DNA from: Methanosarcina sp. DH2
Lineage (GTDB): Archaea > Halobacteriota > Methanosarcinia > Methanosarcinales > Methanosarcinaceae
Assembly (NCBI RefSeq): GCF_020804225.1
Contig: NZ_WJBI01000018.1
Location: forward strand, 75,806-113,418
DNA length: 37,613 nt
Direction: 5' to 3'
Shown here: positions 1 to 37,613 of the stretch, piece after piece
Layout of the letters: every line of letters starts with the position of its first letter
Position numbering within the stretch: position 1 is the first letter of the stretch
Notes under the pieces: generated by a model
Database searches by the model: none
Told to the model about the DNA's origin: nothing
What the model saw: the letters and a program-made list of their open reading frames with translations, nothing else
Program-made: the position numbers and the translations under genes

Positions 1-1055
1 GCTTCTTCCGATTGCCGGGCTTCTTCAAGGGTTGTGAGCATGTCTGCAAGGATATCCTCAATAACTGATTTCAGGTTAATAACAAGCCTGTTGAACTCGT
101 CAAAGGTGTCACCAAAATCATCGTCCTTGATCTTTTCCAGATGAGCGTCAAGGTCCCCCTCACTGATTTGCCTGATGCCTCCGCCAAGCTCCTTCAGACA
201 GCTATTAGTATAATTTAAAAGATCCTTTACTTCTTTTTCTCTGTCTTTCATCTCGGTCATGTCAGTTATGACAGTGAGGCTCCCAGCAATAACGCCATTC
301 TCATCTGTTATTGGCACAGCTGAGAGGACTGTGAAGAGTGGTTTATCTAAAGCCTTAAATTTGAATGACTTTTCAAGATTGTAAACACCTTCTCCGGTTT
401 CCATCACTTTCTCAGCAAGCGTTTTTTTGGAATTTGTCTCCAGTAATTCGGAAGGGGATTTTCCGACTGCTTCGTCCATATTTTTAAACTTACAGACTTT
501 CGCAAAGTAATCATTAATGTATTTTATTTTTCCAGAAGAATCTACGTAAAGTGCAAGTGACGGAGCAGGTATACTGCTGACAATTACCCTTTGAGATTCT
601 TCTCGTCGTTTAACCTGCAGAGTTACATCCAGAAATGTACCGTCAATATAAGCCATGTTTCCGTGATCATCGTTCACCAGGCTAGCCTGCTCCTGAATGA
701 ATACTGTCTCGCCATCGGATTTTTTGATTCTATATTCAACCTGATAAGGGGTTCTGTTTCTTACCGCTGTCTCTATAACCTTATCGATTACAGTAACGTC
801 CTCCGGAAAAACAATATCTGACCAGGATAACCTTTGAGAAATAAAATCCGTTGTAGAATAACCGGTGAGTTCTTCCACATTTTTATTTATGTAACGTATA
901 GGCCACGAAGAGTCATTCGAGATTCTGAAAACAGTTACTGGAAGATTATCTATTATCCAGCTTATCTCTTTTGCTGCCAGGCCTATACCTTCAACAAATT
1001 TTTTACCGGAGTCTACCGACTCCATCTGTTTTAAATCGGCATCTACTAAAGCCAT
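1..1055 (-). CDS. PAS-PAS-HAMP sensory transducer, C-terminus cut by window edge
   Basis: The minus-strand frame is open from an ATG at 1055 to base 1, at least 351 codons, with no stop, so the gene continues outside the window. Two PAS domains are visible. The first (residues about 30-150) contains YINKNVEELTGYS, then FPEDV and VEYRIKKSDGE. The second (about 155-270) contains YINDYFAKVCKF and ends ITDMTEMKDREKE. A HAMP-like stretch follows (about 290-330, ISEGDLDAHLEKIKDDDFGD), then a helical segment ending in EEARQSEEA. PAS-PAS-HAMP without an obvious membrane anchor is typical of cytoplasmic methyl-accepting-type transducers in Methanosarcina. The signalling domain itself is not in view, so an MCP is inferred and a histidine kinase remains possible. 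GGGA lies about 11 nt before the start. Confidence 0.8.
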   Translation of the reverse strand, partial: MALVDADLKQMESVDSGKKFVEGIGLAAKEISWIIDNLPVTVFRISNDSSWPIRYINKNVEELTGYSTTDFISQRLSWSDIVFPEDVTVIDKVIETAVRNRTPYQVEYRIKKSDGETVFIQEQASLVNDDHGNMAYIDGTFLDVTLQVKRREESQRVIVSSIPAPSLALYVDSSGKIKYINDYFAKVCKFKNMDEAVGKSPSELLETNSKKTLAEKVMETGEGVYNLEKSFKFKALDKPLFTVLSAVPITDENGVIAGSLTVITDMTEMKDREKEVKDLLNYTNSCLKELGGGIRQISEGDLDAHLEKIKDDDFGDTFDEFNRLVINLKSVIEDILADMLTTLEEARQSEE

Positions 1056-1205
1056 AAGCAATCTAGTCCCTATTTAGATATATAATAACTATGATTATAA
1101 ATGCAAGGAGTATTTAAGTGTATAGGGGAAGTACAGGAAATCTTTAACCCTCCATTAAGAACATAGACTGAGTAAATATTTATAGAAAGAGAGCCTATTC
1201 TAAGT

Positions 1206-1298
1206 ATGTTTCAACTTGATACCGAATCAAAGGTATTAGCAATCTGTATACTTATTCTAATTACTTATATTGTATACAGGCTCATTCCGACCTTATAA
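1206..1298 (+). CDS. possible 30-aa hydrophobic micropeptide
   Basis: ATG at 1206 opens 30 codons ending in UAA at 1296-1298. The peptide begins MFQLDTESKVLA and continues with about 14 mostly hydrophobic residues (ICILILITYIVY), then RLIPTL, which looks like a single membrane-spanning helix with a short acidic head. The upstream purine run GAAAGAGAG is 8-16 nt away and is only a weak Shine-Dalgarno. The downstream end runs into the local TTATAATAATT repeats. It may be a real single-pass micropeptide or a chance ORF in AT-rich DNA. No family is recognised. Confidence 0.2.
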   Translation: MFQLDTESKVLAICILILITYIVYRLIPTL

Positions 1299-1616
1299 TA
1301 ATTCCGACCTTATTATAATACTGTTCTTATAATAATTCTGATCTTATAATAACACTAAAAAGCATTCAGCTAAATGTATTACTTTTTCTAATAAGTTAAT
1401 TACTTTTTTGACAATCACATTTCTTTTATAAGTAGTATTTACTATCGCCAGATAGGTATACAGTGCAAAATCAAAATTCGAAACGTACAGGAATTGAGAG
1501 AGTTCACTGAGTTGTTTTCCTCTGGTCCCGAGTATTCTTTAAATTCCCTTGGATAACCAGTAGAGATTCTGATTACAAAGAAATCCTGGCAATTTAGAAG
1601 ATTGAGCTATCTCATC

Positions 1617-1733
1617 ATGAATTCTGGCGCAAAAATCAATCCCGGAACTGAAGAGAAAAACCGAGAGACCTGCATATTACTGATCCGTGAGTATCAAGCA
1701 GGACAAAAATTACATAATTACCTGAAAGCATAG
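1617..1733 (+). CDS. short hypothetical ORF (38 aa), possibly a gene remnant
   Basis: ATG at 1617 gives 38 codons (MNSGAKINPGTEEKNRE...) ending in two consecutive UAG codons (1731-1736). It lies 24 nt upstream of, and in the same frame as, the DUF1579-like gene at 1758. It has no strong ribosome-binding site and no recognisable motif. UAG can be read as pyrrolysine in this genus, so the frame is formally continuous with the downstream gene. Two tandem UAGs and an independent ribosome-binding site at the downstream gene make a chance ORF more likely. Confidence 0.15.
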   Translation: MNSGAKINPGTEEKNRETCILLIREYQAGQKLHNYLKA

Positions 1734-1757
1734 TAGGAGATAGGGGGAGTATATTTT

Positions 1758-2228
1758 ATGCCTACTATAAGTGAAATGTATCCTGTTCCTGCTGAGATGA
1801 AGAAGCTCCATGTGTTTCTGGGAGAATGGAGTGTGGAAGGAACTATTAAAACCGGGGGCAGCGTGATGAGACTGAAAGGGGAATGGAATTTTGGCACAGC
1901 TGCAGGTGGCTGGGGCCTGAAGTCATCAAATAAGTTTGAAGTGAAAGAACTTGGTACCTATGAGCTGGACAACTTATTTGGCTTCGATAAGGAGACTGGA
2001 AGACTGCATATCTATAGCATCACCAATATGGCAGAAACACATGACCATACGGCTGCCTGGTCTGACGAAAATACGCTGAAAGGGGAATATGACGGGCTCA
2101 AGGACGGCAAAAAATTTCGGGAAGATTTTACAATTAAGCTGGTGAGTCCTGAGGAGATTACAATTGATTATGTAGAGAAGGTAAATGGGCAGATAGATTC
2201 GATTATGAATCTGAAATTAAGGAAGTAA
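1758..2228 (+). CDS. DUF1579-like small beta-barrel protein
   Basis: This is a 156-residue soluble protein without a signal peptide. The visible pattern is that of the DUF1579 family: FLGEWSVEGTI near residues 25-35, a central GFDKETG...YSITNMAETHDHTAAW (about 74-98), then NTLKGEYDGLKDGKKFREDFTI and LVSPEEITIDY. Short beta strands with a Trp in the first strand suggest a lipocalin- or nitrobindin-like barrel that may bind a small ligand. No catalytic residues are identifiable. The start is supported by the purine-rich GGAGATAGGGGGAG just upstream. The gene stands alone, divergent from the left transducer and convergent with the histidine kinase. The biochemical role is unknown. Confidence 0.75.
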   Translation: MPTISEMYPVPAEMKKLHVFLGEWSVEGTIKTGGSVMRLKGEWNFGTAAGGWGLKSSNKFEVKELGTYELDNLFGFDKETGRLHIYSITNMAETHDHTAAWSDENTLKGEYDGLKDGKKFREDFTIKLVSPEEITIDYVEKVNGQIDSIMNLKLRK

Positions 2229-2254
2229 TCCTGGGGACAGCTGAAAGAGACAAA

Positions 2255-2365
2255 TCAGGCAGAAAGAAATGAAGAAAGGGAAGATAAAGAGGGAAAAACA
2301 AAGGGGGAAAGAAATTGAGAGGGAAAAACAAGGAGGGAAGAAATAAAGAGGGAAAAAATAATAGA
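2255..2365. repeat. purine-rich degenerate tandem repeat
   Basis: Repeats of AGAGGGAAAAACAA(A)GGGGGAA, about 18-24 nt per unit and imperfect, fill the gap between two convergent genes. At the RNA level this is a purine tract on the plus strand and a pyrimidine tract on the minus strand, which could aid termination of the kinase gene arriving from the right. It is non-coding. Confidence 0.6.
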
Positions 2366-2406
2366 AACTGTTTAAATTTCAGGTTCTTAAAGTCCTGATC
2401 TTAAAG

Positions 2407-4443
2407 TCATTTACTGTAGTCCTGCGCAGTAAATTCGATGATGAACTCTGTCCCATTGTCCCTGTTAAGCTTGACCTTTCCATCCAGCTGGTCTATAAGG
2501 ACATGTATGAGTTGAAGCCCCAGGCTGTCAGATTTTTCGATATTGAAAGTTTCGGGAATACCCACTCCATTATCAGAGATGGTAAGAATAAACCTGGTAT
2601 CTCCTTCCAGACCTTTGTTTTTTCTTTCATGCAGGGAATTACTCTCAAACTTTCCTGGATTTTTCCTTACAAGGCTGATACGAATCTCTCCGGGTTTTCT
2701 ATCCGGAAAAGCGTACTTCAAGGAGTTGGAAAAGATCTCATTGATGATAATGCCCAGCGGGACTGCAGTGTCGATATCAAGGAGAACATTTTCTTCGAGA
2801 TCCACGTACAGAATGACTCTGGAATCACCAATTTTGTAAGTTTCCAGAAGATTTTCAGCCAGTTCCCGAAGGTAGGTAGAGAAATTCGCATCATTCGTTC
2901 CCCTGTCCCTGTAAAGCTCTTTATGGATAAGAGCAATTGACATTATTCGGTTCTGGCTTTCTCTGAGGATTTCTTTTACCTGTTCATCGTCCAGATTATC
3001 AGCCTGGAGGTCAAGCAGAGATGAAATTACCTGCAGGTTGTTTTTTATCCTGTGGTGAACTTCTTTTTTTCGAGCCATCTCAGCCTTTGAAAGGGTTTCT
3101 TCAGCTTCTTTTTTCTCAGTGATGTCGTATATTAGACCATTATATACGTCCTGCTTTCCGTCTTTGCCCGGGACTTTCCGATAAGTCTCATGCACCCATT
3201 TTATTTTCCCGTCCCTGCACCTGATCCTGTAGTTGATCTCTCCCTGACAGTTAATATCCAGACATTGCTTTGCTTTAGTCTCTTCTTCAAGAAAGACAGG
3301 GAGATCTTCAGGTTCGATAAGTTTTGTCCATAGTCTTGAAGAGACCAGTTCCTCTTCGCTATATCCGGTTATTTCCTCAACAGCGCCATGCATGAATTTT
3401 AGTTTAAAGTCCCTGTCAAACTGGAAAGCGATTCCTTTAAGATTATGCACAAAAGAACGGTACTTATCCTCACTTTCCTGGATCTTCTCTTCAGCGATTT
3501 TCCTTTCAGTGATATCTTTCATTGCACCGAGAGATCTGACAGGCTTACCTGATTTATCCGTAAGGTAAATACCATTGTTTTCCAGATAGATGTATGATCC
3601 GTCTTTTTTTCTGATCCTGAACTCTACCCGGTAGCTTTTCCCATTCTTCCTGGTTTCCATAAATTCTTTTATCACAGGGTCCCTGTCAGCGGGGTGGATA
3701 TTTTTGACCCAGGCATCTCTGCCCATATTCTGGAATTCTTCTTTACAATACCCCGTAACTTTTTCTATGGCACCAGACCAGCTGCCCTCATCCGTTGTTA
3801 AATCAAAATCGTAAACTAGCTGTCCGGTCTGCTCTGTAACAATTCTATATTTTTCATCATCTTTTTCAAGGGCGTTTTCCGATTTTCTAAGTTCGGTAAT
3901 GTCCTGCAGAACAGTAACCAGTCCTTGAATTTCCTCATTTTTATCATTGAAAGCAGAAAGGTTTACAAGAAAAACCCTTTTTATTCCATCTGCACATTCT
4001 ATTTCCTGCTCAAAGGTCCTGGCACCTTCAGAAGCGAGGGATTCCATATCAATGCGGTCCCATTCGTCAAAGGATTGCTGGAAATAGCCTTCGAAATATC
4101 CTTCTTTTATAGCAGTTATTTTCTGAGCTTTTTCATAAATCTTTTTGGCTATCTCGGGCCTGATGCATCCTATAATTTCTTTGGCCGGGAGCCCAACAAG
4201 TTTTTCAAAAGCCCTGTTTACGAAAAGGTACATGCCGTTTTTATCCTTACATACAACAGGATTTACCATTACATTGAGAACTCTATTAAAAAAGAAATTT
4301 TCCTGCAGCATATTCTCGAATCTGTGATTTCCATAAACCTGACTGCAGAATTTAGGCGTGCTTTTAATATTTACAGTGCTTTTATTCTCCTGCTTGTCGA
4401 ATCCATGACAGCCTTTTCTCATTTTTGTTCCTCTATCTCCCAC
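2407..4443 (-). CDS. three-PAS sensor histidine kinase (HisKA_2 type)
   Basis: This is a 678-residue cytoplasmic kinase with no membrane segment. It has PAS1 at about 50-190 (KDKNGMYLFVNRAFEKLVG), PAS2 at about 197-318 with a PAC tail (VEFRIRKKDGSYIYLENNG), and PAS3 at about 325-445. The dimerisation and phospho-acceptor helix is of HisKA_2 type, with HHRIKNNLQVISSLLDLQ at 463-480 and candidate phospho-histidines 463/464. The ATPase domain shows the N box NEIFSNSLKYAFP (about 568-580), G1 DNGVGIP (624-630), G2 SLGLQLI (640-646) and GTEF (664-667). The fold appears intact and likely active. No response regulator or receiver domain is adjacent, so it is an orphan kinase, as is common in Methanosarcina. 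The input signal is unknown. UGA stop. An internal Met8 is an alternative start. Confidence 0.93.
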   Translation of the reverse strand: MGDRGTKMRKGCHGFDKQENKSTVNIKSTPKFCSQVYGNHRFENMLQENFFFNRVLNVMVNPVVCKDKNGMYLFVNRAFEKLVGLPAKEIIGCIRPEIAKKIYEKAQKITAIKEGYFEGYFQQSFDEWDRIDMESLASEGARTFEQEIECADGIKRVFLVNLSAFNDKNEEIQGLVTVLQDITELRKSENALEKDDEKYRIVTEQTGQLVYDFDLTTDEGSWSGAIEKVTGYCKEEFQNMGRDAWVKNIHPADRDPVIKEFMETRKNGKSYRVEFRIRKKDGSYIYLENNGIYLTDKSGKPVRSLGAMKDITERKIAEEKIQESEDKYRSFVHNLKGIAFQFDRDFKLKFMHGAVEEITGYSEEELVSSRLWTKLIEPEDLPVFLEEETKAKQCLDINCQGEINYRIRCRDGKIKWVHETYRKVPGKDGKQDVYNGLIYDITEKKEAEETLSKAEMARKKEVHHRIKNNLQVISSLLDLQADNLDDEQVKEILRESQNRIMSIALIHKELYRDRGTNDANFSTYLRELAENLLETYKIGDSRVILYVDLEENVLLDIDTAVPLGIIINEIFSNSLKYAFPDRKPGEIRISLVRKNPGKFESNSLHERKNKGLEGDTRFILTISDNGVGIPETFNIEKSDSLGLQLIHVLIDQLDGKVKLNRDNGTEFIIEFTAQDYSK

Positions 4444-5058
4444 CGACCATAAACACTTAAAAGATAATTAATATTCAGGTTTAATGCCCATGTTTAATAT
4501 TCAGATAGCCTACCTTATCCTGATAGTCATAATATAAACCTGCGATTAAAGAAAACTTCATAAGCCTCTACAGGCTATAAATTTCCACGTTTTATATAAA
4601 TTGAAGATTATTAGATCAGATAGCCTAAAGAAAGATTCAATAGTATGATTTATTAAAGGCACTAATAATACTTATTTTTAATCAGCTAAAGAAAATACAT
4701 GAATGAAGAAATCCGCCGGGGCAATCTTCAAGCCTTCGATACATTATCAGAAGGCTTAAAACTCTCGACCTACCTGGCAGGGGACATAAAAATGTTTGAA
4801 TATATTGAGTAAGATGTAGGTACAGGGTACTGAACTCATTAGAATTTTTTTGCTTAAATGAACAGAAGCTACTTTATAAATTTGAGAAAACATTACTCAA
4901 TCCAGCAGGTTCAGAATATTGAACCTGTAGCAGAATATTGAACCTGTAACTTTCGGAATGCGGGCCTGTAACTAAACTAAGTGAACCTGAACTAGACTAA
5001 GTGAGCCTGTAACTAAACTAAGTGAACCTGAACTAGACTAAGTGAGCCTGTAACTCGA
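4444..5058. other. intergenic region with a 37-codon ORF and a 41-bp repeat
   Basis: This is an AT-rich spacer upstream of the histidine kinase and downstream of the kinase-phosphatase gene. It contains one short plus-strand ORF at 4699-4812 (starts MNEEIRRGNLQAFD, 37 aa) of unknown meaning. From about 4905 it becomes a series of AACCTGTAA-type repeats that run into the stop codon of the next gene. No RNA gene was seen. Confidence 0.5.
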
Positions 5059-5062
5059 CTAA
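4964..5062. repeat. 41-bp tandem repeat, 2.4 copies, overlapping a stop codon
   Basis: Two identical 41-nt units (4964-5004 and 5005-5045) begin GCCTGTAACTAAACTAAGTG. They are followed by a partial third unit to 5062. Each unit is itself two ~20-nt half-units (CTGTAACTAAACTAAGTGAA and CTGAACTAGACTAAGTGAGC). The array reaches the last codons of the minus-strand gene, whose UAG stop at 5059-5061 lies in the diverged third copy. Confidence 0.9.
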
Positions 5063-6243
5063 TTTTCTTTCCGAATATAATGATCATGAAACCCTTCATT
5101 ATTAAGAGTAAGGACTCGAAGGGATTTTCCGTTCTGGTTTTCATCGCATAAATTGAACGTTCTGCCATTTTCAACCGGGAGGTTTTCAGGATTCCTGTGG
5201 CTGTGAATTTGAAATGTATTCTCACCCGTGTTTTTATTAAAACTCTCAGCAATCAGAGATGCATCTTCAGGCTCACCCACACCTTTAATCATTTGTTCGG
5301 TCCCTATGAAGACCAGGTTTTCAGGAAGGCTGCTCAGCCCTCCGTGCGTTACAAGCACATGTTTTGTATGGAATTTATAATAAATGCAAGGTACCGTTTT
5401 CCGGTATAATTCAAGGGCGTCATTCTTTGTAATTCCTGCCTGATCGAGTTCTGGCAGGAGGTATAAGGTATCTCCAAACTCTGAGATATGGGTTTGTTCT
5501 TCACCAGTCGGATTGCAAAGGCACTTTTCATTATCCCCTTCGAGCAGGACCACATTATCTCTGCACATGACTGAGATCAGGAACTTAATGACCCTGGCAT
5601 TTTCAGCCCCGTCACCTGCGTAATCTCCAAGGAAAATATACAGGTCGCTGTCGTTCAGTCCGCATGCCAGGTATTTCATCAGCGCTGTATAACTGCCGTT
5701 TATATCTCCGATGTGATGAATTGTTCTGTAGTGAGAAAAGTCAGTGACTCTGTACTGCAGTTTCTCATGGAATTCGTAAGGCTTTATTACCGAAACAAAT
5801 GACGGCACACTCTGCCTGCTTATTATAGAGTGCATATCTTCAATTACAGCCTCCGGCACAACCTCGTATGCAGGCCTTTTCATGTTTCTTTCTTTTGCAA
5901 CCTCAAGAGGCACATCCGAAAAATCAACACAGAACGCTTTATACCTGTAAGCTTTGACGAGCTGCCTGTACTTTGCCAGATCTGCATTTCCCGCATTGGT
6001 CGCATCAAGGATTGTGAATTCCCCCTCTTCCATACGGCATTTAATAAGCGAGTAAATAAGCCCCCAGACTCTGCGGTTGATTTTCTGGGAGATTGTGGTT
6101 TGTCCGGTAACGGAGAGTACCGGAGGCTTTAAAAGAAGCCTGACCTGGTCTGAGGAAATTGTATAGGGCTCGATCCTGTTTTCTTTAACGAAAGTTGATT
6201 TGCCGGATCCGGGTATTCCTCTCAAAAATACTAAATACCTCAT
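5059..6243 (-). CDS. P-loop kinase fused to calcineurin-like phosphoesterase domain (Pnkp-like)
   Basis: This is a 394-residue two-domain protein. The N-terminal AAA-type P-loop kinase has GIPGSGKST at 9-17 and LDATN at 79-83, resembling polynucleotide or zeta-toxin-like kinases. The C-terminal metallophosphoesterase has GDING (179-183), GDYAGDG (206-212), GDNE (236-239), THGG (299-302) and HSHR (347-350). The order matches bacterial polynucleotide kinase-phosphatase (Pnkp), which goes on to a ligase domain that is absent here. Several phosphatase motifs deviate: GDxHG is GDING, GDYVDRG is GDYAGDG and GNHE is GDNE. Start: ATG at 6243 places the P-loop close to the N-terminus and has GGGG 7-10 nt upstream; TTG at 6279 and ATG at 6255 are alternatives. 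The stop is UAG, unusual in this window. RNA or DNA end repair is inferred only. Confidence 0.8.
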   Translation of the reverse strand: MRYLVFLRGIPGSGKSTFVKENRIEPYTISSDQVRLLLKPPVLSVTGQTTISQKINRRVWGLIYSLIKCRMEEGEFTILDATNAGNADLAKYRQLVKAYRYKAFCVDFSDVPLEVAKERNMKRPAYEVVPEAVIEDMHSIISRQSVPSFVSVIKPYEFHEKLQYRVTDFSHYRTIHHIGDINGSYTALMKYLACGLNDSDLYIFLGDYAGDGAENARVIKFLISVMCRDNVVLLEGDNEKCLCNPTGEEQTHISEFGDTLYLLPELDQAGITKNDALELYRKTVPCIYYKFHTKHVLVTHGGLSSLPENLVFIGTEQMIKGVGEPEDASLIAESFNKNTGENTFQIHSHRNPENLPVENGRTFNLCDENQNGKSLRVLTLNNEGFHDHYIRKEN

Positions 6244-6280
6244 ATGATGCCCCATAGCTAATTTTGAAACATAGATCAAT

Positions 6281-6342
6281 CCCTATCAACAGGTATGATA
6301 ATCTCTGTCAACAGGTATGGTAATCTCTGTCAACAGGCATGG
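6281..6342. repeat. 22-bp tandem repeat, about 3 copies
   Basis: Three units of CTCTGTCAACAGGTATGGTAAT type lie at 6281-6302, 6303-6324 and 6325-6342 (last one partial), directly upstream of the kinase-phosphatase start. The first unit begins CCCTAT instead of CTCTGT. Their position just 5' of a minus-strand gene means they could lie in its promoter or leader. Confidence 0.85.
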
Positions 6343-6631
6343 CTTGAGCTAACCTGTCCAGAGACAGATAATCCTGAAATTCCAATCTTTTTGGTTAATT
6401 CTGCTTAAACGAAGAATACCTGAGTTAATATTACTATTGATTTTTATAATATTTAGTTAGATAAATTTATAATATTTACTCGAGGACATGCTCGAGAATA
6501 TGTACGGGGGAGAGTTGTGAATGGGGATGCCGTACTGATTTGAGCGAGCTCCTGGAGACTGCCTTTAGAGTTAGTCAATAAGAAAAGGCTCAAGGAAGAG
6601 GGAACCCTGAAAATTAATATTGGTGAAAGCT
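6343..6631. other. intergenic region with candidate promoter for the FAD/Rieske pair
   Basis: The spacer includes AT-rich TTTATAATATTT at about 6435-6475 (twice), a plausible TATA region for the plus-strand oxidoreductase. CTCGAGGACATGCTCGAG at about 6480-6497 forms an inverted repeat (CTCGAG arms). Nothing coding was seen. Confidence 0.4.
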
Positions 6632-8176
6632 ATGGCAAACCAGAAGGAATTCGATTATATCCTGCCCGGCAGGGCAGAATCATACTGGCTGGCAACTACA
6701 CCTGAGTCCAATTATCCTGCACTTCACGGGGACATTCACGTTGACATTGCGATAATTGGGGGGGGAATAGTTGGACTCACTACGGCTTACCTGTTAAAAG
6801 AAGCAGGGTTTTCGTCAATTGCAGTGATTGAAGCAGGTCATATCCTGAGAGGAGTTACAGGGCACACTACAGCCAAAGTTACATCCCAGCACCACCTGAT
6901 CTATGACCGCCTGATCTCAAAGTTCGGAAAAAGGCAGGCACAGCAGTACGCAGAATCCAATCAGGCAGCCATAGAGAAGATAGATTCTATAGTAAACTCG
7001 AGGCAGATAGACTGTGACTTTGTCCGTAAGCCTGCCTATGTTTATGCAGGCTCTGGAGATTCGACCGGGAAAATTCAAAAAGAGGTGCAGGCAGCCCGAC
7101 AACTCGGGCTTCCGGCTTCTTTTGAAGAGAAACTACCCCTGCCCTTTGAGACATATGGCGCAGTCCGTTTCAGCAATCAGGCGCAGTTCCATCCCACAAA
7201 GTACCTCAATGCACTGACAGGGGAGATTCATGGGGATGGATGCCATATCTTTGAGAAGACAAGGGCATTGAAGATAGAAGGGGAAAATCCCACAACCGTA
7301 ACAACGGATAAAGGAACCGTGACAGCACAGAAGGTTATCCAGGCAACGCATTATCCGATTCATGACAAGCCCGGGATGTTTTTCCAGCGCCTTTACCAGT
7401 CCCGTTCATACGTGCTTGGCATTCGAATTCGGGATCCTTTCCCTGACGGAATGTTCATAAATGCCGAAGAGCCTGCCAGATCCCTGCGCTCGCAGCGTAC
7501 CGATGGAGGAGAACTTGTCCTTGTAACCGGGGAGGGACACCGAACAGGTGAAGAAGAAAACGAAACTGTTCACTATCAAAATCTTGAGAAATGGGTAAGG
7601 TCCATCTATTCTGTTGATTCCGTCGATTACCGCTGGTCTACCCAGGATACCATAAGCGTTGACCATGTTCCCTATATTGGCAGGTTAACTTCAGATAATG
7701 ATAACATATTCCTTGCAACGGGATTCAAAAAATGGGGCATGACCACAGGTACGGTTGCAGCAATGATCATTACGGATATGATCCTCGGGAGGTCAAACCC
7801 CTGGGAAGAGGTTTATGACCCCTCACGTTTCAAACCGGTAGAGTCGGCAAAGACTTTGATTTCACAGGCTATTGAGGCTACCAAAGGTCTTGTGGGTGAC
7901 CGTATACTCCCCACTCATAAAGAGGCATCAGATATTGCGCCGGGGGGAGGTGCGATTGTCAAAATAGAAGGCGAAAGAGTGGCAGCCTACAGAGACCAGA
8001 ATGGGACGCTTCATACTCTTGACCCCTCCTGCAAGCACATGGGATGTATCGTTTCTTGGAACGATGCGGAAAGGACATGGGATTGTCCCTGTCACGGTTC
8101 TCGTTATAACGCAACAGGAGAGGTCATTCACAGTCCTGCCGTTTACGGGCTTTCGGAAAAGAAAGTTAAGAAATGA
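6632..8176 (+). CDS. FAD-dependent oxidoreductase with C-terminal Rieske domain (copy 1)
   Basis: This is a 514-residue fusion. The N-terminal DAO-type flavoprotein has a dinucleotide-binding motif (AIIGGGIVGLTTAYLLKEAG, near residues 38-60) followed by the acidic strand end VIEAGH. A second conserved patch, ATGFKKWGMTTGTVAA, is typical of the family's C-terminal FAD contact. The last ~90 residues are a Rieske [2Fe-2S] domain: CKH, 15 residues, CPCHGSRY, giving CxH-x15-CxxH. The architecture matches Bacillus YhfW-like proteins. The substrate is unknown; electron transfer between FAD and the Rieske cluster is inferred. ATG at 6632, with GGTG 6 nt before, aligns with the paralogue's N-terminus (MANQ versus MPDQ); the upstream TTG at 6620 is less likely. 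The next gene is a close paralogue. Confidence 0.9.
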   Translation: MANQKEFDYILPGRAESYWLATTPESNYPALHGDIHVDIAIIGGGIVGLTTAYLLKEAGFSSIAVIEAGHILRGVTGHTTAKVTSQHHLIYDRLISKFGKRQAQQYAESNQAAIEKIDSIVNSRQIDCDFVRKPAYVYAGSGDSTGKIQKEVQAARQLGLPASFEEKLPLPFETYGAVRFSNQAQFHPTKYLNALTGEIHGDGCHIFEKTRALKIEGENPTTVTTDKGTVTAQKVIQATHYPIHDKPGMFFQRLYQSRSYVLGIRIRDPFPDGMFINAEEPARSLRSQRTDGGELVLVTGEGHRTGEEENETVHYQNLEKWVRSIYSVDSVDYRWSTQDTISVDHVPYIGRLTSDNDNIFLATGFKKWGMTTGTVAAMIITDMILGRSNPWEEVYDPSRFKPVESAKTLISQAIEATKGLVGDRILPTHKEASDIAPGGGAIVKIEGERVAAYRDQNGTLHTLDPSCKHMGCIVSWNDAERTWDCPCHGSRYNATGEVIHSPAVYGLSEKKVKK

Positions 8177-8299
8177 GGTATTGGACAATAAACTAGAAAG
8201 TTCCGAGGCAGAGAACAGCCAACCAGAAGGTAATCGGTTCTATAAGGAAATTCAGGTTGGTGATACTCTATCTACGAAATAAATGAAGAGGGAATAGCG

Positions 8300-9820
8300 A
8301 TGCCGGATCAGAATGAAACTAATTATACTCTGCCTGGAAAGGCGAAATCTTACTGGGTGGCAACCACCCCGGAATCCAATTATCCTGCTCTTCCGGGAGA
8401 TATCAGGGTTGATGTGGCAATAATTGGAGGAGGAGTAGCTGGAATTACCTCAGCCTTTCTTTTAAAGGAAGCCGGAGTATCTGTTGCAGTTATCGAAGCA
8501 GACAGAATCATCACAGGGACAACCGGGAACACAACTGCAAAAATAACCTCCCAGCACAGCCTTATCTATGACCGTCTTATATCGGAATTTGGGAGAGGGC
8601 AGGCAAAACAGTACGCTGACTCCAATCAGGCAGCAATCGATAAGATTGAATATATAGTCCGTTCATGGGACATTGACTGCGACTTTTCTCACAAACCCGC
8701 TTATGTGTATGCAGGCTCTGAGGATTCTGCACAAAAGATCCTGGACGAAGTTCGAGCAGCCCGGAGCCTGGGCCTTCCAGCTTCATTCGAAGGAGATCTG
8801 CCACTTCCTTTTAAAACCTACGGTTCAGTCCGGTTCAGCCATCAGGCACAGTTTCATCCCAGAAAATACCTATGTGCCCTTGCAAAAGAGATTCCGGGAA
8901 ATGGCTGCCATATCTTTGAGAAGACCAGGGCTCTCGGAATCGAAGGAGGGGACCCTGCTGTTGTAAAAACGGACAAAGGAACCGTAATTGCAGAAAACGT
9001 AATCCAGGCAACAAATTTCCCTATTATTGATAAGCCCGGAGAGTTATTCAAAAAGCTGAAACAATCGATGTCATACGTGCTCGGAACATATATTGAAGAG
9101 CCATTCCCTGATGGGATGTTCATTAACGCTGAGAAACCTGTAAGGTCTCTGCGCTCGCAGCCCACGGAAAGAGGCGAAATGGTACTGGTAGTTGGGGATG
9201 GGCATCCTACCGGAAATGGAAACCCCACGCATGAGCACTACAGGCACCTTGAAGACTGGGTAAGGTCAATCTATAAAGTACGCTCCATTGACTACCACTG
9301 GTTGACCGAGGATGTTATATCTGAAGATAAAATTCCGCTTATAGGCAGGCTTACCCCGGAAAGTGAGCACCTGTATCTGGCAACCGGCTTTAAGAAATGG
9401 GGCATGACTGCAGGCACTGCTGCAGCAATGATTCTCATGGATACGATCCTTGGAAGGAATAACCCATGGACTGAAATATACGACCCTTCAAGATCCGGAC
9501 AGGGACCTCAGTTTTCTATGGAAAATGTATCCGGAATTGAACCGGGGCAGGGGACTATTATTGAGAAAGGGGAAGAGGAGAAAGTAGCAGTATACAGGGA
9601 CCAGCAGGGCTTACTCTATACTCTCAATCCAGCCTGCAGGCACATGGGCTGTTTTGTCTCCTGGAATGATGCTGAGAAAACCTGGGACTGCCACTGCCAT
9701 GGTTCCCGCTATAATGCTCGAGGAGAAGTTATTCAGAGCCCTGCAGTATACGGGCTCCTTGAGAAGAAAGTAAGGGGGCAGGACGAAAAACCATATTCGT
9801 ACATAAGAAAAGGTTCGTAA
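8300..9820 (+). CDS. FAD-dependent oxidoreductase with C-terminal Rieske domain (copy 2)
   Basis: This 506-residue tandem paralogue of the preceding gene is alignable from end to end (PGKAKSYWVATTPESNYPAL versus PGRAESYWLATTPESNYPAL). The FAD motif IIGGGVAG is at 41-48. The Rieske ligands are CRH, 15 residues, CHCHGSRY, all present. It lacks the ~20-residue linker (QAIEATKGLVGDRILPTHKE) that copy 1 has before its Rieske domain. It also carries its own C-terminal tail (RGQDEKPYSYIRKGS). GAGGGAAT lies about 7-14 nt before the ATG. The 123-nt gap to copy 1 and the same orientation suggest cotranscription. Both copies retain all cofactor residues, so functional divergence or dosage, not decay, is inferred. 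Confidence 0.9.
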   Translation: MPDQNETNYTLPGKAKSYWVATTPESNYPALPGDIRVDVAIIGGGVAGITSAFLLKEAGVSVAVIEADRIITGTTGNTTAKITSQHSLIYDRLISEFGRGQAKQYADSNQAAIDKIEYIVRSWDIDCDFSHKPAYVYAGSEDSAQKILDEVRAARSLGLPASFEGDLPLPFKTYGSVRFSHQAQFHPRKYLCALAKEIPGNGCHIFEKTRALGIEGGDPAVVKTDKGTVIAENVIQATNFPIIDKPGELFKKLKQSMSYVLGTYIEEPFPDGMFINAEKPVRSLRSQPTERGEMVLVVGDGHPTGNGNPTHEHYRHLEDWVRSIYKVRSIDYHWLTEDVISEDKIPLIGRLTPESEHLYLATGFKKWGMTAGTAAAMILMDTILGRNNPWTEIYDPSRSGQGPQFSMENVSGIEPGQGTIIEKGEEEKVAVYRDQQGLLYTLNPACRHMGCFVSWNDAEKTWDCHCHGSRYNARGEVIQSPAVYGLLEKKVRGQDEKPYSYIRKGS

Positions 9821-9857
9821 TTCCTATTTTTATATTACGTAGTCGAAATGATAGTTT

Positions 9858-11816
9858 ATGCAATTAAAAAGTGAAAATTCTGATCCCTTTAAAGAATTAA
9901 GGTGGAGTGACCTGCAGGACTGGGCAGGAGGAAAGGCGACTGCAAAGGGGATAAAGTACCAGGAAGACGAGCGGGTAAAAGAGCTTAAGCGAACACAGGA
10001 AGGCAGCCTCGTAGCCCGGGTAGAAGGAACAAAAGAATATTTCACAGAAATTTTCATGGAAAACGGAAACTTGAGCTCAATCTGTACCTGCCCTGTAGGG
10101 CACGACTGTAAGCATGGGGTTGCAGCCGTGCTTGAATATTTGGAACTGACAGAGCAGGGAGAGGAAATTCCCGTTATTTCCGAGGGAGATACACTCATTG
10201 AGAGAGCCAGGCAGGGGTATACGGAAGCTGAAACCGCAGGCGCTGGCAAAGGTGAGGAATCCTCAACCCGGGCTCTCCGTGAATACCTGGGACAGCTGAC
10301 AAAACCGGAACTGATCGAGGTACTGGTGGCGTTTGCAGAGAAAGATACCGTGCTTGGCAGGTACCTCACAGACCGGCAGAACCTTGCAGCAGAAAGCGTG
10401 GAAGGAATTATCGAAGGAGTTTACTCCGAACTTGACGAGCTCCTGGAAGAAGCAGGTCACCCTGACTATCCGGGTTATGAAAGTGATGTACCAGATTTTT
10501 TAGACGTGCAGGTCAGGCTGGAAAGCCTGCTTGATGCGGGACATCCTGATGAGCTGCTTGATATCGGAAAAGAGCTCATGGACAGATACGAAGGAATAGC
10601 AGAATACGATAAAGAAGGGGATATAGGAACAAAAATATCCTTCTGCATGGATGTGGTGTTTGAAGCTCTGTCCCGATCTTCCCTCCCTGCTCATGAAAAA
10701 ATGCTCTATATGTTTGAAATCGAGTTAAGAGATAACTACAATATTCTTGATGAAACCACTTTCTGGGAAGAAGGTTTCACTCCCGAAGAATGGAAACGTT
10801 TTGCAGAAGCCCTGAAAGTTAAATTGCAGGAAGCTGATCGGGCAGAAGATACCCTCTATAGCTCCTCCTGGCAGAGGGATTACGCCGTTGACAGGCTGAT
10901 TGATGCCCTTCTAAAAGCCGGGCTTTCTGAAGAGATAATCCCGATCTGTGAACGCGAAGCCGAAAAAACAGGCAATTATGCCCGGCTTGTCAATGTGCTG
11001 CTTGACTCCGGACAAAAGAAGAAAGCAGAAGAATGGATTTACAGGGGAATCAAAGAAACAAGGGAATACCAGCCCGGGATCGCCCGCCAGCTCTGGCAGA
11101 TCCTGCTTGAGACCAGAGAAGAAGAAGGAAACTGGCTTTTTGCAGCCGCCCTTGAAGCAGAAGAGTTTTTCAGGGCTCCTGATATGGCTCGTTATCTTGG
11201 CATGCGGGAAGCAGCCAGAAATTCAGGAAAATGGCAGGAAGTCCGGGAGGCTGCACTCAGATACCTGAAAACAGGAGAGCTGCCAGTCGTTCAGGCTAAA
11301 GCCGGCCAGGTAAAAAATAAAGAAGAAATCTCAGGTAAAGAAGAAATTTCAATTCTTCCCGGTATTCTCCCGAAAACAGGGCTTCTGGAGCCAGACTCAA
11401 TACAGAAAATCAAGGCTCCTGCCCTTGACCTTTTAATAAAAGTAGCAATTCAGGAAGAAGACCCAGAAGAAGTGGTTCACTGGTATAAAGAGCTTAAAAC
11501 AGGCGGAGAGGAAGCTGAAAGGTACTGGCATTCGATCTCTGAAAGTGAAGTTGCAAACGCAGTGAAAGAGAAACATCCGGAAATTGCGCTTGAGATATGG
11601 AAAAAACTTGTAGAGAGGTTGATTTCCGAAACGAAAGTAAGCTCATATGAAGAGGCGTCCACATACCTCCGAAAGATAAAGGAAACACTCGAAACCAGAG
11701 GGAAAAAAGAAGACTGGGAAACCTATCTGTCAGGGATAAAGGAAGCAAACAGACGCAAAAGAAGGCTGCTTGAGATTCTGGACATGCTTGGAGAAGACAG
11801 GATCATTAGTGAGTAA
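9858..11816 (+). CDS. SWIM zinc-finger protein with helical repeat region
   Basis: This is a 652-residue acidic soluble protein. A SWIM zinc finger lies near the N-terminus: CTCPVGHDCKH at residues 76-86, giving Cys76, Cys78, Cys84 and His86 (CxC-x5-CxH). SWIM domains bind zinc and are thought to mediate DNA or protein contacts. The remaining ~550 residues are almost entirely helical, with charged, TPR-like segments (for example ARLVNVLLDSGQKKKAEEWI and ARQLWQILLETREEEGNWLF), suggesting a scaffold. There is no helicase domain in this polypeptide and no SWI2/SNF2 partner next to it, although such pairing is seen elsewhere. The gene follows the oxidoreductases by 37 nt on the same strand. The Shine-Dalgarno is weak. 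UAA stop. Confidence 0.85.
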   Translation: MQLKSENSDPFKELRWSDLQDWAGGKATAKGIKYQEDERVKELKRTQEGSLVARVEGTKEYFTEIFMENGNLSSICTCPVGHDCKHGVAAVLEYLELTEQGEEIPVISEGDTLIERARQGYTEAETAGAGKGEESSTRALREYLGQLTKPELIEVLVAFAEKDTVLGRYLTDRQNLAAESVEGIIEGVYSELDELLEEAGHPDYPGYESDVPDFLDVQVRLESLLDAGHPDELLDIGKELMDRYEGIAEYDKEGDIGTKISFCMDVVFEALSRSSLPAHEKMLYMFEIELRDNYNILDETTFWEEGFTPEEWKRFAEALKVKLQEADRAEDTLYSSSWQRDYAVDRLIDALLKAGLSEEIIPICEREAEKTGNYARLVNVLLDSGQKKKAEEWIYRGIKETREYQPGIARQLWQILLETREEEGNWLFAAALEAEEFFRAPDMARYLGMREAARNSGKWQEVREAALRYLKTGELPVVQAKAGQVKNKEEISGKEEISILPGILPKTGLLEPDSIQKIKAPALDLLIKVAIQEEDPEEVVHWYKELKTGGEEAERYWHSISESEVANAVKEKHPEIALEIWKKLVERLISETKVSSYEEASTYLRKIKETLETRGKKEDWETYLSGIKEANRRKRRLLEILDMLGEDRIISE

Positions 11817-12011
11817 GGAGAGAATGGGTCGTCAGCAAGTGAGAAATTGAGAGTGAGAGATCGGAGAATAGGAAAAATGATCGTCAGGAAATGAAGAATG
11901 GGAAAGAAAAGTAGAATTGGGAAAGACAAAAACAAATTTTTATATAAAAAAGAGATAAATAAAAATAGAGTTTGGTGAGATACCTGTATCCTGAGCTCTA
12001 ACTTCGCTTCA

Positions 12012-12048
12012 AAATACGGATCCAAATACGGATCCAAATACGGTAGAC
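12012..12048. repeat. 12-bp tandem repeat upstream of ferredoxin
   Basis: Three copies of AAATACGGATCC-like 12-nt units lie 30-60 nt upstream of the ferredoxin start. They fall between the likely promoter (TTTTTATATAAAAAAG at about 11937-11952) and the ATG, so they would be part of the 5' leader. Confidence 0.75.
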
Positions 12049-12075
12049 AAAAAATGAAATAAGGAGTTGAAACCA

Positions 12076-12255
12076 ATGCCACCTAAAATCAACAAAGAAG
12101 AATGTACAGGCTGCGGGACCTGCGCAGAAGAGTGCCCTGTAGAAGCAATTACTATTGATGAGGATGAAAGTTGTGCTGTTGTGGATGAAGACGAATGTGT
12201 GGACTGCGGAGCCTGTGAAGAAGCCTGTCCTATAGGTGCTATAAAGACCGAATGA
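12076..12255 (+). CDS. 2x[4Fe-4S] ferredoxin
   Basis: This is a 59-residue bacterial-type ferredoxin with two complete cluster motifs: Cys10-x2-Cys13-x2-Cys16-x3-Cys20-Pro and Cys41-x2-Cys44-x2-Cys47-x3-Cys51-Pro. An extra Cys33 lies between them. The protein is strongly acidic. It is a low-potential electron carrier; in Methanosarcina such proteins connect CO dehydrogenase or hydrogenases to the respiratory chain, but the partner cannot be told from sequence. The start is fixed by AAGGAG (12061-12066), 9 nt before the ATG at 12076; an in-frame TTG at 12067 abuts that site and is rejected. An upstream TATA-like TTTATATAAAAA at 11939-11950 gives a ~100-nt leader. It appears monocistronic. Confidence 0.93.
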
Positions 12256-12350
12256 TCCGGGGAACTGGAATTCGCAGTTTAAGGTATGTTCTTAAACGAA
12301 AACTACTACTCGAAGAGGGGAAAGAATGAGAGGGCTGAAAAGGATAGTTT

Positions 12351-12827
12351 TTATTGCTTTAGAGTGGCTTTCCACTCCTCTTCCCTGATTTTTACAGATC
12401 TTCGGTTTATTCCACTTGAAGAGGGCAGGACTTTTGTCTTATAGCCCATTGCTCTCAGAAGCGGTTCGTATTTTCCTGATTTTTTGCCGTTAAAACAGAC
12501 CAGCTTCAGCCCCGGAGCTATCTCTTTTAATATCGAAAACTGGTTTACCTCTTCTTCCCTGATTTTTGAGTCCTCGCTTCCTTCTCTTTTTCCGGCTTTA
12601 AAGACATCCCAGAGTCCTATTCGGTTGCGTTTCAAAGTCTCAAGCCTTGTTTCATAATCCATGTCCTGAAGATTTTCTCCGATGGCGCGGCCGACCAGCC
12701 TCCAGAAATCATTGCCAGGGTGCCCGTAGTACTGCTGCCTCCTTATTGACTCGTCGCCGGGAAGAGAGCCCAGAATAAGGATCTCAGTGTTTTCATCAAG
12801 GACTGCAGGAAATCCTCGCTTTATCAT
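12351..12827 (-). CDS. hypoxanthine-DNA glycosylase (UDG superfamily family 6)
   Basis: This 158-residue enzyme excises deaminated adenine (hypoxanthine) from DNA in base excision repair. Motif 1 is LGSLPGDESIRRQQYYGHPG followed by N39-DFW. Asn39 corresponds to the catalytically important Asn described for the Methanosarcina barkeri family-6 enzyme. The C-terminal motif is LPSSSGIN with RRSVKIREEEW. Length and motifs match the family well. It is convergent with the ferredoxin gene and shares orientation with the two regulators upstream, but the 239-nt gap argues against an operon. Confidence 0.88.
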   Translation of the reverse strand: MIKRGFPAVLDENTEILILGSLPGDESIRRQQYYGHPGNDFWRLVGRAIGENLQDMDYETRLETLKRNRIGLWDVFKAGKREGSEDSKIREEEVNQFSILKEIAPGLKLVCFNGKKSGKYEPLLRAMGYKTKVLPSSSGINRRSVKIREEEWKATLKQ

Positions 12828-12968
12828 GGTAAAGAAAACTGGGTTTTAAGGCTACTTTAATTTTTAGTATTGAAAAAAAGTAAATTTGTATAACCTGCTC
12901 AAGCCTTTATGGATTATTCAGATTTGCATAATCTCTAAGGCTTGAAAAAGCATGCAGAATTTCAGTTA

Positions 12969-13067
12969 CTTGCAAAACTTCAGGCGCTTGCAAAACTTCA
13001 GAAGCTTGTAAAACCTCAAGCCTTGAGTATATCTGTGTATTGTAAATCTCAAGCCTTGAGTATATCT
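12969..13067. repeat. two small tandem/direct repeat families at regulator 3' end
   Basis: Three 17-18-nt units of CTTGCAAAACTTCAGGCG type lie at 12969-12986, 12987-13004 and 13005-13021. They are followed by a 20-nt direct repeat, CTCAAGCCTTGAGTATATCT, at 13015-13034 and 13048-13067. The second copy overlaps the stop codon of the minus-strand regulator. CAAGCCTTG is itself nearly palindromic. Confidence 0.8.
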
Positions 13068-13858
13068 CATATCTGTGTAATCTGCTCAGACAGATCTCTG
13101 TAATAGTTGAACAGTTCCTTCCCCCATTCAAGGGCGCTTTTTTCAAAGCTTACCATTTCATGGTTGTAGTATCTTCCGTCCTTAGATATCATGGATATCG
13201 AGATAAAGCGGTCAGTAACAAGGCTGGAAGCAAGTTCGATTTTATTGTCGCAGATAAATATCTGTGTATTTCCCATGTTTATAAATTCTTCTACTTCCTG
13301 CCTGTAATCAGTGACCAACTTCCTGTATATGGGTCTTTCAAGAACCAGAGAGACTTCTATTCCCTTATTTGCAAGATCCAGATAGAGTCCAGGATATCCG
13401 GGGCGGAAAAATGAAGAGACTTCCATCACAGTTTTTGACCTGTAGAGTGGATCCATTATTTCGGGAGGGTAGTCAAAAATATGAGTTCTATCAGGCACAA
13501 GTTCCATGCACTTGCCGAGCTCCCCGATCCGGTCAAGCAGGTGCGGAGGAAGGGTGCGAAGGTCCTGCCTTGCCCAGTAATCATGGTTTTCATCAAAGAT
13601 CCGGAATGTGGAGAGGAGGGGTTCCATTTTGGGAACTATAAGTTTACCTTTTACAGAAAGTTCGTAACTGTCATCTTTCTGTACCAGCAGACCGTCTTTA
13701 ATCAGAATGCGGATCTGAGCCATTATAGGGCTGGAACTGACTTCAAGTTCGGTCTTGATTTCTTCAATTGTCTTTGGTCCGTTCTTCAGGAATAAAAGCA
13801 AATTTTTCCTTTTGTCCGAAAAAAAAATCGTATCTATTAACTGCAGTTCCATACTCAT
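13067..13858 (-). CDS. Msr-type methanol regulator (winged HTH + DUF1724)
   Basis: This is a 263-residue regulator. The N-terminal ~75 residues form an ArsR-like winged helix-turn-helix (KTIEEIKTELEVSSSPIMAQ, then a DGLLVQKDDSYELS wing). Residues about 115-255 match the pattern of the FilR1/DUF1724 methanogenesis-regulator domain, including HDYWARQDLRTLPPHLLDRI and the C-terminal EWGKELFNYYRDLSEQ. In M. acetivorans, paralogues named Msr control the methanol methyltransferase isozymes, several encoded near the mtaCB operon they regulate. Here it is the distal member of a pair 0.9-2.8 kb upstream of mtaCB and on the opposite strand. Regulation of mtaCB is therefore inferred from family and position. 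No ligand-binding residues can be assigned. Confidence 0.85.
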   Translation of the reverse strand: MSMELQLIDTIFFSDKRKNLLLFLKNGPKTIEEIKTELEVSSSPIMAQIRILIKDGLLVQKDDSYELSVKGKLIVPKMEPLLSTFRIFDENHDYWARQDLRTLPPHLLDRIGELGKCMELVPDRTHIFDYPPEIMDPLYRSKTVMEVSSFFRPGYPGLYLDLANKGIEVSLVLERPIYRKLVTDYRQEVEEFINMGNTQIFICDNKIELASSLVTDRFISISMISKDGRYYNHEMVSFEKSALEWGKELFNYYRDLSEQITQI

Positions 13859-13959
13859 TCGATTCAGCCTCCCTCCGGAAAAGAGTTTGAGATTAAATAA
13901 GGCGTTAATAAAGATTATCTGAGTTATTTTGAATTGGAGAGCAATTTTCCAGCTAATAG

Positions 13960-14070
13960 AATACTTTAGTTACTCGATCAATTCCAGTTACTCGAATAAC
14001 TTCAATTACTCGAACAATTTTAGCTACTCCGGATAATCTTAATTGCTTCAGTTACTTCGGATTAAAACCT
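13960..14070. repeat. degenerate ~18-bp repeats between regulators
   Basis: Five or so imperfect units of AGTTACTCGAATAACTTCA type occupy the gap between the two regulator genes. They are followed at 14098-14155 by a second set based on TATCAGTAAATATCAG that runs into the stop of the next gene. The promoter of the distal regulator must lie between 13859 and about 13960. Confidence 0.6.
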
Positions 14071-14149
14071 CAAACCTATCTTAAATCTGTTGATACATAG
14101 TATTATCAGTATGTCAGTAAATGTTGGTGTATCAGTAAATATCAGTATA

Positions 14150-15004
14150 TCAGTGAAGGCTTAACAATAGAGATTCTGAGAAAGCTCCGTTTTCGGACGT
14201 GCATGTAAAATTGTCAATGCTCTTCTCACCTTCAACTTTTAATGCCCTTGATTTATAGAAATCAAAGAGCTCTCTTACCCAGGAAATAGCCTGAGATTCG
14301 GAACAGCACATATACTCGTGATAGAACCTGCCCTGGCTGTCAAAGAGGGAGACCATCATCCCGCGATCAGAAACAATAAGTTCGGCAATTTTTGCACCAT
14401 CCTTACAGACAGACAGTTCAGTATTCTTCATTGTTGAAAGTTTCCTTATTTTTCGTTCATAGTTGTACAGGAATTTCTCGAGTACCGATTCCGTAAAAAT
14501 AAGGGAGACCTCTGACTCAAGCCTTCCGAGCTTTGAATAAAGGGGAAGGAACTCAGGCCTGTAGAAGGATGAAAAAACCATGAGATAAAGGGAAGAGGAA
14601 AAGAATTTCAAAAGATCAGTACTGGGTTCGAATATCTGGCTGGGATCGGCTTTAACCAGATTGCAGTCCTTAAGGTCCCCTATCCTGTCAAGAAGATACT
14701 GCGGGATTCCGCCCAGGTCGTGTTCGGTCCAGTAGTCATTTTTTTCAACAAGAGTAAGAACATCGACAAGGGACCTGACTTTTTTGAATACCTGCTCTCC
14801 CATATCTGTCAGTTCATAGCTGCCATTTTTTTGAATAACCAGGTTGCTGTCTGTAAGCCTTTTGATCTGGGGTAAGATAGCTGTGGGAGAAACATCGAGG
14901 AGGATTTTAATGTCTTCCATTGTTCTGGGTTCTTCTCCCAGGAGTAAGAGAAGGTCTCTTCTTTTCTGGGAACGAAATACTATATCTATTAACTCAGGTT
15001 GCAT
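14150..15004 (-). CDS. Msr-type methanol regulator (winged HTH + DUF1724), mtaCB-proximal
   Basis: This 284-residue paralogue of the preceding regulator has the same layout: winged HTH at about 1-70 (EDIKILLDVSPTAILPQIKR), linker NDYWTEHDLGGIPQYLLDRI, and a DUF1724-type C-terminal domain with FFSSSLYLMVFSSFYRPEF and WVRELFDFYKSRAL. It has an extra ~25-residue tail (about 258-284) lacking in its neighbour. It is transcribed divergently from mtaCB, whose start is 901 nt away. Paired Msr proteins in M. acetivorans are both needed for full expression of their target operon, so a cooperating pair is plausible here. Specificity for methanol is inferred. Confidence 0.85.
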   Translation of the reverse strand: MQPELIDIVFRSQKRRDLLLLLGEEPRTMEDIKILLDVSPTAILPQIKRLTDSNLVIQKNGSYELTDMGEQVFKKVRSLVDVLTLVEKNDYWTEHDLGGIPQYLLDRIGDLKDCNLVKADPSQIFEPSTDLLKFFSSSLYLMVFSSFYRPEFLPLYSKLGRLESEVSLIFTESVLEKFLYNYERKIRKLSTMKNTELSVCKDGAKIAELIVSDRGMMVSLFDSQGRFYHEYMCCSESQAISWVRELFDFYKSRALKVEGEKSIDNFTCTSENGAFSESLLLSLH

Positions 15005-15905
15005 TAAACCACTTCTATCTCTTTTTTTTGTAAATATAGGATATCTGCGTTACGCGGTACTAACAGATTCGCACAAGGGCGAATAAAAATTTGAGTTCTG
15101 TTCAGGTCATGTAAGACCCTAGTTAAAGGAAGAGTTTGCGCCATGTACTGGAGGTAACCGATATGTACATTTATATAAAAGGGTTTGGATGAATAATTTA
15201 AAACGTAAGATGGTCTCAGTAATAGGATTTTGTAAGTGAGGAAGTGAGGCAAATTTAAGAGGGAAACAATATCATTAGCCGGAGTCCAGCAAGGTAATGA
15301 CTTCTCCAGTGTCTAAATAAATCTAATATGATAAGCTAAAAAAGAAAATATGAACATTGAAATTTTTGACAGGCTTTATCTAAATAATGTCATTGTTCAA
15401 AAAAAATAAGATTGTTCAAAAATAAAAGAGTGGTAAAAAATGTTGAGGAGGATACCCCATATTTGCCTCAAAAATTTGCAGCTCTTTTATCAGGAAAGAG
15501 GGACCAAAAAAATCAGAAGCCAGAAAGTCGAATAATAGCCTCAAAAATTTAGAACCCATATTGCCCCGTAAAAATCAGGAAAAAATTTCCGTCGGTTATG
15601 GTATATGTGATGATTTCCCCTAATTAAGCTGTAAAGACATGTCAGCATGCAGGCATGAAATACACTAAAAAAGGAAAAGTTCCGGTAACAGGAGAAAGAA
15701 ATTCTTTTACCGGTATGTATTGCAGAAATCTGAATTTATGCCTTCAAAACTAAATAAACTTCAGATTTATCTCAGAATACTACCACAGAAAGAAAAAGCT
15801 TTACAAAGGCAAAACCGGAACCTCCCCACGCCTTATAAATCCGGAAAACTACAGATCCGGAGTGGCAAGGACCTTTTTATTTAATCTAAATGGAGGTTTA
15901 GAAAT
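15005..15905 (+). promoter_or_regulatory. long regulatory/leader region upstream of mtaCB
   Basis: This 0.9-kb non-coding region lies between the divergent regulator and mtaC. Two TATA-like boxes face mtaC: TTTATATAAA at 15170-15179 and CTTATAAAT at 15832-15840. The first would give a leader of roughly 700 nt, the second about 40 nt. A direct repeat GCCTCAAAAATTT occurs at 15465-15477 and 15538-15550, each near an ACCC(C)ATATT(T)GCC box. CCGGTAA/TTACCGG forms a stem at 15682-15688 and 15707-15713. TCCGGA occurs twice near the start-proximal TATA box (15840-15845, 15856-15861). Long structured leaders are known for mtaCB operons in M. acetivorans; function here is inferred. Confidence 0.6.
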
Positions 15906-16682
15906 ATGTTGGACTTTACAGAGGCAAGTCTGAAAAAGGTATTAACAAGATACAATGTGGCTCTGGAAAAGGCAATGACGCCTGAAGACGCCGCAGAAGA
16001 GCTCTATCCTAAAGACGAACTTATTTACCCGATTGCAAAAGCCATCTTCGAAGGAGAAGAAGATGACGTGGTCGAGGGTCTCCAGGCAGCAATGGATGCA
16101 GGCAAGGACCCGATCACCCTCATCGACGATGCCCTCATGGTCGGTATGGGCGTTGTCACCAAGCTCTACGATGAAGGTATAATTTTCCTTCCCAATGTCA
16201 TGATGTCTGCTGACGCCATGCTCAATGGTATCGAATTCTGTAAGGAAAACTCCGAAACTGCCCCTGTAACAAAGGGAACCGTTGTCTGCCACGTCGCAGA
16301 AGGTGACGTTCACGACATCGGAAAGAACATTGTTACCGCTCTCCTCAGGGCAAACGGCTATGACGTGGTTGACCTTGGAAGGGATGTCCCTATTGACGAA
16401 GTTGTTGCATCAGTTGTTGCAAACAAGCCCCTCATGGTCACAGGTACTGCACTCATGACCACCACCATGTACGCATTCAAGGAAGTTAACGACAAGCTCC
16501 TTGAGAAGGGAATAAAGATCCCATTCGCATGCGGTGGCGGCGCAGTTAACCAGGACTTTGTGTCCCAGTATGCACTCGGTGTGTATGGTGAAGAAGCAGC
16601 TGACGCACCCAAGATTGCTGACGCAATCGTTGCAGGTACCACAGATATTGCAGCATTAAGAAACAAATTCCACAAGCACTGA
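15906..16682 (+). CDS. mtaC: methanol corrinoid protein MtaC
   Basis: This 258-residue corrinoid protein accepts the methyl group of methanol from MtaB and presents it to MtaA for transfer to coenzyme M. A helical cap domain (about 1-120) is followed by the B12-binding Rossmann domain, with DVHDIGKNIV at 134-143. His136 is the lower axial cobalt ligand, the same number as in the M. barkeri protein. CGGGAVNQDF (about 209-218) also lines the cofactor site. GGAGGT sits 8 nt before the ATG. mtaB starts 10 nt after the stop, as in all known mtaCB operons. Strong preference for favoured codons (GGT, AAG, CTC, GAC) fits very high expression in the cytoplasm. Confidence 0.98.
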   Translation: MLDFTEASLKKVLTRYNVALEKAMTPEDAAEELYPKDELIYPIAKAIFEGEEDDVVEGLQAAMDAGKDPITLIDDALMVGMGVVTKLYDEGIIFLPNVMMSADAMLNGIEFCKENSETAPVTKGTVVCHVAEGDVHDIGKNIVTALLRANGYDVVDLGRDVPIDEVVASVVANKPLMVTGTALMTTTMYAFKEVNDKLLEKGIKIPFACGGGAVNQDFVSQYALGVYGEEAADAPKIADAIVAGTTDIAALRNKFHKH

Positions 16683-16692
16683 GGTGAGTGAA

Positions 16693-18078
16693 ATGGCAGC
16701 AACAAGATTCACTAAGATGGCATATGCAAACGCAGACGAAATGAGCTTCGGCGTATCCAAGCACCCCGTAAAAGCAGGCCTTGGCCTTGAGATCGGTGCT
16801 GGCTACACAATTCCTGAAGTTAACTATGCCCCGAGACCTGAAGCAGGTGCATCCAAGGAAAAACTCGTAAAGGAATACGAGAGGATCACAACCGACATTA
16901 TGTCAAGAATGGTCCAGGTCGGTTTCCCGGCAGTTATCCTTGAAACAGAACACGTTCAGCAGATGTCCAACAACCCCTCCTGGGGAGCAGAAGTTGCACA
17001 CGCCCAGAAAACCATCATGGAAGAATACCACGATGAATACGGCATAAAGTGCGCACTTCGCCACACAATCGGTGACATCCGTGAGAACAGAGACTTCCTC
17101 CAGCTCAGAGGCGACAAGTACTCCGTCTTCCTCGAAGCATTTGAACAGTGTGCCAAGTCCGGTGCTGACCTTCTTTCCGTTGAATCAATGGGTGGTAAGG
17201 AAGTATTCGACCACGCAGTTCTCAGAAACGACATCCCCGGTATGCTCTACGCAATCGGCTGCCTCGGCTCCATGGACATGGAAATGATCTGGTCCGACAT
17301 TGCAGCAATTGCAAAGAAGACCGGCACAGTCGCAGCTGGTGACACCGACTGCGCCCAGGCAAACACCGCAATGTTCATCGCAGGCGGTCTGCTCGACAAG
17401 AACCTCGCCCACACCCTCGCAATCCTCGCAAGGGCAATTTCCGCACCCAGGTCCCTCGTTGCATACGAATGCGGTGCAAAAGGTCCGGGTAAGGACTGCG
17501 GCTATGAAAACATCATTATCAAAGCCATCACCGGTATGCCAATGACCCAGGAAGGTAAGACCTCCACCTGCGCTCACTCTGACGTAATGGGCAACCTCAT
17601 TATGCAGTGCTGTGACTGCTGGTCCAACGAGTCTGTCGAATACCACGGTGAATTCGGTGGTACCACTGTTCAGTGCTGGTCCGAGACCCTCGCATACGAC
17701 TGCGCTCTCATGAACACCGCTCTTGAAACCAAGAACGAGAAAGTTCTCAGAGACCTCTTTATGCTCTCCGACAGGTACAGAGACCCCCAGTCCTACGTGC
17801 TTGCATACGACAACGCATACAGAGTCGGCCAGGCAATTGTTAAGGACGGAGACAACATCTACCTCAGAGCAAAGAACGCTGCAATTGCATGCTGCGACAT
17901 CGTCAGCGAAGGCGCTGCAGGCAAGCTCGAGCTCTCCAGGTTCGAAACCAAAGCACTCGCAGACGCAAAGGCATCCCTGGACTCCCTCACAGACGACATG
18001 GACACGTTCATGGACGACTGCCTTACAAAGTACAAGAGCGAAGTTAAAGTCTTCCTTCCAGAGAACTACGGCTTCTAA
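16693..18078 (+). CDS. mtaB: methanol:corrinoid methyltransferase MtaB
   Basis: This 461-residue zinc enzyme activates methanol and methylates the Co(I) corrinoid of MtaC, the first step of methanol-dependent methanogenesis. Counting from the ATG at 16693, the zinc ligands Glu164 (SVESMG), Cys220 (DTDCAQ) and Cys269 (KDCGYE) fall exactly at the numbers known for M. barkeri MtaB. This supports this start over the GTG at 16684. GAGGTGA overlapping the mtaC stop serves as ribosome-binding site. The enzyme is a TIM barrel. Codon use is biased as in mtaC. The partner mtaA (methylcobamide:CoM methyltransferase) is not in the window. The gene is followed by a T-rich terminator. Confidence 0.98.
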   Translation: MAATRFTKMAYANADEMSFGVSKHPVKAGLGLEIGAGYTIPEVNYAPRPEAGASKEKLVKEYERITTDIMSRMVQVGFPAVILETEHVQQMSNNPSWGAEVAHAQKTIMEEYHDEYGIKCALRHTIGDIRENRDFLQLRGDKYSVFLEAFEQCAKSGADLLSVESMGGKEVFDHAVLRNDIPGMLYAIGCLGSMDMEMIWSDIAAIAKKTGTVAAGDTDCAQANTAMFIAGGLLDKNLAHTLAILARAISAPRSLVAYECGAKGPGKDCGYENIIIKAITGMPMTQEGKTSTCAHSDVMGNLIMQCCDCWSNESVEYHGEFGGTTVQCWSETLAYDCALMNTALETKNEKVLRDLFMLSDRYRDPQSYVLAYDNAYRVGQAIVKDGDNIYLRAKNAAIACCDIVSEGAAGKLELSRFETKALADAKASLDSLTDDMDTFMDDCLTKYKSEVKVFLPENYGF

Positions 18079-18083
18079 GCCCC

Positions 18084-18118
18084 CAGTTCTCTTTTTCTTT
18101 TTTTTCTTAACTTCATTT
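18084..18118 (+). terminator. poly-T terminator after mtaB
   Basis: CTCTTTTTCTTTTTTTTCTTAAC and further T runs begin about 10 nt after the mtaB stop. Archaeal RNA polymerase terminates at such T tracts without needing a hairpin. The opposing DUF429 gene ends at 18155, so the site separates two convergent units. Confidence 0.7.
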
Positions 18119-18154
18119 TTCTAACTTTGCGTAATGCACTTTTATCCCCACTTT

Positions 18155-18943
18155 TTATGTTCTTTTCTGGTTCCTCTGCAGCCTGAACTGCATTTCAGGA
18201 AAAATCGGTGAGAGAATATATCCTTCATCAAGGTTTCCAAAAACAGCGCATTTTTCTCGGTAAGTCCACGCATAATAAGCAATATATGCGCAAAAAACCG
18301 CATCCAATTGATCTTCAATATTTTTTAGAGCCTTACCTTTCAAGCCAATTATATTTTTTTCAATGAGTTCTGATGAGAGACGTAATTCGGGGAAATCGGT
18401 CTCCAGCTTTTTCAGGCATTTCTGGTAACGTTGGAACTCATCCCAGACAGTTTCATAAGGGCGTCCTTTCTTCTTTTTGTAACGGATTATTTCTCGTAGA
18501 TTGAAGATAACAACCATTGCAGGATGAGGATAGACTTCAAAGAACTTCCTTGACCCTTTATCATTTTTGGTAAAATATGGGTCCTGTTTAAAACCCAAGG
18601 ATTCAAGCTTTCGACTAAGTTCTTCTCCCCGGATAGTTTTTCCCCATTGCAAAAAGAGTTTTCTTGAAGCGGGATACGCACCTGCATTGTATTTCCCAAA
18701 AAAGTCACAGATCTGAGCATCCGCAATTCTCCTCCCATCCTCATTAGGAACGATAAGAGGTGCATCGATTGCGATTAAAGCAGGTTTTTCGCCCACGGAG
18801 CCTTCGATAAAGTCCAAAATTTCTGAGTCAGCACATAGAATATTAGCACAGCGGAACTGAATAGTTTCTTCGTTTCCTTCGAACACCGCAACGCCACTGA
18901 GGTTTTTTTCAGACCAGGCAAGGTCGATACCTGTAAAAAACAT
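18155..18943 (-). CDS. DUF429 family protein (predicted RNase H-like fold)
   Basis: This is a 262-residue protein. Family hallmarks are GIDLAWSEKN at the N-terminus (first acidic residue of an RNase H-like fold), the central ALIAIDAPLIVPNEDG, the segment FFEVYPHPAMVV and the late acidic EDQLDAVFCAYIAYYAW. DUF429 proteins are predicted nucleases, with no established substrate. The start is set at 18943, where MFFTGIDLAW begins; the frame stays open upstream for 48 hydrophobic codons (to 19087) that do not belong to the family. No clear Shine-Dalgarno was seen, so a leaderless transcript is possible. It is convergent with mtaB and seems unrelated to it. Confidence 0.8.
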   Translation of the reverse strand: MFFTGIDLAWSEKNLSGVAVFEGNEETIQFRCANILCADSEILDFIEGSVGEKPALIAIDAPLIVPNEDGRRIADAQICDFFGKYNAGAYPASRKLFLQWGKTIRGEELSRKLESLGFKQDPYFTKNDKGSRKFFEVYPHPAMVVIFNLREIIRYKKKKGRPYETVWDEFQRYQKCLKKLETDFPELRLSSELIEKNIIGLKGKALKNIEDQLDAVFCAYIAYYAWTYREKCAVFGNLDEGYILSPIFPEMQFRLQRNQKRT

Positions 18944-19310
18944 AAAAATAACAAACGGGACAAAACAATATAGTTTTAGTGATTTGAGATGATTTCTTGA
19001 AAGAACAAGAGAACAGGAATTAATGAGAAATTGTAACCAAAGGCTGAATAACAGTAAAGAACACAGAAAAATAAAAGAAATAAACAAAATTGGCTTAAAT
19101 GAAATACTCTAAAATGTCTTAAGCAATTAAACGACTTATACAAATTAAAACTATTTTTTTTCGATCCTGAAGACCAGAGACATTTCAGCTCCCATGTACA
19201 TATAAGCGGGAAACCCTGATCTGGAAAAGAAAAACTCAAAGGAAACGGAGTTAAGGTCCGGGGTAAAAAGCAAATAGAAATAAACACATCCTAAAAATGA
19301 GTGATAAAGG
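18944..19310. other. intergenic region between divergent genes
   Basis: This AT-rich spacer must contain the promoters of the DUF429 gene (leftward) and the glycosyltransferase (rightward). The open leftward frame in the left half encodes only a low-complexity hydrophobic stretch and is not supported. Poly-T and poly-A runs are present; no RNA gene was seen. Confidence 0.4.
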
Positions 19311-20450
19311 ATGAAAATAATGATTTTTATATGCGGGGAAGGGCTTGGGCATACCAGCCGTTGTCTTGCGCTGGGAAAAGAACTTCTTGCTGCGGGGCAT
19401 GAGATCGGATTCGGAGCTTACGGTTACTCGAAGGACCTGGTCGAAAAGACAGGGTATACGGCACAGGAAATACCCTCGGAAATAAAACTGGTTGGGAAGG
19501 CAGGAAGTCTTGATTTGACAGGGTCTATCGAAGCAACTCTCAAAAACGCCCAGCTTCTCGGAGGCCCGAAGGTCCTGAAGCTTATCAGGGACTTTGAACC
19601 GGGTGTGGTGGTTTCGGACAGCTATTACCTGGGGGCTCTTGCTGCTATGGTCCTTAAGATTCCTGTGTATCTTATTATCAACCAGTCAAATATGGAAGAG
19701 TTTTTCAAGGACCGGGGAGTTCCAATCAGGATTCTCGGAGGGCTGACAAAAAAGTTCTACGAAGGGGTCTTTGAGAAAACCGATAAAATAATTATTCCGG
19801 ATTATCCCCTGCCCTACACAGTCTGCAAGAAAAATCTGGATTTTGCTCCCAAACTCCGGGAAAAGCTATTTTATAGCGGCCCGCTTTTAAGGGAAAAATA
19901 TGAAGACGTAGACAGAATCCCTCTGGAAAAACCTCATGTCGTTTCCCTTATTGGAGGCTTCGGATACAGGGAGCCAATTTTCAGGAATGTGCTCACAACT
20001 GCTATGCTTGATCCCGGAATTAACTATACACTCATTTCAGGCCCTAACCTTGATCCTTCAAAGTTCAGAGACATTCCGAAAAATGTTCAGCTTCTCAGGT
20101 TTGTAGAAGATACTTACCCGTATATCAGGAGTTCGGATGCCGTAATAGTTCCTGGCGGGCACAGCACGATCATGGAAGCTTTAAGCTTCGGGGTTCCTGT
20201 CCTCTCTTTCCCGGACGAAGGGCATAACGAACAGGAGAATAATGCTGCAGTAATTGAAGAGGAAGGCTACGGAAGAATGCTCAGTTACTCCACCCCACCC
20301 AAGGTCATCCTCGAATGCATACGTGAGGTCCTTGAAGATGAGGAGTACAGAAATAAAGTAGAAAGGCTGCAGCGGCTTGCAACTGAGCTGGACGGCCCAA
20401 AAGCTATCAGGGAAATGCTGGAAAAAGAAATTGGAAAAAAGGCTTCCTGA
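19311..20450 (+). CDS. GT-B glycosyltransferase (MJ1255 / MurG-like family)
   Basis: This is a 379-residue cytoplasmic protein of the GT-B fold. The N-terminal acceptor-domain motif GEGLGHTSRCLAL (about 9-21) has the Gly-rich loop and His typical of MurG and UDP-glycosyltransferase relatives. The C-terminal nucleotide-sugar half has SLIGGFGYRE (about 212-221), then VPGGHSTIMEALSFGVPVLS (about 282-301) and DEGHNEQENN, matching the donor-binding signature. The family (TIGR00661-like) is widespread in methanogens, probably acting on cell-surface or lipid glycans; substrates are unknown. AAAGG lies directly before the ATG at 19311, so the second ATG at 19320 is a realistic alternative start. It stands alone. 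Confidence 0.85.
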   Translation: MKIMIFICGEGLGHTSRCLALGKELLAAGHEIGFGAYGYSKDLVEKTGYTAQEIPSEIKLVGKAGSLDLTGSIEATLKNAQLLGGPKVLKLIRDFEPGVVVSDSYYLGALAAMVLKIPVYLIINQSNMEEFFKDRGVPIRILGGLTKKFYEGVFEKTDKIIIPDYPLPYTVCKKNLDFAPKLREKLFYSGPLLREKYEDVDRIPLEKPHVVSLIGGFGYREPIFRNVLTTAMLDPGINYTLISGPNLDPSKFRDIPKNVQLLRFVEDTYPYIRSSDAVIVPGGHSTIMEALSFGVPVLSFPDEGHNEQENNAAVIEEEGYGRMLSYSTPPKVILECIREVLEDEEYRNKVERLQRLATELDGPKAIREMLEKEIGKKAS

Positions 20451-20555
20451 AAAACTTCTTCAGTATCCTTTCAGTGTCCTTTCAGTGTCCTTTTGAGTGC
20501 CACTGTAAAATTCCTGCAGGTTATGCAGGCTAGGGTTATCAGAAAAATCCGAAGC

Positions 20556-21215
20556 TTATTTCGCTTGCGATTCCTCAGATATGAGGCTTTTAAGGTAGTC
20601 GAGCAGGGCAGCATGGTCTTCGAGTACGAGATCTGCGTGCTGCACCTTCTCCGGTTCAAGCATGCTTGCAACTGCAACGCAGTAAAGCCCCGCCCTTTTG
20701 GCAGCCGTAATGCCAAGAGGTGCATTTTCAATTACAATGCATTCGTTTTTTGTCAGGTCAAGCATCTCAAGCGCTTTGAGATAAGGGTCAGGATCAGGCT
20801 TCCCGCGCTCCAGATCACTCCCGTTAATAATTACGTCAAAATAGCCTGGGAAAAATTTGTCTACTATTTTTCCGACTGTCTTGCGGTTTGACCCTGAAAC
20901 CATGGCAAGCTTGAAATGCCGTTTCAACTCATCGAGGCAGTCCGGAATGCCTTCAAAGGGTTTTATGCTATCGAATTCCAGAGCCTCGCGCTTTCTTTCA
21001 GGCAGCTCCTCAAAGTACTCGGGCTCAGGCTCTTTTTCGGATTTTTCGAAAATCGATTTGATCAATCTTTTATCATTTGAACCTTCGAGCTCGTAGATAT
21101 CTTCCCTGCTTATGGTAATACCGACATCCTGAAAAGCTTTTGCCCATGCGTCGGCCTGGAAACGCATGGAGTCCACAAGAACCCCATCCACATCGAAAAT
21201 GATTGCTTTTAACAT
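20556..21215 (-). CDS. HAD-superfamily hydrolase, beta-phosphoglucomutase/phosphatase-like
   Basis: This 219-residue protein has all four HAD motifs: I, DVDGVLVDS (nucleophile Asp8 and acid/base Asp10); II, MVSGSNRK with a Ser; III, the Lys in GKPDPDPY; and IV, CIVIENAPLGITAAKRAG. In motif IV the usual ED pair is EN, so only one carboxylate is evident. A helical cap lies between motifs I and II (subfamily I). Beta-phosphoglucomutase and sugar-phosphate phosphatases share this layout, and sequence alone does not decide. No operon partner. Confidence 0.85.
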   Translation of the reverse strand: MLKAIIFDVDGVLVDSMRFQADAWAKAFQDVGITISREDIYELEGSNDKRLIKSIFEKSEKEPEPEYFEELPERKREALEFDSIKPFEGIPDCLDELKRHFKLAMVSGSNRKTVGKIVDKFFPGYFDVIINGSDLERGKPDPDPYLKALEMLDLTKNECIVIENAPLGITAAKRAGLYCVAVASMLEPEKVQHADLVLEDHAALLDYLKSLISEESQAK

Positions 21216-21370
21216 ATATTCAATAGATTGTTATGATTTGTGATAAATATTATGAAAAATTGAACTTACTAAAATTGATATAGAGAGATGTCCAGGCCTC
21301 AATAAACTTTAACGAGGTTCAGAAAGTCATTTCCTTTTTTCTCCCTCCCCTTTTACCCCTACCGAAATTT

Positions 21371-21559
21371 TCATCTCAGATACTTATCATAAAAATATCC
21401 GCCCAGCCAGTACCCGAAAAAAGCAAATATAAGAGTTCCGGGAGCGTAAATAGGATATCCGGATCCTTCAAATCGGAAAAAAAGATTGAAAAAAATAAGA
21501 TAGAGGAACAGAAAAACTAAAAATCCCCCAATTTCAGCCTGCTTTTTCGTGAAGTTCAA
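21371..21559 (-). CDS. small two-helix membrane protein, TTG start
   Basis: This is a 62-residue hypothetical protein with two hydrophobic helices (about 11-29, GGFLVFLFLYLIFFNLFF, and about 39-55, PGTLIFAFFGYWLGGYF) and a basic C-terminus (DKYLR). Translation is well supported: the strong Shine-Dalgarno AAGGAGGT (complement of 21570-21577) lies 10 nt before a TTG start at 21559-21557. No ATG is in frame nearby. No family is recognised. The 16-bp repeats lie just upstream. Confidence 0.6.
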   Translation of the reverse strand: MNFTKKQAEIGGFLVFLFLYLIFFNLFFRFEGSGYPIYAPGTLIFAFFGYWLGGYFYDKYLR

Positions 21560-21592
21560 ACTTACCAGGACCTCCTTGATCTAACCCTTTTC

Positions 21593-21639
21593 CTGATCTG
21601 GGACTAATCTGATCTGGGACTAATCTGATCGGGACTAAT
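21593..21639. repeat. 16-bp tandem repeat, 3 copies
   Basis: Units CTGATCTGGGACTAAT lie at 21593-21608 and 21609-21624. A third (21625-21639) lacks one T. They sit between the small membrane protein and the methionine sulfoxide reductase gene, both on the minus strand. Confidence 0.9.
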
Positions 21640-21750
21640 CTGAAACTTCCCTGAACTCCGGATTCTGTGTATGCTTTAGGGTTTTACAGCTTGATCAGAA
21701 AACCTTTAGACAAACTTTATCTTCTCCATATGCCTTCGGATTTCACTTTT

Positions 21751-22173
21751 TTACTCTTTTTCCCCTCCTGTTTTTTCTTCCTTATTGAAACCAAGAGAAA
21801 CGGAATTGATGCAGTAACGTTTTCCAGTTGGCCCGGGCCCGTCTTCAAAAACATGCCCAAGGTGGCTTCCGCAGCGAGAACAGACCACTTCGATCCTGTT
21901 CATAAAATGGCTGGTATCCTCCTGAAGCCTGACTTTGTCACTGGAAATCACATCAGAAAAACTTGGCCACCCGGTGCCGGACTCGAATTTGGTATCGGAA
22001 GAAAAGAGTTCCTGCCCGCAGGCAGCACAGGTATAGACCCCTTTTTCTTTGTTATAATAAAGGTTGCCGGAAAAGGGCCTTTCCGTGCCTTTCTGCCTCA
22101 AGACTTGATATTGCTCGGGAGTGAGAACTTTTTTCCACTCTTCTTCGGACTTCTCAATTTTATTCTTTTCCAG
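21751..22173 (-). CDS. msrB: peptide-methionine (R)-S-oxide reductase MsrB, anomalous start
   Basis: MsrB reduces methionine-R-sulfoxide in proteins. Visible features are two zinc CxxC pairs (CAACG and CSRCG), the core [16 protein letters not shown] and the active-site RYCINSVSL with the catalytic Cys. The conserved family N-terminus ([20 protein letters not shown]) is encoded, but the only in-frame start candidates upstream of the TTG at 22101 are CTG at 22173 or ATT/GTC codons. A UGA lies directly before the CTG. An ATG with a GGGGG ribosome-binding site at 22177 is one base out of frame and hits UAA after five codons. The gene may start at CTG, start late at TTG (116 aa, losing the conserved N-terminus), or carry a 1-nt frameshift. 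The end at 21751 is certain. Confidence 0.85.
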
Positions 22174-22373
22174 TCATAAACCCCCTTTATGTGTATAATT
22201 GAATTATGCAGGAAATATTATTATCCTTCGGGTCAGAGTAAATTTTGACTTTCCCTCAAGGTGGAGTATTGAGTGCTATTAGAGCATCGCGTGCCAAATA
22301 ATTATAAAGAAGAATATATAATATTCAATAGGAATAAATTGCAAGAATAAGAACTCTTTATTCTGAGGGCGTC

Positions 22374-22820
22374 ATGGAGGAAAACTGGGAGAAAAGAAAA
22401 GACCACAGCATAATAACAGCTGCCCTTGTGTTTCTTCTTCTTGCGGCGGTATTTGCCCTGGTAGTTTCCATGCAGATCCACCTGGGAAAGTTTACTCTCC
22501 CATTTTATATCGTTGTCTCAGGAATGTTTCTTTTTGCCACTTCCCTGGAAACAGAAAGTCGTATTGGAGAATGGATTGCTTCCCTTGGCTGGACTCTTAA
22601 CATGTTTGGCCTGCTCCTTTTTTACCAGTATGGAACTGGAAACTGGGAAAGCTGGGCTTACGCCTGGCCTCTTGTATTCCCTGTCGGACCCGGACTGGGA
22701 CAGCTGAGCTACGGGGTGGTGAAAGCCCGGAGAGATCCTTTTGAACGGGGAAAGGTTCTTCTCCAGCTGGGACTTGGGCTTTTTGTTCTGATCCTGATAG
22801 TTTTCAAGCTCTTTTTTTAA
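22374..22820 (+). CDS. four-helix integral membrane protein, unknown function
   Basis: This 148-residue protein has four predicted membrane helices: about 14-33 (ITAALVFLLLAAVFALVVSM), 38-55, 68-86 (ASLGWTLNMFGLLLF) and 128-147 (LLQLGLGLFVLILIVFKLFF). The third and fourth are separated by a Trp-rich loop (NWESWAYAWPLVFPVGPGLG). The first ten residues are charged and likely cytosolic. No family recognised. It is convergent with the ABC permease and 38 nt from it. ATG with GAGGGCG a few bases upstream. Confidence 0.65.
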   Translation: MEENWEKRKDHSIITAALVFLLLAAVFALVVSMQIHLGKFTLPFYIVVSGMFLFATSLETESRIGEWIASLGWTLNMFGLLLFYQYGTGNWESWAYAWPLVFPVGPGLGQLSYGVVKARRDPFERGKVLLQLGLGLFVLILIVFKLFF

Positions 22821-22858
22821 TAATCCGGAAATTCCATTCGGAATGGGTTCCAGCAGTC

Positions 22859-24070
22859 TTATTCGTACCTTAATGAGTCCACGGGTTTCATTTTCGCGGC
22901 TTTTCGTGCAGGGTAGACGCCAGAAACAAAACCGACAGCGACCGCAACGATAAATCCAGCAGCTATCAGGCTTATCGGGAAGACCACAGGCAGATTAAGG
23001 AGGCTTTCTACACTGTATGCGCCTGCAATTCCAACAGCACTTCCGAGAATGCCTCCGAAAACTCCAAGCATGATTGACTCGATCATGAAAAGGAAAAGGA
23101 TATCAAAGCCTGTGAACCCAAGGGACTTGAGCACTCCTATCTCCCTTGTCCTTTCGGTCACGCTTACGAGCATAATGTTCATGATCCCTATTGAACCTAC
23201 CAGAAGAGAAATCAGGGCAACTGCTGTCAGGAAAGAACTGAGTGCAGCTGCCATCATGTCAGTCTGCTCTAAAATCTCAGCCTGGTTTATGAGCATGTAG
23301 GGCCTTGAATCTTTGTCCCCAAGATCCCTCTCTGAAATCCCGAAGCTTCGCGCAAGGCGCCTGTCCACCTCATCCGAGATATCCTGAATAGCTGCAGGGT
23401 CATCAGCCATTGCAAAAGCCCCTCCGTAGTCATTTTCACCAAGAATCTCATTCATAACGTCAACAGGGATCAGGACAGCTTCGTTGTCATCATACGCCTG
23501 AACCATGGTATTTTCCGGGTTCTCAATTATTCCCTTGACCTTGAAGGTCTTTGTAATTTTCTCGTCTTCCCCTATCCTGAAGGTTATGTCTATGGAGTTT
23601 CGGGCTGAGATATTCCTGCCGAATTTCTCGTCTGCAATATCATGACCGATAACTGCAACATACCCATCATTGTCGTTAATAAAGGTGCCTTCCCGCAGCT
23701 GGGTGTTTGCAACCCCATCGTACTCTTTTCCCACCCCGCTTACCATGACATTTTTGGTCTCGGACATGTACGTAACTTCAGCAGTTTGCGACTTCAAAGG
23801 CGAAACTCCCGAAATTCCGGGTGTATTTTCAATTATCTTCAGCTGGTTGTCGTAAAAGAGCTTGGGCTGCATCCCCTGAATATAAATGAAATTTGAGCCG
23901 AGGTTGGACACTTCATTTGTAAAATGCTGGTTGAAACTTGCCCCAAGGGACACATTTGCAATCACAGCCGCAACTCCGATAACGATTCCAAGCACTGTAA
24001 GGGTTGAACGCATTTTTGCACTTTTAATGCTTCCAAGAGCTATTTTTCCTGCATTGAAAAAGGGGATCAT
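22859..24070 (-). CDS. MacB-like ABC transporter permease (FtsX domain), no adjacent ATPase
   Basis: This 403-residue permease has the MacB/FtsX type III topology: one N-terminal helix (STLTVLGIVIGVAAVIANVS, about 23-42), a large extracytoplasmic MacB_PCD domain (about 45-270), then three C-terminal helices. The coupling segment VTERTREIGVLKSLGFTGFD (about 306-325) and the end signature PARKAAKMKPVDSLRYE are canonical. Such permeases work as dimers with a LolD/MacB-type ATPase in export or signalling, usually encoded next door. None is found on either side here: convergent membrane protein on the left, spacer and debranching enzyme on the right. Substrate unknown. Confidence 0.9.
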   Translation of the reverse strand: MIPFFNAGKIALGSIKSAKMRSTLTVLGIVIGVAAVIANVSLGASFNQHFTNEVSNLGSNFIYIQGMQPKLFYDNQLKIIENTPGISGVSPLKSQTAEVTYMSETKNVMVSGVGKEYDGVANTQLREGTFINDNDGYVAVIGHDIADEKFGRNISARNSIDITFRIGEDEKITKTFKVKGIIENPENTMVQAYDDNEAVLIPVDVMNEILGENDYGGAFAMADDPAAIQDISDEVDRRLARSFGISERDLGDKDSRPYMLINQAEILEQTDMMAAALSSFLTAVALISLLVGSIGIMNIMLVSVTERTREIGVLKSLGFTGFDILFLFMIESIMLGVFGGILGSAVGIAGAYSVESLLNLPVVFPISLIAAGFIVAVAVGFVSGVYPARKAAKMKPVDSLRYE

Positions 24071-24480
24071 GAATAGGGACTCCGTTTTGAACCGGGTTTC
24101 AGCGGTACGGATAAAACTAAGAATTAAAGATCAAAACTCATTTGCTTAAACTTTATTTAGATGAATACATCAAGCATATAAATTCTGCTAAGGAAGAAGG
24201 AAGAATATACTCTGATAAAGAGAATTTTAAGAAAAGAATTTTGAATTTATTCCCTGAAAGTGTCCATAAAGCCGACTGTCTTATACCTGTAATCTCTAAA
24301 GAGGTTGGAGGCTATATTATTGTCAATTAACATTAATGGTACTTACAGGATTCTTAACAACAGAATTAGCTATTATGAAGGTGAACTTTGCAATGGCATC
24401 GGGAGGCTTATAGCGGTTCTTCTCGAAATCACCCTTCTTGTTAATCTGTTCCCTGATACTGTAATTTACGGCTTATTCAA
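24071..24480 (+). pseudogene. possible decayed gene fragments
   Basis: Two overlapping frames lack ATG starts but look weakly coding. The first, 24142-24330 from a TTG, encodes LYLDEYIKHINSAKEEGRIY and then a charged stretch. The second is 24305-24487 in another frame (RILNNRISYYEGELCNGIGR). They overlap by 26 nt in different frames and no ribosome-binding site is visible. This suggests a frameshifted, truncated remnant, but no family is recognised and chance ORFs in AT-rich DNA are possible. Confidence 0.25.
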
Positions 24481-24574
24481 GAATTGAATGATTATTCAGG
24501 AATTAAATGATTATTCAGGAATTGAATGATTATTCAAGATTAAATGATTATTCAGGAATTACATGCTTGCTCGG
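24481..24574. repeat. 19-bp tandem repeat, about 5 copies
   Basis: Units of GAATTGAATGATTATTCAG type lie at 24481-24499, 24500-24518, 24519-24537, 24538-24555 (18 nt) and a diverged 24556-24574. They end 61 nt beyond the stop of the debranching enzyme gene. Confidence 0.9.
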
Positions 24575-24635
24575 AAACTATGTGTCTATTGGGAATTGTA
24601 CATTAACAGGATCAAAACTGGTTAATCCATGGCTA

Positions 24636-26705
24636 TTAGTCTGATAATTCAACTTTTGAATGGCCTTTTCGCACATATATTGAAAAATTTTTATTGAACA
24701 GCCTAACGTTTTCCACGCAAATATCCTCAATCGCTGCAGGGAGATATGGATTTATTATTATATTCTGGTTTTTATGGTCGGGTTCCAGTCCTAAAATAAT
24801 CCGTAAAAATAATACGCTTGCACCGGCAGCCCATGCCTGCGGTGAGGATGAAGTCGGATAGGGTACGGGAAAATCAACTTCAGTTCTCTGGTAACCTGCA
24901 AATACCTCAGGAAATCTGTTATCGAAATATTGAGATGCTTCTAACAGATTTATTATTATTTGATTTGCTTCATCTTTATATCCGTACTTTATGAGTCCCT
25001 CTGCAATTAAACTATTATCATGAGGCCATACCGTTCCATTGTGATATTCTATAGGATTGTATCCTCTATCCTGAACAGATAATGTGCGAATTCCCCAGCC
25101 ACTATAAAGGTGACTGCTCATTAATTGTCTAACAATAATATTAGCCTTATCATCATTTACGATTCCGCTCCAGAGAAGATGTCCCATATTTGAGGTCATA
25201 GAATCAATTTTTTTCTTGTTTTTATCCAGTCCAAGAGCAAAATAGCCTCCTCTATCTTCAATCCAGAAATCCTTATTAAAGTGCCGTTTTAACTCTTTAG
25301 CCTGATTCCTCAGTTTTTCTGCAAGGGCGGAATCATTCCAGACTTCTTCTGCCAGTTCAGCAAGCCTTAGCTTTGCATCATAAACATATCCCTGGAACTC
25401 AACCGTAGCTATAGGGGCTTCGGCAAGACTTGCATCACTGAAGATCATACTTGTCCCTGAATCTTTCCAGCAGTGATTACCAAGTCCTTCTTTTGATCTT
25501 TTTTGATATTCTATGTACCCGTCCCCATCCATATCTCCGTAATTGTCAATCCAGTCAAGGGCTTTTAACGCTGGCTCCTTAAGCTCATTAACTAATTCTC
25601 TGTTACCCGTCCACTTAAACGCTTCATGGAGCAGAATAAGGAATAACTGGCAGGAATCAGCAGTTCCGAAATACGGGCTGTACGGTTTTTCTCCCAATAG
25701 GGTTTTCTCTCCAAACCTCAGTTCATGAAGGATTTTTCCGGGCTCTTCATCTCTAAAATCATTATATTCTTTTCCCTGAAGCCTTGCTAGATTTCTTAAT
25801 GTAGTAAACGCAATATCCGGAGCAATAAAACAGCATTGATAAGCTGTAATTAAACTATCACGGCCGAATAAGGCCATATACCACGGCATGCCTGCTGCAA
25901 TTACAGGTTTATTTTCCGAGTCTATGTAAAACCTGAGTGCAGCTAAATCCATTAAACTATGTTCATATGTCTTCGATAATATGCTGCAATGTCCGGTTAA
26001 CCTTGGGACCTGATTTTTCCATTGTTGCAGAGGTTTATGTATAACTGGTTTATTTTTATCAAGATCTTCACATAAATATTCTGGTTCTTTAACTTTATCT
26101 TCCCAAACAGGCCGAATTGTCAGGCAGGTTTTCCAGACATCTTTTGCAGGAATATTGATTTTAAAATTTACCTTTCTATTTTCGATTTCTGCTCCGGATT
26201 CACATTGAATTATAGTTTTCCTGCATATTCCATCAACCTGATATACGAAAATATGCTGATTTTCTGTTGAATTAATCTCAATAACAGGCCTTCCTTTCGG
26301 GTTTTGTGCCCTTTTTAACTCTATTATATCTACAAAGTCAGCATCAAGCTTTATTGATAAAGTTAAATCCACAGGTTCAGTTTTATAATTATGAATTATA
26401 ATTTCTTCCCTTGCTCCATTACCTGCTGCACGTTTTCTAATAATCGTAATAGGATGAGCCTCAAATATCGATTCAAATGGGAGAGTAGCATAATGGGTTG
26501 ACCAAAAATAGTTCACCTCTTTTGCACCAAGTATAGTTAAATCCTGATCATTTATTTTCAAAATTAGTTCCGATAAAAATCGTGTATCCCTGAAAAAAAA
26601 ACCAAGATTACCAGTACTCTCCTGATGTATATTCCCAACAGAATCTGAGATAATGAATGTTTCTCCGTTGACGATTCGTATTTCAGATTTTGTTTGATAG
26701 CTCAT
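24636..26705 (-). CDS. glycogen debranching enzyme, amylo-alpha-1,6-glucosidase type
   Basis: This is a 689-residue two-domain protein. The N-terminal ~220 residues form the beta-rich GDE_N_bis domain (ESTGNLGFFFRDTRFLSEL at about 30-48, EAHPITIIRKRAAG at about 82-95). The C-terminal (alpha/alpha)6 barrel has MPWYMALFGRDSLITAYQC (about 273-291), NHCWKDSGTSM and YHNGTVWPHDNSLIAEGLIKYG (about 555-576), which carry the acidic catalytic candidates. It would hydrolyse alpha-1,6 branch points of glycogen, a storage polymer made by Methanosarcina. It is related to archaeal and cyanobacterial GDE-like proteins sometimes active on other alpha-glucans. ATG with GGAG within AAGGAGACAG 6-8 nt upstream. 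No other glycogen gene is nearby. Confidence 0.88.
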   Translation of the reverse strand: MSYQTKSEIRIVNGETFIISDSVGNIHQESTGNLGFFFRDTRFLSELILKINDQDLTILGAKEVNYFWSTHYATLPFESIFEAHPITIIRKRAAGNGAREEIIIHNYKTEPVDLTLSIKLDADFVDIIELKRAQNPKGRPVIEINSTENQHIFVYQVDGICRKTIIQCESGAEIENRKVNFKINIPAKDVWKTCLTIRPVWEDKVKEPEYLCEDLDKNKPVIHKPLQQWKNQVPRLTGHCSILSKTYEHSLMDLAALRFYIDSENKPVIAAGMPWYMALFGRDSLITAYQCCFIAPDIAFTTLRNLARLQGKEYNDFRDEEPGKILHELRFGEKTLLGEKPYSPYFGTADSCQLFLILLHEAFKWTGNRELVNELKEPALKALDWIDNYGDMDGDGYIEYQKRSKEGLGNHCWKDSGTSMIFSDASLAEAPIATVEFQGYVYDAKLRLAELAEEVWNDSALAEKLRNQAKELKRHFNKDFWIEDRGGYFALGLDKNKKKIDSMTSNMGHLLWSGIVNDDKANIIVRQLMSSHLYSGWGIRTLSVQDRGYNPIEYHNGTVWPHDNSLIAEGLIKYGYKDEANQIIINLLEASQYFDNRFPEVFAGYQRTEVDFPVPYPTSSSPQAWAAGASVLFLRIILGLEPDHKNQNIIINPYLPAAIEDICVENVRLFNKNFSIYVRKGHSKVELSD

Positions 26706-26906
26706 AGTTCTGTCTCCTTACAACCTTAATCGTTTTGAATAATGTAATATATAGTGAACAGCAAAACGGAATTCTGGTAAAAGAGATGATCAGCACCAGG
26801 GTCATCTGAATCACAAACCTGAATAATTCTTTCAGTTTATTATGCTTTCATTTATTGTCTATGATTTTTCCAGAATTTTTTTCTTTATTGATTTGCTGAA
26901 TTTTAG
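26706..26906. other. intergenic spacer
   Basis: This holds the promoter side of the debranching enzyme gene and AT-rich DNA preceding the transporter remnant. No repeat array or RNA gene was seen. Confidence 0.3.
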
Positions 26907-27059
26907 CTATTCATCATCTCTATCCTGCTTAAAGGTCTTATAGCAAGAGAAATCGGAAGATATGCCGTTGTTACGGGAGGCTCTTTTTTAGATGGCGTAA
27001 AAAACCTGCCAGGACGAGAAAACTGGGGAGTATGGCTGATTATTCTGCCGCAATTATGA
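26907..27059 (+). pseudogene. C-terminally truncated fragment resembling an Nramp-like metal transporter
   Basis: A plus-strand frame bounded by UAG (26904) and UGA (27057-27059) encodes 50 residues: LLKGLIAREIGRYAVVTGG and then DGVKNLPGRENWGVWLIILP. Alternation of membrane helix ends with AREIGRYAVVTG and PG-x-NW is reminiscent of the first loop of large archaeal Nramp-family (Mn/Fe) transporters. There is no start codon in frame, and the homology stops abruptly at the neighbouring gene's end. It is best explained as a leftover of a deleted gene. The family assignment is from memory of the motif. Confidence 0.45.
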
Positions 27060-27065
27060 TATGGA

Positions 27066-28040
27066 TTATTTTTTAAGTACAGGAAGAACTTTCTCTCCAA
27101 AATCCTTAATAAATCTCTCCTGTTCAACATTGGCATTATGCAGAATAATATTACTGAAGCCAAGCTCGATATCTTTTCGAATCCAGTCTATATGATTTTT
27201 CGGCTCGGAAGAAATCCTGATATGGTCATCCAGGTCATCGGGTCTTATGTACTTTGCAGCTGCATCAAACTGTTCAGGAGTATAGATCTCTTCTTCAACA
27301 ATACTTTCAATAGTATTGTTTTTCCATTGTTCATAAGCCCCTTTGCGAGCTTTTTCATCAGTATTGGAATATGAAAGGTGAACCTGCAGATACATGGGTT
27401 TGCCTTCCCCGCCGCCTGCATGAAAAGCATCCACCATTTTCCGAAGTTTTTCATAAGGCTGGGATACTGTTACCATTCCATCTGCCCAGCTACCTACCCA
27501 TTTTGCAGTCTCGGGAGTGAGAGCCGCACCAAAAATTTGTGGTGCAGTTTCAGGTTGAACGTACAGCTTTGCTTCTTCTACAGTTATATAGGACCCGTAA
27601 TAAGTCACTGACTCTCCTGCAAACAATGATTTAATTACATCTACGCATTCCTGTAGCCTTTCATTTCTTTCAAATTTGGTCGGATATAAATCTCCGGTTA
27701 TTCGCTCATTTAAAGCCTGACCACTTCCAAGCGCCATCCAGAACCTCCCAGGAAACATTTCAGCTAAAGTTGCTGCAGCCTGTGCAATAATTGCAGGATG
27801 ATACCTTTGTCCGGGAGCATTTACAACTCCAAATTCAAGTGATGTAGCTTGCATAGCTGCTCCCAGCCAGGACCATGCAAAACCATTTCCACCCTGTTCA
27901 GCCTGCTTACAACTCCAGGGTTTAAAATGATCCGAAGATAAAGCTCCGGTAAATCCGGCTTTTTCAGCTAATTGAGCCCAATTTAAAAGCTCACGAGGCT
28001 TAAACTGCTCATGAGAAACATGATACGAGAACCCCACCAT
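27066..28040 (-). CDS. LLM-class flavin-dependent oxidoreductase (probable non-F420, TIGR03885-like)
   Basis: This is a 324-residue luciferase-like (beta/alpha)8 barrel. Conserved segments include the N-terminal GFSYHVSHEQFKPRELL, LSSDHFKPW (about 35-43), GVVNAPGQRYHPAIIAQ, FPGRFWMALGSGQALNE (about 96-112), ERLQECVDVIKSLFAGE and the C-terminal GFSNIILHNA. The HEQF and SDHF motifs and the overall length fit the group annotated as probable non-F420 flavinoid oxidoreductase related to F420-dependent glucose-6-phosphate dehydrogenase. Cofactor choice (FMN versus F420) cannot be settled from sequence. It is divergent from the GNAT gene. UAA stop. Confidence 0.85.
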   Translation of the reverse strand: MVGFSYHVSHEQFKPRELLNWAQLAEKAGFTGALSSDHFKPWSCKQAEQGGNGFAWSWLGAAMQATSLEFGVVNAPGQRYHPAIIAQAAATLAEMFPGRFWMALGSGQALNERITGDLYPTKFERNERLQECVDVIKSLFAGESVTYYGSYITVEEAKLYVQPETAPQIFGAALTPETAKWVGSWADGMVTVSQPYEKLRKMVDAFHAGGGEGKPMYLQVHLSYSNTDEKARKGAYEQWKNNTIESIVEEEIYTPEQFDAAAKYIRPDDLDDHIRISSEPKNHIDWIRKDIELGFSNIILHNANVEQERFIKDFGEKVLPVLKK

Positions 28041-28140
28041 AAAAATATCCTTATTGCTTATTACTGATATAGGTAACTATTCAGAGTATAATTATCTGCA
28101 CTCTTTTAAGCGCCATAAAAATACACAGGAAGATTTAGAG

Positions 28141-28662
28141 ATGCCCCTTAAAATTCGCCCTGAAACCCCTTCCGACTACCCGGCAATAACCGAAGTAAAC
28201 GACCTTGCCTTCGGGCAGCCTGCTGAAGGAAAACTCGTTGAAAACCTCAGGAAAAACCCGGAATTTGTTCCCGAACTTTCGCTTGTAGCTGAAGCTGACG
28301 GAAAAATCGTGGGCCATATCCTGTTTTTCCCGATAAAAATCAAATCTGCGGAAGGAAAAGAAAAAGAGACCATCTCGCTTGCTCCGGTCGCAGTCATTCC
28401 TGAGTTTCAGAAACAGGGCATCGGAGGCGAACTTATAAGAGAAGGGCTCAAAGCCTGCGGAAAAATAGGATACGATTCGGTCATAGTCCTCGGGCATCCT
28501 GAGTATTATCCGAAATTCGGATTTGAGCCGACAGGGAAGTGGGGAATAAAAGATCCTTTCGGCGCGCCGGCTGAGGCTTTCATGGCGCTGGAATTGAAGA
28601 AAGGAGCGCTCGAAGGCGCCGGCGGGGTTGTAGAGTATCCAGATGAGTTCCTTGACGTTTAA
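28141..28662 (+). CDS. GNAT family N-acetyltransferase
   Basis: This is a 173-residue acetyltransferase. Motif A, APVAVIPEFQKQGIGGELIREGL, contains the acetyl-CoA-binding QKQGIGG. The VILGHPEYYPKFGFEP motif near the end is typical of the YhbS-like subgroup. It probably transfers acetyl from acetyl-CoA to a small amine or protein N-terminus; substrate unknown. ATG at 28141 with AGGAAG about 10 nt before fits the family start (PLKIRPETPSDYPAI); the open frame reaching back to 28054 has no ATG in frame. The C-terminal half is GC-richer than its surroundings. Confidence 0.88.
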   Translation: MPLKIRPETPSDYPAITEVNDLAFGQPAEGKLVENLRKNPEFVPELSLVAEADGKIVGHILFFPIKIKSAEGKEKETISLAPVAVIPEFQKQGIGGELIREGLKACGKIGYDSVIVLGHPEYYPKFGFEPTGKWGIKDPFGAPAEAFMALELKKGALEGAGGVVEYPDEFLDV

Positions 28663-28712
28663 AAAACGATTTAAAAAAGAAAAAAAATGGAAGAAAAAGG
28701 AAACAGGAAAAC

Positions 28713-29336
28713 TTAGAGAGACGGTGTCAGGCTTGATTCGGCTCTTCTATACTCCGGGCCCGGAAGGTGCGAAACCGATATCAAGTTCCCGAAATCCCTA
28801 GCTTTCTCCAGCAACTGTGGCCTGAATGTAACTTCAAGTTTATCCGTGCCTGCTGCAACAATTGTATCCAGGACATCAAAGCCCAGATAGTAAAGAAGAC
28901 CTGCTGTATATTCGAAATACGGTTTAAAGGCATCTCTGTCAGGAATTCCCTGAGTAAAGACAAGAATTAGTTTTTTATGGTCAAGCCTGCTCGAGAAATT
29001 CGGCCTTAAGAAAGCGGTCATGCGGTCAATAAGTAGTTTTGTCTGGGCTGTCATCTGCCACATATATACAGGAGAGCCGAGTACAACAGCATCTGCTTCC
29101 TGAATTTCTCGATAAAGTTTTTGCATATCATCATCTATAACGCAGCAGCCATGCTCCTGGCATCTGCCGCAGGCATCACAGCCTTTGATGTCAAGAGAAG
29201 CAAGGTTATAGATTACAGTTTCTGCCCCTTTTTCCGCTGCTCCCTCAAGAAATGCATTTACAAGTTTTGAGGTATTACCATCAACTTTAGGACTACCCAC
29301 CAATCCGAGAACTTTAATGTTAGAACCCCCATTCAA
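28713..29336 (-). CDS. iron-sulfur flavoprotein (Isf-type, NADPH-dependent FMN reductase fold)
   Basis: This 207-residue flavodoxin-like protein has an FMN phosphate loop GSPKVDGNTSKLV (about 14-26). It also has the compact Isf cysteine motif, Cys53-x2-Cys56-x2-Cys59-x4-Cys64 (CDACGRCQEHGCC), which holds a [4Fe-4S] cluster. GSPVYMWQMTAQTKLLIDRM (about 88-107) is the second flavin loop. Methanosarcina Isf proteins accept electrons from ferredoxin and have been linked to oxygen or peroxide detoxification; that role is inferred here. The Cys motif is complete. UAA stop. Start ATG at 29336, with little Shine-Dalgarno signal. No partner gene is adjacent. Confidence 0.9.
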   Translation of the reverse strand: MNGGSNIKVLGLVGSPKVDGNTSKLVNAFLEGAAEKGAETVIYNLASLDIKGCDACGRCQEHGCCVIDDDMQKLYREIQEADAVVLGSPVYMWQMTAQTKLLIDRMTAFLRPNFSSRLDHKKLILVFTQGIPDRDAFKPYFEYTAGLLYYLGFDVLDTIVAAGTDKLEVTFRPQLLEKARDFGNLISVSHLPGPEYRRAESSLTPSL

Positions 29337-29531
29337 ATTTTAAATACACGATATAAAACATTTTACACAAAGGTATAAACGTCTGATCAGAATAAATACG
29401 TTTCTCTTATAGAAAAAAGTAAGCCAGTTTGTATAGAATAGCCAGGAAAAGTAAATAAAGATAAAAAGAAAAAGAGAAAAATAATTCTGCTGATTTAGTT
29501 TTACCGGTTAGTCTGTTAGCTGGCTTGCTGG

Positions 29532-30296
29532 TCACCTTCTAGCTACCATGAATGCACCAAAAAGAGCTGCAATAAAAACCAATGCTGTGAAGACTGTTGA
29601 ATGACCCGCATCTTCAGCACCTTCAGCGCCTTCAGCACCTTCAGCACCTTCAATACCCTCTGCCCCTTCAGCATCCTCAACATTTTCACTTTCCTCATCA
29701 CCTTCTTGAGAGACAGGGCCTTGTGCATGGACAATTCCATCTTCCTCTTCATCATTAACACCTGCATCAGAATAATCGTCAGCCTCTTCAGGGGCTTCAG
29801 ATCCGGCAGTGTCTTTTTTCACGACCCTGGCTTCACCTTTTGCATCATTACTGCTACCTGAACTTGGGGCTCCTTCACTGGAGGAAGTAGAGGATGCTAT
29901 GTCAACTTCAGCAATCGAGCCAGGCATTTTGTCCCCAATTGTCTCCATCTGAGAAGCAGGGATCTCAAAACTGGCTTGATCGCCGTTGATATAAAGCTCC
30001 ATGTTCTCAATATTAGAATAATTCTCAGGAGTGAGATTCAGGTTCAAGTTATATTTACCATCTTCTCCTACGGTGCTTTTTGCGATTAGCTCTCCTTCAT
30101 AATATGCAAGAATCTCAGAGCCTTCAGAAACAGGCTCTCCGTTTACGTCCAGCCCGCCATGCAGTATGAGCGGCAGGTCGGGCACGTCTCCAATCGAATC
30201 ATTTTCTTCAGATAAAGCAGTCACACTTACCGCTGCAAACACAGACAGTATCATCAGGCTTAAAATAAGCACTCCGAACTTTCGATACTTAGTCAA
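29532..30296 (-). CDS. secreted/membrane-anchored acidic surface protein with EGA repeats
   Basis: This 254-residue protein has an N-terminal signal peptide (KYRKFGVLILSLMILSVFAA, cleavage likely near residue 27). A ~110-residue beta-rich domain follows (LHGGLDVNGEPVSEGSEILA), with patterns like archaeal adhesin or carboxypeptidase-regulatory folds. Then come a long low-complexity acidic linker rich in Ser, Glu and Asp and a tract of Glu-Gly-Ala triplets (about 212-230). A C-terminal helix (VFTALVFIAALFGAFMVARR) ends in Arg. The linker likely holds the domain away from the S-layer. At the DNA level the triplets form a 9-bp tandem repeat at 29611-29674. No enzyme motifs. Confidence 0.75.
   Translation of the reverse strand: MTKYRKFGVLILSLMILSVFAAVSVTALSEENDSIGDVPDLPLILHGGLDVNGEPVSEGSEILAYYEGELIAKSTVGEDGKYNLNLNLTPENYSNIENMELYINGDQASFEIPASQMETIGDKMPGSIAEVDIASSTSSSEGAPSSGSSNDAKGEARVVKKDTAGSEAPEEADDYSDAGVNDEEEDGIVHAQGPVSQEGDEESENVEDAEGAEGIEGAEGAEGAEGAEDAGHSTVFTALVFIAALFGAFMVARR
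29611..29674. repeat. in-frame 9-bp repeat coding Glu-Gly-Ala
   Basis: CTTCAGCAC-type units, about seven copies with point differences, lie inside the surface-protein gene. Length changes in multiples of 9 bp would keep the frame, so the linker length could vary between strains. Confidence 0.8.
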
Positions 30297-30955
30297 AACT
30301 ATTCCCCCTACTCCATTTAGGTTAATGTGAAACTTACAAAACCACTATCCAGATCGGATTCCTGCCCTGTCCAGACAACAGCTACAACAGCCGCAGTTTT
30401 CTATTAAGAAATGGTTTTGTTTACAGGTATTTTTTGTCCCCTTTTGTTTGGCAGGATGTTCCCACCTACAAACCCAACAAATACTTGATTTGAAAATATT
30501 TCCTGCCCAGCAGTGTAAGAAGGCAAGAATTATTGAAATATAATATTATTAGATATTATATATATCAATATATTGAAAAATATTAATTATTGAATAATAA
30601 TCAGCTCAGTCTCAAGTCAATATCAACCGGATTAATCCAGAATATTTAAAGCCCTGTCTTAATATCAAAATTTTAAAATACCTGTTTTAGCAACAGTACA
30701 TCAGTTTTAAATTTGAAATGATCAAACACGTCGCGCAATGAAAGAATCTAAATGACGTAAATACTGGTTAATATAAAAAGGTATAAAGGAAAAAATCTAA
30801 AAAAAGGGAAGAAGAAAAAGGGAAGAAGAAAAAGGAAAAAAGAAAAAGGGAAAAAAGGGGACAGATTTCTTTACGCTTGTTTCTCTTACTCTTTTTTCGC
30901 TTTATTCTTTATTTTTACATCATTTTTTACCAGGTTTCGATCTCCTGATTTTGTT
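30297..30955. other. intergenic region between two surface-protein genes
   Basis: Highly AT-rich around 30536-30610 (repeated ATTATATATATCAATATATTG), the likely promoter zone of the minus-strand acidic surface protein or its upstream control region. A purine tract of AAGGGAAGAAGAAAA repeats at about 30805-30860 lies 95-150 nt beyond the stop of the DUF2341 gene and would read as a pyrimidine (T-rich) terminator on the minus strand. No RNA gene was seen. Confidence 0.45.
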
Positions 30956-33082
30956 TCACTTTTTCTTCGCCTTAAGAAAAGCAAATGCTCCAAGCCCTAC
31001 AAACAGTACGGAAAGTGTTTCAAATCCTGGTAATGCTTTCTGTTCTTTGGGCTCAGCTTTCACAGGCAGGTCTTTGTAGGTATCATAATTGGAAATTGAA
31101 ACTCCCACAAAAGCTGAGTCTTCAGCATAATATTCTGCCATGGTAGCAAAGAGATCCTGTATTGAATATTTGTCTTCGAAACCTTCTTCTACGGAAATTT
31201 CTATAATTCCTTTTGAGTTTACACCTCTTATTTCACCCATCTCGAGTGCAACAGCGTCAACAATAACCGATCCAGAGTTAAGGTTTTTAGTTTCACGGTC
31301 ATAAGCCCTGATAATAAAGAAGTCTACTGAAGGGGCAATTTTTTCAATATTTGATGCAGCATATCCGGGTGGAAGACTTGCCGAAATGGACAATTTATCT
31401 CCGGCTTTTTCCCGGGCAGACACAAAAAGGGTTACATAGTCCATGCAATCATTTTCGGAGTAGGAATCATTAGAAGCTGTCACGTAGATATTGATTCCAT
31501 CAAAAGGTGCAAGTGACTTTTCATTATAGTCAATGATAGCGTTCAAGGAAGAACGGGAGGTGTTCATAGCCCCTTCTGCTGTGCAGTTGAGATCTTCAAA
31601 AAGTACTGCATGCACTGTCATTCCTTCCTGATGAGCCATTTTTACAAAGCGTTCATACTGCCAGACATCTTCACCATTCATGCTCAGGAAGATAGTGTCG
31701 ATTCTTGAAGATTCAAGATCTTTTACCAGTACAGGAAAATCGAATCTGTATGGAGAAGAGAGCTTAACTCCGGAAACATTGACACTGTACCTGGGAAACA
31801 GAATTTCCGGGGCTTTAGTCTCATTTCCACTCTGGTTTTCCTGTATCTGTACTGGTATTTCAGGGGTTTCCTCTGTAACTGAAACCTCAGGGATAGGAGT
31901 TTCAATCTCAGGAGTGGCTTCAGAGTCGGAGATGACTTCAGAGTCGGAAGTGGAATCAGAATCGGAAATAGAATCAGAGTCGGAAGTGGAATTTTCTGTA
32001 GAGATTTCAGTTTTAATCTGATCCGACATGAACTTGACAGTTGGCTCGGATTCAACAAATTTGCGGACAAAAGCATAGTCTACAGCCATATAGCCTGTGT
32101 TCTTCGAGGCGTCGGAATAAGAGGCTGCATAAAGGTAAACATGCATCGGGAGGGTTGTAATATAATCATTTGAAGCGTAATCCATCTTTGTATCCCGAAT
32201 TCCATTCTTAAACCAGGACACCTTACGCGTATCGTTTTCTTCGTACCAGGCAACTCCCGACGTATACCATTCCCCTTCAGAAACGCGGACATTGGTCAGG
32301 TCAAAGGAATTATGCCTTTCCTTCCTGTAAGATGTCTCCCAGCGCACACGGCTCTCATTAGCAAATTCGGTCTCGTGCTTAATTTCATTTTTCCTGCTGC
32401 TTATCTGATCTATAAAACCCTGCCTAAGCAGAGGACCTCTCTCATCTGTTCCTGTGGTAACTTTCATTCTTTTGACAACGAACATGGAATTAATGTCAAA
32501 ACTATCTTTGCTGTAGATCAGAGAAGAATCATAAGCATGAACCTTAGGAGCTGACACTTTACATATGCCGCTTTTGACTTCAACGAGACCTCCACCTGCG
32601 CTTTCGGAGTTCCATACAAGCCCCTGGAGTTTATCTCCCTCAAAATCATCGAAAAATTCGAAGGTCTTGCCTCCATTACTCACTGCCGTAGCCGCCGGAT
32701 TTCCGTACTTCATAAGAAGCGTACTATTTCCGTTTGCAGACAGGAAAGGAATCCTGACCCAGATGAGAGCTTCTTCAGCTTCTGCATCCCAGGTCTCAAT
32801 CCAATAACTGAGTATTTTTCCTCCGGAAAAGAAACGAAGATCAGATCCATCTGTTTTCGCCTGTGAAAAATTAAAGTTAGAATAATTCAGGTTGATAGGA
32901 ACCTGATAGCCGGTCAGATTTTTTCCGGAATTTTCAGTAATTACTATCTTCTGGGAATAGGTTCCCGTATCATTTATTGTAGATAGAGCCCCTAGATCAT
33001 TCGCTGTAGCCAGAGCAAAGCCTGTGATCAAAACCAGGAAAAAAATAGAAACAATCCCATACGTGAGCAGTCTCTTTTTCAT
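30956..33082 (-). CDS. DUF2341 surface protein with Ser-Asp linker and PGF-CTERM-like anchor
   Basis: This is a 708-residue exported protein. It has a signal peptide (about 1-26, RLLTYGIVSIFFLVLITGFA). A DUF2341 domain follows (about 40-135; QKIVITENSGKNLTGYQVPI, then SYWIETWDAEAEEALIWVRI), then a concanavalin-like jelly-roll (about 140-355; FFDDFEGDKLQGLVWNS). The linker is Ser-Asp/Glu-Pro rich (about 360-420, SDSDSISDSDSTSDSE), and a second domain (about 440-665) with alternating beta/alpha pattern may be a glycosidase-like barrel. The C-terminus, LPGFETLSVLFVGLGAFAFL followed by KAKKK, fits the PGF-CTERM tripartite signal processed by archaeosortase. GAGGCTGC lies before the ATG. Carbohydrate binding is inferred. 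Confidence 0.85.
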   Translation of the reverse strand: MKKRLLTYGIVSIFFLVLITGFALATANDLGALSTINDTGTYSQKIVITENSGKNLTGYQVPINLNYSNFNFSQAKTDGSDLRFFSGGKILSYWIETWDAEAEEALIWVRIPFLSANGNSTLLMKYGNPAATAVSNGGKTFEFFDDFEGDKLQGLVWNSESAGGGLVEVKSGICKVSAPKVHAYDSSLIYSKDSFDINSMFVVKRMKVTTGTDERGPLLRQGFIDQISSRKNEIKHETEFANESRVRWETSYRKERHNSFDLTNVRVSEGEWYTSGVAWYEENDTRKVSWFKNGIRDTKMDYASNDYITTLPMHVYLYAASYSDASKNTGYMAVDYAFVRKFVESEPTVKFMSDQIKTEISTENSTSDSDSISDSDSTSDSEVISDSEATPEIETPIPEVSVTEETPEIPVQIQENQSGNETKAPEILFPRYSVNVSGVKLSSPYRFDFPVLVKDLESSRIDTIFLSMNGEDVWQYERFVKMAHQEGMTVHAVLFEDLNCTAEGAMNTSRSSLNAIIDYNEKSLAPFDGINIYVTASNDSYSENDCMDYVTLFVSAREKAGDKLSISASLPPGYAASNIEKIAPSVDFFIIRAYDRETKNLNSGSVIVDAVALEMGEIRGVNSKGIIEISVEEGFEDKYSIQDLFATMAEYYAEDSAFVGVSISNYDTYKDLPVKAEPKEQKALPGFETLSVLFVGLGAFAFLKAKKK

Positions 33083-33339
33083 TTTTAGCAGCCTCTTTTA
33101 AGCTCTTTTATCAAAGACGATAAAAAATACTATTCAGACATTATCAAAATTATAGATATAATTTAGAGGAAAAAGTGTGAAACCTGTGGGTCTTTAGCCC
33201 AGAGGTATTAATGATAACTTTCTCCTAATTTTTTGCTAATAGTAATTATCACATACATTCGATTCAATACTCTATTAGTTGCTGGTTTTCAAAACCAGAA
33301 AGCCAGTAAAGTGTATATCAACCCTCAGGATCACGGGCC
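33083..33339. other. intergenic DNA with a perfect palindrome
   Basis: This is the promoter side of the DUF2341 gene. CTGGTTTTCAAAACCAG at 33282-33298 is an 8-bp-arm palindrome with a single central base. It may be a regulator site or part of the adjacent insertion-sequence remnant. Nothing coding. Confidence 0.4.
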
Positions 33340-33500
33340 GTGAATATGTTTTTTTCTTGCTCGAAACCACGTAAAGCCGAATCGAGATGAAAACGGAGAC
33401 ATAGTAGGGCAGAGACTGCCCGATTTCAAGCCTGTAGAGATGCCGAGGGTAATCTGTGAAGCAGGAAACCGCAAATCTTTAGATTTAGCGGACAGTTCAC
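33340..33500 (+). mobile_element. IS200/IS605-family remnant (3' end)
   Basis: A plus-strand frame starting after UGA at about 33342 encodes GDIVGQRLPDFKPVEMPRVI and then CEAGNRKS, resembling the variable C-terminus of IS605 OrfB (TnpB-like) proteins in Methanosarcina. It is followed by a hairpin, CCGCAAATCT / AGATTTAGCGG (33469-33491, one bulged A), and then ACAGTTCAC. A subterminal hairpin just before a short conserved tail is the right-end structure recognised by IS200/IS605 TnpA. The rest of the element, including catalytic regions, is missing, so this is a relic. Confidence 0.5.
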
Positions 33501-33700
33501 TTTACCTACTTATTAACCCACAAACAATAAAGCTTTTCATAAGTACATGTTCAAAATAATAATTATAATATAATAGCAACTTGGATAAAAATGAAGGAAA
33601 AGAGAAAAGAGCTCAAGTTCAAAAAAATCTAATCAATTTCTCAGTTGAAAAAATATTGCTGGTACACCAGTAAAATGCAGACGTGGTAATGAGAAATTAC

Positions 33701-33879
33701 TGTAAAAGTGAGAAAAATTGTTAAAGTGAGGAGAAAATTGTTAAAGAAATAAGAAAATTGTTAAAGAAATAAGAAAATTGTTAAAGAAATAAGAAAATTG
33801 TTAAAGAAATAAGAAAATTTTAAAGAAATAAGAAAATTGTTGAAGAAATGAGAAAATTGCTATAGAAGTAAGTAAATTG
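33701..33879. repeat. 20-bp minisatellite, about 9 copies
   Basis: Units of TTAAAGAAATAAGAAAATTG type run from 33701 to 33879. The central five copies are nearly identical, with divergence at both ends and one 19-nt unit (33821-33839). The array sits about 90 nt upstream of the dUTPase start. There are no spacers, so it is not a CRISPR. Confidence 0.95.
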
Positions 33880-33970
33880 CTATTTTAAAAAACAGAAAAA
33901 TAAAAAGTATACGTAGAGAAAATAGAGAGTCCGAAACTGTAATAAAGACTCTTTACAATTACAGTTTCCA

Positions 33971-34486
33971 ATGACTCTTTTATCCAGCAATGAACTGAGA
34001 AAACTTATACGGGCAAACCCTCCTTTGCTTGAAAACGCAGTTGATATCGAAACCCAGATCCAGCCAAACGGGCTTGAGCTTACCCTGAAAGAGATAAAAA
34101 CAATAGAAGGTGTTGGAGCTGTCGACTTTGACAACTCAGAAAGAAAGGTTCCCGATGCAGAGCTTCTTGAGTTCGGGAGCGACGGCTGGGTTCACCTTCC
34201 CCAGGGGATTTATAAAGTAATATTTAATGAAATTGTAAATATTCCCAGGAACCTGGCTGCAATTGCAAAGCCCAGATCAAGTCTTATTCGCTGTGGGGCA
34301 ACCCTTGAGACTGCAGTATGGGATGCTGGTTATAGTGGGCGCAGCGAATCTATGCTTGTAGTCTATAATTCAGCGGGTTTCAGGTTGAAGAAAAACGCCA
34401 GAATTATGCAGCTCCTTTTCTATACCCTTAACAGCGAAGTAGAAAAAGGATATTCCGGAATCTACCAGAACGAAAATACAAAGTGA
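33971..34486 (+). CDS. dut: archaeal dUTPase (dCTP deaminase-like)
   Basis: This 171-residue enzyme hydrolyses dUTP to dUMP, keeping uracil out of DNA and supplying dTMP synthesis. The trimeric dUTPase/Dcd fold is shown by LLSSNELRKLI at the N-terminus, the beta strand NGLELTLKEI (about 33-42), AKPRSSLIRCGATLETAVWD (about 98-117) and AGYSGRSESMLVVYN (about 118-132), which hold the nucleotide-binding Ser and Asp residues. The length fits the short archaeal Dut group and lacks the typical Dcd C-terminal extension. The hypoxanthine-DNA glycosylase elsewhere in the window handles another deamination product, but they are not linked. Promoter elements probably lie between the minisatellite and 33971. 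Confidence 0.85.
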   Translation: MTLLSSNELRKLIRANPPLLENAVDIETQIQPNGLELTLKEIKTIEGVGAVDFDNSERKVPDAELLEFGSDGWVHLPQGIYKVIFNEIVNIPRNLAAIAKPRSSLIRCGATLETAVWDAGYSGRSESMLVVYNSAGFRLKKNARIMQLLFYTLNSEVEKGYSGIYQNENTK

Positions 34487-34544
34487 ATTATGGAAAAAAG
34501 AATGTATTTTGAAGTCCGGAGAGAGGTATCTTTTGAAAATATAT

Positions 34545-34562
34545 AGATAAAGTATATATTAC
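34545..34562 (+). promoter_or_regulatory. TATA-box region for ADTH synthase gene
   Basis: ATAGATAAAGTATATATTAC, with the TATA-like AAGTATATATTA, lies about 24-40 nt before the ATG at 34584. With archaeal spacing of about 25 nt to the transcription start, the mRNA would begin at or near the start codon, giving a leaderless or very short-leader transcript. No Shine-Dalgarno is present upstream of the ATG, which agrees. Confidence 0.55.
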
Positions 34563-34583
34563 CTGATCTGTATATCACAGCCT

Positions 34584-35387
34584 ATGAGTACTATAGGAAA
34601 ATCCGTTAGGATGGAGCGTATTTTCAACAGAAATACAGGTAATGCCATTATTATCCCCATGGACCATGGAGTAGGTGCAGGTCCCATCTCAGGGCTTACA
34701 AACCTTCAGGACGCTGTAAATAGAGTTGCCGAGGGCGGAGCAAATGCCGTACTGGGGCATATGGGGCTTGCCAAACACGGACATAGAGGATACGGGCATG
34801 ATGTGGGCCTGATAATCCACCTTTCAGCCTCAACATCGCTTGCCCTTGATCCTAACCATAAAGTTCTTGTAACTACTGTGGAAGAAGCCATAAAAGTAGG
34901 AGCTGACGCTGTATCTGTTCACATTAACATAGGAGCTGAAGATGAATTTGAGATGCTGCAGGGGCTTGGATATGTTGCAGGAAAATGCGATGAATGGGGA
35001 ATTCCTCTCCTTGCAATGATGTATCCGCGCGGAAAGAAGGTCCGTTCCGAATACGATGTAGACGTAGTAAAGCATGCAGCAAGGATCGGAGCTGAGCTCG
35101 GGGCAGATATTGTCAAAACAAACTATACAGGAAGTCCGGAAACTTTCAAAGAAGTTGTCAATGGATGTCCTGTACCTGTAATTATCGCAGGCGGCCCCAA
35201 GATGGGCTCGGAAAAAGAACTGCTGGAAATGATTGAAGGTTCCCTTGAATCAGGCGGTCGTGGTGTTGCGATAGGAAGAAACGTATTCCAGGCAGAAGAC
35301 CCTACAGGTCTTGTGCGGAGAATTGCAAAAATCGTCCACGAAGGTATGACTGCCGAAGAGGTGACAAAACTGGGTAAAAATGCCTGA
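34584..35387 (+). CDS. 2-amino-3,7-dideoxy-D-threo-hept-6-ulosonate (ADTH) synthase
   Basis: This 267-residue class I aldolase barrel catalyses the first step of the archaeal alternative route to 3-dehydroquinate for aromatic amino acids, condensing a ketose phosphate fragment with aspartate semialdehyde. The sequence has [14 protein letters not shown] (Asp27 near the phosphate site), YPRGKK with Tyr147 as the likely acid/base and [10 protein letters not shown] with Schiff-base Lys178. [15 protein letters not shown] and [12 protein letters not shown] form the phosphate-binding end. It is closely similar in pattern to MJ0400. The usual partner, 3-dehydroquinate synthase II, is not adjacent here; repeats and mobile DNA follow instead. 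An alternative reading is archaeal fructose-bisphosphate aldolase, but the motifs fit ADTH synthase better. Confidence 0.88.
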
Positions 35388-35408
35388 AACCCGGAAACTT
35401 AAAGAGAG

Positions 35409-35472
35409 TAAGTTAAGTGAATAAGTTAAGTGAATAAGTTAAGCAAATAAGTTAGGTGAATAAGCTAAGTAA
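35409..35472. repeat. 13-bp tandem repeat, 5 copies
   Basis: Units of TAAGTTAAGTGAA run at 35409-35421, 35422-35434, 35435-35447, 35448-35460 and a shortened 35461-35472, starting 21 nt after the ADTH synthase stop. They are AT-rich and would be in the 3' untranslated region. Confidence 0.9.
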
Positions 35473-35521
35473 GTTAAAGGCTAAATAATAACTTAAAAAA
35501 ATAATGGACTTAATTAAGGCT

Positions 35522-35679
35522 TCAGTTTCAGACTGACAGAGCGGGAAATTTACTTTTCAGGAAATTTCCCATCACCTTTTCCATTGGAAATGGTGAAGGA
35601 GCCATTTTTAGAAGAAATAATCCTTTAGAAACATGAAGAACAAAACTTAGGGGTTGACGTCTGACTTCAACTAAGTTTT
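35522..35679 (+). ncRNA. cluster of four consecutive hairpins, possible structured RNA or terminator region
   Basis: There are four stems in 158 nt. TCAGT/ACTGA pairs at 35522-35536. GGGAAATTT/AAATTTCCC (9 bp) spans 35543-35570. TCACC-T-TTTCCA/TGGAAA-T-GGTGA spans 35572-35596. AAAACTTAG/CTAAGTTTT (9 bp, with a possible inner TTGA/TCAA) spans 35642-35679. No ORF covers them. They could be a 3'-UTR fold of the ADTH synthase mRNA, an independent small RNA, or a relic of mobile DNA. No known RNA family is recognised. Confidence 0.4.
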
Positions 35680-35791
35680 AGAAAAAAATAATACTTAAGC
35701 AGAATTTTAATTTTAAGTTCAGAATACATTCAGGTGTCCCTAACCTGATAGTAGTTTCCAATGCTTTTTTGCTTATCTTTTCCTTTGCTTT

Positions 35792-35901
35792 TCTATTCCT
35801 TTACTTTTCTATTCCTTTATTCTTCTATTCCTTTATTCTTCTATTCCTTTAATTTTCTATTCCTTTATTTTTCTATTCCTTTATTTTTCTATTCCTTTAA
35901 T
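35792..35901. repeat. 16-bp tandem repeat, about 7 copies
   Basis: Units TCTATTCCTTTATTTT run with exact 16-nt period at 35792, 35808, 35824, 35840, 35856, 35872 and a partial at 35888. They are pyrimidine-rich on the plus strand. An ORF of 69 codons over them is low-complexity Phe/Leu/Ser and not a gene. Confidence 0.95.
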
Positions 35902-36138
35902 ATCACAATCTTGAGTAATAATAAATGGAACTATATTGGAGGCATTTTCGGGATCATGCTAATGCATTGATATCAAAACAAATATCTTGTTTAGCGGGAA
36001 ATTCATTGATCTATGAGTCTATTCAAAAGCCAGGATTGCGAACATACTTTAGAATTACAGTACTAAATGCATATACGAGATTATATTAGATAGACTCTTA
36101 AATAGAATTGAGAACTTATTGACCATACTTGTGCCTTA

Positions 36139-36269
36139 GAGCCTATCCGAAAAGTCAGTAATGCATGTTGAAAAGTCACAATAGGTCTATAATGTCAGAG
36201 TATCCGTTCCGGTTTTGCATATTGCATATTGTAAAAGTTATAGCAGGTAACCACTTTTCGGATAGGCTC
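36139..36269. mobile_element. 131-bp MITE with 17-bp perfect terminal inverted repeats (IS5-like ends)
   Basis: GAGCCTATCCGAAAAGT at 36139-36155 is perfectly inverted as ACTTTTCGGATAGGCTC at 36253-36269. Direct TTA triplets flank the element on both sides (36136-36138 and 36270-36272), a 3-bp target duplication of TNA type. GAGCC ends and a TNA duplication are characteristic of the IS1031 group of the IS5 family. The 97-bp interior has no transposase gene, so the element is non-autonomous and would need a transposase in trans. Confidence 0.8.
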
Positions 36270-36272
36270 TTA

Positions 36273-36910
36273 ATCAAAATAGGTAGATGATCGTCCCCTA
36301 AAAGTCTTAACTTCTTTTCAGAATAAAGTCCCAATCCATTGAAAGATTGCAGATTGAAGATATATTCCTGTATATACCAGTCAAAGAAAACTCTGTTTAC
36401 ATATAGATTCCAGTGGAAATAAAAGTGTTTGTGGATTTGTACCAGCAAGAGCAAAAATATTAGATTGACATCTATGGAGAGGATTGAGAAGAGATAAATT
36501 TCAAATCCATTTGAAAAGCATGAGCAGGACAATGAAATTAATACCGGATAGCAAAGAGCCGGATAAGATAAAGCGGGTAAATAAAGGATAGCTAACTGGG
36601 CAAAGCAATAAAATTGACTAAATAAGGAATGTACAAAGCTACGGTAAAAAAGTAAAATAAATAAAATAAATAAAAAAAATAAAATAAAATAGGCTAGCAC
36701 AAAGCATGAATATCCTATAAATACAGCTGTGAGGAAGAACTTCGATGCCGTAAATCAATACAAAAAAAGAGAAAATAGGGTTCAATTTCATAGAGATAAA
36801 ATCAAGAAAATGATTAAAAATATATAGGGAAAAATAAAAAGATATAAATTAAAAAGAAATATTAATAGTAAAAAATTTCGTAACTATTCAGGCAGCCTTT
36901 TAAAGGCTAC
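36273..36910. other. AT-rich non-coding region
   Basis: This lies between the MITE and the IS66-type transposase. A 174-codon minus-strand open frame spans it and the MITE, but its N-terminal half is low-complexity (Phe, Ile, Leu, Tyr) produced by AAATAAAAT runs and no ribosome-binding site or motif is seen. AT-content is extreme from 36640 to 36870. Confidence 0.4.
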
Positions 36911-36937
36911 AATTTTTCCTCTTTTCGAGGAAAAATT
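36911..36937 (+). promoter_or_regulatory. perfect 11-bp hairpin upstream of transposase
   Basis: AATTTTTCCTC, loop TTTTC, GAGGAAAAATT ends 34 nt before the transposase ATG. If transcribed it would fold in the leader and could limit translation, or it may be a transposase-binding site near the left end of the element. An AGCCTTTTAAAGGCT palindrome lies immediately before it (about 36895-36908). Confidence 0.5.
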
Positions 36938-36971
36938 GGATATAAATTGAATTCTATTTTGTTTCGTTATC

Positions 36972-37613
36972 ATGCTTACACGTGAAGAGATTCTTGCTTT
37001 GTGTGCTTCAAACCCTGAAGTTATTGCTTACATTGTGAGTCTTGAAACTCAAATTAAAGAACTTACTGAAAGGTTGATAGCCTTAGAGTCTCGTTTAAAC
37101 CAAAATAGTCGTAACAGCAGTCGTCCTCCTTCTACTGATTTTTTTGTCAAGGAGAAACCTAATCCTAAGAGTCTCCGTAAAAAGAGCGGGAAGAAACCTG
37201 GAGGTCAAGATGGTCACCCAGGGACAACTCTTGATATGGTTGATGATCCTGAGTAGGTAATAGAACATTCTTTGAGTTGCTGCAAAGAATGTGGCCATAC
37301 TCTTGAGAATGTTGAAGTTGAAGCCCATGAGAAAAGACAGATCTTTGATATTCCTCCTGTAAATCTAATTGTTACAGAACACAAAAGTCAGATTAAGACC
37401 TGTCCTTACTGTGGAAGAATAAATAAAGCTGTTTTTCCTGAATCAGTAAAATATCCAGTTCAGTATGGTCCAAATATTTTAGCTTCAGCTATTTACTGTA
37501 AAAATCACCATTTTATCCCCTATGAAAGGATTTCTGAATTTTTTGAGGATATTATGGGAATAAAAATCTGTCCTGCTACGATAATTCGAGCAGAAAGAGA
37601 ATGTTTTCAGAAT
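36972..37613 (+). CDS. IS66-type transposase, partial, with in-frame UAG (candidate pyrrolysine)
   Basis: ATG at 36972 begins an IS66-like transposase. A coiled-coil leader covers residues 1-45 (SLETQIKELTERLIALESRL), then comes the family signature LNQNSRNSSRPPSTD (about 43-57) and the basic GKKPGGQDGHPGTTLD (about 73-88). Codon 95 is UAG (37254-37256). The same frame resumes VIEHSLSCCKECGHTLENVE, with a zinc-finger-like CCKECG and CPYCGR, then VKYPVQYGPNILASAIYCKN, and stays open to the window edge, 119 further codons. The DDE catalytic domain is outside the window. Because both sides of the UAG are homologous to IS66, this is one gene, either decoded through UAG as pyrrolysine or inactivated by CAG-to-TAG. 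No clear Shine-Dalgarno. Confidence 0.85.
37265..37292 (+). promoter_or_regulatory. stem-loop 8 nt downstream of in-frame UAG (PYLIS-like candidate)
   Basis: ACATTCTTTG (37265-37274) and CAAAGAATGT (37283-37292) form a perfect 10-bp stem with the 8-nt loop AGTTGCTG. It begins 8 nt after the UAG at 37254-37256, inside coding sequence. A stem-loop close behind UAG has been proposed as a pyrrolysine insertion element in methylamine methyltransferase genes, though its need is debated. Function here is inferred from position only. Confidence 0.5.

Follow-up and report, generated by a model that had tools for sequence, protein, structure and literature searches.

Analysis of a 37,613-nucleotide stretch of the Methanosarcina sp. 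DH2 genome (hereafter, the window) points to a 5'-OH polynucleotide kinase carrying a pseudophosphatase module, which would derive from a captured phage-type enzyme of three domains; we put the probability of this reading at roughly 60%. The gene lies on the minus strand at 5059..6243, stop codon included, and encodes a protein of 394 amino acids beginning MRYLVFLRGIPGSGKS. Its start is the ATG at 6243, and the same methionine is conserved among orthologues. Residues 1-165 (5749..6243, minus strand) constitute a P-loop 5'-OH polynucleotide kinase domain of the type found in Clostridium thermocellum Pnkp (CthPnkp) and T4 Pnk, with the P-loop GIPGSGKS at residues 9-16 (6196..6219, minus strand). 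Residues 166-394 (5062..5748, minus strand) correspond to a calcineurin-type phosphatase fold whose catalytic centre is predicted to be disabled. Pfam profiles delimit AAA_33 at residues 4-139 (2e-20) and Metallophos at residues 174-353 (3e-8), and PF00149 is matched at 34.7 bits against a cut-off of 21.5.

The initial annotation had listed a set of metallophosphoesterase motifs, GDING, GDYAGDG, GDNE, THGG and HSH, and re-translation of the minus-strand ORF at 5059-6243 reproduces every one of them. Along the protein, and all on the minus strand, GDING (residues 179-183, 5695..5709) replaces GDIHG; GDYAGDG (residues 206-212, 5608..5628) replaces GDxxDRG, with D207 kept and both the Asp and the Arg of DRG lost; and GDNE (residues 236-239, 5527..5538) replaces GNHE. 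THGG (residues 299-302, 5338..5349), which contains H300, is retained here and in 16/16 copies of the genus, HSHRN (residues 347-351, 5191..5205) contains the retained H349, and C366 (5146..5148) replaces a conserved acidic residue. GDING, HSHRN and C366 were placed by alignment to 4j6o. By aligning the family profile to this same chain and reading the offset from it, we take N182, G210, D211, D237, N238 and C366 to be the equivalents of CthPnkp H189, D236, R237, N263, H264 and D392 (Cth numbering). Likewise, D207 is presumably the bridging metal ligand, H300 and H349 the second-metal ligands, and residue 182 the position of the first-metal His. Both altered residues of GNHE had been called ligands at first; the substitutions stand, and ligand status applies to the Asn only. 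In this motif the Asn is a metal ligand and the His is catalytic, binding no metal (PMC3407115).

These replacements are spread across the genus. Residues were counted in 16 Methanosarcina orthologues and in 76 relatives from outside the genus (vL109 is among the 76 for the main motifs and was omitted for the C-terminal acid and for E68 because its extracted frame is misaligned). The altered positions are conserved at 91-100% in about 75 of the outside relatives. At the GDxHG His position (182), the genus has Asn in 11 copies, Ala in four and Val in one, whereas outsiders have His (68/76) or Gln (7/76). Position 210 (DRG Asp) has Gly in 15 copies and Asp in one (Asp in 75/76 outsiders), and the neighbouring Arg position (211) is Ser in nine, Arg in four and Asp, Lys or Thr in one each (Arg in 75/76). 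The GNHE Asn position (237) is always acidic, with 14 Asp and two Glu, against Asn in 76/76 outsiders, and the His that follows (238) varies among Asn (5), His (5), Arg (3), Gln (2) and Ser (1), against His in 75/76. The C-terminal acidic position (366) is Cys in 15 genus copies and Glu in 93% of outsiders. Consequently, no copy has the complete two-metal ligand set D-H-D-N-H-H, with H182 and N237 replaced in 16/16 and D180 in 2/16. The joint deviation first noticed in DH2 is therefore common to all 16 orthologues: close homologues share the changed motifs and none is wholly canonical, which refutes a mutation private to one copy, and the recurrence of the changes across the genus argues against sequencing noise. 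At the fifth motif, 14/16 orthologues have HGHRN rather than HSHRN.

Not everything in the site is lost. D207, H300, H349, R350 and N351 are invariant across the 16 copies, so that the half-site for the second metal (D207, D/E237, H300, H349) is retained and that for the first metal is lost. Since the first metal site has no His left and both the catalytic Arg and the catalytic His drift, ordinary phosphomonoesterase activity appears unlikely. The kept half-site makes a single bound metal possible, and the survival of its four residues makes some metal-dependent activity of the domain possible as well. We consider it unlikely, however, that the domain is still an enzyme, acting on a different substrate, for example a phosphodiester, through one metal at D207, D/E237, H300 and H349 or through an altered pair of metals. 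Consistent with such an enzyme, no copy has more than a conservative replacement at the second-metal residues, while those of the first metal drift, and residue 237, acidic in every copy, could still bind metal. In addition, according to PMC3407115, CthPnkp lacking the GNHE His gains activity on bis-p-nitrophenylphosphate. Nevertheless, the GDxHG His and D210 (15/16) are replaced clade-wide and positions 211 and 238 vary, unlike what a newly tuned site would look like, and the retention of four sites is weak evidence in a phosphatase domain where about 41% of the columns do not vary within the genus anyway. It is quite unlikely that one metal operates in the Asp-Asp/Glu-His-His half-site, whether in a new mononuclear metallophosphoesterase or in a metal-dependent RNA-end sensor gating the kinase.

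The initial annotation had left a choice between altered specificity, for example towards cyclic phosphodiesters, and a non-catalytic domain. The genus-wide losses favour the latter, and retuning to 2',3'-cyclic phosphodiesters is disfavoured. According to PMC3407115, the hydrolysis of 2',3'-cAMP by CthPnkp drops strongly when H264 is replaced by Ala, Asn or Gln, and the equivalent position in Methanosarcina drifts among Asn, His, Arg, Gln and Ser; the loss of the GDxHG His in all copies also counters this candidate. The same paper cautions that the specificity rule for the GNHE His is not general (PMC3407115).

In the AlphaFold2 model (from an alignment of 43 sequences; mean pLDDT 88.9, poor only in the loop 245-260), both domains keep the folds of CthPnkp. 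The top structural match is the CthPnkp phosphatase 4j6o (Z 21.0, rmsd 2.8 A over 213 residues), followed by its kinase 4gp7 (Z 19.6, rmsd 1.9 A over 154 residues). As medians over sequence pairs, dN/dS comes to 0.105 in the kinase, to 0.134 and 0.118 in the two segments of the phosphatase, and to 0.386 in the loop 244-285; these values are rough because synonymous sites are near saturation in many pairs (median synonymous distance about 1). The low ratios indicate constraint on the phosphatase domain and say nothing on the absence of catalysis. Lost catalytic residues are thus combined here with purifying selection on the domain, as in a pseudophosphatase. In this regard, STYX and MK-STYX, pseudophosphatases of the protein tyrosine phosphatase family, likewise keep a phosphatase fold with replaced catalytic residues; they are, however, unrelated by descent to the Methanosarcina module, which is fused to a kinase predicted to be active.

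The gene is present in 17 of 31 Methanosarcina genomes, DH2 included, with orthologues 66-82% identical; it is absent from 13, and in one further genome (G011) a relic of 63 bases occupies the position of the gene. The gene is therefore dispensable in the genus. Two copies are frameshifted, at about 1626 in L010 and about 1500 in L016, in short homopolymers (AAAAA in G014, GGGGG in G022), which may be sequencing errors or real decay. A third copy (L006, in G029) is intact except for an in-frame TAG about 21 codons from its end; TAG may be read as pyrrolysine in Methanosarcina, and this codon is possibly passed by such read-through. Frameshifts, TAG, the relic beside the same neighbour and the 13 genomes without the gene would all fit a slow decay of the whole captured gene, the phosphatase changes being the first losses and no role being left. 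Even so, dN/dS stays near 0.1 in both domains across deep divergence and the remaining 13 copies not cut by a contig end have full-length ORFs, which makes such decay distinctly improbable.

Outside the genus, a search of 295 genomes of the phylum gave full-length matches in Methanosarcina only, the rest being partial and confined to the metallophosphoesterase region. Pattern scans of the contig collection, which detect close relatives only (the deep whole-genome search covering Halobacteriota), returned Methanosarcina and one 48-residue start in a Succinivibrionaceae MAG. In the latter (L031, 2689-3447), the contig ends 48 residues into a kinase relative, 65% identical, that sits just after a methyltransferase-like ORF.

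The relatives that do extend over the protein belong to mobile elements. Relatives at 25-46% identity, mostly full length, were recovered by tblastn against phage and plasmid records and by scanning viral contigs; nearly all are about 720-870 amino acids long, and those scanned end in a T4-Rnl1-type RNA ligase domain, PF09511. The protein matches PHROG 8238 (RNA ligase) at 7e-98, with residues 1-390 on profile positions 1-389 of 737, and stops after the phosphatase. PHROG 8238 proteins occur in SPbeta-like phages, Herelleviridae, an Alicyclobacillus phage and Bacillus plasmids. They share with it the kinase-phosphatase order, about 30-46% identity over 394 residues for most, and the HGHRN and THGG motifs, but they carry a C-terminal PF09511 and the canonical GDxHG, GDxxDRG and GNH[ED] that the Methanosarcina copies lack. 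CthPnkp, of the Pnkp-Hen1 RNA repair system, is alike in domain order and in both folds, and differs in having a ligase and in the six residues replaced in our protein, which scores 51.1 bits with the bacterial Pnkp model TIGR04075 (cut-off 750).

In a maximum-likelihood tree built without five altered columns, all Methanosarcina rows form one clade (SH-aLRT 100) nested within the phage/plasmid family. This clade adjoins the Alicyclobacillus phage with a support of 90, so that the donor is not settled, and its neighbours are phages of Bacillota. A single clade in this position suggests that the gene was probably acquired once, the ligase being lost and the phosphatase disarmed afterwards. The two losses need not coincide, as indicated by an Aneurinibacillus plasmid protein (402 aa, L048) that is 41% identical and also has two domains and no ligase, although its phosphatase motifs are all canonical. 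The absence of the ligase domain, already pointed out in the initial annotation, extends to the DH2 genome, in which a profile search found no PF09511. Neither PF09511 nor a search with a whole Bacillus plasmid homologue revealed a split ligase or a ligase remnant. Separate ligases do exist in this genome, namely RtcB and a PF09414 RNA ligase, both unlinked to the kinase gene.

Turning to the kinase, K15, S16, D32, R35, R119 and R123 are present in all intact genus copies, and we take them to align with CthPnkp K21, S22, D38, R41, R116 and R120 (Cth numbering). Together with the AAA_33 match, this agrees with the original description of an intact P-loop kinase and with membership in the 5'-kinase domain of bacterial Pnkp. 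Since the catalytic residues are all kept, 5'-kinase activity is likely. Glu occupies position 68 (E68) in 96% of relatives and Lys in every copy from the genus, and KTI12 and PSTK profiles match weakly (1e-4 and 6e-4); both observations would suit a kinase of the PSTK/KTI12 branch acting on a tRNA-bound or small molecule. Nonetheless, the CthPnkp kinase and T4 Pnk match best in both sequence and fold and the nearest relatives are fused to RNA ligases, so that we hold such a substrate to be highly improbable.

The gene stands alone, divergent from an FAD oxidoreductase-Rieske gene (6620..8176, plus strand) that is its neighbour in most genomes. Two tandem paralogues of this oxidoreductase, at 6620-9820, have a patchy distribution among Methanosarcina genomes that tracks that of the kinase gene: kinase gene and oxidoreductase occur together in 16 genomes, each without the other in two, and neither in 11 (Fisher p 1e-4), counting as present a paralogue in G014 (66% identical) and the relic in G011. 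Close relatives among these genomes are not independent, however, and linkage alone can explain this co-distribution. Among the scanned ORFs of the window there were no RNA-repair genes and no Hen1-like Pfam match, the flanks being the FAD-Rieske and sensor kinase genes. PADLOC gave no defence-system match for the protein, and a defence label was dropped for this reason. At the gene's 3' end lie two exact tandem 41-nt units and a partial third (4964-5062), the last of which overlaps the stop codon, and an additional 18-nt direct repeat lies at 4912-4948. Elsewhere in the window, a corrinoid protein and MtaB methanol methyltransferase pair (15906-18078) is preceded by two FilR1-type regulators (13067-15004). 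Near its end, Rfam PYLIS_5, the pyrrolysine insertion sequence of transposase 1 (37254-37353, plus strand), lies inside a transposase-like ORF (36972-37613, plus strand) that is open only if a single TAG is read through and runs past the window end.

These findings allow us to propose a model in which a phage or plasmid protein with 5'-kinase, 3'-phosphatase and Rnl1-type ligase domains would have been captured once within Methanosarcina and would then have shed its ligase domain. Its phosphatase would have been disarmed by replacement of the first-metal His, the GNHE Asn (by Asp or Glu) and the DRG Asp, together with the DRG Arg, the GNHE His and the C-terminal acid in most copies. What remains would be a 5'-OH polynucleotide (RNA) kinase; its pseudophosphatase, still folded, may serve as a non-catalytic module that binds a partner or the end of an RNA, and the second site that survives may contain one metal. 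Once phosphorylated, 5'-OH ends could no longer serve RtcB and would become available to an RNA ligase or nuclease that depends on a 5'-phosphate.

The phage three-domain origin, the spread within a single genus and the retained second-metal half-site go beyond what had been noted initially. RtcB needs 5'-OH ends, and the model raises the puzzle of why an RtcB-using cell retains an enzyme predicted to phosphorylate them. If this reading is right, an archaeon took over a phage RNA-repair enzyme and kept its 5'-kinase while the phosphatase became a non-catalytic folded module, and the genus would offer a natural experiment in the origin of a pseudophosphatase.
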